Shown: positions 1 to 64,000 of the stretch, in pieces
Numbering within the stretch: position 1 is the stretch's first letter
How the letters are laid out: each line of letters starts with the position of its first letter
Origin: Desulfobacula sp.
GTDB lineage: Bacteria; Desulfobacterota; Desulfobacteria; Desulfobacterales; Desulfobacteraceae
Reading direction: 5' to 3'
DNA: 64,000 nt
Assembly: GCA_023701135.1 (NCBI GenBank)
Contig: JAMPXP010000008.1
Location: forward strand, 124,001-188,000
The notes under the pieces: model-generated
Database searches by the model: none
Seen by the model: the letters and a program-made list of their open reading frames with translations, nothing else
What the model was told of the DNA's origin: nothing
Program-made: the position numbers and the translations under genes

Positions 1-1014
1 CCGGAGATACTGTTCCTTTCTCGGGATTTCTCTCGGGATCACCAGGCTCATGATGTTGGAGGACAGCACCTCACAAAGGGTATTGTATCCGCCCATGCAC
101 ACCACAAGGTCTGAGGCGGCAATGAGGGTTTCCATGTCCGGGAAAAAATCATAGGCCAGAATGCCCAGATTCCCGGCCCGCTCCAGTACCAGGTCTGTAT
201 CATTTTTCGATAAAAATGGCCCTGTGACCAGAATGCTTTGGAAGGCCGGCAGGATGGATTGCGCCTTCATGCTTTCCAGCATTTTAAGGTAGGCATCCAG
301 AACATGGAATCCGTCACCGCCGCCACCCGTGGTAACGGTAATCAGGTTTTCGTTTTTCATGACATTCAACTGAAGCCTTAAAGCTTCGGCCATGCCTTCC
401 TTGGGCACTTTACGGGGGATATAGCCGGTAAAATAGAGTTTTTTTTCAATGGATGCCGGTATCTTGTACTCCAGAACCGGGTCATAGATGCTTTTTTGGC
501 CATAGACCCAGACCTCGGTGTAGAACTCCTCTATGGTGGAATAGATATTTTTTTTTTCCCAGTCGGAAATGACGGTTTGCGCATCATCCATGATATCCCG
601 GAGTCCGAGAATGGTTTTGGTCTGTTTGAGATTTTCCTTGATCCATTCAAGGGCCGGCATCACTTCTTTTTTTAAGCCCTGGGGTTCCTTGTCCACGATG
701 AACAGGTCCGGCAGAAAGGTTTTGACCGTTGCCATGATAATGCTCTGGCGGATATCCATGGCTTGTACCGGATCAATCCGGATGGTCAGGGGAAAATATT
801 CGTCATTGGCCTTTTTGATCATTCCCGGAATCCGGACATAATCCACATATTTTGGAAAAGTCAGCCGGCCTGCAATGGGGGAACCGGTCAGAATCAGAAT
901 ATTGGTGTCGTCTTTTCTCAACTGCTCTGCAATGGCCATGGTCCTTCTGATATGTCCCAGTCCATAGGTATCGTGGGAATACATGAGAATATTGAAAGAT
1001 GAATTTTTATCCAT
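1..1014 (-). CDS. Predicted glycosyltransferase (COG4671-like), 3' end cut by window edge
   Basis: Read on the minus strand, the frame opens with an ATG at 1012-1014 and stays open to base 1, so at least 338 codons are present and the C-terminus lies outside the window. Near residue 13 it has the segment SHDTYGLGHIRR, typical of the N-terminal lobe of MurG-like/COG4671 predicted glycosyltransferases. A glycine-rich VTTGGGGDGFHVL stretch and a late VVCMGGYNTLCE segment match the nucleotide-sugar binding C-lobe of GT-B enzymes. It probably transfers a sugar from a nucleotide donor in the cytoplasm; acceptor unknown. An AAGGAG lies about 14 bases before the ATG, rather far. It is divergent from the ABC operon at 1335. 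Family call fairly sure, substrate not. Confidence 0.75.
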   Translation of the reverse strand, partial: MDKNSSFNILMYSHDTYGLGHIRRTMAIAEQLRKDDTNILILTGSPIAGRLTFPKYVDYVRIPGMIKKANDEYFPLTIRIDPVQAMDIRQSIIMATVKTFLPDLFIVDKEPQGLKKEVMPALEWIKENLKQTKTILGLRDIMDDAQTVISDWEKKNIYSTIEEFYTEVWVYGQKSIYDPVLEYKIPASIEKKLYFTGYIPRKVPKEGMAEALRLQLNVMKNENLITVTTGGGGDGFHVLDAYLKMLESMKAQSILPAFQSILVTGPFLSKNDTDLVLERAGNLGILAYDFFPDMETLIAASDLVVCMGGYNTLCEVLSSNIMSLVIPREIPRKEQYLR

Positions 1015-1165
1015 GGGGGTAGGTTTTTCTCCTTTGGCATAAGCGCTGAAAATTTATCTCTATCTAAACTGAGGCGCCAAGTCAAGGAAATGGATGTATA
1101 AATCTGGCCGGGGGTTTTTCCATTTAGCGGGAAGATATCTGTTTCCCGGCCCAATGTCCTATCTC

Positions 1166-1194
1166 TTGACTTCCTGAATAATTTTCATTATCAA
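1166..1194 (+). promoter_or_regulatory. Candidate sigma-70 promoter for the ABC/M28 operon
   Basis: TTGACT at 1166-1171 and TATCAA at 1189-1194 are separated by 17 bases, giving a start near 1201 and a leader of about 130 bases before the permease gene. It lies in the 320-base gap 1015-1334 between divergent genes; nothing else in that gap is convincing. On the other strand a TTGACT about 80 bases upstream of the glycosyltransferase start could serve that gene. Confidence 0.35.
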
Positions 1195-1334
1195 TGACAT
1201 ATTGGAATAAAACTGAAACACAATCAATCCCCTATGTTAGGTTTTATTCCACCCCTTTTGCGTAAATGGATACCTAATTTTTGCGGCTGGGGATTCGGCA
1301 AGAATGGCGGCAGCGACGGCACATTTCAGGGATT

Positions 1335-2012
1335 ATGCAGGGAAAAATCAAACCAAATCTTCCACAAAAGCAGGTGGTCCTGCCGTTTAAGAAATCTGTT
1401 GAAATTGCCGTAAAAAGCATAAACTCCAGATTTTTCCGCACCTTGATCACCACCATGAGCCTGATCCTGGCCATCTCTTTTTATGCCTATATCAAGGTCA
1501 ATCTTGATATTATATCAAGTATTGCCGCTTCCAATGATAAAGCTGCCATCCAGAGGCTTTCCCTCCAGGGAATTGAAGTCCCCGAGGAAGGCGGGGTCCT
1601 GGGGCTGTCCCCCCAGGAAAGATGGCTCCTTTTTCTTTCCTTGCTGGTCTGCGTGGTCGGGATTGTCAATACCCAGTTGATGGCGGTGGCAGACCGGTTC
1701 AGGGAAATCGGCACCATGAAATGCCTGGGCGCCCTTGACCGGTTTGTCCTGAGGCTGTTTTTAATCGAAGCCGTACTTCAGGGGCTCATCGGATCCGCCC
1801 TGGGCGGAGCGGCCGGGGCCGTCATCGCCTGTCTTGGAGCCCTTGTCAAATACGGCAGTTCCGTTATTGGCCTGATGTCTGTGAATCAAATATTAACCTC
1901 TGTTTTATCTGCAGTTGTTCTGGGGTGCCTGTTGAGCATTTTGGGCGTTCTGTACCCGGCCCTGCTGGCAGCAAAGATGCAGCCGGTGGAGGCCATGAGG
2001 GGAAGAGACTGA
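1335..2012 (+). CDS. Small FtsX/MacB-type ABC transporter permease
   Basis: The 225-residue protein has one membrane helix near residues 35-55 (LITTMSLILAISFYAYIKV), a short external loop of about 50 residues, then three C-terminal helices. This is the four-helix FtsX/MacB/LolC layout with a much reduced extracytoplasmic domain. The segment DRFREIGTMKCLGA after the second helix is the conserved FtsX motif where the ATPase couples. An upstream in-frame TTG at 1281 is possible, but ATG 1335 has an AGGGA just ahead and the upstream 18 residues look non-coding. The ATPase gene follows within 20 bases. Likely pairs with the much larger permease at 2760 to make an asymmetric transporter. Confidence 0.8.
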   Translation: MQGKIKPNLPQKQVVLPFKKSVEIAVKSINSRFFRTLITTMSLILAISFYAYIKVNLDIISSIAASNDKAAIQRLSLQGIEVPEEGGVLGLSPQERWLLFLSLLVCVVGIVNTQLMAVADRFREIGTMKCLGALDRFVLRLFLIEAVLQGLIGSALGGAAGAVIACLGALVKYGSSVIGLMSVNQILTSVLSAVVLGCLLSILGVLYPALLAAKMQPVEAMRGRD

Positions 2013-2028
2013 TGATGTGGAATCGTTT

Positions 2029-2763
2029 ATGAATCAATCAACCAGCATTGTTCGCATATCAGGGGTGATGAAGGATTTTACCATGGGCAAAACCATTGTC
2101 CAGGTATTAAAAGGTATTGATCTTGAGATCAGAGCCGGCGAATATGTGTCCATCATGGGGCCCTCCGGGTCCGGCAAAACAACCCTTTTCAATATGATCG
2201 GCGGGCTTGACAAACCGTCTTCCGGCTCTGTTTTTATCGACGAGATCGATATCTCCCAGTTGGATGCCTATGAGCTGGCCTGGCTGCGGTGCCGGAAAAT
2301 CGGATATATTTTCCAGACCTTTAATATCATCCAGGTCATGACAGCCCTGGAAAATGTGACCCTGCCCATGGTTTTTGCAGGGGTTTCCGATGACGAGGCC
2401 AGGGAAAGGGGGATGGACCTTCTGGACCTTGTCGGATTGAAAAAACGATTTCTGCACAAACCCTTTGAACTTTCCGGGGGCCAGCAGCAGCGTGTCGCCA
2501 TTGCCAGGGCCCTGGCCAATGACCCGGCCATTATCCTGGCCGATGAACCCACCGGTAACCTGGATCTTTCCACGGGAGAGGAAATCATTAAATTGCTGAA
2601 GCTGCTGAGCCAGGAAAAAGGGGTGACCATTATTTCGGCCACCCATGACCTGAAAATGCTCAATGTTTCGGACCGGGTGATCTGGATCAGCGACGGGAAA
2701 ATAGAAAAAATTGAAAAACGGGAAGAGCTTTCCATTTCCCTGGGACAGATCGGTGAAAAATGA
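2029..2763 (+). CDS. ABC transporter ATP-binding protein (LolD/MacB family)
   Basis: A 244-residue cytoplasmic ATPase. Walker A is GPSGSGKTT, the Q-loop sits in IFQTFNIIQVMTALENV, the signature is LSGGQQQR and Walker B is IILADEPTGNLD; all catalytic elements are intact. The ENVTLPM and ADEPTGNLD wording is typical of the LolD/MacB/FtsE branch that powers FtsX-type permeases, which act by mechanotransmission rather than by moving substrate across a pore. ATG 2029 is preferred over GTG 2017. Its stop overlaps the start of the next gene as ATGA, implying translational coupling to the M28-permease fusion. Confidence 0.9.
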   Translation: MNQSTSIVRISGVMKDFTMGKTIVQVLKGIDLEIRAGEYVSIMGPSGSGKTTLFNMIGGLDKPSSGSVFIDEIDISQLDAYELAWLRCRKIGYIFQTFNIIQVMTALENVTLPMVFAGVSDDEARERGMDLLDLVGLKKRFLHKPFELSGGQQQRVAIARALANDPAIILADEPTGNLDLSTGEEIIKLLKLLSQEKGVTIISATHDLKMLNVSDRVIWISDGKIEKIEKREELSISLGQIGEK

Positions 2764-5700
2764 GGGGGAAACGGGCTGCTGATATTTGGATCATTTTATC
2801 ATGCCTGGTTATTTTTCTTTTTTTCTGTTCCGGACCGGCGGTATCTTCGGAAAGCCTCCGTCAGCAGGTATTTTCAAAGCATGTCCAGGCGCTATCAGGC
2901 ATATCCGACCGAAGCAGCGGCACCGAAGGGGCCGCCCGGGCCGCTGCCTATATCAACGCTATTTTTAAGGACCTTGGATATGAAACCGGAGTCCAGACCT
3001 TTTCCATGCCTGTCCGGCTGGCGGCAAAAACCCGTCTCACCCTTGAAAAAACAGGCCAATCCATGGATATCTCTCCCTTTCTGTCCAATGCGGTTTCTCC
3101 GGATACCCTTGCCGAACCCGGTATCCAGGGCCCCCTGGTTTATGTGGGCAAGGGGGAAATGGGCGATTTTAACCATCAGGAGATCAAAAACGCCATTGTC
3201 CTCATGGATCTGGAATCCGGAGAGAACTGGATCAATGCCCTGACCCTGGGCGCCAAGGCCCTTATCTATGTTTTTGAACAGCCGCCGGACCGGTATTTAT
3301 TTGAGGACAAACTGGAGCTGTCTCCGGTGACGTTTCCGAAATTCATCCTTTCGGCAACCCAGGCAGAAATTTTGCTGCCCGGCTTTCAAACCCCTTCATC
3401 TCCCAAAGACAGCCCCCTTGTAAGGATCAGCTCCGATGTGAAATGGTCCCGGGCGGAACTTGAAAATATATATTGCCTGGTGCCGGGCCGGGATGAGACC
3501 CTCAAGGATGAATTGATTATTGTGGAAGGGTTTTATGATACCGCAGGATTTGTCCCCAAAAATTCCCCCGGCGCAGACCAGTCCTGTTCCATTGCCTCTC
3601 TTCTGGATCTGGCGGCTTTTCTGAAAAACAAACCGCCGGAACGCTCTGTTCTTCTCATGGCTACAGCCGGGCACGGCAACAGCCTTTCAGGCATGCGCGA
3701 GATGGTCTGGACCTTGGATATTTCATCGGGCCGCCTTAAAAAAATGCGGACAGCGGTTGAGCGGATCATGGCCGGGTCTGAACAGGGCCTTGAATTGTTG
3801 GACCGGTACGCCAGGCAGGAAAGTCTGACCAAAGAAGACCTGGACCGGGTCCAGGAAATGATCCTGGATGCCGTCAAGACACGCATAGACAGTCTGAGCA
3901 ACCAGTTGATGCAGCTTCGTCTTGAAAAGGATCCCGATGAAATCCGGATCAAGGGCCTGGCCGGTCAGAGAATGGCCCTGAAACGGTTTGAAAGCCGGAA
4001 TGACCTTGTGGCCCTGACCCGGGAAGAGGCTGAGCTGATGACGGCCCTGATCCCGCCTGCCAGAGAAAAAATTGAAAATACCCTGAAAGATGCAGGCATC
4101 CAGCAACAGAACCTTATTTCGGCAAGGGAATTGAAACAGGGGATTCAGGGAAAAAACATTCTGATGGTGTTTTCTTTACATCTTTCAAGCCATGGCACCG
4201 GTATCGGCGCTTTTAACGAAGGATGGCTCTATGAAATCGATGATGCCGTCAATGCCTTTGCGCCCTATGTAAAGGTGAATGAAACCCTTCTGGCCGGCGC
4301 CGATCAGGTGGCCGACCAGATTAATACCCATAATCTGTTAAAAGATACCTTAAGGCCCTCCCTTCACCGTTCCTGGCGCAGTTATTTCAAGGATAAACCC
4401 GCCCTGGGCGGAGAGGTCAGCAATCTGGCCGGATATCCCGGACTGAGCCTTGTCACTACCGATGATGCCAGACAATTCTGGAACACCCCCGAGGATACCC
4501 TGGAAAAAGTCGATATGGGCTATGCCGAAGATCAAAGCCGGTTCGTTTCCAATCTGATCGGAAATCTGGCTTCGGCTCCCGACATCTCCTTTCCAAGGCC
4601 TCCCCAGAACGGATTTGCAACCCTGGCCGGAAGGGCGAATTTCATGCGGCACGGGGCTGTATTCCCGGATGCACCGGCTCCGGGAAGCGTCATCCTTACG
4701 TTCCAGGGTCCGGGCATGTTTTATGCCATGGCGGACGATTCAGGGGATTTTTCCATCAAGGGCCTGGCCACGAGGAATCTCACTGTTCATAAAGCCATTC
4801 TGGAAGGGTATAAATTTGATGAAAGAACAGGAGATACCCTCTGGGCCATTGATAAAAAATTAACCACCAAGGACAGGTACCGGGTCAGGATGAAAACCAA
4901 CCAGGCCGAGACCAGCCTGGTGATGTTTCCCTGCAGCCAGACCACGCTTCTGGATCTTCTGGAACCCCGGACCTTCCGCTATATGACCCAGATGCAGGTA
5001 TTGGACGCAAGGACCGATGCCGTTCCGGTCCGACACTGGTACAGCCGCATCGACACCCGGTCATCCATTATCAGTTCCATCTATCTTCAGCCGGGGACCC
5101 CAATGAAACTGGCCCTGTCCGACACACTCCTGACCAAAAAATTTTTATTGACCCATTCGGACCAGCGCCATCCCGAAGGGAACGGGTACCCTGTGGATGG
5201 GGCCTCCATCATCGCCCCCACCTCGTATCTGGCCTCAAAGGACATGTGGTCCTTACTGAATCCGAGGATCAATAATCTTGAAGACAAGGGAATCAACAGC
5301 CAGAAAATCAGGGACCTCCAGATCCAGGGAAATAAGGCCTTGAAAGAGGCTGAAACCTATTTGGAGCAAAAACAATATGACCGGTTTTTCAGCGCCTCGG
5401 GTAATGCCCTGGCCCTTGCCGGGAGGGTATACGACCATGTGCTGAATATCCAGAAGGACGTGCTCTACGGAGTTCTGTTCTATATTGTCTTATTCGCCCC
5501 CTTTGCCTTTTGCATGGAACGGGTCCTGTTCGCCTTTATCACGATCTATAAACGGATCGCCGGATTTGTGGGGATACTGGTCCTGTTGATAGCGATTATC
5601 TACAATGTCCACCCGGCCTTTGACCTGGCCTACAGCCCCATTGTCATTATTCTGGCTTTTTTCATTCTCGGCTTATCCGCTGCGGTCACCTGGATTATTT

Positions 5701-7577
5701 TTAACCATTTTGAAAATGAGATGAAACGGTTTCAGCAGCACGGGAAAAGACGAAATGAAGGGGAAATCTCCCTGTTGAAAGCATTTTCCGCCTCTTTTCT
5801 CATGGGCGTCAACAATCTTCGGCGCAGGCGGGTCAGGACCTTTTTAACCTGCACCACCCTGGTTATCCTGACCTTTACCATCATGAGCTTCACCTCTGTC
5901 AAAAGTATCCGGCAGCATTCCCGGGTATTATTCAATGACCAAACCCCCTATCAGGGTCTCCTGATCAAACAGATGAACTGGCAGACCCTCCCCGGAAGGG
6001 CCTCTAAAATCATTGAAAATTCATTGGCATCCCAAATGATCGCCGCCCCAAGGGCCTGGCTGGAAACCAATGACCGCGCTCAAGCGGAAAGAATCCCCCT
6101 CCTGGCCGGTAGGGAAACCTTTGAGGCCAAGGGACTCGTCGGATTGTCCCCGAACGAATCCGTGATCAGCGGGCTTCCTGCGCGTCTTAGCCGGGGGCGG
6201 TGGTTTTCCCCCCAGGACCGGTACGCCATTATCATTCCCGAAAGCATGGCCCTTCAACTGAAGCTTCCTGATCCGGGCACAAAAGAAACCTTCATCACCC
6301 TGTGGTCCATTCCCTTTAAAGTCATCGGCACCTTTTCCGGTAAAGATTTTGACGGGTTCAGGGACCTGGATGGCGAAGCCCTGACCCCTGCCGTTTTTCC
6401 TGACGAAGTATTCCAGAAAACTACGGAAGCGGAGGTGGAGGCCATGGAATCCGGGGATGATATCCGGGCCTTTCAAAGCCGGTATCAGCATATTCCCTTT
6501 GATCAAACTGCCATTATCCCCTATGATACGCTGGTTTCCATGGGGGGCAGCCTTAAGAGCATTGCATTGAAATATAAAACAGATCCCCTGGACCATGCTT
6601 CAACCTTTCAACTGGTGGATCGGTTCGGATTATGGCTTTTCTCCGGTGAAAAAAAAGGGGTGTATATTTACAGTGCCAGTGAAGGACTGAATTACAGCGG
6701 CTTGCCCAATATCTTCATCCCCATCCTGATCTCGGTTTTCATTGTCCTGAATACCATGATCGGCAGCGTCCAGGAACGGAAAAAGGAAATCGGAATTTAT
6801 ACCTCCATCGGCATGGCGCCCTCCCATGTGTCCATTATTTTTATTGCCGAGGCCGTTTCCTATGCCGTATTGAGTGTGGTCCTGGGTTATCTTCTGGCCC
6901 AGTTGGTGGTGAAGGTTTTTGCAGGGACGGCCCTTCTCAACGGGCTGACCGTCAACTACTCCTCCCTTGGCGGGGTCTTTGCCATGGCCATGGTCATGCT
7001 GGTGGTGGTGCTGTCCTCCATTTATCCGTCCCGGATAGCGGCGGCCATCGCCATTCCCGATGTTGAAAAATCCTGGGAAATGGCCAAGGCGGAAGGCAAC
7101 ACCCTTTCCATTGACCTGCCGTTCCTGATCAAGGATGCCGAGGCCTTGAGCCTTTGCGGATTTCTTTATCAATTGTTTGATTCCCACCGGGCCATATCCC
7201 ATGGTATTTTCTCCGTGGGCAGACTGGAGGTGGTCCCCTTGTCCGAAACGCCTTCAGATAAAAAAGTGGGGGAGGCGCCCCTGGGTGATTTTCAGATTGA
7301 TTTTACAGCCTGGCTGGCTCCCTTTGACCTTGGGGTGATGCAGCAGGTTCATTTCAATGTCCGTTTTTCACAGCAGTTTCAAGGCTATATGGACATCATG
7401 CTGACCATTGTGCGGAACTCGGGCGAGCACAATACCTGGTGGCGGGTGAACAAAAGATTTGTGAACCTGATACGCAAACAACTGTTGGTCTGGCGGGCCA
7501 TGTCCATGGACGAAAAAAACAGCTTTGCCGATGGTATGGCATCCCGGACCCGAAAAAAGGACAGATCCCTTGTTTAA
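2760..7577 (+). CDS. Giant ABC permease: signal peptide, degenerate M28 peptidase domain, FtsX permease
   Basis: A 1605-residue membrane protein. Residues 1-30 form a signal peptide or anchor. Residues about 35-320 resemble an M28 aminopeptidase fold: a PA-like insert, then GFYDTAG near 255 and NSPGADQSCSIASLLDLAAF. Compared with the M28 zinc-ligand pattern (HYDS, GADD, GEE), the histidine is Phe and the glutamate pair is absent (ATAGHGN), so catalysis is probably lost although two aspartates remain. A charged helical segment, a second peptidase-like stretch and a carboxypeptidase-regulatory-like segment (about 630-700) follow. Helices cluster at about 900-985, the FtsX core starts near 1023, its last three helices span about 1313-1430, and a 170-residue tail follows. 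Coupled to the ATPase by ATGA overlap. Confidence 0.75.
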   Translation: MRGKRAADIWIILSCLVIFLFFCSGPAVSSESLRQQVFSKHVQALSGISDRSSGTEGAARAAAYINAIFKDLGYETGVQTFSMPVRLAAKTRLTLEKTGQSMDISPFLSNAVSPDTLAEPGIQGPLVYVGKGEMGDFNHQEIKNAIVLMDLESGENWINALTLGAKALIYVFEQPPDRYLFEDKLELSPVTFPKFILSATQAEILLPGFQTPSSPKDSPLVRISSDVKWSRAELENIYCLVPGRDETLKDELIIVEGFYDTAGFVPKNSPGADQSCSIASLLDLAAFLKNKPPERSVLLMATAGHGNSLSGMREMVWTLDISSGRLKKMRTAVERIMAGSEQGLELLDRYARQESLTKEDLDRVQEMILDAVKTRIDSLSNQLMQLRLEKDPDEIRIKGLAGQRMALKRFESRNDLVALTREEAELMTALIPPAREKIENTLKDAGIQQQNLISARELKQGIQGKNILMVFSLHLSSHGTGIGAFNEGWLYEIDDAVNAFAPYVKVNETLLAGADQVADQINTHNLLKDTLRPSLHRSWRSYFKDKPALGGEVSNLAGYPGLSLVTTDDARQFWNTPEDTLEKVDMGYAEDQSRFVSNLIGNLASAPDISFPRPPQNGFATLAGRANFMRHGAVFPDAPAPGSVILTFQGPGMFYAMADDSGDFSIKGLATRNLTVHKAILEGYKFDERTGDTLWAIDKKLTTKDRYRVRMKTNQAETSLVMFPCSQTTLLDLLEPRTFRYMTQMQVLDARTDAVPVRHWYSRIDTRSSIISSIYLQPGTPMKLALSDTLLTKKFLLTHSDQRHPEGNGYPVDGASIIAPTSYLASKDMWSLLNPRINNLEDKGINSQKIRDLQIQGNKALKEAETYLEQKQYDRFFSASGNALALAGRVYDHVLNIQKDVLYGVLFYIVLFAPFAFCMERVLFAFITIYKRIAGFVGILVLLIAIIYNVHPAFDLAYSPIVIILAFFILGLSAAVTWIIFNHFENEMKRFQQHGKRRNEGEISLLKAFSASFLMGVNNLRRRRVRTFLTCTTLVILTFTIMSFTSVKSIRQHSRVLFNDQTPYQGLLIKQMNWQTLPGRASKIIENSLASQMIAAPRAWLETNDRAQAERIPLLAGRETFEAKGLVGLSPNESVISGLPARLSRGRWFSPQDRYAIIIPESMALQLKLPDPGTKETFITLWSIPFKVIGTFSGKDFDGFRDLDGEALTPAVFPDEVFQKTTEAEVEAMESGDDIRAFQSRYQHIPFDQTAIIPYDTLVSMGGSLKSIALKYKTDPLDHASTFQLVDRFGLWLFSGEKKGVYIYSASEGLNYSGLPNIFIPILISVFIVLNTMIGSVQERKKEIGIYTSIGMAPSHVSIIFIAEAVSYAVLSVVLGYLLAQLVVKVFAGTALLNGLTVNYSSLGGVFAMAMVMLVVVLSSIYPSRIAAAIAIPDVEKSWEMAKAEGNTLSIDLPFLIKDAEALSLCGFLYQLFDSHRAISHGIFSVGRLEVVPLSETPSDKKVGEAPLGDFQIDFTAWLAPFDLGVMQQVHFNVRFSQQFQGYMDIMLTIVRNSGEHNTWWRVNKRFVNLIRKQLLVWRAMSMDEKNSFADGMASRTRKKDRSLV

Positions 7578-9564
7578 ACCCAGAAAAGAAGGAGAAACCA
7601 TCCGGCTGAGGGCCTTTGTCCTTGGATGTGTTCTGGCGGTTCTCATCTGTGCGCTCACGCCTTTCAACAATGTGTACCGCAATGCCACCCCCCTGGGAGG
7701 CGGGTATTTCCCCCTGGCGCCCTTTTATATACTGTTCTGGCTGACTCTCATTACCGTGCTTTCCGGGAAATGGTTCAAGGCAAAGCCCCTTTTGACCGGG
7801 CTGGAACTGGTCTTTACCTGGGGACTCATGGTGCTGGTGTCGGGAATCGCCTATACCGGTTTTGCCAGAACCTTTTTTATCAATCTCACGGCCCCCTTTT
7901 ATTTTGCAAGTGTTGAGAACCGTTGGCAGGAAATTATTCAGCCGCTTTTGCCCCATCATTTATTTCCCCGGGGCAATGACGCTGTTGAATTGATTTACAA
8001 CGGATTGGAAGGGGGCCGGGACATGGGGTGGCTGGAGCTGGCACGGCATATTCCATGGGATGCCTGGGTTCTGCCGTTTTTATCCTGGGGAGTTTTCATG
8101 GTCATCTGCTATTTTTTGATTCTGTGCATGATCCATATCATCTCCCACCAGGCCATGCAAAACGAGCGTATGAATTTTCCCCTTCTGATCGTTCCCAAAA
8201 TGATACAGACAGCTCTTGAAGAGAAAGATCCGGGCTCCTTTTTCTGTAACCGGTTCCTTCTCGCAGGGCTTGCCATCCCGGTCTGTCTGCATTTGCTGAA
8301 CGGCCTGAGCTTTTATTTCCCTTCCGTTCCCCAGATCAATACCCTGATTCTGGCCGGCTCCTATTTTCCCCAGCAGGGAATTTTCAATGGATTTATAAAA
8401 CTGAAACTTTATTTTTACCCTGCATTTATCGGATTTGCCTTTCTGGCTTCCAAACAGGTCTCTTTTTCATTCTGGTTTTTTTATATCCTGGGCGCTTTTT
8501 TCACCGGGGTCCTGACAGTGGCTGGATGGAGTTTTCCAGCCTCGGAACTGGGCACCACTTTTGGCCCTACGCTGTCAAGCCCTGAAGAGACCCAGATGAT
8601 AGGGGCTTTCATCGTTTTTGCGTTTTTTCTGGTCTGGCTGGCCCGGTTCCATTTTATGGGAATCACCCGGAATGCCTTCAGGTTCGGCCATAAAAATGCC
8701 AATGCCGGTCCCGTCACCGATCGAATCGCTTTCTGGGGGACGGGGACGGGATTTTTATTCCTTATGATCTGGTTTTCCGTTCATGGCGTGGCCCTGGGGC
8801 AGGGCATCCTGATCATCGTGTTTTTTCTGTTGTTCACCATGGTGGCCACCCGGGTCATCTGCCAGGGCGGGATCACCTATTTTACCTTGACGGTGGCGCC
8901 CCTTGACGCCATCAATACCCTTTTCGGGCTGAAAATATTTTCCAACCTGACCCTGCTCATCGGCAGTATCAGCCAGAAAATCCTGTTTCTGGATTTGAGG
9001 GAATCTGTTGCCCCTTCCATTCTTCACGTTCACCGGATCACCAGAAGGGCAAAATCAAAGGGCTGGATCGCCGTGGGGGTCTTTTTAACGATGCTGCTCT
9101 GCCTTGCGGTGTCGGCCGTTGCCATGATTCTTTTGTGCTATAAATACGGGATAAGGGATCTTCAGATGGACTGGGCCACCCGGACCACGGTATCAATGTA
9201 TAACAATATCCTGCCGGTGTTTCAAAATCATATGGAGCAAGGGGCTTCCATAAAGTATTTTGCCCTGGCCGGTGCCTTGGTCATGGGGCTTTTGTCGATT
9301 TTATACCACCGGTTTTACTGGTGGCCCCTCCATCCCATCGGCTATTTGATGGTATACAGTTCGGCCATGAAGATTTTATGGTTGAGTTTTTTCATCGGAT
9401 GGATGTTTAATGCCTTGTGCATGAGATATGGCGGGATCAGTCTTTTTACAAAAATGAGATATTTTTTTGTGGGATTGATCATGGGAGATTTTTTAATGGG
9501 CGGAACCTGGGCCATTATTGGTTTTTTTACGGAAACTGGCGGGTACCAGGTCCTTCCCCTGTAA
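7570..9564 (+). CDS. Polytopic membrane protein, DUF6785/DUF6784-like
   Basis: About 664 residues with a dozen or more hydrophobic helices. The N-terminal half matches my recollection of DUF6785 proteins (GGYFPLAPFYILFW; PFYFASVENRWQEI; PWDAWVLPFLSWG; ERMNFPLLIVP). The C-terminal part has the DUF6784 pattern (FYWWPLHPIGYLMVYS, then ALCMRYGG). The family resembles oligopeptide-type transporters, but no substrate is established to my knowledge. TTG 7570 is chosen because AAGGA lies 8 bases upstream; it overlaps the end of the M28-permease gene. An ATG at 7531 in the same frame has no visible binding site. Tight linkage to the ABC genes suggests a shared process at the inner membrane. Confidence 0.7.
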   Translation: MFKPRKEGETIRLRAFVLGCVLAVLICALTPFNNVYRNATPLGGGYFPLAPFYILFWLTLITVLSGKWFKAKPLLTGLELVFTWGLMVLVSGIAYTGFARTFFINLTAPFYFASVENRWQEIIQPLLPHHLFPRGNDAVELIYNGLEGGRDMGWLELARHIPWDAWVLPFLSWGVFMVICYFLILCMIHIISHQAMQNERMNFPLLIVPKMIQTALEEKDPGSFFCNRFLLAGLAIPVCLHLLNGLSFYFPSVPQINTLILAGSYFPQQGIFNGFIKLKLYFYPAFIGFAFLASKQVSFSFWFFYILGAFFTGVLTVAGWSFPASELGTTFGPTLSSPEETQMIGAFIVFAFFLVWLARFHFMGITRNAFRFGHKNANAGPVTDRIAFWGTGTGFLFLMIWFSVHGVALGQGILIIVFFLLFTMVATRVICQGGITYFTLTVAPLDAINTLFGLKIFSNLTLLIGSISQKILFLDLRESVAPSILHVHRITRRAKSKGWIAVGVFLTMLLCLAVSAVAMILLCYKYGIRDLQMDWATRTTVSMYNNILPVFQNHMEQGASIKYFALAGALVMGLLSILYHRFYWWPLHPIGYLMVYSSAMKILWLSFFIGWMFNALCMRYGGISLFTKMRYFFVGLIMGDFLMGGTWAIIGFFTETGGYQVLPL

Positions 9565-9589
9565 TTCATGAGATCGGGACCCATGGCAA

Positions 9590-11548
9590 ATGTATGATGA
9601 TATAGAGCTGAACGAATACCGGGATCTTTTAAAGCCTCCGGATCATTTTGAAGACGGGTTTAACTGGAAAACCATTGCCGGAGCCGTCTTTATCGGTTTT
9701 CTCATGATGCCCGGCAGCATGTACCTCCAATTGGTCATCGGCACGGGGATCGGACCCGCTGCCCGGTGGGTCACCATCATCCTCTTTGCCGAAATCGCCA
9801 AGCGGGCCTATGCCGACTTGAAACAACAGGAAATCTTTCTGTTGTATTATATGGCCGGGGCTGCCATGTCTTCACCTTTCCAGGGGTTGTTGTGGAACCA
9901 GTACCTGGTTCAGTCCGATGCGGCCAGGATGCTGGGGCTGACCGAATTCATCCCCGCCTGGGTGGCGCCCCAGCCCCAGTCCGCCTCCCTCCTGGAAAGG
10001 ACCTTTCTTCATCCGGACTGGCTGATTCCCATCCTGCTTTTGATCGGGTCCCAGATCATCCAGAGAATCGATCAGTTCGGCCTGGGCTATGCCCTCTACA
10101 GAATTACCTCCGATGTGGAAAAACTGCCCTTTCCCATGGCGCCGGTGGGTGCCCTGGGAACCATTGCCCTTGCAGAATCCCGGGAAGAGAAGGCTAAGTC
10201 CTGGAAATGGCGGATTTTTTCCATCGGAGGGGTCATCGGCCTTATCTTTGGAAGCGTCTATATCCTTTTGCCGGCCGTCTCCGGCCTTGTTTTCATGGAA
10301 CCGGTCCGGCTGATTCCCATTCCCTGGGTGGAGCTGACACGGCATACAGAAGGGATTCTGCCGGCCGTGGCCACGGGTATCCAGCTTGACCTGGGGCTTG
10401 TTTTCCTGGGCATGGTCCTTCCGTTCTGGGCCGTCATCGGAGGCCTTGTTGGGCTTTTGATCACCATTGCCCTTAACCCGGTCTTATATCACAACGGGAT
10501 TCTGAGGAGCTGGCATCCGGGAATGGGAACCGTTGAAACGGTTTTTGCCAATAATTTTGATTTCTATATGAGTTTCGGCATCGGCCTCGGGCTTTCCATC
10601 GGCATCATCGGCCTCTGGCAGGTGTCCAAATCCTTCCGGGGGCCTAGTAATATCCGGAATAACATCAAACTGCTGTTTCATCCGCCGCCGGGAAGAGGGG
10701 ACTTTGATTTCAGGATCGCCATTGCCATTTATTTATTTTCCACCCTGGCCTATGTGATCCTCTGCACCCTTTTAGTTCCCACCTTTCCCTGGATTTTCTT
10801 TTTGATCTACGGTTTTGTTTATACCCCGGTGATTTCCTATATTACGGCCCGGATGGAAGGGATCGCGGGCCAGTTTGTCAGCCTGCCCATGGTCAGGGAG
10901 GCCAGTTTCATCGCCGGGGCAAAATATTTCGGTTACCAGGGCATTGAAATCTGGTATGCCCCGATTCCGTTTCACAATTATGGGGAAGCAACGGTGAATT
11001 TCCGTCAGATCGAGCTTACCGGCACCAGTTTGAGAGGGATCATCAAGGCCGAGTTTATTGTTTTTCCGGTGGTCATGATTGCCAGTCTGCTGTTTTCCCA
11101 GTTTATCTGGCGCCTGGCGCCCATTCCTTCGGCCAGCTATCCCTATGCCCAGGAGCTCTGGCATTTGCAGGCATTGAATACGCTTTTAATGCAATCCTCC
11201 ACCCTTGAGGGGAATTCCCTGTTTTTTCAGGCTCTTAATTCAATTACCGTTTTTTCCGGCATAGGGTTCGGCCTTTTAACCTATGCCCTTCTCAGTTTTT
11301 TCGGATTGCCGGTGCTTCTGGTGTACGGCATTGTAAGGGGCCTGGGCCAGAGCACCCCCCATGGTTTCATCCTGGAACTGATGGGTGCTGTTCTGGGCCG
11401 GTTCTTTTTTTTAAAACGATATGGGAAACAATGGCGGCAATACGCCCCGGTGCTCCTGGCCGGTTTTTCCTGCGGCATGGGATTGATGGGAATGTTTGCC
11501 ATGGGCTTTACCCTGATCTTAAAATCTCTTAGCGGCAGCACTTTCTAG
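9590..11548 (+). CDS. Second large polytopic membrane protein, OPT-like
   Basis: 652 residues, about 14 hydrophobic helices, no signal peptide. The opening segment (GAVFIGFLMMPGSMYLQLVIG) and the run FPMAPVGALGTIALAE recall oligopeptide (OPT/YSL) transporters, and it looks like a distant partner of the preceding DUF6785-like protein: similar length, same operon, 25 bases apart. The ATG at 9590 is used because the nearby ATG at 9583 meets a stop after four codons. The two proteins may form a heteromeric transporter. Substrate unknown; the ABC permease with a peptidase-like domain next door makes peptides or peptide-derived molecules a reasonable but unproven guess. Confidence 0.6.
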   Translation: MYDDIELNEYRDLLKPPDHFEDGFNWKTIAGAVFIGFLMMPGSMYLQLVIGTGIGPAARWVTIILFAEIAKRAYADLKQQEIFLLYYMAGAAMSSPFQGLLWNQYLVQSDAARMLGLTEFIPAWVAPQPQSASLLERTFLHPDWLIPILLLIGSQIIQRIDQFGLGYALYRITSDVEKLPFPMAPVGALGTIALAESREEKAKSWKWRIFSIGGVIGLIFGSVYILLPAVSGLVFMEPVRLIPIPWVELTRHTEGILPAVATGIQLDLGLVFLGMVLPFWAVIGGLVGLLITIALNPVLYHNGILRSWHPGMGTVETVFANNFDFYMSFGIGLGLSIGIIGLWQVSKSFRGPSNIRNNIKLLFHPPPGRGDFDFRIAIAIYLFSTLAYVILCTLLVPTFPWIFFLIYGFVYTPVISYITARMEGIAGQFVSLPMVREASFIAGAKYFGYQGIEIWYAPIPFHNYGEATVNFRQIELTGTSLRGIIKAEFIVFPVVMIASLLFSQFIWRLAPIPSASYPYAQELWHLQALNTLLMQSSTLEGNSLFFQALNSITVFSGIGFGLLTYALLSFFGLPVLLVYGIVRGLGQSTPHGFILELMGAVLGRFFFLKRYGKQWRQYAPVLLAGFSCGMGLMGMFAMGFTLILKSLSGSTF

Positions 11549-11617
11549 ATGGATAAAGGTGTGGTAGGATGAAAGGCAGGACTTTGGGATAAGGAATTTT
11601 GTCACAGGGAGGCTTCC

Positions 11618-12226
11618 ATGAAAAAAAATATAGCAATGATTTGTTTTTTGATGGTCTTTTTTCCATATCATTCCGTTTATGCAAAATTTCCCGTTCACCT
11701 GGGGGGATTTGTATTGGGCGATGATCTCTCCCATTACCATCATTTGATGAAAATGGAAACCTTTCGTGAATTGCCCTTTAATGAATACCTGGAAGAGGGC
11801 CAGATCCTTCCCCAACCCGGATTCAAATCAGGATTGATTGCCTATGGAATGTGTCATACCCCCAAAAAAATAGTCAGGATCAAATTAAAATTCAGCGATT
11901 CTTCAAAGGCTTTTTTTGAACGGCTTTTAAAAAAATACCGGGAAGAACTGGGCCAGCCCGATGAATATAAGGGGGATCCCTTTCAAACCATGATCGCCTG
12001 GAAATGGTCCTTTGTGAATGACCGGAATGAAAAGGCCAGCCTTATCCTTCAGCACAATATCATGGTAGATGACGAAAAAATGGGGAATTCCGTCAAACTG
12101 ACCCTGACCAGCCAATTGGACAAGGAAAGGGAGTGTTACCTGGAAAAATTTCCGGAAAATGATCTGCCAAAGAGCCAATCCCAAAAATCCCGGGAAGACC
12201 TCTGGAAATTTTTTGTTCCCTATTGA
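11618..12226 (+). CDS. Exported protein of unknown function
   Basis: 202 residues starting with a clear signal peptide (MKKNIAMICFLMVFF then a YHSVYA cleavage-type region). The mature part is mostly soluble, with single cysteines in GMCHTPKK and in ERECYLEKF, and alternates charged and aromatic residues. I do not recognise a family. GGAGG lies just before the ATG. It follows the OPT-like gene by 69 bases and precedes a second unknown gene, so it probably belongs to the same transcription unit and may be a periplasmic partner of the transport system. Confidence 0.6.
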   Translation: MKKNIAMICFLMVFFPYHSVYAKFPVHLGGFVLGDDLSHYHHLMKMETFRELPFNEYLEEGQILPQPGFKSGLIAYGMCHTPKKIVRIKLKFSDSSKAFFERLLKKYREELGQPDEYKGDPFQTMIAWKWSFVNDRNEKASLILQHNIMVDDEKMGNSVKLTLTSQLDKERECYLEKFPENDLPKSQSQKSREDLWKFFVPY

Positions 12227-12253
12227 TGCTAGGGACGGGTTGAATCCGCAGAC

Positions 12254-13144
12254 ATGCTAACGGACGATATTCCCTTGAACAAAGCCGTGGCCTGGAACGG
12301 GACGGCCTTTAAAATCCCGGACGCCTGGGAAATAGACAGCCTTGATCCCACCCATGTGATGATCAGTGAAAACGGATCCCCCCGGGCAGAAATCAAATGG
12401 ACGGAGTCCTCTCCATCCATCCCCTTTGAACGGCAATTCAGAAAATTCACGGCCCGATCCCAAAAACTGCTGAAAATCATCATCCAGGAAGAGCCCGTGC
12501 CCCCGTTTTTTTTGCATTCAAATCCAGGTTTTGATTTTTTCTTCTTTTCCTGGAAAGACACTTCCTCAAGCGGGACCGGTGCCCTTATCTACTGCCGCCA
12601 TTGCCGGCGCCTCTCCTTGATCCGTTTTTTCTTCCTGGACCGATTTTTGCCGAATTCATCCGCCCATGGGCTTCTGGCATCCTTTACAGATCACCCCGCG
12701 ACCGGCCGGGTCTCATGGCAATTGTTCGGCATGGCTTTTTCGACGCCTGAGAATTTTAGTCTTTCAGAATACACGCTCAAACCCGGATGTTTTTCGTTTC
12801 AATTTTTGGCCCAGAACATCCATCTGACGGTTTTAAGCTGGGGCCCGGCATCGTTCCTTCTGGCCGAAAAGACCCTGGCTGAATTTGCCCAAGAAAGGCT
12901 TCCTGAATTGACCGGGTCAGCCCTAGCAGGCATCTGTGACCGGGGTAACTATCTGGAGTGGTCTTTCCGGCAGGGGCTGTTTAAAAATGCCGGGCGCCTG
13001 CCTTTTCTTTCATTGTGTTCCCGGTTCATCCTCTTCAGAATAGGCCACGATAAACAGAACAACAGGATATACGGGGTCAAGATCGATTCCCCAAGGGATT
13101 TTGAAATTGATTTGATGAAAGGATCCATTCTTGGCCGCCCCTAA
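12254..13144 (+). CDS. Protein of unknown function
   Basis: 296 residues, no obvious signal peptide or membrane helix. The N-terminus (AWNGTAFKIPDAWEIDSLD) reads like the beta-rich start of small DUF1795/PsbP-like folds, but I cannot assign a family. A cysteine pair in IYCRHCRRLS could bind metal; the rest has no known motif. The start at 12254 lacks a strong ribosome binding site and is tentative. It overlaps the start of the PqqD-like gene by 14 bases, so the two are translationally linked and probably function together. Confidence 0.55.
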   Translation: MLTDDIPLNKAVAWNGTAFKIPDAWEIDSLDPTHVMISENGSPRAEIKWTESSPSIPFERQFRKFTARSQKLLKIIIQEEPVPPFFLHSNPGFDFFFFSWKDTSSSGTGALIYCRHCRRLSLIRFFFLDRFLPNSSAHGLLASFTDHPATGRVSWQLFGMAFSTPENFSLSEYTLKPGCFSFQFLAQNIHLTVLSWGPASFLLAEKTLAEFAQERLPELTGSALAGICDRGNYLEWSFRQGLFKNAGRLPFLSLCSRFILFRIGHDKQNNRIYGVKIDSPRDFEIDLMKGSILGRP

Positions 13145-13508
13145 AAAGAAACCGTGGACCAAACAGGATGCCCTTTCGTGCATACCGGAAAGAAACCCGG
13201 GGATTGACGAATTTTTTCCGAAGGCCGGTGGTCTGATCCTTTCCTTTCCGGTGACGTATAAACCATTTTTCATAGGGCTTCAGCGGATTTTTAGGTCACA
13301 TGTTCAAAAAACATTCAAGCGCAAGATTCAATTGGATGGGCTGGGAAGGGATGTCTGGTCTCTTCTGGACGGCAAAAGAGATGTCAGGTCCGTTATTAAG
13401 GCCTTTGCAGGGCTGCACGGGCTGGATGAAAAGGAAGCCGAGGTTTCGGTGACGCTTTTTTTACGATCCCTGGGGCAAAAAGGATTGATCCGGATAAAGG
13501 CGGGGTGA
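13131..13508 (+). CDS. PqqD-like (RRE-fold) protein without visible RiPP partners
   Basis: 125 residues. The C-terminal 60 residues (IQLDGLGRDVWSLLDGKR, then VRSVIKAFAG and SLGQKGLIRI) match the winged-helix PqqD fold that binds leader peptides in RiPP pathways and also occurs alone near membrane systems. The N-terminal 60 residues hold a short hydrophobic stretch with no motif. The start is a TTG inside the end of the preceding gene. It is last in the plus-strand operon and ends four bases from the convergent STAS gene. No radical SAM enzyme or precursor peptide is visible nearby, so a RiPP role is not shown. Confidence 0.65.
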   Translation: MAAPKKKPWTKQDALSCIPERNPGIDEFFPKAGGLILSFPVTYKPFFIGLQRIFRSHVQKTFKRKIQLDGLGRDVWSLLDGKRDVRSVIKAFAGLHGLDEKEAEVSVTLFLRSLGQKGLIRIKAG

Positions 13509-13512
13509 GGCG

Positions 13513-13845
13513 CTAAATCTTTTGCAGGGCCTCGTCAAGATTTTTTTCTATGGACAGATATCCGTCAAAGCCGGCGATATCAAAGACTTCTTTGACATAA
13601 TCCTGAAGGCTGCAAAGGATTATATTTCCGTCCATGCGTTTGAGATCCTTGGTTGTTTTCAACATGACCCTTATCCCGGCGCTGGATATATATTCCAGGT
13701 TTTCGAGATTGAGAACCAGCCTTTTTTGACCGTTTTCCAAAGTGCTGTAGATCCGGCTTTCAAATTCCAGCGATGTATTAGAGTCAAGACTGCCTTTAAC
13801 ACTGAAGATTTCAACACCATTCACATTTTCCTGAATAATTTCCAT
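13513..13845 (-). CDS. STAS-domain anti-anti-sigma factor (SpoIIAA/RsbV type)
   Basis: 110 residues, a single STAS domain. The motif YISSAGIRVM carries the serine that in this family is phosphorylated by the partner kinase and dephosphorylated by a PP2C enzyme. Strand-helix alternation and length fit SpoIIAA/RsbV. It is the last gene of a minus-strand unit whose other members include an RsbW-like ATPase and a SpoIIE-type phosphatase, so all three components of a classical partner switch are present together. No sigma factor gene is seen nearby, so the output may be the transporter in the same unit. Confidence 0.88.
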   Translation of the reverse strand: MEIIQENVNGVEIFSVKGSLDSNTSLEFESRIYSTLENGQKRLVLNLENLEYISSAGIRVMLKTTKDLKRMDGNIILCSLQDYVKEVFDIAGFDGYLSIEKNLDEALQKI

Positions 13846-13866
13846 GGATAGTATCCCCTTCGGATT

Positions 13867-14316
13867 CTATTTTGAATCGTTTTTTTTATGGGTTTTTTCT
13901 GCCATATTTTTTTTCAATACAATGATATTTTTATTCTTTTTACGATAATACTTACAGTCATCAATAAAATGTTTTACAAAATGGATACCGAGGCCTCCGA
14001 TGCCTCTCTTATCAAGGGCGCAACGGGTATCGGGCGCAGGCGAGGCAGTGATGTCAAAGGGCTCGCCGTCATCCTCCATGCGGATCTCCAAAATGCCGTC
14101 ATCACAGGACAGGGAGATGTCAATATCGTGTTCCCGGTTATCCTTAAACCCATGGTGAACCACGTTGGCAAACAGCTCTTCAAGAATCAGGTCTATCTCT
14201 TTCAGCTTTCGCCGGGTGCAGTCAATGGCGCCGGATAGTTTTAAAACAGCGGTTTTAATCTTATCCAGATCCGCCAGCCGGTTTTTTAATGTGATGGACA
14301 GCTTCACTTTTCCCAT
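13867..14316 (-). CDS. RsbW-like HATPase serine kinase / anti-sigma factor
   Basis: 149 residues from ATG 14316, which has an AGGG ahead of it; a longer reading from 14358 is less likely. The GHKL fold is shown by the N-box region ILEELFANVVHHG, the G1 segment EDDGEPFD and the glycine-rich GIGGLGIHFVKHF. These are the ATP-binding motifs of SpoIIAB/RsbW kinases, which phosphorylate STAS partners and sequester a target when free. It lies 21 bases upstream of the STAS gene in reading direction and 48 bases after the cyclic-nucleotide-binding gene. The target is unknown. Confidence 0.88.
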   Translation of the reverse strand: MGKVKLSITLKNRLADLDKIKTAVLKLSGAIDCTRRKLKEIDLILEELFANVVHHGFKDNREHDIDISLSCDDGILEIRMEDDGEPFDITASPAPDTRCALDKRGIGGLGIHFVKHFIDDCKYYRKKNKNIIVLKKNMAEKTHKKNDSK

Positions 14317-14364
14317 GGCTTTTACCCTAATGACCCCCAACCCGTTTGTCAACCTCAAATCCGT

Positions 14365-14895
14365 TTAGATCAGGCTTATGCCCAGAAGGTTCCGGAGGTC
14401 TTCTTTTTTTTCCGGTTCAAATTCCATGATACATTTTCTCTCGGCGGTTGCAATTCTTTGCCCGATGGCCCGTATGATTTTCAAGGGGGTATCCGGGAAC
14501 TGATCCGCAATCTTTGCAAACGCATTACGGGTCATCACAATACAGGTGGTATCCGCCGTGGCCACAAGGGAAAACTGTTTGACCATGGGAGCCATGAGGG
14601 AGAGTACTCCCAGATAGCTTTCGGCCTTATATTCACGGATACTATAGTCTTTCTCGTCCTTTTTAAGAACCAGTTTTGCAGCCCCTGATAAAATATAATA
14701 AGCGCATTGATCATCCTCATCCTGAAGAAAAATAGCGTCCCCCGGTTTATAGGATTGCCTTTTGCAAAGAAAGGCAAAGAGCTTTATCACATCCATGGAA
14801 ACGCCGGAAAAAAATTCTATCTGTCTGAATACATTCAGATTGGCTGAAAATTCACTTTTATTGTCCGCATCAGTTGTGTCCATACGCGAGTTCAT
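14365..14895 (-). CDS. Cyclic-nucleotide-binding domain protein without DNA-binding domain
   Basis: 176 residues. A Crp-like cNMP-binding beta roll covers about residues 25-145 (FSGVSMDVIKLFAF; YKPGDAIFLQDEDD; YYILSGAAKLVLKKD; YLGVLSLMA). The phosphate-binding cassette looks degenerate, so the ligand is uncertain. There is no helix-turn-helix, only a short C-terminal helix, so it is probably a regulatory subunit rather than a transcription factor. Its start overlaps the end of the ABC exporter gene by 26 bases, which suggests it acts with that protein. Confidence 0.8.
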   Translation of the reverse strand: MNSRMDTTDADNKSEFSANLNVFRQIEFFSGVSMDVIKLFAFLCKRQSYKPGDAIFLQDEDDQCAYYILSGAAKLVLKKDEKDYSIREYKAESYLGVLSLMAPMVKQFSLVATADTTCIVMTRNAFAKIADQFPDTPLKIIRAIGQRIATAERKCIMEFEPEKKEDLRNLLGISLI

Positions 14896-17395
14896 AAAAA
14901 TACCCCTTTTTTGCCATCAATTCGTCATAGGTTCCCATTTCCACTATTTTACCGGCCTTTAAAAAAGCGATCTTGTCGTAGTCTTTGACAATATCAAGTC
15001 GGTGCACCACAGCGATCAAGGTGCTTTTCCCCTTCCATTGCCGGGACAGCACACTCTGAATCCGTTTTTGAGAATTATTATCCAGGGCCGAGGTGGCCTC
15101 ATCCAGGATCATAACGGCGGGGGATTTTAAAAAAGTCCTGGCAATGGCCAGCTTCTGGCGCTGGCCTCCGGAAAGGTTATTCCCTTTTGTCCCCACATTG
15201 AAATTCATGCCGATCTCAATCATTCGTTCAAGGAAATCCTCGCCGATCAACAGGGCGATCATGAATTGATTGATTTTTTCCTGGGCCGCCGGATTGGTGG
15301 TTTTAACAATACCGAACAGGATATTGTTAAATATGGTCTGGGAATGAATATACTGGTCATTCCTGAAAAATGAGACGGCGCCGGCATTTTTCTGTTTGAT
15401 TCTTTCCTTGAACAGGAACCGTCCTTCCAGGATGAGATGGATCATAAATTCAGACAATGCTGCGATTCTGTGCTTTCCGGGCGAAAACCGCAAGGCCAGA
15501 TCCAACAGTGCCCGGGTCTGTTTTTGATTGATCTGGTGGAGGTTTTTGTTTTTGATAACCCTCACGATCTCCTGGTATTCATCAAATTCTTCCGGCTTTA
15601 TGGGGGTTTGCTCAAAAAACATTCGGTCCAGGGTGAGATTTTTTAAAATATCCACGGTCTGATGGGCGATTTCCTTGCCCAGGGTCAGAAGGGGCCGGGT
15701 CAGATCTGCATCATCCAGAAAATTCAAAAAGAATTGATTTTCCATCAACTGGTCGTTCTTAAAATCATCTGCCGCAGGGGCGCCGAAAATAATATTTTCT
15801 GCAATGCTCGCATAGGAAAGAAATTGCTTTTCATCGAAAAATTCCACCCATTCTGCAATGGCTTCCCCATAGTCTTCCTGAAAAGTCTTTCTCATATTGA
15901 TGACAACCGGAACGATCTCTTCTTCATCCGCCTGAAGAATCGTATTCAGTCCGAACCGAAGCACATCCACAAACAGGCCCGATTGCTGCAGCACCTGAAC
16001 CAGTCCATCCAGTTCAGGGGCACATTCTCCCTCAAGGGTGCAGGTCTCGCCGAAGAGAGCCGTATAGGAATACATGAGATTTTCCCGGATGGTACCTTCA
16101 AATATGAAGGGGGACTGGGACACCAGGCCCATATTCTGAGTGATGTCTGCCTTGGTCAATTCGGAAATCTCCTTGCCCCCAAGGGTTGCATGGCCTGAGG
16201 TATACCGGTAAAGCTGGGCGATACACAGGGCCAGTGAGCTTTTCCCGCTTCCTGAAAATCCCACCAGGGCCAGTTGTTCGCCCGGGGCTACATCCAGGCT
16301 GACATTGTCCAGGAGCTTTATTCCATCGGGTGTTTCCAGGGTCACATGGTCTACATGGACAGACCCTTCCAGTTCAAAGGGAGCCCTGTCCTTGGCAGCA
16401 AGCACCGTATCGATGGGAACATCAAAATATCCCATGGTTTTATAATAATTGATGGAACCATCCTGATACACCTGGTAGAATTCAATCAATTCCTTCCACG
16501 GGTCATACAATTTTTCCTGGGCAGACAGAAAGGCCACCAGGGCTCCCAATCCCAATTGTCCGTTGATGGCCAGGTATCCGCCGATGATGAAGATGAGAAA
16601 AGGCCCCAGATTGACAAAGAAATTACTGATGATTTTGATGGCATATTTGTAGAGGGTCCATCTAATCCTGATGTCCATGAGGTCATCGACAATTTTATCA
16701 TATTTATGGTTTTCTATCTCAAAGGCGCCGTTGGCCTGGACTTCGTGGATACCGGAAACCGATTCAACGATCTTGGAGGACAAGATCCGGGACGCATTCA
16801 GCCTTTCCTTGTTGTCCCGGTTCACCCGGCGTTGCAGCAGGGGGATGATATAGAGCATGATGGGGTAGAGGGCAAAGGAAACCACCCCCAGTAGGGGGTT
16901 CAGCACAATCAGGTACCCGGCAAAGGCCAGGAGGGTGACGATATTGATCAGGGGGACGGCAATGGCCATTCCCACATAATTGCCGGGAATATTCAGTTCG
17001 TTGAGCAGGGAATTGACCACGGTACCGGGCGGGGTGGTTCTGAAAAAATCCAGGCCAATGTTCAGGATATGATGGTATAATTGTTTGCGCATTTCAGCCG
17101 TGACCTTTTCACTGATCCGGGTTTGGATCAGATTAATGATCAATTTCAGCAATGAGGCGGATACAACGGCCAACAGATAGATGCCGCAATACAGGACCAG
17201 AAGGTCCAGTTTTCTTAAATTGATGGCCTCATTGACAATGCGTTGCTGCATTTCAAGGGGAACCACCCGGATGGCCACCGTGATCAGGATGATGACCACC
17301 AGCAGAATCTGTAGTTTGAGATTTCCCTCCATGATCCATGATGAAAGGGTCCTGTTCACAACAGGGATAAATTTTTTCTCGGGTTTTGTTTTCAA
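14870..17395 (-). CDS. ABC exporter (TMD-NBD) with about 250-residue insertion in the ATPase
   Basis: 841 residues. A six-helix exporter domain spans about 25-320, then an ATPase with Walker A GFSGSGKSS (379-387), Q-loop SQSPFIFEGTIRENLMYS (near 427), signature LSGGQ (741-745), Walker B VMILDEATSALD (761-772) and H-loop His about 798. In ordinary exporters the Q-loop and signature lie about 60-80 residues apart; here the gap is about 314. The inserted region has two more segments resembling the end of a Q-loop: SYASIAENIIFGAP (about 527-540) and HSQTIFNNILFGIV (about 684-697). Between them are acidic helical stretches. All core catalytic residues remain. Encoded between the phosphatase and the cNMP-binding protein. 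Confidence 0.85.
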   Translation of the reverse strand: MKTKPEKKFIPVVNRTLSSWIMEGNLKLQILLVVIILITVAIRVVPLEMQQRIVNEAINLRKLDLLVLYCGIYLLAVVSASLLKLIINLIQTRISEKVTAEMRKQLYHHILNIGLDFFRTTPPGTVVNSLLNELNIPGNYVGMAIAVPLINIVTLLAFAGYLIVLNPLLGVVSFALYPIMLYIIPLLQRRVNRDNKERLNASRILSSKIVESVSGIHEVQANGAFEIENHKYDKIVDDLMDIRIRWTLYKYAIKIISNFFVNLGPFLIFIIGGYLAINGQLGLGALVAFLSAQEKLYDPWKELIEFYQVYQDGSINYYKTMGYFDVPIDTVLAAKDRAPFELEGSVHVDHVTLETPDGIKLLDNVSLDVAPGEQLALVGFSGSGKSSLALCIAQLYRYTSGHATLGGKEISELTKADITQNMGLVSQSPFIFEGTIRENLMYSYTALFGETCTLEGECAPELDGLVQVLQQSGLFVDVLRFGLNTILQADEEEIVPVVINMRKTFQEDYGEAIAEWVEFFDEKQFLSYASIAENIIFGAPAADDFKNDQLMENQFFLNFLDDADLTRPLLTLGKEIAHQTVDILKNLTLDRMFFEQTPIKPEEFDEYQEIVRVIKNKNLHQINQKQTRALLDLALRFSPGKHRIAALSEFMIHLILEGRFLFKERIKQKNAGAVSFFRNDQYIHSQTIFNNILFGIVKTTNPAAQEKINQFMIALLIGEDFLERMIEIGMNFNVGTKGNNLSGGQRQKLAIARTFLKSPAVMILDEATSALDNNSQKRIQSVLSRQWKGKSTLIAVVHRLDIVKDYDKIAFLKAGKIVEMGTYDELMAKKGYFYELAYGHN

Positions 17396-17431
17396 TGCCG
17401 TTTTTCCTGGTCCATACCTGTTTCTGAGTTT

Positions 17432-18901
17432 CTATAAAAGCTTAACGATGACGATTGTAATATCATCGCTGATAGGAACCTTTTTGATAAATCCGTCAAG
17501 ATCTTCCATCAGTTTTTTTTGAATGATTCTGGCCGGTTGGTCCGAATGCCGGGCGATGAGGGTCTGTATTCTTTGTTCACCATACATTTCACCGGCCGGG
17601 TTTCTCGACTCCTTCAGGCCGTCCGAGACAATGGCCAGAATCGATCCCTTTGTCCATCCGCAGATTTCATATTCGTCTATTTTTGCCTCAGGGTCAACGC
17701 CCAGGGCCATGCCGCTGCCCAGAAGCCTTGTGAAACCGCCTCCGGCCGGGGAATAAAACAGGGCAGGCTCATGCCCGGCCCTGATCCAGGTGATTTTACG
17801 GTGTTCCAGATCAATATCGGCAAAAAAAACCGTGGTAAAATGCCCGTTTTCAAAACTATCCCGGGTGAGGTGCCGGTTAACGGAACCGATCAGGGGTGAG
17901 GCGCCTTTATAATCAGCCGCCCCATAAAGGAGGAATGCCCGTATGGTGGTCATGTGAAGCCCGGCGCCCACACCGTGGTCCGATGAATCCGTCACGGCAA
18001 TCCCCACCCGGTTTTCGGAAAATTTAAAATAATCATAATAATCTCCGCCGACTTCCTCACAATACCGGCAGATTCCTGAAATGTCCATACCTGAAACATC
18101 CGGAGCATGACTGGGCAAGAGGTTGGCCTGGATCTCCTTGGCCACATTGAGCCGTGTCAACATCCGGATGCGGTCCCGGAGGCCCAGGATCATTTTATTG
18201 GTATGGGTCGCAATCATGCCGAATTCATCGCTGGTGGCAACGGGCACAAGCCTTGAGAGGTCTCCGTTGCTGACGGATTCCAGAACACGGGTCTGCATAT
18301 TAAAAAGCAGTTTCAGGTTTTTTGAATAGGAATAGAGGATATTGATGATCAAAAACAAAAGGACGGCAACGGCAAAGGAAATTTCTTTAAAAACGGTTTT
18401 GGCCGTGATCTCCCGCATGAGATTCATCCGGGTTGTGTCAATCTCCGTCAACCAGGCCAGATCGCGTCCAATGATCAGGATGATGATGACCATGACCATC
18501 AAATTGGTCACAACGGCAACAAAGAAAAATTTGCGGGTCATGGGATAGAATTTTTGGGGGCTGACCAAAAGATCAGGCTGGGCCAGGACGGATTTGATCA
18601 CCTCCCGCTCTTTTTCCAGGGACATGTCAATGGCGATAAAAAAGCCGAAGGCAACAAAACCGATGAAAAAAAGGCCTCCGCTGGCAAAAGGAATGGAAAA
18701 GAAAAAATGAATCAAAAAAAAGGTAAACATACCTGCCGATAGCACCAATGCATATTCGGCAAAAAATTGCTTTTCGGCCTTTTCAATCAGGGCTGACGTA
18801 TTCATAATCCTTTTGAGAAGAAGCCATCGAAGGATCAACGCAGCTCCGAAACTCACACCGGTATAAGCCCTCAGTATCCCGGAGGGCATGCCTTGGATCA
18901 T
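17432..18901 (-). CDS. Membrane SpoIIE/RsbU-type PP2C phosphatase with HAMP
   Basis: 489 residues from ATG 18901. Hydrophobic helices lie at about 12-30, 48-70, 73-92, 124-146 and 172-192. A HAMP-like linker (193-245) follows, then a PP2C/SpoIIE domain (about 270-489) with LQANLLP-type entry (EIQANLLPSHAP), GGDYYDY (285-291), VTDSSDHG (D304) and the metal-binding SDD near 478-480. It should dephosphorylate the STAS protein of the same unit in response to a membrane-sensed signal. The frame continues upstream through one in-frame TGA to another ATG at 18970, described separately; the true start may be there. First gene of the unit, 36 bases before the ABC gene. Confidence 0.85.
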   Translation of the reverse strand: MIQGMPSGILRAYTGVSFGAALILRWLLLKRIMNTSALIEKAEKQFFAEYALVLSAGMFTFFLIHFFFSIPFASGGLFFIGFVAFGFFIAIDMSLEKEREVIKSVLAQPDLLVSPQKFYPMTRKFFFVAVVTNLMVMVIIILIIGRDLAWLTEIDTTRMNLMREITAKTVFKEISFAVAVLLFLIINILYSYSKNLKLLFNMQTRVLESVSNGDLSRLVPVATSDEFGMIATHTNKMILGLRDRIRMLTRLNVAKEIQANLLPSHAPDVSGMDISGICRYCEEVGGDYYDYFKFSENRVGIAVTDSSDHGVGAGLHMTTIRAFLLYGAADYKGASPLIGSVNRHLTRDSFENGHFTTVFFADIDLEHRKITWIRAGHEPALFYSPAGGGFTRLLGSGMALGVDPEAKIDEYEICGWTKGSILAIVSDGLKESRNPAGEMYGEQRIQTLIARHSDQPARIIQKKLMEDLDGFIKKVPISDDITIVIVKLL

Positions 18902-18970
18902 GGGTCAGACTTCACACCCATAAAAGCTGAGCACCAGCGCTGCAAACCCATAATGCAAGATGATTTTCAT
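18867..18970 (-). other. In-frame UGA with SECIS-like hairpin ahead of the phosphatase: possible Sec extension
   Basis: From ATG 18970 the phosphatase frame reads 21 codons ending in a hydrophobic helix and GCEV, then TGA (18907-18905), then Pro and the ATG at 18901. Read through as selenocysteine, this gives a C-x-x-U-P motif at residues 19-23. Seventeen bases after the TGA is a perfect 6-bp stem, GCCCTC (18887-18882) with GAGGGC (18872-18867), around a 9-base loop beginning CGGG; the loop starts 23 bases after the TGA. That fits the general form of bacterial SECIS elements. Alternatives are a short leader peptide or chance. No strong ribosome binding site precedes 18970. Confidence 0.35.
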
Positions 18971-19125
18971 TGGCGGGCGTCTCTTTCTTTCCGGAAAATC
19001 GGAAAAATTGATTATTATTTCATATTAAGGCCCTATCCTAACACTTCCCCTATTTTTAAACCAGAATAAATTTTTCGGCAAGGCATCAACGAATCATAAT
19101 TCAACCGATTTTTACTGTCCAGGGT

Positions 19126-19153
19126 TTGCATCCTGTGAAATCCATATTATGTT
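19126..19153 (+). promoter_or_regulatory. Weak candidate promoter for the lipoprotein/MBOAT genes
   Basis: TTGCAT (19126-19131) and TATGTT (19148-19153) with a 16-base spacer lie about 50 bases before the lipoprotein start. The gap 18971-19205 also carries the upstream region of the phosphatase unit on the other strand; nothing else there is convincing. Confidence 0.2.
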
Positions 19154-19205
19154 ATGGAAACAGGGCTACATACGTCCGTAAGATCAATTCATAGAAGAGG
19201 TAATC

Positions 19206-19703
19206 ATGAAACATATACAATTTCAGAAATTGGTGCTTTTCATTATCCTGACCGGTTTGCTGTTGATTTCAGGCTGTGCCGCATCTGCCCAGCGGTTTGG
19301 CCGGATGATGCCCGATGACCGCGTAAAGCAATCCTTTGAAACATTTACCGTGGACCCGGCCTATGCCTATTATTACTACGGCCAAAAAACTTTTCCCCAG
19401 GCCGTGGTCGGCATTTCAAAGGGCTATGTTCTGGCTTCGGAAGACTGGCGACCCATAGATCTGACCACCGGGCAGCTCCGGGACTGGATCTGGCTGCATG
19501 CCCACCGGTTGCCGACGGATTTGAAACGATACGGATCAACCATCCTGGGTCCGGACGGGAAGCCTGCCGGGGTATGGTATTCCCTGGAGAGCTGGCATCA
19601 GTGGGCCAGAATCCAGTTTGTTGATGACACGACCATGAGAATCGGAGGCCCGATAGATGGAGATCAATACAACTGGTTCGGACTCAACGCCGTAATATTT
19701 TGA
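19206..19703 (+). CDS. Lipoprotein of unknown function
   Basis: 165 residues with a signal peptide ending in the lipobox LISGC, so lipid attachment at Cys24 is expected. The mature part has a tyrosine run (AYAYYYYGQK) and the segment PQAVVGISKGYVLASEDWR. The family is not recognised with certainty, but similar small lipoproteins occur in Desulfobacterota. GAAGAGG precedes the ATG. It lies 10 bases ahead of the MBOAT gene and is probably the first gene of the polysaccharide-modification group. Confidence 0.75.
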   Translation: MKHIQFQKLVLFIILTGLLLISGCAASAQRFGRMMPDDRVKQSFETFTVDPAYAYYYYGQKTFPQAVVGISKGYVLASEDWRPIDLTTGQLRDWIWLHAHRLPTDLKRYGSTILGPDGKPAGVWYSLESWHQWARIQFVDDTTMRIGGPIDGDQYNWFGLNAVIF

Positions 19704-19713
19704 CAGGGTGTAA

Positions 19714-21129
19714 ATGGTATTTAATTCGCTGACCTTCCTTTTGTTTTTCGGCCTTGTTCTGGTCTTTTCCCGGCTCAGGATTTCCTGGACCGGGAAAAAA
19801 ACGGGCCTGGTCTGTTTCAGTTATCTGTTTTATGCCGCCTGGAACCCGCCCTTTGTGGTCCTTTTATGGATCTCAACCCTCATCGATTGGATGGCCGGGG
19901 CCCTGATCTTCGCCTCAACGGCAAAATCTCGGAAAAGGCTGTTTTTTATCCTCAGTCTCATGGTGAATCTGGGGCTTCTGGGATTTTTCAAATACGGAAA
20001 TTTTCTTCTGGACAATTTTATTGCGGCCCTTAGCTGGTTTAATATTGCCTTTCAGCCTTTGAGGCCGGATATTATCCTTCCCGTTGGCATTTCCTTTTAT
20101 ACCTTCCAGTCCATGTCCTATACCATTGACATATACCGGGGCAGGATGAAGCCCTGGGATTCCCCCGTTGATTTTGCCCTGTACGTGACCTTTTTCCCCC
20201 AACTGGTGGCCGGACCCATTGTCCGGGCCCAGGATTTTCTGCCCCAGTGCGTTGCTCCAAAATCCGCCTCTGCACGGCAGATGCTCTGGGGCGGGGTTCT
20301 CCTGGTCACCGGGCTCTTTGAAAAGGTGTTCCTGGCCGATACCCTGCTGGCACCGGTATCGGATGCGGTTTTTACCCACACCGGGCAGGCCGGGTTCGTG
20401 GATGCCTGGATGGGAACCCTGGCCTTCTCGGCCCAGATTTTTTTTGATTTTGCCGGATATTCCACCTGCGCCGTTGGCGCGGCCCTGTGTCTGGGATTTA
20501 TCCTGCCGGACAATTTCAGGTTTCCCTATGGGGCCCTGGGATTTTCCGATTTCTGGCAACGCTGGCACATTTCCCTGTCCTCCTGGCTGAGGGATTATCT
20601 GTACATCCCTCTGGGCGGCAATAGGATCGGGACTGTCCGGACCTATGGGAATCTCATGCTGACCATGCTCATAGGCGGGCTCTGGCATGGGGCTTCCTGG
20701 CGCTTTGTGGCCTGGGGAGGGTTACACGGTATGTTTCTGGTGATGGAGCGGTTCATGAAAAGAAAATGGGGGCCCATGCCATCGGGTCATCGGGTGTGGA
20801 TGCCCTTGGTCACAGCCCTTTTTACCTATTTTCTGGTTGTCGTGACCTGGGTATTTTTCAGGGCCCAGAATTTTTCCGAAGCCTTTGTCCTTTTATATCA
20901 GATGTTCCATTTCAATGCCTCCGGGATCCTGGTCCAAGGGGATATCGCTACGGTGGCGGCCGTCTCGGTCTGTTTGTTCGGATTTCACTTTGCCATGAGA
21001 AACAGGTCCTATGAAGATCTGGTGGCCGGGACCCCGGTCGGCATCAGGGCTTTTGGTCTGGCCGTGATGCTGATCATCCTCAGCCTGACACCGGGAGATG
21101 ATCGTGCCTTCATCTATTTCCAATTCTGA
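19714..21129 (+). CDS. MBOAT-family O-acyltransferase (AlgI-like)
   Basis: 471 residues, about ten membrane helices. The N-terminus (MVFNSLTFLLFFGLVLVF) and the segments FYTFQSMSYTIDIYRG, FFPQLVAGPIVRA, FWQRWHISLSSWLRDYLYIPLGG and GGLWHGASW are diagnostic of the AlgI/PatA/DltB branch; the histidine in LWHGASW is the catalytic residue. It should pass acyl groups, typically acetyl, across the inner membrane to a periplasmic acceptor, usually with a separate periplasmic transferase. The next gene supplies an SGNH-like candidate. Confidence 0.92.
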   Translation: MVFNSLTFLLFFGLVLVFSRLRISWTGKKTGLVCFSYLFYAAWNPPFVVLLWISTLIDWMAGALIFASTAKSRKRLFFILSLMVNLGLLGFFKYGNFLLDNFIAALSWFNIAFQPLRPDIILPVGISFYTFQSMSYTIDIYRGRMKPWDSPVDFALYVTFFPQLVAGPIVRAQDFLPQCVAPKSASARQMLWGGVLLVTGLFEKVFLADTLLAPVSDAVFTHTGQAGFVDAWMGTLAFSAQIFFDFAGYSTCAVGAALCLGFILPDNFRFPYGALGFSDFWQRWHISLSSWLRDYLYIPLGGNRIGTVRTYGNLMLTMLIGGLWHGASWRFVAWGGLHGMFLVMERFMKRKWGPMPSGHRVWMPLVTALFTYFLVVVTWVFFRAQNFSEAFVLLYQMFHFNASGILVQGDIATVAAVSVCLFGFHFAMRNRSYEDLVAGTPVGIRAFGLAVMLIILSLTPGDDRAFIYFQF

Positions 21130-22120
21130 TACCCGGATGCGATCTGAAAATTTAGGGAAAACCTGGATGCTTGCCCTTTTGATAGCGGTTGCCGCCCTGG
21201 GGTCCTGGGAAGGGTTCTGGCGGGCCCAGGGCTTTCGGCCCTCCATTGAAGACGATATGCGTCTGTGGCATCTTGCGCGGTCCAGGGTTTCGAAAGAGAC
21301 TCAAATCGTCTTTGTGGGGTCTTCCAGAATCCAACTGGGACTCCATCCGGATATATTTGCCCGGGAATGGGGCGTCACCCCGGTGAACCTGTCCATAGAC
21401 GGGAATCCGCCCTATCCCGTTCTGACGGACCTGGCCCAGGACCCGGAATTTTCGGGTCTGGTGATCTGCTCCATTCTTCCCCGCTGGCTGGGGGAAAAAA
21501 CAACAGAGGACAATCGGGCCTCCAAATGGGTCAGAAAATATTATACCCGGCCCCCCCTGTCAGGCCTTGATGCCCGGTTGTCCCTTCTGGTCCAGGGGGG
21601 TTTTGTGTTCAGGTATCCCGGCCTCGGCCCTGAAAAACTGGCGAAACAGGTTCAAAAAGGGGACCGTCCCCGGCCAGCCTATGCCCCCATGCGGCCGGAC
21701 CGCTTCCGGGAGGCCCGGTTTAAGCCGGAGGATATCCCAAGGATGCGGGCATCCCGGATCAAGCTGGAACAGGCGGCCATGGAAGATGCGGAACAGATAT
21801 CCTCCCAAGAATTTCAGGAAAGGCTGGCCTCATTGAATGCCGATGTCCGGAAAATCAGGCAGCGGGGAGGGGATGTGGTTTTTATCCGGATGCCGTCCTC
21901 GGGTGAGATCCGCGACCTGGAAGCCGCTGCCCGGCCCAGGGAAAAATATTGGGATGTACTCGCGAATTCCGTATCCGCAACGGCCATCCATTTTGAAGAT
22001 TTTGACGGATTAAGGCATTTCCAGTGTGCGGACGGCTCCCACCTGGATGTGGACCAGGCCCGGGAATTTACCCTTCAATTGTTGAAACTCCTGCCGCCTC
22101 TAAAAGAAAACAGGGAATAG
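21098..22120 (+). CDS. Membrane-anchored SGNH-like protein, likely MBOAT partner
   Basis: 340 residues from ATG 21098 inside the end of the MBOAT gene; ATG 21137 is an alternative start. One N-terminal anchor helix (MLALLIAVAALGSW) is followed by a periplasmic domain. IVFVGSSRIQLGLHPD resembles SGNH block I with the nucleophile serine in GSSR, and the late CADGSHLDVDQA offers the Asp-x-x-His pair of block V. This suggests an O-acyltransferase or esterase that completes the acyl transfer started by the MBOAT protein, as AlgX/AlgJ or PatB do. The SGNH assignment rests on these two blocks only. Confidence 0.6.
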   Translation: MIVPSSISNSDTRMRSENLGKTWMLALLIAVAALGSWEGFWRAQGFRPSIEDDMRLWHLARSRVSKETQIVFVGSSRIQLGLHPDIFAREWGVTPVNLSIDGNPPYPVLTDLAQDPEFSGLVICSILPRWLGEKTTEDNRASKWVRKYYTRPPLSGLDARLSLLVQGGFVFRYPGLGPEKLAKQVQKGDRPRPAYAPMRPDRFREARFKPEDIPRMRASRIKLEQAAMEDAEQISSQEFQERLASLNADVRKIRQRGGDVVFIRMPSSGEIRDLEAAARPREKYWDVLANSVSATAIHFEDFDGLRHFQCADGSHLDVDQAREFTLQLLKLLPPLKENRE

Positions 22121-22232
22121 GCGCGAATCCGGGATTGACAGCAGTGCCGTTTTTTTATATGACTGAATTCGCGCTGATGATGGGCCTATAAAGGTCCGAT
22201 GATCCATCCCAACCAAAGAAACAGGACCAATC

Positions 22233-23183
22233 ATGGCAACTTCGGAAATGCACCCTGTTCATCAATTTGAATCCTGGCAGGTATGGCCGGGATCCTATGA
22301 CAATAAATTTGTTCCCGGCCAATACCCGCACAACCGGGACCAGGGCCTGGTGATGGACCGCTTCACCCCCATAGCCTCCATGGGGTCCTGCTTTGCCCGG
22401 GAGATCCGGAAGGTCCTCATCCGGGAGGGGTATTCCTATATCAGGGAAGAAACGGACCATCCGGCCTCGGTACATGCCAGCGCCGCCTGGGAAAGAACCT
22501 ATAATACCTTTTCCATGCGGCAGATCTTTGAATATACATTCGGCTCCTTCACCCCGAACACGCGGTGGTGGATATCCCCCAAAACCGGCCAGGTCCAGGA
22601 CCCCTATCGCAGGATCATTCTCTATGGGTCCGTCGAGGCCGCGGAAAAGGATTTCGAGCATCATGTGGAATGCTCCAAAAGAGCCCTCCTGAAATCAAAG
22701 GTCCTCATCCTCACCCTGGGGTTGACGGAAATCTGGGAGGATAAATCCGATAAGAGTGTGATCTGCCTGCCTTCGGGGCCCTATTTCAACGAGGGCGGCG
22801 GGCGGGATGAATATGAGTTCAGGGTGAGCCGGTACCAGGAAAATCTGGATAACCTTGAGACCATTTACGGGCTGATGAAACAATACAACCCGGAATGCCG
22901 CATCATCATGACCGTGTCCCCGGTCCACCTCTGGGCCACTTTCCGCAAGGACATGGATGTGATCAGCGCCAACTGCAATTCCAAATCCACCCTCAGGGCT
23001 GTGGTGGACGAATTTGTCTGCCGCCACAAGGATGTGTTTTATTTCCCCTCCTATGAGATAGCCACCAGTTTTAATATGCTCATGAACCAGAGCTGCTTTG
23101 AATACGGGAAGGAGAATTTTCATATCAACCGGGCCACGGTGGAGATGATCATGAAACATTTTTTTGAATTCTATTCCGGTTGA
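22233..23183 (+). CDS. GSCFA-family protein
   Basis: 316 residues. SMGSCFAREIRKVL near residue 49 contains the family-naming GSCFA motif, and LILTLGLTEIWED, FNEGGGRDEYEFRV and TVSPVHLWATF are further conserved blocks. GSCFA proteins are SGNH-like, often encoded in capsule or surface polysaccharide loci; their reaction is poorly defined. No signal peptide, so probably cytoplasmic. Located 112 bases after the SGNH-like gene; together with MBOAT it points to surface glycan modification. Confidence 0.88.
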   Translation: MATSEMHPVHQFESWQVWPGSYDNKFVPGQYPHNRDQGLVMDRFTPIASMGSCFAREIRKVLIREGYSYIREETDHPASVHASAAWERTYNTFSMRQIFEYTFGSFTPNTRWWISPKTGQVQDPYRRIILYGSVEAAEKDFEHHVECSKRALLKSKVLILTLGLTEIWEDKSDKSVICLPSGPYFNEGGGRDEYEFRVSRYQENLDNLETIYGLMKQYNPECRIIMTVSPVHLWATFRKDMDVISANCNSKSTLRAVVDEFVCRHKDVFYFPSYEIATSFNMLMNQSCFEYGKENFHINRATVEMIMKHFFEFYSG

Positions 23184-23212
23184 AACCGGATTTGAAAAGT
23201 TTTTCAAAAGGC

Positions 23213-23258
23213 TTGTCTGATTTTTTGCCATGGTATATAAGTTCCGGATGGCAAAAAA
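23213..23258 (+). promoter_or_regulatory. Candidate promoter overlapped by a perfect 11-bp inverted repeat
   Basis: TTGTCT (23213-23218) and TATAAG (23236-23241) are 17 bases apart. The inverted repeat TTTTTTGCCAT (23221-23231) and ATGGCAAAAAA (23248-23258) brackets the -10 element. There is no U-tract after the second arm, so it is not an ordinary terminator. It could be an operator or an RNA leader hairpin ahead of the FG-GAP protein gene. No regulator was identified. Confidence 0.3.
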
Positions 23259-23291
23259 TGGTAATGAAACGTTTTGCAAAGGAGTACAATT

Positions 23292-24914
23292 TTGAAAAAC
23301 AGTGCCGTAAGGCTTTATACAATCATGTTGGTCATTGTTTTATCTTCAGTGGCAGCGGCTGCTCCGGGATTCTGTGATCCCCTGAAAAAAGTGGCGGTCT
23401 GCCCCCTGGAGATGAACTCGCCGGAAGACCTTTCCTTTCTCCAGAAAGGCCTTTTTTCCATGCTGTTTTCCCGGCTTTCGGACCCGGGAAAGGTGGAGGT
23501 CCTGGACAGGGAAACCATTGACCGGGCCTTAACTCAAGCCCAAGCCTCCCCCGCCACCCAGGGCCCCTTGAATGAATCCAAGGCCAAACTCATCGGCGCA
23601 AGCCTTGGGGTGGATTATATTCTTTTCGGCAGCATGACCCAGTTCGGCAGCAGCGTCAGCCTGGATTTGTCCATGGTGTCGGTCAAAGGGGAAAAACCCA
23701 CCCTGACCTTTTCCAAGCAGGCCCCGGAACCGGGCGCGGTCATCACGGAACTGGATATGGCTGCCACGGAAATCAATTTGAAGACCTTTGGCCGGGAGCC
23801 GGAACTGATTGTCCCCAAAGAACAATTGGCCCAGAGGCCTGAAACCCGGTCCGGGGAGGACAGCCGGAGTCCCCTGACCAATTACCGGACCCTTTTGGCC
23901 GCCAACGGGGAGATCGTCGGCATGGCCGCGGGCGATGTGGACGGGGACAAAAAAAATGAGGTGGTGGTGGTTTATAAGCATACCATCGACATCCTGAAGG
24001 ACAATGGCGGCGGAAACCTGGTATCCGTCCAAAAGATTGAAGACCCCGTCCATATGGAAATTGTGGGCGTGGATGCGGCCGACATCAACGGCAACGGCAT
24101 CGCTGAAATTTTTGTTTCACGGTATCAGCCTGCCACGGGGGATGTCCATTCCTCCATCCTTGAATACACCGGCGGCGCATATAAGGTCCTGAGCAAGGAC
24201 CTGCCCTGGTATATGAGGGCCGTAAAGGCCGATGACGGCCGGGACATGCTCTATGCCCAGAAGAGCAGCCGGAAGACCGGCCCCTATGCCGGGAAGGATG
24301 TATTCAAGGTTAACTGGGAAAACAATGCCCCTGTGCCGGGCGAGATCCTCCGGGTCCCGGACGGATTTTCCATATTGAGTTTCACCCTGGGAGAAGGCAT
24401 GGGCCCGGATTCCATGAGGGCCATGTTCACCAACAAAATCGGCCGCCTGGTCATTTTTAATGAAACCGGGGCCGTGGAATGGTCCGGGGAAGAAGGCTAC
24501 GGCGGCACCCGGATGTTTTATACCTATACGGAAACCGATAAAATCCAGAGGGATCTTGTTACCGGAGACGGCTTTTTTGGGAAGGGGGTTTATTTCCAGC
24601 CCCGGAACCTGGTCTTTGACGTGGATGCCGACGGAAAAAAGGATGTGGTCATAATTAAAAACAAGGATGCCGCCGACGGGCTCTTCGGTCAGCTCCGGCG
24701 GTTTAAGGGCGGCAGCATTGAAATCCTGAGATGGAGCGAAATGGGCCTTGCGCCGGAGACTTCCCCCAAAAAACTGCCGGGCCAGGTCACGGACATGGCT
24801 GTGACCGACTATGACAACAACGGGAAAAACGAGATCCTCATTACCCTGATCAAAAATGCCAATAATTTTTCCTCGGAAAACTCAAAAAGCATGATTGTGG
24901 CCTATGACATGTAA
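23292..24914 (+). CDS. Exported TolB-N/FlgO-like plus FG-GAP repeat protein
   Basis: 540 residues from a TTG at 23292, chosen because AGGAG sits at ideal spacing. A signal peptide (about 1-30) is followed by a TolB-N/FlgO/CsgG-like alpha-beta domain (about 35-165: VAVCPLEMNSPEDLSFLQKG; LGVDYILFGSMTQFG). Then come FG-GAP/VCBS-type calcium-loop motifs: GDVDGDKKNEVVVV, ADINGNGIAEIFV, DVDADGKKDVVII and DYDNNGKNEILITL. The protein is probably periplasmic or surface-exposed. Its N-terminal domain is a paralogue of the product of 28981-29619. Confidence 0.75.
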   Translation: MKNSAVRLYTIMLVIVLSSVAAAAPGFCDPLKKVAVCPLEMNSPEDLSFLQKGLFSMLFSRLSDPGKVEVLDRETIDRALTQAQASPATQGPLNESKAKLIGASLGVDYILFGSMTQFGSSVSLDLSMVSVKGEKPTLTFSKQAPEPGAVITELDMAATEINLKTFGREPELIVPKEQLAQRPETRSGEDSRSPLTNYRTLLAANGEIVGMAAGDVDGDKKNEVVVVYKHTIDILKDNGGGNLVSVQKIEDPVHMEIVGVDAADINGNGIAEIFVSRYQPATGDVHSSILEYTGGAYKVLSKDLPWYMRAVKADDGRDMLYAQKSSRKTGPYAGKDVFKVNWENNAPVPGEILRVPDGFSILSFTLGEGMGPDSMRAMFTNKIGRLVIFNETGAVEWSGEEGYGGTRMFYTYTETDKIQRDLVTGDGFFGKGVYFQPRNLVFDVDADGKKDVVIIKNKDAADGLFGQLRRFKGGSIEILRWSEMGLAPETSPKKLPGQVTDMAVTDYDNNGKNEILITLIKNANNFSSENSKSMIVAYDM

Positions 24915-24933
24915 AAAAAAACCGCAAAAAGGC

Positions 24934-24962
24934 TTGACAGGCCTGAAAACTATTGATATTAG
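24934..24962 (+). promoter_or_regulatory. Strong sigma-70 promoter for the porin gene
   Basis: TTGACA (24934-24939), 17-base spacer, TATTAG (24957-24962). Transcription should start near 24969, giving a leader of about 150 bases. The leader can form a hairpin with CCTGC (24994-24998) pairing with GCAGG (25017-25021). No known riboswitch pattern was recognised in it. Confidence 0.6.
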
Positions 24963-25121
24963 ACAGCCTATGTTCTGCTAAAAGACTTAAATGCCTGCAA
25001 AGGCGGTGATACCGGCGCAGGGTTTAATCTTTAAAAGAACATGAAAACGGATTCTTTGGTTGTATTTAAAAGGAGTATGGCCAAAGAAAATTTTAAACCC
25101 TTTTGTGTAAAGGAAAAAAAG

Positions 25122-26480
25122 ATGAAAAAACTAATTGCGTTAATGTTTGCCGTGCTTTTCCTGGGCGCAGGAATTGCCACCGCAAGCGATCTGTCCATGA
25201 CCGGTAAGTACACCGTCAGAGGCCAGTATTTCGACAATGGCGGTAAAGTTACCGCGCCTCCGGCAGATGCCGATGACAGATCCTATGCTGCGTATGATCA
25301 GGAATTGACTGCGGATTCAAAATGGAAAATGGATGACACCACCTTTGTTTTCGCCCGTTTTAACATAAGAGATCAAACTTGGGGTAAAAACGGCAATACA
25401 GTGACTGAAGAACTAAATGACGGCACGCCGGAAGATAACATCGAAGCCCAGCAGGTCTGGGGCCAGACCACCTTTGCCAACGGCATCAGTCTTAAAGTGG
25501 GTCTCATGGCCGCCGGCGCCTGGGGGACCGATTTCGGTAATACTTCCACCGAAGCCTACAGGGTATTTACCACAGTCCCCACACAAATCGGTAACGTAAT
25601 CGGTATCCTTGAAAAACCGAACGGATATGGTCTAACCGGTCAGACCAGCGAAAATGGAAGCGATAGTATCGGCGAGAACAATGATACGGATGTTTATCAT
25701 CTCGCCCTGGTTACAAAACTCGGGGATGTTAATATTGCACCCATCGTTAGTTTCATAAACGCTAATAACAACAATTATGCTGCTGATGCTCAGCAGATTC
25801 TTGTTCAGCTTTCCATCACAGGAAAAGCCGGGATGATCGGCTATGAAGCAGATTTTTCTTTCAGAGATGTTGACAAGACAATTCCTGAAAATGTATTGGT
25901 GACTTCTACAATGGATTACCAGCTTTTCGGAGCCTACGGTAATGTCTGGTATCAGATGCAGGCCCTTAGGATCGGCGCCTTTGCAGCTTACGGATCATGG
26001 GATGAAGACGCCCAGGCAGGCTATGATTTTGGTGATGATTTTGCCCCCGGCAAGCTGTTGCTCATGGGTGACGGCCTCCTTGGCGAGGGTACCGGGAATG
26101 TGGGCGCACAGAATCCAAGCGCTGCTGCACTAGCCGCTTACCCCGATTCCGATAAGTGGAATAATGAGGGTGGAATGATCGGCTCATCGCTTTTTGGTAT
26201 CTATGGCGAATATGCCGTTACTGACAAACTCACCCTCAGTGCTGTTGCTGCCTATGCGACACCTGACCGTGATCGTTCAAATGATTTTGCGGGTTCTGCT
26301 GCAATTAGAAAATGGGATGATGCCGAAATTTTCGAGCTTTCCGGCGGATTTGTTTACAAGATCACCCCAAGCCTGACCTATGACGGCGGTGTTGGTATGG
26401 CAACCGTTGATTACGGTGATGCCACTGTTGATCCCGATACCCTTGTGGAAGCCTTCCATAGACTTTCCTTTGCTTTCTAA
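25122..26480 (+). CDS. Outer-membrane porin-like beta-barrel protein
   Basis: 452 residues from ATG 25122, which has AAAGGA seven bases before it; upstream in-frame ATGs at 25041 and 25080 would bury the signal peptide. MKKLIALMFAVLFLGAGIATA is a clear signal peptide. The mature protein alternates short polar and aromatic strands (YTVRGQYFDNGG; FVFARFNIRDQTWG; LFGIYGEYAVTDKLTLSAVAAY) and ends in LVEAFHRLSFAF, with a C-terminal phenylalanine as needed for barrel assembly. Monocistronic between a strong promoter and a strong terminator, fitting an abundant porin. Specificity unknown. Confidence 0.82.
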   Translation: MKKLIALMFAVLFLGAGIATASDLSMTGKYTVRGQYFDNGGKVTAPPADADDRSYAAYDQELTADSKWKMDDTTFVFARFNIRDQTWGKNGNTVTEELNDGTPEDNIEAQQVWGQTTFANGISLKVGLMAAGAWGTDFGNTSTEAYRVFTTVPTQIGNVIGILEKPNGYGLTGQTSENGSDSIGENNDTDVYHLALVTKLGDVNIAPIVSFINANNNNYAADAQQILVQLSITGKAGMIGYEADFSFRDVDKTIPENVLVTSTMDYQLFGAYGNVWYQMQALRIGAFAAYGSWDEDAQAGYDFGDDFAPGKLLLMGDGLLGEGTGNVGAQNPSAAALAAYPDSDKWNNEGGMIGSSLFGIYGEYAVTDKLTLSAVAAYATPDRDRSNDFAGSAAIRKWDDAEIFELSGGFVYKITPSLTYDGGVGMATVDYGDATVDPDTLVEAFHRLSFAF

Positions 26481-26519
26481 GACAGTATGATTTAACGTTT
26501 TAGTTCTTTGTTTGACAAT

Positions 26520-26560
26520 GAGCCCCGCCCGGATCACCCCGGACGGGGCTCATGCTTTTT
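26520..26560 (+). terminator. Rho-independent terminator after the porin gene
   Basis: GAGCCCCG (26520-26527) pairs with CGGGGCTC (26544-26551); CCGG pairs further inside. A T-rich tail (ATGCTTTTT) follows. Located 40 bases after the porin stop. Confidence 0.85.
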
Positions 26561-26642
26561 GAGCAAAGATTTCTTATTGAGAAATCGTATTTCCGCCTTT
26601 TTTAAAATTGATATTAATAGGTACAGTGTGTATGAATATATC

Positions 26643-26676
26643 GTGAACAGCAAAGAGATCATAACACTGCTTAAAA
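26643..26676 (+). pseudogene. hicA toxin remnant (N-terminal 11 codons only)
   Basis: GTG at 26643 begins MNSKEIITLLK, which matches the usual start of HicA mRNA interferases (MNSKEIIKLLK). After these codons the sequence passes directly into the hicB start at 26677, so the RNA-binding body with the catalytic histidine is deleted. The remaining frame ends at 26702. Confidence 0.6.
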
Positions 26677-27047
26677 ATGAAATATCCAGTAATCATTCAT
26701 AAGGATGAGGATACCGGGTATGGGGTAGGACATCCCGGGGTGTTTCTCCTCGGGGGAGACCCTTGATGAAGCTATCCGGAATATCCAGACGGCGGTTGAA
26801 CTGTATTATGACGGTGAAAATATAACGGTTCCGCCCCAGGCATCAAAGATTGAAGACCTGGTCAAATCGGATCTTTACACAAAGGACGGGTTCTGGGTTC
26901 TTGCGGATATTGATTTTTCCTTCTAAAACAGTGCGTATCAATATTACCCTCCCGGAATACAAACTATCCCTTATTGATAAAGCTGCAAAAGCCAGGGGGC
27001 TTTCAAGGTCCGCCTTTCTGGCTGAATGTGCAGAGCATGCGGTTTAA
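26677..27047 (+). pseudogene. hicB antitoxin pseudogene with two frameshifts
   Basis: From ATG 26677 the frame reads MKYPVIIHKDEDTGYGVG, the HicB start, then stops at 26763. One frame away, from about 26740, it continues GCFSSGETLDEAIRNIQ to DIDFSF with a stop near 26925. In a third frame INITLPEYKLSLIDKAAKAR and LSRSAFLAEC give the ribbon-helix-helix end, stopping at 27047. Joined, this is a near-complete HicB of about 120 residues broken near the GGGG run at about 26737 and again near 26922. Non-functional as written. Confidence 0.75.
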
Positions 27048-27193
27048 AGGTGAGCTGACAGAGGGGAAAATTATCTTGCCGGAAACGCGCTGAGCCGAAA
27101 CCATAGATATTCTCATCACCGCCCCCGTTGTCATGTTGATTTTCAAGCATATTTTTGATCAGGACTTTACAGACAAAATGGGAGATAAACCAT

Positions 27194-27397
27194 ATGAACC
27201 ATATCCAGTATATTTCCGACGAGCAGAACAATATCACTGGGGTTATTGTACCCATTGATCTGTGGAAGGAGATCGAGCCGGAAAAAGAAACAGCCTATCT
27301 GCTAAAGAGCGCCGCCATGAAAAAAAGGCTGGTTAACGCCAAAAACCGCACCGAAGGAATACCCTTTGATAAAGCCTGCGAAGACCTTGGCGTTTGA
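27194..27397 (+). CDS. Small Phd/YefM-like orphan antitoxin candidate
   Basis: 67 residues from ATG 27194, preceded by GGGAG. It reads MNHIQYISDEQNNITGVIVPIDLWKEIE in short alternating segments, like the C-terminal half of antitoxins next to RelE/ParE toxins (a VxxxxWxxI unit, then KRLxxAxxR). No toxin follows; the next gene converges two bases away. Region 27048-27193 before it holds nothing I can support. Probably an orphan or relic antitoxin. Confidence 0.5.
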   Translation: MNHIQYISDEQNNITGVIVPIDLWKEIEPEKETAYLLKSAAMKKRLVNAKNRTEGIPFDKACEDLGV

Positions 27398-27398
27398 T

Positions 27399-28172
27399 CT
27401 AGACCCTCACCAGTTTCATTAACGGTTCAAAAGAATATAATGCAGGTCGTCTTCCAGATGCTTCTTCCAGTGCCACGATTATATTTTTTTCTAACAGTAC
27501 CCTGGCAAATCTTGCTGCACTTGCAGTTGGAATGCCGCTGTGAATTGTAAATTTGTTGTTTCTGAACACAGGGTTCGTGAACAAAAAGTCCAATACGTTG
27601 ACACTCCATTTAGAGGAAAGGGCATCTGAGAAAACGGTTTTCATGTTTTCATAAAGCGCCTTTATATCCTCTGCAATAGAAAGGTTCCTGATTGCCTGCT
27701 GCTCAACAGCCTCGAGAAAAAAAGAACACCAGCTTTCCCAGTCCCCATGCCCGGAGACCTTTCTCATTGTGTCAATGTAAAGATCTTTATTGTCTTCCAG
27801 GTATCCGCTGATGTAGAAGTGCGGCGCAGATATTGTTCCTAAAGACCACAACATTAAGGTAATCAGCATACGCCCAATACGTCCATTGCCATCTTTAAAG
27901 GGATGCAATGCTTCAAATTCAATATGGGTAAGCCCTGTTTTTATTAATGCCGGATGAGTGCTTTGGCCTATATATTGAAATAGCCTGTCCAGTCCTTCCT
28001 GGAGTTTTTCCGGGCTGATAGGAATGAATGATATCTTTTTCTTTTTATCAGCCAGATAATTTTGTTCGTTTTTAAACCGGCCGGGTGATTTGGAAGCGCC
28101 ACGGCCAAAGGATAGCAATTGTTGATGGATGCCCTTGATAAGAGACTGGGATAGCGGATAACCATCTTTCAT
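27399..28172 (-). CDS. Fic family protein, N-terminally short
   Basis: 257 residues. The Fic motif HPFKDGNGRIGR (near residue 94) is intact, with the catalytic His and the Asn-Gly-Arg anion hole, so AMP transfer to a target protein is possible. The C-terminal 70 residues look like the usual winged-helix tail. Full-length relatives are about 350-380 residues and carry about 100 more at the N-terminus, often including the (S/T)xxxE(G/N) self-inhibitory motif. Here the protein begins in the middle of the usual Fic alpha bundle and an in-frame stop lies six codons upstream, so the first part is missing. It may be unregulated or decayed. Confidence 0.75.
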   Translation of the reverse strand: MKDGYPLSQSLIKGIHQQLLSFGRGASKSPGRFKNEQNYLADKKKKISFIPISPEKLQEGLDRLFQYIGQSTHPALIKTGLTHIEFEALHPFKDGNGRIGRMLITLMLWSLGTISAPHFYISGYLEDNKDLYIDTMRKVSGHGDWESWCSFFLEAVEQQAIRNLSIAEDIKALYENMKTVFSDALSSKWSVNVLDFLFTNPVFRNNKFTIHSGIPTASAARFARVLLEKNIIVALEEASGRRPALYSFEPLMKLVRV

Positions 28173-28336
28173 TGCCTTTTGTGCTGATTATAAACGGATG
28201 AAAATTATGGTCAAAATGCGTAGGCGTCAATATTTTTATTAATTTGATAGGCAAATGAGATAGACGTTAATAAATTAAGGTCAAGAATATTTGTCCTTCA
28301 CATTAAGCCATATTTGAGAGACAACTAGGGGGATGC

Positions 28337-28355
28337 TTTTTTCTCCCGCTCTCCT
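28337..28355. repeat. 19-bp direct repeat, copy 1, flanking txe/yefM
   Basis: The 19 bases TTTTTTCTCCCGCTCTCCT occur here and exactly again at 29014-29032. The pair brackets the txe pseudogene and yefM. The gap 28173-28452 otherwise shows no gene. Confidence 0.7.
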
Positions 28356-28452
28356 TCAGGAATCTTATAATCAAAATATAGAGGCTGGATCAAAAGCACT
28401 ATCGAGCCCCGCTGCCTATGATTGTTTAATAAAGGTGATCCATGATAGAATT

Positions 28453-28709
28453 TTATTCGTAATGATAGCGGCAACTGATGACGGTAATAGTCTCTTTTTC
28501 GATTTTATATACCAAGCGGTGTTCTTTGTTGACCCGTCTTGACCAGCAACCGGATAATTGAAATTTTAACCTTTCGGGCTTTCCGAGGCCATTTTCAGGA
28601 TCACGTAAGATGTCATGCAAAAGTTGTTTTTCCTTTTTGCCAGGCGTTTATCTTTGTTCTGGAACCATTCAAAATCTTTCCAGGCTTCCTGCGTAAAAAG
28701 AATTTTCAT
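28453..28709 (-). pseudogene. txe/yoeB toxin pseudogene, one-base frameshift
   Basis: Starting at ATG 28709, the first frame reads MKILFTQEAWKDFEWFQNKD then KRLAKRK, the Txe/YoeB beginning. After an A-rich stretch near 28630 the match shifts frame and continues KQLLHDILRDPENGLGKPER, then WSRRVNKEHRLVYKIEK and ISCRYHYE to a stop at 28455-28453. One deleted base explains the break. The downstream catalytic residues (Glu/Arg and the C-terminal RYHY) are present but not translated in frame. Overlaps the antitoxin stop as ATGA. Confidence 0.85.
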
Positions 28710-28963
28710 AGATCCTCTATGGAGAACTCTACAAATTTGCCGATTTCAGCTTCCTGTAAAGATTTTTCAAGGTGTGTGCGATTGGCAGGTGAACTTAATA
28801 GATAAGCCGTCTCTTCCATGGCCTGAAAATCATCAAGAGAAATAAGCACCGCCTGTTCTTCATTCTGGCTGCCGACAATAATGGTCGGTTCTGCATTGTT
28901 GCAAACGCTCCGGATAAGTGCGCGCAGATTTTTTCTGGCATTGCTGTATGTTATTGCTTTCAT
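28706..28963 (-). CDS. YefM/Phd-type antitoxin
   Basis: 85 residues from ATG 28963. MKAITYSNARKNLRALIRSV is the typical YefM DNA-binding start, followed by NEEQAVLISLDDFQAMEETAYLL and a toxin-binding tail. The frame extends further upstream but without support. It overlaps its frameshifted toxin by four bases, the normal arrangement of yefM-yoeB. The antitoxin is intact while the toxin is broken, so the pair is probably inactive as an addiction module, although yefM may still bind DNA. Confidence 0.88.
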   Translation of the reverse strand: MKAITYSNARKNLRALIRSVCNNAEPTIIVGSQNEEQAVLISLDDFQAMEETAYLLSSPANRTHLEKSLQEAEIGKFVEFSIEDL

Positions 28964-28980
28964 AGGGGGCTCCCATAAAA

Positions 28981-29619
28981 TTATAAATATTCCCAGAACC
29001 GCCAGAGGGAGGATTTTTTCTCCCGCTCTCCTGCCGGCATCTCCGGCATCAGCCGTTCGGGATTCTGCCGTTTCCATTGTTCCGCCTTTTCTTGTTCCTG
29101 CCGGACAAGGTCAGTGTAAATCACGGTTTCCCGGTCAAAGACCTTTTTGTTGATTTTGGCTGAAATGGCGCTCATCTTCGGGATCAGGTCATTGATGGCC
29201 GTGGACTGCTCGGAAAAGGCCATCCACTGTTTGTTCCGGATATCATAAATCCGGGTATCAATGCTGAAGGCATTGGCAAAATGGGTAATGCTGCCCGTAA
29301 TAATATAATCCGAGCCCAGGGATTTGGCCAGGGATTCAATTCTGCGGTCGGAATTTTGTTCTTTAATCTGGTTGAATTGGATTTCCGTCTTTTTTTGCTC
29401 AATGACGGATACTTTGTCTTTCCAGACCAACCGGGAATGGAGCATCTGGACAATGCCGTCTTGGACATAGGACAGGTCTTCGGGAGCGATGATCTCAAAG
29501 GGAAGGACGGCAACGGTTTTCATCTCTTTGGCCTGGGCAACTGCAGAAAAAGACAAACACAACAGGCCAAGGAAAAGATAAAAAAAGCGATTTGATTTGG
29601 GGCTTGAATTTTTTTTCAA
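28981..29619 (-). CDS. Exported TolB-N/FlgO-like protein
   Basis: 212 residues with a signal peptide (FLGLLCLSFSAVAQA). The mature domain (VAVLPFEIIAPEDLSYVQDG; SLGSDYIITGSITHFANAF) matches the N-terminal domain of the FG-GAP protein at 23292 block for block, so they are paralogues; this one lacks the FG-GAP repeats. The C-terminal 40 residues are charged (AGEREKKSS) and encode one copy of the 19-bp repeat. It begins 12 bases after gatB on the same strand and may be co-transcribed. Confidence 0.75.
   Translation of the reverse strand: MKKNSSPKSNRFFYLFLGLLCLSFSAVAQAKEMKTVAVLPFEIIAPEDLSYVQDGIVQMLHSRLVWKDKVSVIEQKKTEIQFNQIKEQNSDRRIESLAKSLGSDYIITGSITHFANAFSIDTRIYDIRNKQWMAFSEQSTAINDLIPKMSAISAKINKKVFDRETVIYTDLVRQEQEKAEQWKRQNPERLMPEMPAGEREKKSSLWRFWEYL
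29014..29032. repeat. 19-bp direct repeat, copy 2
   Basis: Exact copy of 28337-28355, lying inside the 3' end of the TolB-N/FlgO-like gene. In that reading it encodes GEREKK. The 658 bases between the two copies hold only the txe/yefM pair and flanks. Confidence 0.7.
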
Positions 29620-29631
29620 AAGAAAACTCCA

Positions 29632-31059
29632 TTAAAATTTCTGGTTTAAAATTTGTTTGACGGCGGCCGGATCAGCCTTGCCCTTTGTTTTTTTCATGAC
29701 CTGGCCCATGAAAAAACTGAACAGCTTTGTCTTGCCGTCTCTGTATGCGGCTGTTTCTTCAGGATTTTCATTGATCACAGCCATGACGGCGGATTCAAGT
29801 TCAGAGGCATCGGAAACCTGTTCCAGGCCTTTTTCCTGAACAATGAGGGCCGGGTCCTTTGAGGTTTCCACCATGAGATCAAAAACGGTCTTGGCAGCCG
29901 AGGCATTGATTCTTTTGGTTTCCACCAACACCAGCAATTTTCCGACCGCTTGGGCCGAAACAGGGGATTCTGTGATGGAGATGCCCTTGGCATTGAGCAT
30001 GGCCAGAACCGTGGTCAGGACCCAGTTGGCTGCCTGTTTTTTATTCTGGAGAGGGGCTGCGGCCTGTTCAAAAAAATCAGCCAGGGCAATGGATGAGGTT
30101 AAAATTCCGGCATCGGTTTCGGAAAGATCATATTGCCGGACAAAGCGGGAAAATTTTTCATCCGGCAGTTCCGGCAGTTCTTTTTCAACGGTTTTGATCC
30201 AGCGGTCATCCACGATGAGGGGCGTCAGGTCGGGGTCTGGAAAATATCGGTAGTCATGGGCCTCTTCTTTCCCCCGCATGGAAACGGTTTTGTTTTTATC
30301 CGGGTTCCAGAGCCGGGTTTCCTGGACAACGGCTTTGCCTTCGTTCAGAACATAGGCCTGGCGTTGGATTTCATGGGCAATGGCTTTTTCGACATGCTTA
30401 AAGGAATTCAGGTTTTTAAGCTCAGTGCGGGTGCCGAATTCGGCTTGGCCCAAGGGCCGAAGGGAGATGTTGGCATCACACCGGAAACTGCCTTCTTCCA
30501 TATTTCCGTCACAGACATCAATATATTTTAAAATATTGTGAAGTTTTCTCAAATAGGCCCCGGCTTCTTCTGCCGACCGGATATCCGGGTCGCTCACGAT
30601 TTCGATGAGTGGGACCCCGGTCCTGTTGAGATCCACCAGGGTTCTGGACCGGGCCGGGTCGTGAATGAGTTTTCCGGCATCCTCTTCCATATGAATCCGG
30701 GTAATGCCGATTTTTTTCAAACCCGCAGCGCTGGTTTCAATTTCAAGGAATCCATGCTCGGCAATGGGGGCGGCATACTGGGAAATCTGATATCCCTTGG
30801 GCAGGTCCGGATAAAAATAATTTTTCCGGTCAAAACGGCTTTCCCGGTTGATCCGGCAATGGGTGGCAAGGGCGGCCCGGATGGCAAAGCTGACGGCCAA
30901 CTGGTTCAGGACCGGCAGTACCCCGGGCATGCCGGTGCAGATGGGGCAGGTATTGGCATTGGGGGATTTCCCGAATTCAGTGGAACAGGAGCAGAAAATT
31001 TTGGTTTTTGTTTTGAGCTGCGCGTGGACTTCAAGGCCTATGATCGGTTCAAACTGCAT
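29632..31059 (-). CDS. gatB: Aspartyl/glutamyl-tRNA amidotransferase subunit B
   Basis: 475 residues, the usual GatB length. [23 protein letters not shown] at the N-terminus carries the first zinc cysteines; [33 protein letters not shown] and [17 protein letters not shown] are classic GatB blocks, and the C-terminal YqeY-like tail is complete. With GatA and GatC it converts misacylated Glu-tRNA(Gln) or Asp-tRNA(Asn) to the amide forms. gatA and gatC are not in the window. The gap 31060-31248 has AT-rich sequence suited to divergent promoters but no clear element. Confidence 0.97.
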
Positions 31060-31248
31060 GTGAAATTTTTATCCCTAATTTTTATCCCTAATGGGTGTCT
31101 GGCTTGTTCTATGAATCATAACCCCTTTATATAGCCTTGATAAATTCAATAATCAATATAATTTTTATTGCATATTAAGGGCTTAAGCTATAAAAATGAT
31201 GGCGGCTGGTAAAGCCGTTAGTGGAAGTAGAAAAAGGATCCAGGGATT

Positions 31249-31439
31249 ATGAAGTTTTTTTTATGTGTCATGGGCATGGTAATGATCATAGAAGGCCTGC
31301 CCTATTTTGCATTTCCTTCGAAGATGAAGGAATGGGTTTTGATGATGGTCGGAATAGATGATGCGAATTTAAGGAAATTCGGTTTTATCTTCATGACCGC
31401 AGGGCTGATCATTGTGTATCTGGCCATGAAAGGCAGTTG

Positions 31440-31440
<1 letters not shown>
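31249..31440 (+). CDS. DUF2065 family small membrane protein
   Basis: 63 residues with two hydrophobic helices (FLCVMGMVMIIEGLPYFAF and FGFIFMTAGLIIVYLAM) joined by a short loop, as in the DUF2065/YjeT family of inner-membrane proteins of unknown role. Its stop overlaps the queA start by one base (TGATG), so translation is coupled. An AGGGATT lies ahead of the ATG. Confidence 0.8.
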
Positions 31441-33661
<2,221 letters not shown>

Positions 33662-33676
33662 GGAAATTCAGATATC

Positions 33677-34030
33677 ATGCATGAAATGGGGATAGCCGAA
33701 CAACTGGTGAAGATTGCCCTGGATGCCATTCCCAAGGATATTCAAAATCCCAGGGTGGAAACGGTCCATCTTAAAATCGGAAAGCTGGCCTCTGTGGTGG
33801 AACAGAGCCTCACCTTCTGTTTTGAAATCATCACCAAGGACACTCCCCTTGAAAAGGCCCGGCTCCACATAGAGTCCGTACCGGTGAGGGTTCATTGCAA
33901 ATCCTGTGACCAGTCCTGGGAGGTGACCGGACCGGTGTTTCAATGCCCCTTTTGCGAGGATGGGGACGTTGAAATGATCAGCGGCCGGGAGATTGAGATT
34001 ATTTCCCTTGAGCTGGAAGACGCCCCCTAA
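33677..34030 (+). CDS. hypA: Hydrogenase nickel incorporation protein HypA
   Basis: 117 residues, normal HypA length. MHEMGIAEQLVKIAL opens with the nickel-binding MHE (His2). Two CxxC pairs (HCKSCDQSW and FQCPFCEDGD) form the structural zinc site. With HypB it delivers nickel to [NiFe]-hydrogenase; a hydrogenase gene is not in the window. Sixteen bases after tgt. Confidence 0.96.
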   Translation: MHEMGIAEQLVKIALDAIPKDIQNPRVETVHLKIGKLASVVEQSLTFCFEIITKDTPLEKARLHIESVPVRVHCKSCDQSWEVTGPVFQCPFCEDGDVEMISGREIEIISLELEDAP

Positions 34031-34063
34031 ATCGATAACCCCCTAGCAGAACGGAAAAGCGCC

Positions 34064-34738
34064 ATGGAAATCAAGATTCAAAAAAAAGTGCTGGAAGCCA
34101 ATGAAACCGAAGCTGAAAAAAGCAGGAAATTTTTCCGGCAAAAGAATGTATTTGTCCTGAACATGATGTCCTCTCCCGGTTCCGGTAAAACGGAAACCCT
34201 GTGCAAAACCTTGACAAGGCTCATGCCAAAGGTGAGAGTGGGGGTCATCGTCGGGGATATCTGCACGACCAATGATGCGGACCGTCTTGTAAAGACAGGA
34301 GCCCGGGTCACCCAGATCAATACGGAGCAGTTTGGCGGCGACTGCCATCTTTCGGCCTCCCTTGTCCTGGATTCGGCCCAAAAGCTGGGCTGCGACGACC
34401 TGGATCTCTTGATTGTCGAAAATATCGGAAACCTGGTCTGCCCGGCTGAATTCGACATTGGCGAAGACGCCAGGGCTGTTGTGTTGAGCGTCACAGAAGG
34501 CGAGGACAAGCCCCTGAAATATCCGTTGATGTTCAGGGTGGCGGATGTGGCCATCCTGAACAAGATTGATCTTCTGCCCTATCTGGATGTGGACAGGGAA
34601 CTGGCCGTGGGCAATATGCAGAAGGTGCATCCCCGGATGCCGGTGTTTGAAATGTCGGCCAAAACCGAAGAGGGATATGAGCCCTGGCTTGACTGGCTGA
34701 AAATCAAGGTGTTTGAAAAGACGGGAAAGGGGTTGTAA
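34064..34738 (+). CDS. hypB: Hydrogenase nickel incorporation GTPase HypB
   Basis: 224 residues. The P-loop MMSSPGSGKTETL, DICTTNDADRL, INTEQFGGDCHLSASLV and the NKIDLLPYLD guanine-specificity motif identify the SIMIBI GTPase HypB. The GGDCHL segment carries the metal-binding cysteine-histidine pair at the G-domain dimer. No N-terminal histidine-rich or CXXCGC nickel-storage extension, so it relies on HypA or another nickel source. Confidence 0.96.
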   Translation: MEIKIQKKVLEANETEAEKSRKFFRQKNVFVLNMMSSPGSGKTETLCKTLTRLMPKVRVGVIVGDICTTNDADRLVKTGARVTQINTEQFGGDCHLSASLVLDSAQKLGCDDLDLLIVENIGNLVCPAEFDIGEDARAVVLSVTEGEDKPLKYPLMFRVADVAILNKIDLLPYLDVDRELAVGNMQKVHPRMPVFEMSAKTEEGYEPWLDWLKIKVFEKTGKGL

Positions 34739-34757
34739 AAGAATAAAGGGGGGAATC

Positions 34758-35612
34758 ATGGAAACGAAAAAAATGGCCTTTGGAGGGACCTGGTATCCTG
34801 CAACGGCCCGTGAATGTGAAGCGTCCATTGAAAAATTCTTGCAGGAAAAACAAGGCCTCCTGACAGGCTCTTTTGTGGGCGGCATTGTTCCCCATGCCGG
34901 CTGGTATTATTCAGGTTCCATTGCCTGCCGGGTCATTGCTTCTCTTCAATCCGATGAACGAATCGATACTGTTATCCTGTTTGGGGCCCATATGCATCGT
35001 CAGTCCGAACCTTTTATCCTGGGTCACGGCGCCGTTGAAACCCCCTTTGGAGAGATTGAGGTGGATACCGAGCTTGTGGACCGGATCTGCGCCGGCATCA
35101 GCATCCGAAAAAGGCCTCCATCCACATTCCCGGATGAGAACACCCTTGAGCTCCAGAATCCCTTTATCCGGTATTTTTTCCCCAAGGCTAAGATAGTGAT
35201 CATGGGGGTGGCGCCCTCCTTTTTTGCATCCGTCATCGGGGCCGCGGCCGTGGCCGAAGCCGGTCAATTGTCAAGGAAGATCAGGATTATCGGTTCCACG
35301 GACATGACCCATTACGGGCCTGATTTCGGGCTTACCGGCGCAGGGTCCGGTGAACAAGCGGTTGACTGGGTGACACAGAAAAACGACCGCACGGCCATCG
35401 AGGCCATGAAGAGAATGGCGGAAGAAGAGGTTATCAGCCAGGGCCTCACCCATCATAATATGTGCTGTCCCGGCGCAGCCGCAGCCACGGTGGCGGCCGT
35501 AAAAAAAATGGGCGCAGTCCGGGCCCTTGAGCTGGACTACGCCACCAGTTTTGAAAAATCGGCGGCCCCGAGTTTTGTCGGGTATGCCGGGATACTCTAT
35601 GCCTTGTCCTGA
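34758..35612 (+). CDS. amrB: AmmeMemoRadiSam system protein B (MEMO1 family)
   Basis: 284 residues from ATG 34758, which has a G-run binding site. AFGGTWYPATARECEASI, IVPHAGWYYSGSIACRVI, ILFGAHMHRQ, STDMTHYGPDF and LTHHNMCCPGAAAATVAA are the conserved MEMO blocks; the histidines and the late Cys correspond to the family's metal-binding site. Members sit with AMMECR1 and radical SAM proteins; neither partner is here. Its role is not well defined. Its 3' end overlaps the convergent gltX by 16 bases. Confidence 0.9.
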   Translation: METKKMAFGGTWYPATARECEASIEKFLQEKQGLLTGSFVGGIVPHAGWYYSGSIACRVIASLQSDERIDTVILFGAHMHRQSEPFILGHGAVETPFGEIEVDTELVDRICAGISIRKRPPSTFPDENTLELQNPFIRYFFPKAKIVIMGVAPSFFASVIGAAAVAEAGQLSRKIRIIGSTDMTHYGPDFGLTGAGSGEQAVDWVTQKNDRTAIEAMKRMAEEEVISQGLTHHNMCCPGAAAATVAAVKKMGAVRALELDYATSFEKSAAPSFVGYAGILYALS

Positions 35613-37012
35613 ATAAATCGGACAGCTTTTTTTATTCTTTTTAATGTTTTTTCTTTGCCCAGGGCCAGAAGCATTTCAAAGATGCCGGGACTGACCGTGG
35701 TGCCGGTGACGGCTACCCTCAGGGGCTGTGCGATTTTGCCGAATTTAAGCCCGGTTTCCTCCAGGATGAGGGTGAAGGCAGCTTCAAGGGCTTCCTGGGT
35801 ATAGGGATCCAGGGCCTCTATCCGTTCGGCGGATAATTCAAGAACAGATAGAACATCAGGGGTTAAAAATTTATCTGCCGCAGCCGGGTCCCATTCCACC
35901 TCTTCATGATAATAAAAAGCCGCCCCCTGGGCCATTTCCACCAGGGTTTTGCTCCGGGGCTGAAGGGTTTGGACCACGCCCTGGGTAAAGGCATCGTTTT
36001 TGGCGTCTATGCCCAGCTCTTTTAAGTGGAAAACCAGGGGACCGGCCAATTCTTCCGGGGTTTTTTTCTGGATATGCTTGGCATTCAAGGCCATGAGCTT
36101 ATCCGTATCAAACATGGACGCTGACCGGCCCAGATGTTCCAGGTCAAATTTCTGGATGAGGTCATCCCGTTCAAAAAATTCCTGATCCCCGTGGGACCAT
36201 CCCAGCCTCACCAGGTAATTGATCATGGCATCGGGCAAAAAGCCCATTTTTTTGTATTCCCCCACTGACATGGCCCCGTGCCGCTTGCTCAGTCTGGCCT
36301 TGTCGGAACCCAGGACCATGGGCACATGGCCGAAAACCGGCATGTCCGCTCCCAGGGCTGCATAGATGAGCATCTGCTTGGGGGTGTTGATGAGATGGTC
36401 ATCTCCCCGGATAATGGTATTGATGCCCATGGTGATATCATCGATGACCACGGCCAGGTTATACATGGCAGACCCGTCGCCTCGCCGGATAATGAAATCA
36501 TCGATCTCGGAGTTTTGAAAAGCGGTAGGGCCTTTGACGATGTCTTCAACCACGGTCACGCCCGTGTCCGGGGTTTTCAGGCGGACCACGGTATGGTCCC
36601 CTCCTGTCAGGTTAAGGTTCCTGCATTTTCCGTTGTACATGGGTTTTTGGCCCTTGGCTTTGGCTTCCTCCCGCATGCGGTCCACCTCTTCCGGGGTGCA
36701 GGCGCAATGATAGGCATGGCCGGATTCAACCAGTTTTTCGATATAGTCGTTATAGATGGAATACCGCTGGGTCTGAAAATAGGGGCCTTCATCCCAGTCA
36801 ATGCCGAGCCATGTGAGGGATTCCAGGATGGCGTCCACGGACTGGCTGGTGGATCTGGCCGCATCCGTGTCCTCGATTCTCAGGACAAACCGGCCCTTTG
36901 TTTTTCGGGCATAGAGCCAGTTAAAGAGGGCGGTTCTGGCGCCGCCGATATGAAGATAGCCCGTCGGGGACGGGGGGAAACGGGTGACAATAGGTTTGAT
37001 CGCGGGATTCAT
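35597..37012 (-). CDS. gltX: Glutamate-tRNA ligase
   Basis: 471 residues. RFPPSPTGYLHIGGARTALFN carries the HIGH-type motif (HIGG); LRIEDTDAARS, the cysteines CACTPEEVD and the KMSKS counterpart DKARLSKRHGA are present. It charges tRNA(Glu), and probably tRNA(Gln) as well, since gatB is nearby and points to the indirect Gln-tRNA route. Tail-to-tail with amrB. Confidence 0.96.
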   Translation of the reverse strand: MNPAIKPIVTRFPPSPTGYLHIGGARTALFNWLYARKTKGRFVLRIEDTDAARSTSQSVDAILESLTWLGIDWDEGPYFQTQRYSIYNDYIEKLVESGHAYHCACTPEEVDRMREEAKAKGQKPMYNGKCRNLNLTGGDHTVVRLKTPDTGVTVVEDIVKGPTAFQNSEIDDFIIRRGDGSAMYNLAVVIDDITMGINTIIRGDDHLINTPKQMLIYAALGADMPVFGHVPMVLGSDKARLSKRHGAMSVGEYKKMGFLPDAMINYLVRLGWSHGDQEFFERDDLIQKFDLEHLGRSASMFDTDKLMALNAKHIQKKTPEELAGPLVFHLKELGIDAKNDAFTQGVVQTLQPRSKTLVEMAQGAAFYYHEEVEWDPAAADKFLTPDVLSVLELSAERIEALDPYTQEALEAAFTLILEETGLKFGKIAQPLRVAVTGTTVSPGIFEMLLALGKEKTLKRIKKAVRFIQDKA

Positions 37013-37098
37013 GGATTCTCCGTAAAAAAATAAATAGGGTGTAAAATCGAGATCTTAACTAACATAAAACTTTCATTAGGGCAATAAGGTTTAATTTC

Positions 37099-37127
37099 TT
37101 GACTCTTTTTTTAAATTAGGGTAAATA
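37099..37127 (+). promoter_or_regulatory. Promoter of the rpmF-acpP operon
   Basis: TTGACT (37099-37104), 17-base spacer, TAAATA (37122-37127); start near 37134, about 60 bases before rpmF. It lies in the AT-rich gap to the divergent gltX. Confidence 0.55.
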
Positions 37128-37194
37128 AATGTGTTTTATTCCATTGGTATCATATGGTGGATGATCAATAAATTAATATAGTTAGGAGAAATCA

Positions 37195-37383
37195 ATGCCA
37201 GTACCCAAGCAGCGGAGCTCTAAAGCAAGAGGCAGAAAGAGACGGACACACTACAAAGTCAGCGCACCCACGGTCGGTGTATGCCCTGAATGCCAGGAAC
37301 CCAAACTTCCCCATGCAGCCTGTCCCGAATGCGGCGCCTACAATGGAAGAAATGTAAAACCCCCGGTAGCGACTGAAGAATAA
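37195..37383 (+). CDS. rpmF: 50S ribosomal protein L32
   Basis: 62 residues. The basic N-terminus PVPKQRSSKARGRKRRTHYK and the zinc ribbon (CPECQEP and CPECGAYNGR) are characteristic of bacterial L32 with an intact C+ zinc site. Preceded by GGAG. Followed 21 bases later by acpP. Confidence 0.98.
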   Translation: MPVPKQRSSKARGRKRRTHYKVSAPTVGVCPECQEPKLPHAACPECGAYNGRNVKPPVATEE

Positions 37384-37404
37384 ACAAAGGAGTCAGCCTG
37401 CATT

Positions 37405-37638
37405 ATGACCGTTGAAACGAAAGTGAAAAAAGTGATTGCAGAAAAAATTCCAGGCCTGGATATCGATGATATTCTTCCGGAGGCATCCCTGATTGAAGAT
37501 CTGGGTGCGGACTCCCTGACCATTGTGGAACTTATCATGTCCATGGAGGAGATCTTTGATATTGAAATTGATGATGAGGATGCGGAAAAGCTGATCACTG
37601 TCCAGGACGCCATAGATTTTATCAAGGCAAAATCCTAG
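37405..37638 (+). CDS. acpP: Acyl carrier protein
   Basis: 77 residues, acidic, with the phosphopantetheine attachment motif [13 protein letters not shown]; the serine of DSL is modified by 4'-phosphopantetheine. Carries acyl chains in fatty-acid synthesis. The plsX-fab genes that often lie between rpmF and acpP are absent here, as is fabF after it. Confidence 0.97.
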
Positions 37639-37646
37639 GAAGGGAT

Positions 37647-38090
37647 ATGAATAAAGCCCAGCCCATTATCATCGGCAGCGATCATGCCGCCTTTGAATTA
37701 AAGGAAAAAATCAAGGCCTGGCTTATAGACAAGGGTTACCCGGTGGAAGATGCCGGAACCCACAGCTCAGCCTCGGTGAATTATGTGGATTACGGCAGGA
37801 AAGTGGCCGGCGCTGTTTCCCGGGGTGAGTTTTCCCGGGGAATCCTGCTCTGCGGCACAGGGCTGGGCATGTCCATGGTGGCCAACCGGTTCCCCAATGT
37901 CCGGGCAGCCCTCTGTTCCGATCTTTTTTCTGCGAAAATGAGCCGGGTTCACAATGATTCCAATATCCTGGTTCTGGGGGGCCGTATCCTGGGGGATATC
38001 CTGGCCTTTGAACTGGTCCGGATCTGGCTCGACACAGGATTTGAGGGAGGCCGCCACCTGGAACGGATCCAAAGTATGGACGCACCCTGA
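37647..38090 (+). CDS. rpiB: Ribose-5-phosphate isomerase B
   Basis: 147 residues. [16 protein letters not shown] at the start, [17 protein letters not shown] with the catalytic Cys, and [16 protein letters not shown] are RpiB/LacAB family signatures. Interconverts ribose 5-phosphate and ribulose 5-phosphate, feeding the riboflavin and nucleotide genes downstream. Eight bases after acpP. Confidence 0.95.
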
Positions 38091-38178
38091 TGGGAGCGCA
38101 TCCGGCGCATCACAGGCGAGACCAGCCCGGCTTAAACCGGGACACGGTTTTTTTAAGGAGACTCGGAAGGAATCACAT

Positions 38179-39417
38179 ATGGGGTATATAGAAAAGACGG
38201 ACTCTCAGATTGCAGACTGTATCCAACAGGAGGCCCTTCGCCAGGAATATGAGCTGAACCTGATTGCTTCTGAGAACACGGCCAGCAGAGCCGTGATGGA
38301 GGCCCAGGGGTCCATCCTGACCAATAAATATGCAGAAGGATACCCTGCCCGAAGGTATTATGGGGGATGTGAATTTGTGGACCAGGTGGAAGATCTGGCC
38401 ATAGAGCGGGCCAAGCGGCTTTTTTCCGTCGAATATGCCAATGTCCAGCCCCATTCCGGGTCCGGAGCCAATATGGCCGTGTATTTTGCCCTGCTGAACC
38501 CTGGAGATAAAATCCTGGCCATGGACCTTTCCCATGGGGGACATCTCACCCATGGGGCTGCCGTGAGTTTTTCCGGCAGGCTCTTTCAATTTTCCCATTA
38601 CGGGCTGTCCCCTGAAACCGAGAGGATCGATTTAAACCAAGTGGAGAGCCTTGCCAAAAAACACCGGCCGAAATTGATTGTGGCCGGGGCCAGCGCCTAT
38701 CCGAGAATCATCGACTTTAAAGGCTTTTCTCAGATTGCAAAATCCGTGGGCGCCCTTTTCATGGTGGACATGGCCCATATTGCCGGGCTGGTGGCTGCCG
38801 GGGTTCATCCCAGCCCCGTCGGCTTTGCCGATGTGATCACGTCTACCACCCATAAGACCCTGAGGGGTCCCCGGGGCGGGTTGATCCTGTCTTCGGAAGA
38901 ATATGCAAAAAAAATAGCCGCCCAGATTTTTCCGGGTATCCAGGGAGGGCCTCTGATGCATGTCATTGCCGCCAAGGCCGTGGCCCTGAAAGAGGCCATG
39001 GGCGAATCCTTTAAACAGTATCAGCGCCAGGTGGTTAAAAATACCGCGGCCCTTGCCGCCGTGATCATGGAAAGAGGGTATCGTCTGGTTTCCGGCGGAA
39101 CGGACAACCATATGGTGCTGGCGGATTTTTCCGGAAAAGAGATTTCAGGCAAGGATGCTGAAGAGCGTCTTGGAAAGGCCGGGATCACGGTGAATAAAAA
39201 TTCGGTTCCCAATGAAAAGCGCAGTCCTTTTATCACCAGCGGTATCCGCATCGGAATGCCCCTGGTGACGTCCAGGGGGATGAAGGAGGATGCGGCCTGT
39301 GAAATCGGAACCCTGATCTGCGATGTCCTGGATGACGCATCCCGGACCGAGGCCGTGAAAACAAAGGTCAGGGCCTTGTGCACACAGTATCCTTTATATC
39401 AAGAGAAACAGGCATGA
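38179..39417 (+). CDS. glyA: Serine hydroxymethyltransferase
   Basis: 412 residues from ATG 38179 with AAGGA upstream. [33 protein letters not shown] and [16 protein letters not shown] with the PLP lysine are diagnostic. Converts serine and tetrahydrofolate to glycine and methylene-THF. The 88-base gap before it can form a short CCCGG/CCGGG hairpin but shows no recognised riboswitch. Its stop overlaps the next start (ATGA). Confidence 0.97.
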
Positions 39418-39896
39418 AGGAATTATTTCCGGACCCGGACGGACCATCCGGGGACAGACCGTCCTGGCATGAATATTTCATGGGTATCTGCGACCTTGTC
39501 TCCAGCCGGTCCACCTGCCTGAGAAGGAAGGTGGGGGCGGTTCTGGTCAAGGAAAAACGGATCCTGTGTTCCGGCTATAACGGGGCTCCGGCCAATGTTC
39601 CCCATTGCCGGGAAACCGGGTGCCTGAGAGAAAAACTCAAGGTGCCGTCCGGGGAAAAACATGAGCTGTGCCGGGGGGTCCATGCGGAACAGAATGCCAT
39701 TATCCAGGCGGCCTTCCACGGCATCCCCGTCAACGGTTCCGTCCTTTACTGCACCAACCAGCCCTGTTCCATCTGCGCTAAAATGATCGTCAATGCCGGT
39801 ATCCTGGCCGTGTATTACAGGGACGGATACGAGGATCCACTGACCCTGGATATGTTTGACAAGGCCAAGGTAAGCCTTGTCCGGCTGAGCACCTGA
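39414..39896 (+). CDS. dCMP/cytidylate deaminase family protein
   Basis: 160 residues. The zinc-dependent deaminase motif is [14 protein letters not shown] with [11 protein letters not shown] (His-Ala-Glu and PCxxC). [17 protein letters not shown] and [14 protein letters not shown] match ComEB/dCMP deaminases. Likely makes dUMP from dCMP for thymidylate synthesis, sensible next to glyA (methylene-THF supply) and nrdR. Confidence 0.9.
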
Positions 39897-39908
39897 AAAG
39901 AGATAATA

Positions 39909-40409
39909 ATGAAATGCCCATTTTGCGGAAATAGAGATACAAAGGTCATTGATTCGCGTCCGGGCAAGATTGAATTTGAGATCCGGAGGCGACGGGAATG
40001 CCTCCAGTGCATCCGCCGGTTCACCACCTACGAGCGGCTTGAACAGCTTCCGGTCATGATCGTCAAAAAAGACAACCGCAGGGAAGAATTCAACCGGGAA
40101 AAAATTCTTAACGGCATCATGAAAGCCTGTGAAAAAAGAGCCATCAGCATGGATCAGATCGAGGCCCTGGTGGATGAAATTGAACAGGGATTAAGGGAAG
40201 GCAATGACCGGGAAATTTTGTCCAAGGTGGTGGGTGAAAAAATTATTGAAGCCCTGAAGAAAATTGATGATGTGGCCTATGTCCGGTTTGCATCGGTTTA
40301 CCGGGAATTCAAGGATGTGGCGGATTTCATAGAAGAACTCAAAGGCCTGCTTCCCAAAGACTGCCTGCCCGTTGAATTTGACAGGGTTCCGGACAAGACC
40401 GATGATTGA
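39909..40409 (+). CDS. nrdR: Transcriptional repressor NrdR
   Basis: 166 residues. The zinc ribbon MKCPFCGNRDTKVIDSR, RRRRECLQCIRRFTTYER, and the ATP-cone VIVKKDNRREEFNREKIL are complete. Binds NrdR boxes to repress ribonucleotide reductase genes according to (d)ATP level. No ribonucleotide reductase gene is in view. Its stop overlaps ribD. Confidence 0.97.
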   Translation: MKCPFCGNRDTKVIDSRPGKIEFEIRRRRECLQCIRRFTTYERLEQLPVMIVKKDNRREEFNREKILNGIMKACEKRAISMDQIEALVDEIEQGLREGNDREILSKVVGEKIIEALKKIDDVAYVRFASVYREFKDVADFIEELKGLLPKDCLPVEFDRVPDKTDD

Positions 40410-41499
40410 TCCTGAATACATGCACAAAGCCCTGGCCCTTGCCAAAAAAGCCAAGGGGTTCACCTCTCCCAACCCCTGCGTGGGCGCCGTGGTGGTCAAG
40501 GACGGCGTCGTTGTCGGACAAGGGTATCATCGACGGTTCGGGGGCCCCCATGCCGAGGTGGAGGCCCTGGATGATGCCGGACCCAATGCAGCAGGCGCAA
40601 CCCTCTATGTGACCCTTGAACCCTGCAACCATTTTGGAAAAACCCCTCCCTGCACCCATAAAATCATGGGCTCAAACATTAAAAAAGTCGTGGTGGGATG
40701 CAAAGACCCCAACCCCTTTGTGGGTGGCGGGGGCATCCGATTTCTTGAAGAAAAAGGCATTGAAGTGGTTTCCGGCGTTCTGAAAGAAGAGGCTGAAACC
40801 CTGATTGAGGATTTTATCTGGTATGTCCGGAATGATAAAAAGCCCTTTGTCATTCTGAAAACCGCCTCAACCCTGGACGGCAGAACGGCAACCCGTACCG
40901 GCGATTCCAAATGGATAACAGGCACTGCATCCAGGGTCTTTGTCCACCGGATCCGCCATGAGGCGGACGCCATTCTCATCGGGTCCGGAACCCTGCATAG
41001 TGATAATCCCTCTCTGACGGCCAGAATCGAAGGGGTCGAAACCCGGGACCCGGCCAGGATCATCCTGGATACCCATTTGACCATCAAGGAAAACGCCCGG
41101 GTCCTGACCCAGGCATCCAATGCCAGAACCATTATTGTTACCCATCCTCAGGCCTCACCGGAAAAAAGAACCCGTCTTGAAAAAATGGGGGCCCAGATCC
41201 TGGATGTGGGGCTTCGCGACGGAAGGCTTGATTTACATGAACTCATGATTAAATTAGGTCAGATGTCGTTTTTAAGTGTTCTCATCGAGGGGGGCGGCAC
41301 AGTGGCCGGGGCTGCCCTGCGGGCAGGGATTGTAAACAAACTCTTGCTGTTCATGGCGCCCCGGATTCTGGGGGGAAGCGATGGAAAACCCTTGTTTGTG
41401 GGCATGGGGCCTGAACGGATACAGGATGCCCTTGAATTGAAAAAAATGAGTCTTGATTGGTTTGAAAAGGATATCCTGGTGAGCGGATATTTGAAATAA
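40402..41499 (+). CDS. ribD: Bifunctional pyrimidine deaminase/reductase RibD
   Basis: 365 residues from ATG 40402 within the end of nrdR. Deaminase domain (1-145): TSPNPCVGAVVVKDG, PHAEVEAL, LEPCNHFGKTPPC with zinc ligands. Reductase domain (about 150-365): KTASTLDGRTAT, GDSKWITG, ILIGSGTL, LIEGGGTVAGAAL. Catalyses steps two and three of riboflavin synthesis. Confidence 0.97.
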   Translation: MIDPEYMHKALALAKKAKGFTSPNPCVGAVVVKDGVVVGQGYHRRFGGPHAEVEALDDAGPNAAGATLYVTLEPCNHFGKTPPCTHKIMGSNIKKVVVGCKDPNPFVGGGGIRFLEEKGIEVVSGVLKEEAETLIEDFIWYVRNDKKPFVILKTASTLDGRTATRTGDSKWITGTASRVFVHRIRHEADAILIGSGTLHSDNPSLTARIEGVETRDPARIILDTHLTIKENARVLTQASNARTIIVTHPQASPEKRTRLEKMGAQILDVGLRDGRLDLHELMIKLGQMSFLSVLIEGGGTVAGAALRAGIVNKLLLFMAPRILGGSDGKPLFVGMGPERIQDALELKKMSLDWFEKDILVSGYLK

Positions 41500-41509
41500 G
41501 GAGAAAGTG

Positions 41510-41567
41510 GTGAGTATTGAGTATTGAGTTTTTTTAGGAAACTCATAACTCACAACTCATAACTCAC
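41510..41567. repeat. Tandem and inverted repeat in the ribD-ribE gap
   Basis: The 14-base unit AACTCATAACTCAC occurs twice in tandem (41540-41553, 41554-41567). Upstream, GTGAGTATTGAGTATTGAGT (41510-41529) is close to its reverse complement, so the transcript can fold into a long imperfect hairpin. It ends 9 bases before the ribE ATG, where no clear ribosome binding site is seen. Confidence 0.75.
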
Positions 41568-41576
41568 AACCGACAT

Positions 41577-42245
41577 ATGTTTACAGGGATCATTGAAAGT
41601 TTTGGAACCATCCGCCGCATCGAATCCAGGGGCGAGGGCAGGGTTCTTTCCATCGGATGCGACCTGGATCTGTCCGCAACGCGGATCGGGGATTCCATTG
41701 CCGTCAACGGGGCCTGCCTCACGGCGGTCAGTGTGGAGAAGCAGGGATTCAAGGTGGATATGGCGCCTGAAACCGTTGAGCGAACCACCTTTAAGCATCT
41801 CACGGTGGGAGCCAGGGTGAACATTGAACGGGCTTTGAAGCTTTCCGACCGGATCGATGGACATCTGGTGTCGGGACATATTGACGGCACAGGAATGATT
41901 TCCTCCATTGTCAGAAAGAGCAATGCCCTGATTCTTAAAATCAATGTTGCTCCAAAGCTTGCCGGGGACCTCATCGAAAAAGGATCTGTGGCCATTGAGG
42001 GGATCAGCCTTACCATCAACCACTGCACGGATACGGATTTTGAAGTCAGTATCATTCCCCATACCGCCGATATCACCACCATCGGCCAGAAAAAGGTGGG
42101 GGATGAAGTGAATATTGAAACCGATATGATCGGAAAATACGTCAAAAAAATACTATTACAGAAAAGTTCCTCTAAGAACGATGCCTTGACTGAAAACAAA
42201 GAGGGTGTCAGTATGGCGCTTCTGGCGAGGAACGGTTTTTTATAA
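41577..42245 (+). CDS. ribE: Riboflavin synthase alpha subunit
   Basis: 222 residues with two similar lumazine-binding halves: MFTGIIESFGTIRRI ... IAVNGACLTAV, then GHLVSGHIDGTGMISSI ... VAIEGISLTIN. The duplicated barrel and the MFTGI start define RibE. Forms riboflavin from two lumazine molecules. Translation initiation beside the hairpin repeat is unusual. Confidence 0.97.
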   Translation: MFTGIIESFGTIRRIESRGEGRVLSIGCDLDLSATRIGDSIAVNGACLTAVSVEKQGFKVDMAPETVERTTFKHLTVGARVNIERALKLSDRIDGHLVSGHIDGTGMISSIVRKSNALILKINVAPKLAGDLIEKGSVAIEGISLTINHCTDTDFEVSIIPHTADITTIGQKKVGDEVNIETDMIGKYVKKILLQKSSSKNDALTENKEGVSMALLARNGFL

Positions 42246-42259
42246 GCGAAGGATTAAAT

Positions 42260-43462
42260 ATGCCCCATTTGACAATAGAACAGGCCATTGAAGACATAAA
42301 AAAAGGTAAAATGGTCATCCTGGTGGATGATGAAGACAGGGAAAATGAAGGGGACCTGACCATGGCGGCGGAAGCCGTTACGCCAGACGCCATTAATTTC
42401 ATGGCCAAATACGGCCGGGGACTCATCTGCCTGTCCCTGGATTCCAGCATTGCCGACCGGCTGGAGCTGCCCATGATGGTGAGAAACAATACTTCCCAGT
42501 ACGGCACCGGATTCACGGTATCCATTGAGGCCAAAAGAGGGGTCACCACGGGTATTTCCGCTGCAGACCGGGCGACCACCATTTTGACGGCCATTGCCGA
42601 TGAAACCAGGCCCGATGATATTGCAAAGCCGGGACATGTATTTCCATTAAGGGCCAGAGATGGCGGGGTCATGGTCAGGATCGGACAGACGGAAGGGTCT
42701 GTGGATCTGGCCCGGCTGGCCGGGCTGAAGCCAGCCGGCGTGATCTGTGAAATCATGGATGACGACGGCACCATGGCACGGATGCCTTCCCTTGAAAAAT
42801 TTGCCAGGTTGCACGGAATCGGCATCTGCACCGTGGCCGATCTGGTAAAATACCGGCTGAAAACGGAAAATTTTGTAAAAATTGCAGCCCAGACCGTCAT
42901 TCCCACCCGGGTGGGCGGTGAATTTAAGATCATTGCCTATGAAAATGATATTGATCATCTCACCCATGTCGCCCTGGTAAAAGGAGAGATTGATCCGGAA
43001 AAGGCCATCCTTGTGCGGGTTCATTCGGAATGCATGACCGGAGATATCTTTTCTTCCCTCCGGTGCGACTGCCAGGACCAGCTCCATAGGGCCATGGCCA
43101 TGATGGATGAGGAAGGTTCCGGCGTTCTCTTGTATCTTCGCCAGGAAGGCCGCGGCATAGGCCTTGTGAACAAGCTGAAAGCCTATGAATATCAGCGCCA
43201 GGGCATGGATACGGTGGAAGCCAATGAAAAGCTCGGGTTTAAGGCGGACATGAGGGATTATGGGGTGGGAGCCCAGATATTGGTGGCCCTGGGCGTCAGG
43301 AAAATGAGGCTTATGACCAATAACCCCAAAAAAATGGTCGGTCTTGAGGGGTATGGATTGAGCGTGGTGGAACAGGTTCCCATCCAGGTGGAAGCCAATT
43401 GCCACAACAAGGGGTATCTGCAATGCAAACAGGCCAAAATGGGGCATCTGCTCCATATGTAG
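42260..43462 (+). CDS. ribBA: Bifunctional DHBP synthase / GTP cyclohydrolase II
   Basis: 400 residues. RibB domain (1-200): VILVDDEDRENEGDL, RGLICL, GTGFTVSIEAKRGVTTG, PGHVFPLRARDGGV. RibA domain: VRVHSECMTGDIFSSLRCDC with the zinc cysteines, YLRQEGRGIGLVNKL and RLMTNNPKK. Both active sites look complete, so it starts both arms of riboflavin synthesis from ribulose 5-phosphate and GTP. Confidence 0.97.
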   Translation: MPHLTIEQAIEDIKKGKMVILVDDEDRENEGDLTMAAEAVTPDAINFMAKYGRGLICLSLDSSIADRLELPMMVRNNTSQYGTGFTVSIEAKRGVTTGISAADRATTILTAIADETRPDDIAKPGHVFPLRARDGGVMVRIGQTEGSVDLARLAGLKPAGVICEIMDDDGTMARMPSLEKFARLHGIGICTVADLVKYRLKTENFVKIAAQTVIPTRVGGEFKIIAYENDIDHLTHVALVKGEIDPEKAILVRVHSECMTGDIFSSLRCDCQDQLHRAMAMMDEEGSGVLLYLRQEGRGIGLVNKLKAYEYQRQGMDTVEANEKLGFKADMRDYGVGAQILVALGVRKMRLMTNNPKKMVGLEGYGLSVVEQVPIQVEANCHNKGYLQCKQAKMGHLLHM

Positions 43463-43500
43463 GACAGGCTGAAGGATAAATACAGAGAAGGATATAAAAA

Positions 43501-43977
43501 ATGCCAAAAATTATCGAAGCAGGATTACAGGCCAAGGGAAAGAAATTCGGCATTATTGCCTCGCGGTTTAATGATTTTATCACGGCCAGGCTCATTGACG
43601 GAGCCCTGGATGCCCTCATCAGAAGCGGAGCCGAAGACAAGGATATTACTTTGCTGAAAGTTCCCGGCGCCTTTGAGATTCCATTGGCGGCCCAGAAAAT
43701 GGCCAAACTAGGGAAGTTCGATGCCCTGATTTGCCTTGGGGCCGTTATCCGGGGAGCCACCACCCATTATGACTATGTCTGTGCCGAAGTGTCCAAAGGC
43801 ATTGCTTCCGTCAGCCTGGATTCCGGCATCCCCGTCATGTTCGGTATCCTGACCACGGAAACCATTGAACAGGCCATTGAAAGAGCCGGAACAAAGGCCG
43901 GCAACAAAGGGTTTGATGTGGCTCTGGGCGCTGTGGAAATGGCAAATCTTTCCGACAGTCTGAAAAAGGCGGAATAA
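43501..43977 (+). CDS. ribH: 6,7-dimethyl-8-ribityllumazine synthase
   Basis: 158 residues. [50 protein letters not shown] with the catalytic His, and [24 protein letters not shown] in separate blocks define RibH. Joins the two riboflavin precursors. GAAGGA precedes the ATG. With ribD, ribE and ribBA this completes the core pathway apart from the intermediate phosphatase. Confidence 0.97.
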
Positions 43978-43981
43978 GCGT

Positions 43982-44398
43982 ATGGGAGATCGTCGGCAGG
44001 CAAGGGAACTGGCCCTCCAGGCGCTTTTTTTCCTGGATGTGGATAAATCCGGTCCTGATGAAAACCTTGCGGCCTTTTGTCTCAACAATGAAGATTTGCT
44101 CACGAAAAACGTCCGGCCCTTTTTCACGGACCTGATCAAAGGGGTTCTGGAAAATAGAACTGAGATTGATGCCTTGTTGAACCAATATTCGAAAAACTGG
44201 AGGCTGTCCCGGATGCCTGTGGTGGATAGAAATATCATGCGGATCGCTACGTTTGAGTTTTTAAAGCGGCCGGACATTCCTTCCAGTGTAACGATCAACG
44301 AAGCAGTTGAAATTGGAAAAAAATACGGTACAAAAGACTCCGGTTCATTTATTAACGGGGTTCTGGACCGTATCCGGTCCCTTGAGGGGATTGAATAG
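43982..44398 (+). CDS. nusB: Transcription antitermination factor NusB
   Basis: 138 residues, all-helical. RRQARELALQALFFLDV at the start and RMPVVDRNIMRIATFEFL, INEAVEIGKKYGTKDSGSFING near the end are NusB signatures. Binds boxA RNA with NusE in rRNA antitermination. Four bases after ribH, the common ribH-nusB pair. Confidence 0.96.
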   Translation: MGDRRQARELALQALFFLDVDKSGPDENLAAFCLNNEDLLTKNVRPFFTDLIKGVLENRTEIDALLNQYSKNWRLSRMPVVDRNIMRIATFEFLKRPDIPSSVTINEAVEIGKKYGTKDSGSFINGVLDRIRSLEGIE

Positions 44399-44422
44399 CC
44401 ATTTAATTATCCGGAGGGTGTT

Positions 44423-45043
44423 GTGATTGTAAAAAAACTTGAGGTTGGTCCCATTATGGCCAATTGTTATATGTTAGGATGTGAATCGACAAAGGAAGCC
44501 GTGGTGATCGATCCGGGCGATGATGCCGACCGGATTCTGATGGCACTTGCCAAAGCCGGGCTGAAAGTCAAATATCTGATCAATACCCATGGCCATTTTG
44601 ACCATGTGGGCGCCAACAAACGGATGAAGGAAGTGACCGGAGCAGAGCTGGCCATCCATCCCGATGATGAGCCCATGCTCAAAGAACTTTCCCGGTCTGC
44701 CATGATGTTTGGTTTGTCCGCGGAAAACTCGCCGCCGGCCGATATTCATTTGAATGACGGGGATGAGATCAGCTTTGGGGAGATCACCCTGACGGTCATC
44801 CATACGCCGGGCCATTCAAAGGGGGGGATCTGCCTTTATACCAAGGGGTATCTTTTTGCCGGGGACACCTTGTTTGCAGGCTCCATCGGCAGAACCGATC
44901 TGAACGGTGGGGACTATGATACATTGATTTCCAGCATCAAGGAAAAACTTCTGGTCCTTGAGCCCGACACCGTTGTCTATACCGGACATGGGCCTGAAAC
45001 CACCATTGCTAATGAAAAGAGAATGAATCCTTTTCTGAGATGA
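44423..45043 (+). CDS. Metallo-beta-lactamase fold hydrolase (glyoxalase II-like)
   Basis: 206 residues from GTG 44423 (GGAGG upstream). The metal motif THGHFDHVG, the later HTPGHSKGG, FAGDTLFAGSIGRTDL and TGHGPETTI carry the usual His/Asp ligands of glyoxalase II-like enzymes (YcbL type). Likely hydrolyses a thioester such as S-lactoylglutathione or a related substrate; the natural substrate is not evident. Its stop overlaps the pabB start. Confidence 0.88.
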   Translation: MIVKKLEVGPIMANCYMLGCESTKEAVVIDPGDDADRILMALAKAGLKVKYLINTHGHFDHVGANKRMKEVTGAELAIHPDDEPMLKELSRSAMMFGLSAENSPPADIHLNDGDEISFGEITLTVIHTPGHSKGGICLYTKGYLFAGDTLFAGSIGRTDLNGGDYDTLISSIKEKLLVLEPDTVVYTGHGPETTIANEKRMNPFLR

Positions 45044-47325
45044 ACAACCCAAAGATGGATGAATGGCTGAAACAGCTTCCCACCATCAAAGCCGTTCATC
45101 AGGAAATCCTTGCCCTGGACCGGCCCTTTGAAGACATAGCCGCGTTTTTTGCCCATGATATTGGGACAGTCCTCTTGTTATCCGGGGGGGATCTGGATTG
45201 TTCACAATATCATATCCTGGCCGTAAACCCCTGGCTTGAGATTCAAAGCCGAAAAGAAAAGGTTTCCGTCAGGTGCCTGGATAAAACCCTTGATCTTGAA
45301 ATAGATCCTTTTTTTGCCGTCCAGGCCATTCTGAATCAATTCAGGCTGGCTTCCGGCCCTGATGATATTCCGGTCTCTTCCGGTCTTTTCGGATATTTTT
45401 CCTATGATTTAAAGGACCGGATTGAAGATCTGCCGCGAACCGTCATGGAGACCGGTCTTCCTGATCTGGTCCTGTATGGGCCTTCGCTTATCCTGATCCG
45501 GGAAAAAGCAACGGGAAAGACAAGGCTTTGCATCCCCATCCTTTCCCATTCTGAGGGCCCGAAAGAAAATCAGGGCAAAGAGAAGGACAGGGTCCGGGAA
45601 ATACGGGAGTCTTTTTTTAAGATCATAGAAACCCAGGCTCCGAACCGGGCTTTTTCCATGGACGGTTCCGGATTCAAATCTAGCTTTACCAAAGCGGAAT
45701 ATATTTCTGCAGTCCAAAGCATCATTGGGTATCTGAGAGCCGGGGATATTTACCAGGCCAACCTGTCCCAGCGCTTTGAAACCGGTTTTTCCGGGGATGG
45801 CTATGCCCTGTTCCTGGACTTGTTCCACCGGAATCCCGCCCCGTTTTTTGCCTATATCCATGCCAAGGACCATACCATCGTGTCCACCTCACCGGAACGG
45901 TTCCTTTGGCAGACGGGCCGGAAGGTTGAAACACGTCCCATCAAGGGAACCATTGCCAGGGGGAAAACGGAAAAAGAGGACCGGGAAAACGGGGTGAGGC
46001 TCTGCGAGAGCATCAAGGATGATGCCGAGCTGACCATGATCGTGGATCTGATGCGAAACGACCTGTCCCGGGTGACCCGGCACGGGTCTGTGACGGTTAA
46101 AGAGCATAAACGCCTGGAACCCTATGCCAATGTGTTTCACCTGGTCTCCATTGTGGAAGGGGAGCTTGAAACGGACAAGACGTCCATGGACCTCATCCGG
46201 GCCACTTTTCCCGGAGGTTCCATTACCGGATGCCCCAAGATCCGGTCCATGGAGATCATTGATGAGCTGGAGCCGCTAAGACGCCATGTGTACACCGGCT
46301 CCATCGGATACGTCAGCTTTCACGACACCATGGACCTTTCCATTGCCATCCGGACCGCCGTTATTTCGGGCAACCGAATCCATTTTTCCGTGGGCGGCGG
46401 CATTGTCTATGATTCGAATCCTGAAAAAGAATTTCAGGAAACCCTTGATAAGGGCAAAACCCTCATGGAATCCTTAACCGCCGCCGCCCAGAGGCCAAGG
46501 ATGCAAAAAGCCAAAGCCTGGGTAAATGGAAAACAGGTTGATGCGGAAAAGGCCTCCATATCCCCTCTGAGCCTTGGATTCCATTATGGGGCAGGGCTTT
46601 TTGAGACTCTCCGGGCCGACAAGGGGGTTGTCTTCCGCGTCAAGCATCATCTTTCCCGGCTGAATCAATCCTGGGAAACGCTTTTTTCCGAACCCGCACC
46701 GGATATCACCTGGGAGGATATCATCGGGCCCCTGATCAGGGAAAACCGCCTTACGGACAGGCAGGCGGTCATTAAGCTCATTCTGGCCAAAGCTGGGCCG
46801 GAAAACGAAGGGGAACCCTTTCTGGCCGCCTTTGCGAGGGAATATTGCCACAGGCTGGACGTCCTTGGAAAAACCGGGCTGGACCTGGTCACCTATCCCT
46901 TTCCCCGGCAATCCCCCCTGGCGGACCATAAAACCCTGAACTATTTTTATTATTATCAGGCCGGGCAATATGCAAGGTCCCGACAGGCAGATGAAGCCCT
47001 TATCCTGAATCCGGACGGCACTGTTTCAGAAACCAACACGGCCGCTGTTTTTGTGGTTGAAAAAAACACGGTCATTGTTCCCGAATCGCTCCATGTTTTG
47101 CCCAGCGTGACCCTGAACTCGGTCTTGACCCTTCTGTCGGATAAGGGGTATGATATCAAAAGAAAAAAAATGGAGCCGGAGGCATTGTACTCTTCCCCCA
47201 ATGTTTTTCTGGCCAATGCCCTCATGGGAGCGGTAAAGGCCTTGAGTGTGGATGGTAAAAAAATAGACCAGGAAAAAGGAATCTGTTCCATGATCAATGA
47301 TTACCTTTTCAAGACCCCTTCCTGA
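45040..47325 (+). CDS. pabB: Aminodeoxychorismate synthase component I fused to class IV aminotransferase
   Basis: 761 residues. The first 490 form a chorismate-binding enzyme: GYLRAGDIYQANLSQRF, TSPERFLW, RPIKGTIARG, ELTMIVDLMRNDLSRV and FPGGSITGCPKI are PabB/TrpE hallmarks. From about 490 a fold-IV PLP domain follows (SLGFHYGAGLFETLR, ALILNPDGTVSETNTAAVFV), resembling aminodeoxychorismate lyase (PabC). One polypeptide would thus make p-aminobenzoate for folate from chorismate, with a separate glutaminase subunit elsewhere. Such PabB-PabC fusions are known. Confidence 0.93.
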   Translation: MNNPKMDEWLKQLPTIKAVHQEILALDRPFEDIAAFFAHDIGTVLLLSGGDLDCSQYHILAVNPWLEIQSRKEKVSVRCLDKTLDLEIDPFFAVQAILNQFRLASGPDDIPVSSGLFGYFSYDLKDRIEDLPRTVMETGLPDLVLYGPSLILIREKATGKTRLCIPILSHSEGPKENQGKEKDRVREIRESFFKIIETQAPNRAFSMDGSGFKSSFTKAEYISAVQSIIGYLRAGDIYQANLSQRFETGFSGDGYALFLDLFHRNPAPFFAYIHAKDHTIVSTSPERFLWQTGRKVETRPIKGTIARGKTEKEDRENGVRLCESIKDDAELTMIVDLMRNDLSRVTRHGSVTVKEHKRLEPYANVFHLVSIVEGELETDKTSMDLIRATFPGGSITGCPKIRSMEIIDELEPLRRHVYTGSIGYVSFHDTMDLSIAIRTAVISGNRIHFSVGGGIVYDSNPEKEFQETLDKGKTLMESLTAAAQRPRMQKAKAWVNGKQVDAEKASISPLSLGFHYGAGLFETLRADKGVVFRVKHHLSRLNQSWETLFSEPAPDITWEDIIGPLIRENRLTDRQAVIKLILAKAGPENEGEPFLAAFAREYCHRLDVLGKTGLDLVTYPFPRQSPLADHKTLNYFYYYQAGQYARSRQADEALILNPDGTVSETNTAAVFVVEKNTVIVPESLHVLPSVTLNSVLTLLSDKGYDIKRKKMEPEALYSSPNVFLANALMGAVKALSVDGKKIDQEKGICSMINDYLFKTPS

Positions 47326-47347
47326 ACCGATTGTTTTGGAGCAAACG

Positions 47348-48046
47348 ATGAAACAAAAGATGCTTTTGATGACTGTTCTGATGATGGTTTTGGCCTTTCC
47401 GTGTGCGGGAATGGCCCTGCAGAAAGCTGATATCATTGACCCGGTTTTTACATTTCAACCCGTGCCCGAAGGTGTTCATGTTGACCATACCTTTATTGTG
47501 AAGAATACGGGCGACACCCTGTTGAGAATCGAAAAAGTTTCCCCTCCCTGAGGCTGTGACCAGCACTCCTTTGACAGTGAAATTCCCCCGGGCGGGGAAG
47601 GAAAAATCAGTGTGGGATTTAAAACCCTGGGGTATGGCGGAAAGACCATGACCAAAACCATCCTGGTCAAAACCGATGATCCTCAGCGAAGAGCCTTGAA
47701 CCTGGTGGTGACAGGCCAGGTGGACCGGATTGCGGAAATCAGCCCGCCGTCGGTATATCTGAACGGGAAAGCCGGGGATACCTTGGAGGCGGTGGTGACC
47801 ATAACCCCTTCTGAAAAATATGCATTTTCCGTTTTGGGGCTGGAAAAGAGGAACAAGAGCGGAATCGAGGCAATCCTGGTTCAGCCGGAAAAGGGCGCCA
47901 GAACCTGGCAGATTCAGATCAAATGCCGCTCGGACAAGACAGAGGACCTGTATGACGAATTGGTCCTGAAAACAGACAGCCCACATGCGCCGACGATCGG
48001 CATCAGAGTATCGGCCGTCTTCCTTGATAAAAAGAAAACCAACTAA
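47348..48046 (+). CDS. Exported DUF1573 protein with in-frame UGA (probable selenoprotein)
   Basis: Read through TGA 47549-47551 as selenocysteine, this is a 232-residue protein with signal peptide (about 1-24). DUF1573 text continues on both sides of the TGA in one frame: HTFIVKNTGDTLLRIEKV, then SPP-U-GC, then IPPGGEGKISVGFKTLG and MTKTILVKTDD. In ordinary DUF1573 proteins this site reads CGC, so UGA (residue 68) replaces the first Cys exactly. A 6-bp stem TTCCCC (47583-47588)/GGGGAA (47594-47599) with loop CGGGC begins its loop 37 bases after the UGA, at the far edge of the bacterial SECIS range. A broken gene is less likely because coding continues cleanly. Probably periplasmic, possibly metal- or redox-related. 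Confidence 0.8.
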
Positions 48047-48069
48047 CCCGGAAAGATAATGAACAGACC

Positions 48070-48699
48070 ATGGAAATTTTAAAAATTAAGGCTGTGATAT
48101 TTGACTGCGACGGGGTCATGTTTGATACGGCCCTTGCCAACCGGAAATATTATGATGAAGTCCTGGCAGCCTTTAACAAACCTGGGCTGAATGAAGAACA
48201 GTTTATCAACGTCCATATGATGACGGTAAAGGAAGCCATTGAATATCTTTTTCCCGAGATCAGGGATCTTTCACGGGTGTATGAATGCTTGAGCCATATC
48301 GGCTACCATAAATTCATCAATTATATGGTCATGGAAGAAGGGCTTAAAGAACTGCTCGCGGCGCTTAAAAATAACGGCTATATCCGGGGGATTGCCACCA
48401 ACCGGACCAATACCATGGAAAAGGTGCTGGAAGACTTCCATCTTAAAAATGATTTTGAAATTGTGGTTACTGCTGCAACCGTCAAACATCCCAAACCTGA
48501 CCCGGAACAATTATTGCTGATCATGGAAAAATATCAATTAAAACCCCATGAAATTCTTTTTATAGGGGATTCCGAATATGACCGCCAGGCTGCCGCCGCT
48601 GCCGGGGTGTGGTTTGCAGGGTTTAAAAATCCAGGGTTAAAGGCAGATGTGAATGTGGTGTCCATGGATGAGATTGGCGGGATTTTACAGATAAATTAA
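48070..48699 (+). CDS. HAD-superfamily hydrolase (phosphoglycolate phosphatase-like)
   Basis: 209 residues. Motif I is VIFDCDGVMFDTA, motif II GIATNRTNTME (Thr), motif III KHPKPDPEQL (Lys) and motif IV FIGDSEYDRQAA, in the order and spacing of class I HAD phosphatases with a helical cap (residues 20-85). Substrate unknown; Gph-like. Between the DUF1573 gene and sat. Confidence 0.9.
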   Translation: MEILKIKAVIFDCDGVMFDTALANRKYYDEVLAAFNKPGLNEEQFINVHMMTVKEAIEYLFPEIRDLSRVYECLSHIGYHKFINYMVMEEGLKELLAALKNNGYIRGIATNRTNTMEKVLEDFHLKNDFEIVVTAATVKHPKPDPEQLLLIMEKYQLKPHEILFIGDSEYDRQAAAAAGVWFAGFKNPGLKADVNVVSMDEIGGILQIN

Positions 48700-48707
48700 T
48701 AAAAATC

Positions 48708-48736
48708 TTGACAAAATTCTCAATCATCATTAAATG
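48708..48736 (+). promoter_or_regulatory. Candidate promoter of sat
   Basis: TTGACA (48708-48713), 17-base spacer, TAAATG (48731-48736). The start would be near 48743, about 80 bases before sat. The -35 is perfect, the -10 weak; AT-rich surroundings fit a highly expressed gene. Confidence 0.45.
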
Positions 48737-48822
48737 TTACGAGATTTTATTGGTTAAAATGCGTGATAAATGTTGGAAAAACATTTATTAAAGGTGAAAC
48801 ATAAACAAGGAGAAGAGTGAAT

Positions 48823-50100
48823 ATGTCTAAATTAGTAGCACCTCATGGTGGAAAAGGCCTCGTCATTTGTAAACTCGAAGGCGCAGCTCGTGATGCAGAA
48901 CTGAAAAAAGCAGCCGGATTAAAGAAAATCGAGATTTCTTCCCAGGTCAAAGGCGACTTGATCATGCTGGGTATCGGTGGGTTCAGCCCGCTTAACGGTT
49001 TCATGACCAAGGCAGACTGGAAAGGCGTTTGTGCGGATTTCCTTCTGGCAGACGGCACCTTCTGGCCCGTTCCGGTGATGTTGGATGCTTCCAAGGCCGA
49101 AGCAGATGCCATCAAGGTGGGTGATGAGATTGCCCTGGAAAGAAAGGGTGAAATTTTTGCCACCATGAAAGTCACGGAAAAATTCACATTGACCGAAGAC
49201 GAGAAAAAATGGGAATGTGATAAAGTCTATAAGGGCCATGGTGAAGAATCAGCCGATGCCGTATTCTTTGAAAAAGCCATGAAAGATCATCCGGGCGTCC
49301 AGATGGTCATGGCCAGAAAAGAATTCTGCCTTGCCGGTCCTGTAAAAGTTCTTTCTGAAGGTGAATTCCCCACAAAATTCAAAGGCGTTTACCTGACCCC
49401 GGCTGAAACCCGCGCCATATTTGACAAGAGAGGCTGGGCCAATGTTGCAGCGCTTCAGCTCAGAAACCCCATGCACAGATCCCATGAGATTCTGGCCAAG
49501 ATCGCCATTGACGTGTGTGACGGCGTTCTGATCCATTCTCTCATCGGTAACCTGAAACCCGGCGACATTCCGGCCGATGTCCGTATCGAATGTATTGATG
49601 CGCTGATCAAAGGGTATTTTGTTCCCGAGAATATCCTCAATGCCGGATATCCCCTTGACATGAGATATGCAGGACCCAGAGAAGCCCTTCTTCATGCCAC
49701 CTTCCGCCAGAACTACGGCGTTAACAAGATGATCATCGGCCGTGACCATGCAGGCGTTGGCGACTTCTACACCCTGTTTGAAGCCCAGGAAATTTTTGAT
49801 ACGATTCCGACCCCGAAAGAACCGGGCAAAGCCCTGCTGTGCCAGCCCCTGAAAATCGACTGGACCTTCTACTGCTTTAAATGCGACGGCATGGCCTCCC
49901 TGAAAACCTGCCCCCATGCAAAAGAAGACAGGGTCGTCCTTTCCGGAACCAAGCTGCGCCATGCGCTTTCCAATGGTGAAGCTGTTGTGGATCATTTCGG
50001 CCGCGAAGAAGTTCTGGTCATCCTGAGGAAATACTATGCATCTCTGACGGAAAAAGTTGAAGTCAAACTCCAGAGCCATGCTCAGGGAAGCAAGATGTAA
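48823..50100 (+). CDS. sat: Sulfate adenylyltransferase (ATP sulfurylase)
   Basis: 425 residues from ATG 48823 (AGGAG ten bases ahead). [14 protein letters not shown] contains the RNPxHxxH nucleotide-binding motif, [11 protein letters not shown] is the second ATP site, and a [15 protein letters not shown] cysteine-rich segment is typical of Sat from sulfate reducers. Activates sulfate to APS, the first step of dissimilatory sulfate reduction, in the cytoplasm. Codon usage (frequent AAA, GGC, CTG) and flanking promoter and terminator suggest high expression. aprBA is not in the window. Confidence 0.97.
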
Positions 50101-50142
50101 GATCGTATTGTCTTAACCGACAATTTTTTTAAGATAGAATAC

Positions 50143-50178
50143 AAGGGGCTGTCCGCCGATGAGGCGGGCAGCCCCTTT
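50143..50178. terminator. Strong bidirectional terminator between sat and the Pit transporter
   Basis: AAGGGGCTGTCCGCC pairs with GGCGGGCAGCCCCTT (one G-U) around a GATGA loop. It sits 43 bases after sat and directly after the stop of the convergent transporter gene. Confidence 0.85.
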
Positions 50179-50180
50179 GC

Positions 50181-52436
50181 TTATTCAACGGATGAGCATT
50201 TCTGGTTCAGTTTGAAGGATTCATTAAAGATATCCAGAAGCTTGATGTTCTGTTTGGCCATCATGACGCTGTTCCCGCTGATGGCATAGAACAGGATGCT
50301 GAGGCGGGTTTTGGATGAATCATCCCGGATGCGTTTGATCTGGTTTTCATTATAATCATCCACCAGTTCTCTCAGGTAATGGTATTGTTCAACCGCGTCC
50401 TGGCAGTCAATAATTCGTTTGTCCCTGAATGCGGTTTCGACAAGGAAAATAATATTTAAGAAGACTTTTTTGATTTCTTTTAATTCAATGATCTGGGCCT
50501 CCAAAAGTCCTGTATGACGGTTGCTCACGTGCATGCTGGACCGGGTGACCGTATCCCTGTGGCCGTCGGACAGCTTCTGAAGCCGCCGGATAATCTGGTA
50601 ATAATTATAGGAAACATGATGATCTTCTTTGGAAAGCAGCCGCAATACCTTAAAAATATTGGCTATGATGATATTGATGCTGTTTTGAAAGTATTTCACC
50701 CGCATTCTCTCCTGCCTTAGGGTCACAAGGTCGCCTTTGAAAAGGGAGTCAAAGGAGATATCAAGGGATTCACGGATGCTCTTTAAAAGAAAAGCGAGAT
50801 GGTCAAAGGTCTGGGAGACCGCTTCCTGAAGGTTGTCAACTTTATCCAGATTGTAGATGGTCATTTCTTCTTTGACTTTTTCCTGGGCCTTATGTTTATG
50901 GTGGTTTTTCCAGATGACATAGGCGGCAAAAGCGAAGGCAATAATAAATCCCGGTAATTTAAAATAAAACAGGATGCCGGCAAAGATAAAGGATGCTGCA
51001 AAGGCAATGAAGGCGGTTAAAAACCAGCCGCCGATGACGGTCAGGACCCCGGTAACCCTGAATACGGCGCTTTCCCTGCCCCAGGCCTGATCTGAAAAAC
51101 TGGTTCCCATGGCCACCATAAAGGTGACATAGGTTGTGGACAGGGGAAGCTTTAACGATGTGCCCATGGATACAACGGCCGAGGATACCATGAGGTTTAC
51201 CGATGCCCGCACCAGATCAAAGGAAGGTTTATCGGCTGGAGTTGTTTCATCTTTGACGGCGGGGCTCAATCGTTTTCCAACGGCATTTCTGATGAGTTCA
51301 GGGGTTAAATTTTGAACGGTACTGAACAAAAAATCAAACAGGTTGACAATTTTCCGGGACAGCCAGATGGATTCATATTTTTCCGTTCCTTCGTCCTGCT
51401 GGCCTAGGCGAACCTCTGTTTCCGTTACTGTACGGGCTTTTTTAGATATCCAGAGGGTCAGTACCATAATGGATCCGGCAATGAGCAGCATATAGGTGGG
51501 TGTGGTCACTTTTTTGCCCAGGGCCGTCATGGTTATATTTAAAGGATCTCCTGACGAAAGGGCGTTTTGAAAAGCGGTCAGACCTGCCAGGGGAACACCG
51601 ATAAAATTGACCAGGTCATTGGCCGCAAAAGCCATGGCCAGGGCAAAGGTTCCGATGAGAACGATGGGTTTCAGAATGTTGACATTAAAAAAACTCAACA
51701 GAACCTGGAAGATGGATCCGGAAAAAACAAATATTCCGGCCATGATCAGGCCTGAATGGGTTTTGATCCAGGCCGCCGCCTGTTCGGTTATAAAGCTCGC
51801 CCCGCCGATACCCTGGACAAGGGTAAAATAGCTGATGGCCGTCATGGCGACTCCTCCCCAGAGGGCCCCATACCGGACAAGCTTTTTTTGATAGTTGAAG
51901 GTGAAAACCAGGCGGGTTATAAACTGCATCACGGCTCCAGAAAAAAAGGCCACCATGATGGACAGCAGGATACCACCGATAATGGCCATGGCTTTGGCCG
52001 TATTGATATAATCCCATAGGGCAATGCCCGTGGTCTGGGTCAATATTTTGATGGCAGCCAGGGCCACCGATGCCCCCAGAAGTTCAAATACAAGGGATAC
52101 CGTGGTGGAGGTCGGCAATCCGTAAGTGTTGAACAGATCCAGCAAAAGCACATCGGTAATCATGACGGCGAGGAAAATGGTGAGAAGCTCGGGCATGGTA
52201 AAGAATTGGGGATGGAAAATACCCTTCCGGGCGACTTCCATCATGCCGCCGGAAAAGGTTACGCCGGCCAGAATTCCGAGGCTTGCGATGATCATGATGA
52301 CAAAAAAAGGGGCAGCTTTGGAACCGATGGCGGAATTTAAAAAATTGACAGCATCATTTGAGACACCGACCATGAGGTCGAAGACGGCAAAAACCAAAAG
52401 CATGCCGACAATAATATAACAAAGTTCAAGGGTCAT
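50181..52436 (-). CDS. Pit-family inorganic anion transporter with PhoU-like C-terminal domain
   Basis: 751 residues. Two PitA repeats: GVSNDAVNFLNSAIGSKAA and LFNTYGLPTSTTVSLVFEL near the start, then AANDLVNFIGVPLAG and GTSLKLPLSTTYVTFMVAMG in the second half, with about 11 helices up to residue 510. From about 520 a soluble helical domain (EAVSQTFDHLAFLLKSI, then LRQERMRVKYFQNSI) resembles PhoU-like domains. Pit proteins move phosphate; B. subtilis CysP shows that the family can also move sulfate. A PHO-box-like repeat upstream favours phosphate, the convergent position beside sat hints at sulfate. Confidence 0.85.
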   Translation of the reverse strand: MTLELCYIIVGMLLVFAVFDLMVGVSNDAVNFLNSAIGSKAAPFFVIMIIASLGILAGVTFSGGMMEVARKGIFHPQFFTMPELLTIFLAVMITDVLLLDLFNTYGLPTSTTVSLVFELLGASVALAAIKILTQTTGIALWDYINTAKAMAIIGGILLSIMVAFFSGAVMQFITRLVFTFNYQKKLVRYGALWGGVAMTAISYFTLVQGIGGASFITEQAAAWIKTHSGLIMAGIFVFSGSIFQVLLSFFNVNILKPIVLIGTFALAMAFAANDLVNFIGVPLAGLTAFQNALSSGDPLNITMTALGKKVTTPTYMLLIAGSIMVLTLWISKKARTVTETEVRLGQQDEGTEKYESIWLSRKIVNLFDFLFSTVQNLTPELIRNAVGKRLSPAVKDETTPADKPSFDLVRASVNLMVSSAVVSMGTSLKLPLSTTYVTFMVAMGTSFSDQAWGRESAVFRVTGVLTVIGGWFLTAFIAFAASFIFAGILFYFKLPGFIIAFAFAAYVIWKNHHKHKAQEKVKEEMTIYNLDKVDNLQEAVSQTFDHLAFLLKSIRESLDISFDSLFKGDLVTLRQERMRVKYFQNSINIIIANIFKVLRLLSKEDHHVSYNYYQIIRRLQKLSDGHRDTVTRSSMHVSNRHTGLLEAQIIELKEIKKVFLNIIFLVETAFRDKRIIDCQDAVEQYHYLRELVDDYNENQIKRIRDDSSKTRLSILFYAISGNSVMMAKQNIKLLDIFNESFKLNQKCSSVE

Positions 52437-52531
52437 TGTTTTCTCTTTCCTTGCTGGAATGGGGTTTATTATCTCAGCAAGCCTAATATTAATCTAATAG
52501 AATTCACACATTTATTGTATATTTGCTGCCC

Positions 52532-52593
52532 TATTTAGACTAAATCGGCTTATTTTTCAATCATCTGCAATGATTCTAACACAATCCTAACAC
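52532..52593 (-). promoter_or_regulatory. Promoter of the Pit gene with PHO-box-like direct repeat
   Basis: On the minus strand, TTGAAA (52560-52555), 17-base spacer, TAAATA (52537-52532). Eleven bases upstream of the -35 lie two adjacent 11-base units, GTGTTAGGATT and GTGTTAGAATC (52593-52572): a 7-base repeat with 4-base spacing, the layout of PhoB-type boxes. The sequence differs from the E. coli CTGTCAT core, so a PhoB/OmpR-family binding site is a proposal. Leader about 90 bases. Confidence 0.5.
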
Positions 52594-52623
52594 GATCGGA
52601 ACTTATTCTTATACCGAGAAAAT

Positions 52624-52662
52624 AAAAAAGGCAGGATGATGTTTACCACCCTGCCTTTTTTT
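52624..52662. terminator. Terminator of the PEP-CTERM gene
   Basis: AAAAAAGGCAGG and CCTGCCTTTTTTT form a 12-bp stem around a 13-15-base loop, with T-tracts readable in both directions. It lies 19 bases after the minus-strand stop at 52681. Confidence 0.85.
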
Positions 52663-52680
52663 GTAAATATCGTATTCGGA

Positions 52681-53241
52681 TTATTTCTTTATTGTCCGTC
52701 TTCCCATTCCTGCAAGCCCCATGAGACCGAATCCCAGAAGAAGCATTGTGGCGGGTTCGGGGACATTGGTATTGGGCGGCGGGGTGTCTAAGGGATTCCA
52801 TGTGGTCAGATGTGAAATTTGGGGGATATTTTTTAAGTTTTTGGTTGAAAGATGTTCCGTACTCCAGAATCCAGAAGAGGCCCCCTCCACTCCCAACCAG
52901 TAAAAAGCAAACTCATTGGCTCCCTTAACGCTATAAAATTCAACGGGTTTTAGGGTATTCCATTCTCCTGACTTGTTGCCATCAAAATAGGTCACGGTCA
53001 TAAAATTATTTAATGTTTTCGGTGCATCTATCTTTGAATAAGGGTCAAGTTCTATACTCCGGTCAATGCCAGAAGTAGAAAACCATTCATTTATTATGGA
53101 TTCAAGTTTGTCGACCCCATAGTTGGAGTCATTGCCTTCCCATGTTCCCATATACGTACCAGAAAAAGTATCTGCAGCGTGAGACGGGGTAAAAAATCCT
53201 GAGACAGCCATCAGTATCAGTATTATATATATTTTTTTCAT
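52681..53241 (-). CDS. PEP-CTERM sorting domain protein
   Basis: 186 residues. Signal peptide MKKIYIILILMAVSGFFTPSHA, a secreted middle domain of unknown type, and a C-terminal sorting tail VPEPATMLLLGFGLMGLAGMGRR: PEP motif, hydrophobic helix and basic end. Such proteins are processed by exosortase (EpsH/XrtA type) with exopolysaccharide export; no exosortase gene is in the window. AAGGG lies 8 bases before the ATG. Stand-alone gene with a sigma-54-like promoter. Confidence 0.93.
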   Translation of the reverse strand: MKKIYIILILMAVSGFFTPSHAADTFSGTYMGTWEGNDSNYGVDKLESIINEWFSTSGIDRSIELDPYSKIDAPKTLNNFMTVTYFDGNKSGEWNTLKPVEFYSVKGANEFAFYWLGVEGASSGFWSTEHLSTKNLKNIPQISHLTTWNPLDTPPPNTNVPEPATMLLLGFGLMGLAGMGRRTIKK

Positions 53242-53282
53242 AGTATAGCCCTTTTCAAAAGGTTTAGTGTTGTATAATTAAT

Positions 53283-53299
53283 AAGCAATATTGATGCCG
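53283..53299 (-). promoter_or_regulatory. Sigma-54 (-24/-12) promoter of the PEP-CTERM gene
   Basis: Minus strand CGGCATCAATATTGCTT: GG at -24 (53298-53297) and GC at -12 (53286-53285) with the exact 12-base register of the TGGCACG-N4-TTGC consensus. Transcription would start near 53273, about 32 bases before the ATG. PEP-CTERM genes in other bacteria are controlled by RpoN with PrsK/PrsR, which supports the reading. The rest of the 53242-53418 gap shows nothing else. Confidence 0.55.
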
Positions 53300-53418
53300 A
53301 TATTTTCTATTGCATAAGAAAGACGGGAGTTCCTTTCCCTACAGCAGTTTACAAATTGGGTGAATCATATAATGAATATAATATAAAGTCCAGTGTGAAA
53401 ATTAAGTTCTAAATTATG

Positions 53419-53449
53419 AAAAAAAGGTGACAAAGTTGCTCCCTTTTTT
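53419..53449 (-). terminator. Weak terminator after rsmI
   Basis: AAAAAAAGG and CCCTTTTTT can pair across a 12-15-base loop directly after the rsmI stop; the stem is short and A/T-rich. Confidence 0.35.
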
Positions 53450-53456
53450 GCACAGT

Positions 53457-54308
53457 TTATTTCCCATTCAATTGGAGAATAATCTCGTATATGGTTTTTC
53501 TCGGCAGGTGGTATTCTCCGGCAATCTGTTTTGCCAAATCCGATGGGCTCAGGCCTGAATCCGATAACCGTTCCAGAATGATTTTTTTGAGCTCATCTGC
53601 TTCAGGCTTTCTTTCTTCCAGGCAACCCTGGACAAAGAGGGAGCATTCCCCCTTGATGGTTTCTTTTTCTTCAAGCTGCTGAAGGATCCGGGATAGGCTC
53701 CCCCGGATGTATTCCTCATGAAGCTTGGTGATCTCCCTTGTCAGGCATCCCTGCCGGTCTCCGATGGTTTGAATCAGAGTTTCCACAAGCGTTTTAATGC
53801 GTCTGGGGGATTCATAAAAAATGAGGGTGGCTTTCTGATCTTTCAGGGATTCTATGGTCTGTTTCAGTTTGCCACTTTTCTTGGGCGGGAACCCTGAAAA
53901 ACAAAAAGCGTCTGTGGGCAGCCCGGACACGCTAAGGCCTGCAATGACGGCACTGCATCCTGGAATGGGAATAACTGGGATTTTTTCTTTTGCAGCGGTC
54001 CTGACAAGATGATAACCCGGGTCGGAGATGGTTGGTGTGCCGGCATCCGAAATAAGGGCAATGCTGAGGCCGGTTTTTAGATGGGAGATGAGCAGAGGCG
54101 TTTTATCGGCCTCATTGTGTTCGTGGCAGGAGATGAGTCTTGTGTCAATCCCGTAGTGATCGAGAAGCCGTTTCGAATGCCGGGTATCTTCGGCTGCAAT
54201 CAGATCCACCTGCTTTAAAACCGTCACGGCCCTGAACGTCATATCTTCCAGATTGCCGATGGGGGTTGCAACCACATACAGGGTTCCGTATGATTTTGGT
54301 TTATCCAT
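53457..54308 (-). CDS. rsmI: 16S rRNA 2'-O-ribose C1402 methyltransferase RsmI
   Basis: 283 residues. LYVVATPIGNLEDMTFRAV, AAEDTRHSKRLLDHYG, ISDAGTPTISDPG, PIPGCSAVIAGLSVSGLP and FYESPRRI are RsmI signatures; a short C-terminal helix-turn-helix-like tail (LSPSDLAKQIAGEYHLPRKT) is present. Methylates the ribose of C1402 in 16S rRNA. Last gene of the ffh-rnhB cluster. Confidence 0.96.
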   Translation of the reverse strand: MDKPKSYGTLYVVATPIGNLEDMTFRAVTVLKQVDLIAAEDTRHSKRLLDHYGIDTRLISCHEHNEADKTPLLISHLKTGLSIALISDAGTPTISDPGYHLVRTAAKEKIPVIPIPGCSAVIAGLSVSGLPTDAFCFSGFPPKKSGKLKQTIESLKDQKATLIFYESPRRIKTLVETLIQTIGDRQGCLTREITKLHEEYIRGSLSRILQQLEEKETIKGECSLFVQGCLEERKPEADELKKIILERLSDSGLSPSDLAKQIAGEYHLPRKTIYEIILQLNGK

Positions 54309-54310
54309 AT

Positions 54311-54676
54311 TTATCCGGCCTGGAATGCATTTTTGATGAGGTTGAATTCAAACCGGCCGTCTTTTTCAAAGACCTCAATGACATCAAACCGGATCCTTGA
54401 TTCAAGCAGTCTGTGTCTTTTCAGGTAAGCGGTGGCGCCCAGGATAATTTTATGTTGTTTGAACGGGGTGACGGATTCTTTCGGAAGGCCTTTTCTGGTG
54501 CTGTGGCGGGTTTTGACTTCGATAAAGCAGAGGATCGCATGATCCTTTGCAATAATATCGATTTCCGCGGCTCTGGTCCTGAAATTCGCCTCCAGGATTT
54601 TAAACCCCTGGGCTTGCAGGAATTCGAGGGCTGCGGATTCTCCTTGCCGGCCAAGAAATTTTCGGTCATCGGGCAT
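54311..54676 (-). CDS. YraN family (UPF0102) nuclease-like protein
   Basis: 121 residues. LGRQGESAALEFLQAQGFKILE, RTRAAEIDIIAKD and CFIEVKTRHS form the Holliday-junction-resolvase-like PD-(D/E)XK core (E-x-D, E-x-K). Conserved companion of rnhB; biochemical role unsettled. Two bases from rsmI; overlaps rnhB by 11. Confidence 0.92.
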   Translation of the reverse strand: MPDDRKFLGRQGESAALEFLQAQGFKILEANFRTRAAEIDIIAKDHAILCFIEVKTRHSTRKGLPKESVTPFKQHKIILGATAYLKRHRLLESRIRFDVIEVFEKDGRFEFNLIKNAFQAG

Positions 54677-55307
54677 GGAGGACCTCTTTGACGCCTCGAA
54701 ATGTCAGCCGGTGAACAGGGCAGGGGCCGTGTTTTAAAATGGCTTGCTTATGGGCCTGGGTAGGATATCCCTTATGGCGGATAAAATCATAGGCCGGGTA
54801 GATCTCGTGCAGTTCTTTCATGATGGTATCCCGTGTCACCTTTGCGATGATGGAAGCGGCGGCAATGGAAATGCTTTTTGAATCTCCCTGTACAATGGCT
54901 GACTGATGGATATCCATATCCAGGGTAAATTTTCCGTCGATCAGAAGAAGGTCCGGAGCAGGGGAGCCGGGAAGGGATGAGAGATTCTCGACAGCCCGTT
55001 TCATGGAAAGAAGGGAAGCCCTCAAAATATTGATACTATCTATCTCATGGTGGGAGGCGATGCCGGTGGAAACGGCAAGGGCATTTTCCATGATCCGGGG
55101 AAAAAGCGCATCCCGTTTTTTTTCAGACAGTTTTTTGGAATCATTGATTCCTTCACAAATAAAATCCTGGGGAAGAATCACGGCGGCAGACACGACAGGG
55201 CCGGCAAGGGGTCCCCTGCCGGCCTCATCAACTCCTGCAATTATTTTATATCCCAAGGCCTTTGCATTGTGCTCAAATTGCCACATCGGCAGAAAGGCCT
55301 CAGGCAA
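54666..55307 (-). CDS. rnhB: Ribonuclease HII
   Basis: 213 residues. [22 protein letters not shown] with the catalytic Asp-Glu, [21 protein letters not shown] and [12 protein letters not shown] are RnhB motifs. Removes RNA from RNA-DNA hybrids and misincorporated ribonucleotides. The start at 55307 overlaps rplS; Met 55286 is possible. Confidence 0.96.
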
Positions 55308-55650
55308 ACCGTTTTTCTTTAATCCTGGCGGCCTTGCCTCGAAGATTTCGAAGATAGTAGAGCTTGGATCTTCTGACCTTGCCCTTGGTGATAACCTCTA
55401 TTTTATCAATGGACGGAGAGTAAAGGGGAAAGATTCTTTCCACACCCACACCGCTTGATATTTTTCTGACGGTAAACCGGGCGCTTGAAAATCCTCCGGT
55501 TTTTTTGATCACAACACCCTGAAACACCTGGATGCGTTCTTTTTCGCCTTCACTGATCTTGACATGGACATTGACGGTATCACCTGATGCAAAATCCGGG
55601 ATATCAAGCCGCATCTGTTCTCTTTCCAATTGTTCAATTACATTTTTCAT
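55300..55650 (-). CDS. rplS: 50S ribosomal protein L19
   Basis: 116 residues. [50 protein letters not shown] and [20 protein letters not shown] are the standard L19 text. Preceded by a good AGGAGG. Part of the rpsP-trmD-rplS group. Confidence 0.98.
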
Positions 55651-55694
55651 TTATTTCCTCCTGGTATCTTTCCTTTTGACAGACATGAAAACAA

Positions 55695-56258
55695 TTATCT
55701 GCCGTTCGTAATCCGGTCTAAATATATTGATACGGCAGATCTGACGGAAAGGTGGTTATAACCGGCTTTTCCCAGAATAGGGGCCAGGGTATAATCACAT
55801 GTATCAAGCAGTTCATCTGCCAATCCCCATGCCGTTCCAAACACAAGGGCATGGGATGCTCTATCCTCAAGTTTTTGCCTCAGCATTTCCGTTGTTAGTG
55901 AACCGGGGATGGCTGCTGCGCTGGTGGCAATGGTCACAACCGGTTCCATTCTTTCCTGTTTCATTTCAATAACCGCATCTTCAAAGCTGCGGACGACACG
56001 GATCAATTCCAGGGCGCTCTTTCTGAACGGATTAAGCGTCCCGCCGACCCCCTTTGTCCAGTGATCGATCACCTGGCCGGCAAGAATAGCCTGATCTTCA
56101 TAGGGGGTAACCACGTAAACCCCTTTGACGCCGAAGGTGATGGATGCCCTTGCAATGTCATGCATATCAATGGTTGTCAAGGCTGATCCAATGGGCAATC
56201 CCTTTTTGTTTTTCACTGGAAAATGAATCAGCACCACATAAAGATTACTCTCGGGCAA
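55695..56258 (-). CDS. SAM-dependent RNA methyltransferase-like protein (Methyltrn_RNA_4 type)
   Basis: 187 residues if it starts at TTG 56258, which has GGGAG upstream and fits the short family N-terminus before LYVVLIHFPVKNKKG; the frame is open further, into trmD. TTIDMHDIARASITFGVKGVYVVTP, DHWTKGVGGTLNP and FGTAWGLADELLDTCDYTL match a SPOUT-like domain often encoded between trmD and rplS in Desulfobacterota and relatives. The RNA target is not established to my knowledge. Confidence 0.8.
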   Translation of the reverse strand: MPESNLYVVLIHFPVKNKKGLPIGSALTTIDMHDIARASITFGVKGVYVVTPYEDQAILAGQVIDHWTKGVGGTLNPFRKSALELIRVVRSFEDAVIEMKQERMEPVVTIATSAAAIPGSLTTEMLRQKLEDRASHALVFGTAWGLADELLDTCDYTLAPILGKAGYNHLSVRSAVSIYLDRITNGR

Positions 56259-57000
56259 GGATTTCAAGCTCCCGGCACCATTGCCTGATAATTTGTTTTT
56301 CTTCAGCGTCAGGAGCTGTCTTTTCAAACAAATCCGGCCGTTTCAAAAAAGTCCGCTGAAGAGAGGATTTTTTTCTCCACAGCCTTATTTTTTCATGATT
56401 CCCGGATAACAGGGTATCCGGTATCTTTTGGCCTTCAAATACCTCAGGCCTTGTATAATGGGCATGCTCAATCCGGTCATCCATAAAGGAATCCGACTGG
56501 AAAGAGGCTTCGCTGCCCAGAACTCCCGGAATCAACCGGGCAACAGCATCCATTACTACCATGGCTCCCAGCTCTCCACCGGTCATCACATAATCTCCAA
56601 TGGAGATTTCTTCATCCGTCAAAAGGCTGTAAACCCTTTCATCAATGCCTTCATACCGGCCGCAGACCAAAATCAGCCCCTGTTTTTCGGCAGCCAGGGC
56701 AAGGGCCGTTTCCTGATTGAAACGGTTCCCCTGGGGGGTTAACACCACCACCCTTGATCCGGGCATTCGGTCCTTTGCACATAAAATGGCTGCTTTTAAC
56801 GGTTCCGGTTTCATGACCATGCCGCTGCCGCCGCCATAGGGACGGTCATCCACGGTTTTGTGGCGGTCCGTTGAAAAATCCCTGATATTGATGCAATTTC
56901 CTGTGATCAGCCCGTTCTCAATCCCCCGGGCAATCATCCCGTTCTGGAAAAAGGCATTGACCAGCTCCGGAAACAGGGTCAATACCGTAAAATTCATCAA
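56245..57000 (-). CDS. trmD: tRNA (guanine-37-N1)-methyltransferase
   Basis: 251 residues. NFTVLTLFPELVNAFFQNGMI, RPYGGGSGMVMKPEP, LVCGRYEGIDERV and IGDYVMTGGELGAM with the trefoil-knot SAM site identify TrmD. Methylates G37 of tRNAs and prevents +1 frameshifting. Overlaps rimM by four bases. Confidence 0.97.
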   Translation of the reverse strand: MMNFTVLTLFPELVNAFFQNGMIARGIENGLITGNCINIRDFSTDRHKTVDDRPYGGGSGMVMKPEPLKAAILCAKDRMPGSRVVVLTPQGNRFNQETALALAAEKQGLILVCGRYEGIDERVYSLLTDEEISIGDYVMTGGELGAMVVMDAVARLIPGVLGSEASFQSDSFMDDRIEHAHYTRPEVFEGQKIPDTLLSGNHEKIRLWRKKSSLQRTFLKRPDLFEKTAPDAEEKQIIRQWCRELEILARE

Positions 57001-57509
57001 TAGTCCTCAGGCAAGGTGGTTCTGACCGTATGCGCGTCCATGTCCACGGATTCAACAAAATATTTGTGCATGGGCACCAGGGTTTCCCTGTCATTGTCGG
57101 TTATGACCAGGACATCATGTGCACCGGTCGGAAATATCTGGGTGATTTTACCCAGATATCCTTTGATATGGTCAACCACATCCAGTCCCATGAGATCCTG
57201 CCAGTACCATTCATCTTCCTCCGGTTCCGGCAGTTGGTCCCTGTTGATATGGATCTCTTTTCCCACAAGATTTTCGGCCTGGTCCCGGCTCTCAATTCCC
57301 TCAAGGTTCAGCAATACCCCTTGTTTATGGGGAGAGACATGAAGGATCAGATATATCCTTCCTTCTTCTCCGTTGTTTTTTAGGACAACGGCCCTGTCTT
57401 TTTGGAATGAATCCACAGATTCTGCAAAAGACGCAACCTTGAGTGTGCCGTTGAGGCCATGCACTCCGGTTACCTTGCCTAGGGTAAACGAAGCGGTTTT
57501 GTTCATCAT
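56997..57509 (-). CDS. rimM: Ribosome maturation factor RimM
   Basis: 170 residues. FTLGKVTGVHGLNGTLKV, LNLEGIESRDQAENLVGKEI and a PRC-barrel half with EWYWQDLMGLDVVD and LVPMHKYFVESVDMDAHTV define RimM, which binds S19 during 30S assembly. ATGATG start; either Met is possible. Confidence 0.96.
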   Translation of the reverse strand: MMNKTASFTLGKVTGVHGLNGTLKVASFAESVDSFQKDRAVVLKNNGEEGRIYLILHVSPHKQGVLLNLEGIESRDQAENLVGKEIHINRDQLPEPEEDEWYWQDLMGLDVVDHIKGYLGKITQIFPTGAHDVLVITDNDRETLVPMHKYFVESVDMDAHTVRTTLPEDY

Positions 57510-57740
57510 TTATTCAATAATTTCAAGCACCGTGCGTTTTTTCAATTTTGTGGACGCAGCACTTAAAATGGTTCTCATGGCCCTTGCCGATCTTCCCTGT
57601 TTTCCGATGACCTTGCCGAGATCCTCTTTTGCGACCTTAAGTTCCAGAACCGAGGTCTGATCACCCACGACTTCGGATACCTGAACCTGATCAGGACTGT
57701 CTACCAATGCTTTTGCGATGTATTCGATCAGCTCTTTCAT
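57510..57740 (-). CDS. khpA: KH-domain RNA-binding protein KhpA
   Basis: 76 residues. [18 protein letters not shown] and the KH loop [16 protein letters not shown] mark the KhpA/YlqC family between rpsP and rimM. Binds RNA, often with KhpB. AGGAGA precedes the ATG. Its stop meets the rimM start directly. Confidence 0.95.
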
Positions 57741-57800
57741 ATCAACATCTCCTTTTAATGGGGTAGTGAGAATACAGGATCATCATAGTAAAAGGGGTTT

Positions 57801-58061
57801 TTAGGCCTGGGCTTGAGCTTGACTGATACCCTGCCGTTTTAATATGCTCTGGACAGTTGTGGAGGGAATCGCACCTTCCCCCAGCCAGTATTTCACTCTG
57901 TCCTCTTTCAGCGTCACGGCAGCCGGGTTCACCATGGGATTGTAGGTGCCCAGAAGCTCCAGAAATCTACCGTCCCTGGGACATTCGATATCCGCAGCCA
58001 CAATTCTGTAAAAAGGTCTTTTCCGTGTTCCTTTGCGGGTCAATCTGATTCTAACAGCCAT
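57801..58061 (-). CDS. rpsP: 30S ribosomal protein S16
   Basis: 86 residues. [20 protein letters not shown] and [12 protein letters not shown] with [19 protein letters not shown] are standard S16 text. Fifteen bases after ffh, ribosome binding site AAGGAG. Confidence 0.98.
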
Positions 58062-58076
58062 ATTTTTTTTGTCTCC

Positions 58077-59402
58077 TTAAAACGGCAGCATGTTCTTTAA
58101 TGAACGCATGCCGCCTTTATTAAATTGCTTTATCATTTTCATGGATTGGGAATAGCTCTTCAGGAGTTTGTTGATATCCTGAACCGAGGTCCCGCTTCCA
58201 TTGGCAATCCTTATTTTTCTTGAGCCCTTAATGACGGTATAATCCCGCCTTTCCAAGGGGGTCATGGAATTGATCATTGCTTCAATCTTAACAAATTCCT
58301 TATCATTGATATCCAGGTCTTTCAGCCCTTTTTTATTAACGCCGGGCAGCATTCCCAGAAGATCTTTAATGGACCCCATTTTTCGGACCATTTTCATCTG
58401 GTTCTTGAAATCTTCCAGGGTAAAGGCATTTTTTCTTAATTTTTTCTCAATTTCCTTGGCATCTTTCTGATCAATGGCTTCCTGTGCCTTTTCAATAAAG
58501 GAAAGGGTGTCTCCCATACCAAGGATCCGGGATGCCATCCGTGCCGGATGAAAAGGCTCTATGGCCGTTAATTTTTCACCCACGCCTATGAATTTCAAGG
58601 GTTTCCCTGTAACGGCCTTGATGGACAGGGCGGCGCCCCCCCTTGCATCACCATCCATTTTGGTCAGGACAATACCGCTCAGGTCCAGGGCCGTATCAAA
58701 GGAACCGGCAATATTGACGGCGTCCTGGCCGGTCATGGCATCGGCCACCAGAAGAATTTCCCTTGGATTGATGCCTTTTTTAATGGTTTTCAATTCACCC
58801 ATCAAGGCTTCATCCAGATGCAATCTGCCGGCCGTATCCAGAATCAGGGTGTCACATCCCTGGTCCCTTGCCGCCACGATGGCATCCTGACAAATTTTTA
58901 AGGGCTGCATGTCGGTTGTGGACTGAAAAACAGGAATATCCAGTTGCTTCCCGATCTTTTTGAGCTGGTCAATGGCCGCCGGACGGTAAACATCCACAGG
59001 CACCAGAAAGGGTTTTTTGTCCATTTTGCGCAGATAAAAGGCAAGCTTTCCTGCGGTGGTGGTTTTGCCGGACCCCTGAAGCCCAACCAGCATAATGGCG
59101 GTCAGCGTTTTCCCATCAAGGGCCAGGCCCTGATGATCAGACCCCATCATCTTTGTAAATTCATCATTTACAATTTTAATGACCTGCTGGCCCGGGGTCA
59201 AGCTTTGCATCACTTCCTGGCCTAAAGCCCGTTCTTTTATGTCTGCAACTACCTGTTTTGTGACTTTATAATTGACATCCGCCTCAAGCAATGCCATACG
59301 GACCTGTTTAAGACCATCTTCAATGTTCTTTTCATTCAGGGTGCCGTGGCCTTTCAGCTTTTTAAAGACCGAATCAAGTCTGTCGCTCAAACTCTCAAAC
59401 AT
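58077..59402 (-). CDS. ffh: Signal recognition particle protein Ffh
   Basis: 441 residues from ATG 59402; an upstream ATG at 59426 adds eight atypical residues. N domain MFESLSDRLDSVFKKLKGHG, G domain with LVGLQGSGKTTTAGKLA, DVYRPAAIDQL, ILDTAGRLH and LTKMDGDARGGAALS, then the methionine-rich M domain ending MKMIKQFNKGGMRSLKNMLPF. Targets membrane proteins with 4.5S RNA. First gene of the cluster and divergent from rlmN. Confidence 0.97.
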   Translation of the reverse strand: MFESLSDRLDSVFKKLKGHGTLNEKNIEDGLKQVRMALLEADVNYKVTKQVVADIKERALGQEVMQSLTPGQQVIKIVNDEFTKMMGSDHQGLALDGKTLTAIMLVGLQGSGKTTTAGKLAFYLRKMDKKPFLVPVDVYRPAAIDQLKKIGKQLDIPVFQSTTDMQPLKICQDAIVAARDQGCDTLILDTAGRLHLDEALMGELKTIKKGINPREILLVADAMTGQDAVNIAGSFDTALDLSGIVLTKMDGDARGGAALSIKAVTGKPLKFIGVGEKLTAIEPFHPARMASRILGMGDTLSFIEKAQEAIDQKDAKEIEKKLRKNAFTLEDFKNQMKMVRKMGSIKDLLGMLPGVNKKGLKDLDINDKEFVKIEAMINSMTPLERRDYTVIKGSRKIRIANGSGTSVQDINKLLKSYSQSMKMIKQFNKGGMRSLKNMLPF

Positions 59403-59498
59403 GCAAAACCAACCTTCAAATATCAAATCAAATCGTTGAAATTAGTATAGATTCCGTGTTATGTCAAGAAAATAATAAACTTGGACCGATATGAAGAT

Positions 59499-60539
59499 AT
59501 GAAGAATTTACTGGATTTTACACGGCAGGAGCTCTCTTGCTGGCTTGAGGAGAACGGCATCCGGCCGTTCAGGGCCGGTCAGATATCCAAATGGATCTGC
59601 ATCCGGCAGGCCGGGAGCTTTGAGGAAATGACGGATCTGTCAAAGGACTTGCGGAAAAAATTAGAATCATATTTTTATATCCGGCGTTTGGTTGTTGAAG
59701 AAAAAATGGTTTCTGTTGATGCAACGGAAAAATTTCTGTTCAGGCTCGATGACGGGCTTCATATCGAATCTGTGCTGATTCCCGGCAAAGAGCATTTTAC
59801 CCTTTGTGTCTCCTCCCAGGTGGGCTGTGCCCAGAATTGCCGGTTCTGTCTCACGGCCAAAGGGGGGTTCATCAGAAACCTGACGGTTGGAGAAATTCTT
59901 GCCCAGATCAGGGATATTCGATTTTATCTGATGCAGAAGGCCATTGACCCTTTAAAGCTGTCCAATATCGTGTTTATGGGCATGGGAGAGCCCCTTGCCA
60001 ATTATCAGAATCTTATTAAATCCCTGGAAACCATTACAGACACGGATTATGGGTTTAAATTCTCCCCCCGGCATGTGACGGTATCAACCTCGGGTCTGGT
60101 ACCGAAAATAACCCAGCTCGGGCTTGATACCAGCGTGAACCTGGCCGTTTCCCTGAATGCCACCACCGATGAACTGCGTTCCGAGCTCATGCCCATCAAT
60201 TATAAATACCCGTTGAAACAATTGCTGGAGGCCTGCCGGACCTTTACCATGAAACCCAGAAACAAGATCACCTTTGAATATATATTGATGAAAGGGGTGA
60301 ATGATTCAAAAGAAGATGCCCTAAGGCTTGTTAAACTGCTGTCGCCCATTAAAGCAAAGATCAACCTGATCCCGTTCAATGAATATACAAAAAGCGATTT
60401 TAAGCGCCCATCCCAGAAAGACATCAGTGATTTTCTTCAGGTTCTGCTGGATCGGAATTTTACGGCCATCATAAGGAAAAGCAAGGGGGACGATATTCTG
60501 GCAGCCTGCGGGCAATTGAAAGCAAAATTGATACAATAA
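59499..60539 (+). CDS. rlmN: Dual-specificity 23S rRNA/tRNA C2-methyladenine methyltransferase
   Basis: 346 residues from ATG 59499; TTG 59481 is an in-frame alternative. The radical SAM motif CAQNCRFCLTA, the segment IVFMGMGEPLANY, VTVSTSGLVPKI and a catalytic C-terminal Cys (DDILAACGQL) are RlmN features. Methylates A2503 of 23S rRNA and A37 of some tRNAs. Gap to ffh is 96 bases, AT-rich. Confidence 0.96.
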   Translation: MKNLLDFTRQELSCWLEENGIRPFRAGQISKWICIRQAGSFEEMTDLSKDLRKKLESYFYIRRLVVEEKMVSVDATEKFLFRLDDGLHIESVLIPGKEHFTLCVSSQVGCAQNCRFCLTAKGGFIRNLTVGEILAQIRDIRFYLMQKAIDPLKLSNIVFMGMGEPLANYQNLIKSLETITDTDYGFKFSPRHVTVSTSGLVPKITQLGLDTSVNLAVSLNATTDELRSELMPINYKYPLKQLLEACRTFTMKPRNKITFEYILMKGVNDSKEDALRLVKLLSPIKAKINLIPFNEYTKSDFKRPSQKDISDFLQVLLDRNFTAIIRKSKGDDILAACGQLKAKLIQ

Positions 60540-60624
60540 AAGCAAACACCTTGGCTGTTTTCATCGGTCTGCATTTATAAATGATGTTATCTTATATGAT
60601 GTTATCTGGTGGTTCGGGGGGTAA

Positions 60625-62385
60625 ATGGACGAGAAGGATATCATAAAGGGCTTAAGGGCAAAAATCAGCCGGCTTGAAAAGGAAGCCGACCTTTATCGGC
60701 AAACCAAAAAAGAAAAGGAGGGCCTTGACCAAAAGCTTTCCTCCGTCCAAAACCTGCTGGCCAGTGTGGTGGACGGAAATCCCATTCCAACCTTTATCCT
60801 GGATCAACATCACAAAGTCCTGTACTGGAATCAAACCCTTGAAGCCATCTCAGGCATCAGGGCCCCTGATATTGTCGGAACCGACGGCCAATGGCGGGCC
60901 TTTTATGATATTAAAAGACCGGTAATGGCGGATCTTATCATCGACGGCGTTGATGAAACCGTTTTCTGGGGCCATTATAAACATAACACTGAATACACAA
61001 GCCTCCAGAAATCAGCCCTGAAAGAAGGGGGATATGAATCTCAGGATTTTTTCAAAGGGTTTGGTGAAACCGGTATGTGGCTTTTTGTCACGGCCTGCCC
61101 CCTGACCGATGAGAGCGGGAATGTAATCGGTGCCATTGAAACCTTCCAGGATGTGACAAAGCTGATCAATGCCCAGAAGGAATCCAGGAAAAATGAGGAA
61201 AAATACAGGGTCCTTTTTGAAGAGGGCGTAAAGGCAGAGAAAGAGGTTTCCAGACTTCGAAATTATCTGTCCAATATTATCAATTCCATGCCTTCGGTGC
61301 TCATCGGCATTGATGCAGAGGGCAGGATCACCCACTGGAACGCCAAGGCGGAGCAATCGGCCGGACCTAAGGCTGATGACGCTGTGGGCCGGAATATCTC
61401 AGTGGTTTTCCCCAAACTGAATGACATGATGGAGAAAATTAAAACCGCCATCAAGGACAAAACGGTTCTGGAGGAAAGGAAAATTCCCCATGAGAAAGAC
61501 GGTTTCATCTCCTATGAGAATCTGACCGTTTACCCTCTTCTGGGGGAAGGGATGGAAGGCGCGGTGATCCGTATTGATGACGTTACCGATCAGGTCCAGA
61601 TTGAAGAAATGATGATCCACTCTGAAAAGATGCTGTCCGTTGGTAGTCTGGCCGCAGGAATGGCCCATGAGTTGAACAATCCCCTGGCTGGAATGATGCA
61701 GAATGCGCAGGTGATGGTCGGCCGGTTATCCGGTGCCATGTCGGCCAATGAAAAAGCAGCGGCTGAGGTTGGGGTGAGCCTGGATGCCATCAGGGCATAT
61801 ATGGAGAAACGGGAAATTATTCAAATCGCCGAATTGATTAATGATTCCGGAAAACGGGCCGCCAAGATCATCCGGAATATGCTGTCCTTTGCATGGAAGG
61901 GTCAATCTCAAAAGATGGCCTATCAGTTGTCGGAGATCCTTGATAAAACCATTGAGATAGCGGGCAGTGATTTTGATCTTATGACCAATTATGATTTCAA
62001 ACAGATCGAGATTATAAGGGACTATGATAGGGATGTCCCTGCTGTTTTCTGCGATGAAAGCAAGATTCAGCAGGTTTTTTGGAATATCCTGAAGAACGGT
62101 GCCGAAGCCATGCAGGGGAAAAAAGGACCGGCCCGCTTTTATCTGAGAATCTATCAATCCGGAGGTGGCGTCAATGCTGAGATTGAGGACAATGGCCCCG
62201 GAATGGATAAACATATCAGTAAAAGAGTGTTTGAACCGTTTTTTACAACCAAGGGAAAGGAAAGAGGGACCGGGCTCGGGCTGGCAGTCTCATATTTTAT
62301 TATTGTAAAAGATCATGGCGGTAAAATCCGAATCGAGTCCCATAAAGGCCTTGGAACAAAATTTGTCATCCAGCTCGGCGTATGA
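60625..62385 (+). CDS. PAS-domain sensor histidine kinase
   Basis: 586 residues, no membrane helix seen, so probably cytoplasmic. An N-terminal coiled coil (1-40) precedes PAS1 (about 45-190: NPIPTFILDQHHKVLYWN ... VIGAIETFQDVT) and PAS2 (about 215-330: MPSVLIGIDAEGRITHWN). The phosphoacceptor box GMAHELNNPLAGMMQN has His near 348, and the ATPase has N-box WNILKNGAEAM, G1 EDNGPGMD and G2 GTGLGLAVSY. The extended first PAS loop (DGVDETVFWGHYKHN) may bind a ligand. G-run ribosome binding site. Possibly partners the response regulator downstream. Confidence 0.92.
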   Translation: MDEKDIIKGLRAKISRLEKEADLYRQTKKEKEGLDQKLSSVQNLLASVVDGNPIPTFILDQHHKVLYWNQTLEAISGIRAPDIVGTDGQWRAFYDIKRPVMADLIIDGVDETVFWGHYKHNTEYTSLQKSALKEGGYESQDFFKGFGETGMWLFVTACPLTDESGNVIGAIETFQDVTKLINAQKESRKNEEKYRVLFEEGVKAEKEVSRLRNYLSNIINSMPSVLIGIDAEGRITHWNAKAEQSAGPKADDAVGRNISVVFPKLNDMMEKIKTAIKDKTVLEERKIPHEKDGFISYENLTVYPLLGEGMEGAVIRIDDVTDQVQIEEMMIHSEKMLSVGSLAAGMAHELNNPLAGMMQNAQVMVGRLSGAMSANEKAAAEVGVSLDAIRAYMEKREIIQIAELINDSGKRAAKIIRNMLSFAWKGQSQKMAYQLSEILDKTIEIAGSDFDLMTNYDFKQIEIIRDYDRDVPAVFCDESKIQQVFWNILKNGAEAMQGKKGPARFYLRIYQSGGGVNAEIEDNGPGMDKHISKRVFEPFFTTKGKERGTGLGLAVSYFIIVKDHGGKIRIESHKGLGTKFVIQLGV

Positions 62386-62434
62386 TGTTTCAAACCGGCA
62401 CCCCATTGCCATGGCAGCGCATTAAAATAGGGTA

Positions 62435-62462
62435 TTGAATCTTTACAGATTTGAATTATAAT
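62435..62462 (+). promoter_or_regulatory. Candidate promoter of the response-regulator gene
   Basis: TTGAAT (62435-62440), 16-base spacer, perfect TATAAT (62457-62462), about 75 bases ahead of the gene. It suggests separate expression from the kinase. Confidence 0.45.
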
Positions 62463-62539
62463 AATGAGAAGATGAAATGATATGAAGTTTTAATATGATA
62501 CGAATCTTACCTATAACCTTTAATTGATCGGAAAAAACC

Positions 62540-63025
62540 ATGTCAAATATCACTTTGGATAAAAAAAAGGTGCTGATCGTTGATGATGAGCCCGATGTTC
62601 TTGATTCCCTGGAAGAATTGCTGAATATGTGCACAACCGTCCGGGCCCAGAGCTTTGAAGAAGCCAGCCGTCTTCTGGAGACCGAGAAGTTCGATATTGC
62701 CATTCTGGATATCATGGGGGTTGACGGTTATCAACTGCTGGAAATAGCTACCAAGAAGAAGGTTGTCACCGTCATGCTGACCGCCCATGCCCTGAGCCCG
62801 GAAAATATTAAAAAATCTTATCTTGGCGGTGCCTGTTCGTACATTCCAAAAGAAGAGATGATCAATATAGAAGCCTTTCTCCTTGATGTGCTCAAGGCCA
62901 GGGATGAAGGCAAAAATCCATGGACAAGCTGGTATAAGAGACTTTCATCCTTTTGCGAAGATAAATTCGGGCCTGAATGGGATAAAGATGAAAAAAAATT
63001 CTGGGAAAAGATGATTTATTATTAA
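62540..63025 (+). CDS. Response regulator with receiver domain and short C-terminal tail
   Basis: 161 residues. VLIVDDEPDVLDSLEELL has the acidic pair, FDIAILDIMGVDGYQLL carries the phosphoacceptor Asp57, and the switch Thr/Lys occur in VMLTAHAL and YIPKEE. Residues about 125-161 (aromatic and charged, WTSWYKRLSSFCEDKFG) form no known output domain and no DNA-binding motif. A small single-receiver protein acting by protein contact is likely. It stands 154 bases after the kinase. Confidence 0.88.
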   Translation: MSNITLDKKKVLIVDDEPDVLDSLEELLNMCTTVRAQSFEEASRLLETEKFDIAILDIMGVDGYQLLEIATKKKVVTVMLTAHALSPENIKKSYLGGACSYIPKEEMINIEAFLLDVLKARDEGKNPWTSWYKRLSSFCEDKFGPEWDKDEKKFWEKMIYY

Positions 63026-63045
63026 ATCCCGCCCGGGAAGAATTC

Positions 63046-63082
63046 AAAAACCCTCTGTTGAATTTTTCAGCAGGGGGTTTTT
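63046..63082. terminator. Bidirectional terminator
   Basis: AAAAACCCTCTGTTGA pairs with TCAGCAGGGGGTTTTT with small mismatches around ATTTT. It serves both the response regulator (stop 63025) and the convergent minus-strand gene (stop 63082). Confidence 0.8.
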
Positions 63083-64000
63083 CATATCATGAGGGGTTTA
63101 AAGGTTTCAGAAGCCCTTTTTTTGACCATGAGCATACGGGTTCCCTCTTTTCCCGTAATATGAACGGGGGTCGACTCTCCTGCCGGTGACTTGGTATAGG
63201 CGGCGCAGATAGCGGCAGCCGTTTCTATATTTTCCGGAGATGCAGTACCGGTAAGGATCACATCAGGTCCCGGCAGGGTTCCGTGTTTCAATAAAACATG
63301 GGTTTGGTGCAGATAATGGGCCATGATCATCTCGTTGTCCTGCCGGGACCGTCCCACAATCACCTTTGTTGCGGAATCCAGCCTGAAATGTCTCCCGTAT
63401 TTTAATAAATGAAGCTCATTTTTGTCAAAGACGATTTGGGTTTCCATAAGATCTCTTAATCTGACGGAAAAAAGCTTGTCCGTCAGAAGGCATCCTCCGG
63501 CAGGGGCCGGATATTCTTTGATTCCAAAGGCCTTAGCCAAATGAAACTGGGCTTTTCTCGACCGGCCGGAAATATCCATGAGGGCTTCCCGGTCGATGAG
63601 CCCTTTTTTTTCCATCTCCGTCACAGGAAGCAATTTTGCGCTGAGAGGTCTGAGGATAAGGCCTTCAAAACCTGAGTTTTTTTCCACGTACCGTAAAGCG
63701 TTTTTATTTTGGGATTTGGGCCTCTGGCCAACAACCTCTCCGCTGAAAAGAAAATCAAATTCTTCTTTTTTAAGGATTTCTCCTGCTTTTGAAAACATCA
63801 GGCTATGGCAGTCCATGCAGGGGTTCATATTTTTCCCAAACCCTGCCCTGGGATTTTTCATCATTGCCATGTAATCATCGGTGATATCAAGGGTGATCAA
63901 GGGGATTCCGGTTTGAAGAGACGCTTTTCGGGCAGATTCCGATGAGAAAAAAGGAGTCTCAAAAGAGACAAAGCAAACCTTTATTCCCTGCTGTTGCAGT
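63082..64000 (-). CDS. tRNA-thiolation-like (MnmA/ThiI-related) protein, 5' end outside window
   Basis: The frame is open to base 64000, so the N-terminus with any PP-loop is missing; 305 codons plus stop are visible. The start of the visible part (VCFVSFETPFFSSESARKA, then GIPLITLDITDDYM) and NPRAGFGKNMNPCMDCHSLMF resemble the catalytic region of a family of MnmA/ThiI-like adenylating thiolases in Deltaproteobacteria, with a DCH cysteine. FSGEVVGQRPKSQNK and GGCLLTDKLFSVRLRD follow. The precise tRNA target is unknown. Confidence 0.7.
   Translation of the reverse strand, partial: LQQQGIKVCFVSFETPFFSSESARKASLQTGIPLITLDITDDYMAMMKNPRAGFGKNMNPCMDCHSLMFSKAGEILKKEEFDFLFSGEVVGQRPKSQNKNALRYVEKNSGFEGLILRPLSAKLLPVTEMEKKGLIDREALMDISGRSRKAQFHLAKAFGIKEYPAPAGGCLLTDKLFSVRLRDLMETQIVFDKNELHLLKYGRHFRLDSATKVIVGRSRQDNEMIMAHYLHQTHVLLKHGTLPGPDVILTGTASPENIETAAAICAAYTKSPAGESTPVHITGKEGTRMLMVKKRASETFKPLMI

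Follow-up and report, generated by a model that had tools for sequence, protein, structure and literature searches.

RESULTS

An interrupted DUF1573 gene

The window (i.e., the whole 64,000-nucleotide stretch of a Desulfobacula sp. contig that we analyzed) contains a DUF1573 gene whose frame is divided by a single TGA. The gene, its parts, and its neighbors are as follows:

45040 to 47325, + strand: fused chorismate-binding (PabB-like)/aminotransferase class IV gene, upstream
47348 to 48046, + strand: DUF1573/OS_HP2 gene with one UGA read through (232 aa; stop codon, TAA)
47348 to 47419, + strand: N-terminal hydrophobic stretch, probable signal peptide (judged by eye from the sequence)
47444 to 47722, + strand: first DUF1573/Ig-like (ASH-type) domain, which carries the UGC motif
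47549 to 47551, + strand: in-frame TGA, proposed selenocysteine codon (codon 68), residue 1 of UGC
47771 to 48016, + strand: second DUF1573-like domain, without the motif
48070 to 48699, + strand: HAD-family phosphatase gene, downstream
48817 to 50100, + strand: sulfate adenylyltransferase gene (sat)

The frame from 47348 to 48046 starts with ATG and ends with TAA, and the TGA at 47549 to 47551 is the only other stop within it. Standard translation divides the locus into two ORFs of 84 aa (start at 47297) and 144 aa, and taking the TGA as a stop would shorten the DUF1573 protein. The read-through product matches the Pfam DUF1573 model (PF07610; E = 2.2e-15; 56.9 bits; gathering cutoff, 26.1) over residues 33 to 125, and its UGC motif occupies residues 68 to 70, where other copies in the alignment have C-G-C. 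The frame, the Pfam match, and the alignment thus confirm the claim of an earlier note on this DNA that the TGA replaces the first Cys of the DUF1573 CGC motif (U-G-C). The in-frame UGA aligns with the Cys of homologues, as expected of a bacterial selenoprotein. The earlier note also described an exported selenoprotein; the selenocysteine (Sec) reading is supported, and the protein is probably exported, as judged by eye from its N terminus.

The sel genes, proposed as a check on this reading, are all present in the genome. The tRNA-Sec (selC) scored 76.8 bits, SelB scored 352.9 bits, SelA was found at E = 3.6e-184, and selD has an in-frame TGA of its own. TGA is otherwise a normal stop codon here, ending 5 of the 16 window genes checked, and a reassigned TGA was rejected on this ground.

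OS_HP2 was reportedly first listed in 2007, in a study of the Olavius algarvensis symbionts. The window protein has the DUF1573 domain and the UGC motif in common with this family and exceeds the curated cutoff of its NCBIfam model (NF041425, "OS_HP2 family (seleno)protein"; 120.3 bits versus 100; residues 32 to 125). Tables in the available portions of PMC9312934 and PMC13188914 give DUF1573 with the motif UGC as OS_HP2, and the former credits Zhang and Gladyshev 2007 for DUF1573/UGC. A 2008 GOS table, in the excerpt of PMC2398784 that we used, equates OS_HP2 with pfam07610 and appears, if its columns are read correctly, to count 2 Sec sequences and 354 Cys homologues. Since OS_HP2 is already curated and tabulated in these portions of the literature, the earlier suggestion that the family is new and missing from selenoprotein lists fails, while the codon reading stands. 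What survives of the earlier interpretation is therefore a DUF1573 protein in which the UGA is read as Sec and which is probably exported. With this gene, a selenoprotein family that has received little study gains well-supported members.

Homologues and selection

The genome of origin has two DUF1573 copies, each with one TGA, and the family occurs in 129 of 145 genomes of relatives. The Sec form appears to predominate in the window's order: among the 150 matches listed for these relatives, which are the stronger ones, 119 have exactly one TGA and 31 have none, with the TGA position verified in the fetched loci only. The same-genus matches listed all have one TGA (25/25). The fetched loci were hand-picked and are mostly TGA bearing, plus Cys-type ones; given this selection by type, their U/C proportions are not those of a random sample. 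On that understanding, 84 of the 107 copies have U in the motif column and the other 23 have C, with one copy per place examined (i.e., 106 loci after 6 duplicates were dropped, plus the window; the filter sought U or C, and all copies passed). Cys is thus found in homologues at the U column, as the earlier note had anticipated. The middle letter of the motif differs in a few copies (USC, CSC, and CRC).

In named genomes, a scan confirmed 227 stretches, of which the best 80 were retained as loci; all 80 have U. The patterns used (PPCGCD and IPPGGEGK) and this retention bias the scan to near relatives, and its result overlaps with the 107-copy set. The 80 loci include those of Desulfobacula MAGs, Desulfospira joergensenii DSM 10085, Desulfobacter latus, D. 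vibrioformis DSM 8776, Desulfocicer vacuolatum, and Desulfamplus magnetovallimortis. At the phylum level, the family was detected in 140 of 297 genomes, and UGC was present in 38 of 40 TGA-bearing hits that we chose. Variant Sec motifs at this level are CUG (L249) and UAC (L226), in place of UGC.

In a tree of 145 rows, U and C interchange at least 11 times. We call Sec copies with Asp after UGC type A, which is the window's subtype, and Sec copies without Asp there type B. Type A comprises 26 rows, all with U, in one clade (SH-aLRT, 99).

Compared with two close relatives, dN/dS is 0.27 and 0.29 downstream of the TGA and lower upstream (0.08 and 0.23); by these estimates, selection is purifying past the TGA. 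A pseudogene, a sequencing error, or a truncated 67-aa product followed by a separate downstream gene would suit the split into 84-aa and 144-aa ORFs but is extremely unlikely and was rejected, because the TGA is shared by many assemblies (named isolates included) and by both copies in the genome, homologues have Cys at the column, and selection past the TGA is purifying. The gene very probably encodes an OS_HP2/DUF1573 selenoprotein of a Desulfobacula-type marine sulfate reducer, with the UGA at 47549 specifying Sec.

Predicted fold, gene neighborhood, and possible function

The AlphaFold2 model (47 aligned rows; mean pLDDT, 96.4; pTM, 0.85) is all-beta, with tandem Ig-like domains. In the model numbering, U is residue 44 and lies in a loop, while C is residue 46 and is the first residue of a strand; the U-G-C pair is predicted to sit in a loop of the Ig-like beta sandwich. 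The top Foldseek matches were ciliary central-pair Ig-like domains (E = 3.3e-10) and PDB 2qsv (E = 2.5e-9), and TM-scores normalized by query length were modest (0.27 to 0.46 among the 50 matches listed). The ciliary domains are alike in fold (best chain, 0.44 on the same scale). The 2qsv protein, from Porphyromonas gingivalis and of unknown function, resembles the DUF1573 protein in its tandem Ig-like fold (0.37), and its aligned part is without the CGC motif. A PDB sequence search with the single protein gave no match, and a profile search retrieved 2qsv at E = 0.027 as one of 16 weak matches. A thioredoxin-fold oxidoreductase was also considered and rejected, as the model is an all-beta, tandem Ig-like one and the top Foldseek rows are Ig-like.

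In 53 of the 77 loci examined, the next ORF downstream encodes a homologue of the HAD phosphatase; such loci belong to both subtypes (type A, 22/23; type B, 31/49; Cys copies, 0/5). A plasmid search gave no match. Since the window copy lies among housekeeping genes, its function was read from the paralogue in the same genome (L048; C36:23000-31000), a UGC-DUF1573 gene in a cluster with two Thioredoxin genes and with DsbD_TM, Rhodanese, MauE, and ArsP_1 genes. Loci related to this cluster add ArsR, Thioredoxin_3, and DGC genes. By analogy, the U-G-C motif and the paralogue cluster point to a periplasmic thiol/selenol redox role, which we consider somewhat likely. The exported product, as its N terminus suggests, would then cycle in the periplasm between the selenol/thiol and selenenylsulfide forms of its UGC, presumably at the expense of thioredoxin/DsbD-type reductants such as those suggested by the motif and the cluster. 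Alternatively, the UGA may encode Sec while UGC binds a metal or seleno/arseno species. The ArsP_1 permease of the paralogue cluster, together with the ArsR regulator and DGC protein added in relatives, would suit such binding, but the same cluster also includes two thioredoxin-domain proteins, DsbD_TM, and a rhodanese, and we regard this alternative to thiol redox as rather unlikely.

Hairpins downstream of the UGA in the window's gene

Two hairpins can be drawn downstream of the UGA:

47564 to 47579, + strand: hairpin I, CACU/AGUG, loop CCUUUGAC (4 bp, weak here); proposed spacer
47583 to 47599, + strand: hairpin II, UUCCCC/GGGGAA, loop CGGGC; proposed SelB-binding hairpin

Hairpin II had been described in the earlier note as a 6-bp stem with its CGGGC loop 37 bases past the UGA, and we found exactly this (TTCCCC at 47583 to 47588 and GGGGAA at 47594 to 47599, with the loop separated from the UGA by 37 nt). 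The bacterial SECIS (bSECIS) model, as given in the available part of PMC13188914, has a stem of 4 to 16 bp, a loop of 3 to 9 nt that has G among its first two letters, a distance of 16 to 37 nt from the UGA, and a minimum free energy of -7.5 or lower. Hairpin II satisfies this model (6 bp; 5-nt loop; G at position 2; 37 nt; -8.9 kcal/mol for the zone), and its spacing equals the limit of the model in that part of the source, in agreement with the earlier placement at the edge of the range. The earlier RNA reading was correct as to this distal hairpin but missed a second one between it and the UGA, which first became evident on folding relatives.

The window's own two hairpins rank at 0.14 and 0.22 against synonymous recodings, and neither is significant alone. 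Hairpin II overlaps the PPGG codons, and the same turn occurs in Cys copies. No Rfam family matched the window at gathering thresholds. For the window's gene, the case for two hairpins is one that rests on relatives, not on its own predicted hairpins.

Tandem hairpins across the family

The hairpins slide by a few nucleotides between subtypes, so tests were done by zone and subtype; an RNAalifold consensus of the whole set gave no common structure. The null model consisted of random synonymous recodings that kept each protein and its local codon usage. Type B copies ranked among the best 5% of recodings for hairpin I in 40 of 58 cases and for hairpin II in 27 of 58. The corresponding numbers were 24 and 12 of 37 in a separate phylum-level set (i.e., 38 copies minus one identical copy), 5 and 1 of 26 for type A, and 3 and 0 of 22 for Cys copies. 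A smaller run, which excluded L020, L030, L050, L123, and one identical copy, gave 40 and 22 of 55 for type B, 4 and 1 of 25 for type A, and 4 and 0 of 22 for Cys copies. Column-wise codon shuffling was uninformative in type A because hairpin II is nearly invariant there.

Covariation was assessed in 43 type B copies that lack Asp at columns 25 to 27, using shuffles that keep relatedness; the structure was derived from the same sequences, which favors its unslid version in the comparisons with slid controls. The two-hairpin structure had 81.8% of cells paired (75.3% in shuffled alignments), two-sided changes in 48 cells (18.4 shuffled), and a covariation score of 0.298 (0.194 shuffled), each value being reached in 0 of 500 shuffles, and the slid controls fell below the unslid structure on all three measures. 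There was no excess in the number of pairs with a two-sided change (7 versus 5.6; 109/500) or in further pair types (18 versus 18.1), and slides of -1 and -2 had more pairs with a two-sided change (8 and 10) than the unslid structure had (7). Within hairpin I, columns 17 and 30 form UA in 20 and CG in 19 of the 43 copies.

A bare 4-bp hairpin is unspecific, being present in 17 of 22 Cys copies in each zone and in 17 of 25 selD genes in the hairpin II zone. At a spacing of 16 or more, loops with G among their first two letters occur in the hairpin I zone of 10/25 type A copies and 8/55 type B copies and in the hairpin II zone of 25/25 and 49/55, respectively; the Cys (12/22) and selD (13/25) controls also have G-bearing hairpins in the hairpin II zone, so their bare presence is weak evidence. 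Within the 37-nt limit, a G-bearing hairpin II was present in every type A copy (25/25) and in 19 of the 55 type B copies.

A covariance model of the element, applied to the genome of origin, found the two DUF1573 copies and no other match at E < 0.01 among the 150 of 1,846 first-look candidates that were scored. At the class level, it matched in 40 of 40 genomes, and at least three of these matches are Cys copies (G026:C10, G115:C6, and G045:C73). The model includes sequence, and its matches are therefore no proof of structure.

Two side observations concern individual loci. L212, L215, L216, L220, and L221 form a subfamily with one additional codon between UGC and PPGG, and the folds of L215, L216, L220, and L221 still place a hairpin between the UGA and hairpin II. 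L080 is a Cys copy inside a Sec clade; its hairpin II is still strong, which would fit a recent loss of Sec.

Comparison with selD

The selD genes of related genomes (25 of 30 loci; 5 were lost to a motif filter) resemble the DUF1573 genes in that their UGA precedes a hairpin whose apex bears G. A scan for synonymous-site selection gave a single peak in selD at +20 to +23 (mean z, -2.27), whereas the DUF1573 Sec copies have two: +20 to +23 (-2.19 and -2.13) and +41 (-1.63) in type B (56 copies) and +20 (-1.43) and +38 (-1.25) in type A (25 copies). The 22 Cys copies showed no peak, all values being above -0.3. All 25 selD genes have a G-bearing loop at canonical spacing, and in the selD of the window's genome the loop starts 17 nt past the UGA. 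By arithmetic on the structures, omitting hairpin I leaves a path from the UGA to the apex of hairpin II that measures 21 nt in the window and 19 nt in a type B copy of the typical form.

DISCUSSION

The Sec copies as a set, unlike the Cys copies, may carry two tandem hairpins (+20 to +23, and +38 to +41 with a GG apex) under synonymous-site selection, a sequence-based proposition to which we give an even chance of being right. We put similar trust, neither higher nor lower than one half, in the proposal that these form a bipartite SECIS, in which a spacer hairpin, placed where a SECIS normally lies, and a distal SelB-binding hairpin together recode the UGA of the family. The spacer hairpin would lack the SelB-contacting G in most copies, and the distal GG apex would lie in a conserved Gly codon. 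SelB and Sec-tRNA would decode the UGA at 47549 as Sec, with the downstream RNA as the signal; hairpin II would offer its conserved GG apex to SelB, and hairpin I would fold out about 16 to 20 nt as a spacer. With hairpin I folded out, the path from the UGA to the apex (19 to 21 nt) would come near the 17 nt of selD, and a site 37 to 39 nt away would act as if it were 19 to 21 nt away.

Hairpin II may instead act alone as a standard single-hairpin bSECIS with a spacing close to the upper limit, hairpin I being incidental or a cause of pausing. The window's hairpin II fits the bSECIS consensus, G-bearing versions lie within 37 nt in all 25 type A copies, and hairpin I is weak in that type (best 5% in 5/26). 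Against this stand the ranks of hairpin I among recodings in type B (40/58) and in the phylum-level set (24/37), the covariation of its pairs (columns 17 and 30; UA in 20 and CG in 19 of 43), and the fact that the family adds a hairpin between the UGA and hairpin II, with 36 of 55 type B copies departing from the consensus in having no G-bearing hairpin II inside the 37-nt limit (merely 19 have one). We consider a lone hairpin II a real possibility, at rather less than even odds. That hairpin I (+20 to +23) itself binds SelB, with hairpin II as an accessory, is improbable: its position equals that of the selD hairpin, but an early-loop G is confined to a minority of its copies (10/25 in type A and 8/55 in type B), compared with all 25 selD genes, and G-bearing loops are instead common in the hairpin II zone (25/25 and 49/55), a feature that is itself unspecific (Cys copies, 12/22; selD, 13/25).

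If the bipartite SECIS is real, the two-hairpin signal would account for a recoding hairpin beyond the usual spacing limit and would represent a distinct class of bacterial SECIS, found in many families of the window's phylum. It would also improve SECIS search models, which are said in the available portions of PMC13188914 and PMC12013277 to miss atypical elements. What may be new here is the RNA signal, not the protein family. The portions of the OS_HP2 listings at hand give an example, counts, and the motif, and the two-hairpin signal is absent from those portions. Literature searches for a two-hairpin bacterial SECIS found none among the papers listed, a weak negative result; the 2007 source study may depict the SECIS.

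Other frames in the window may likewise be interrupted by TGA. A scan for them returned at least 13 candidates, with an overlap filter that also removed the DUF1573 gene itself. From 31200 to 32498 on the + strand, for instance, a TGA at 31359 divides an open frame into 53 and 379 codons, an arrangement that may be due to chance.
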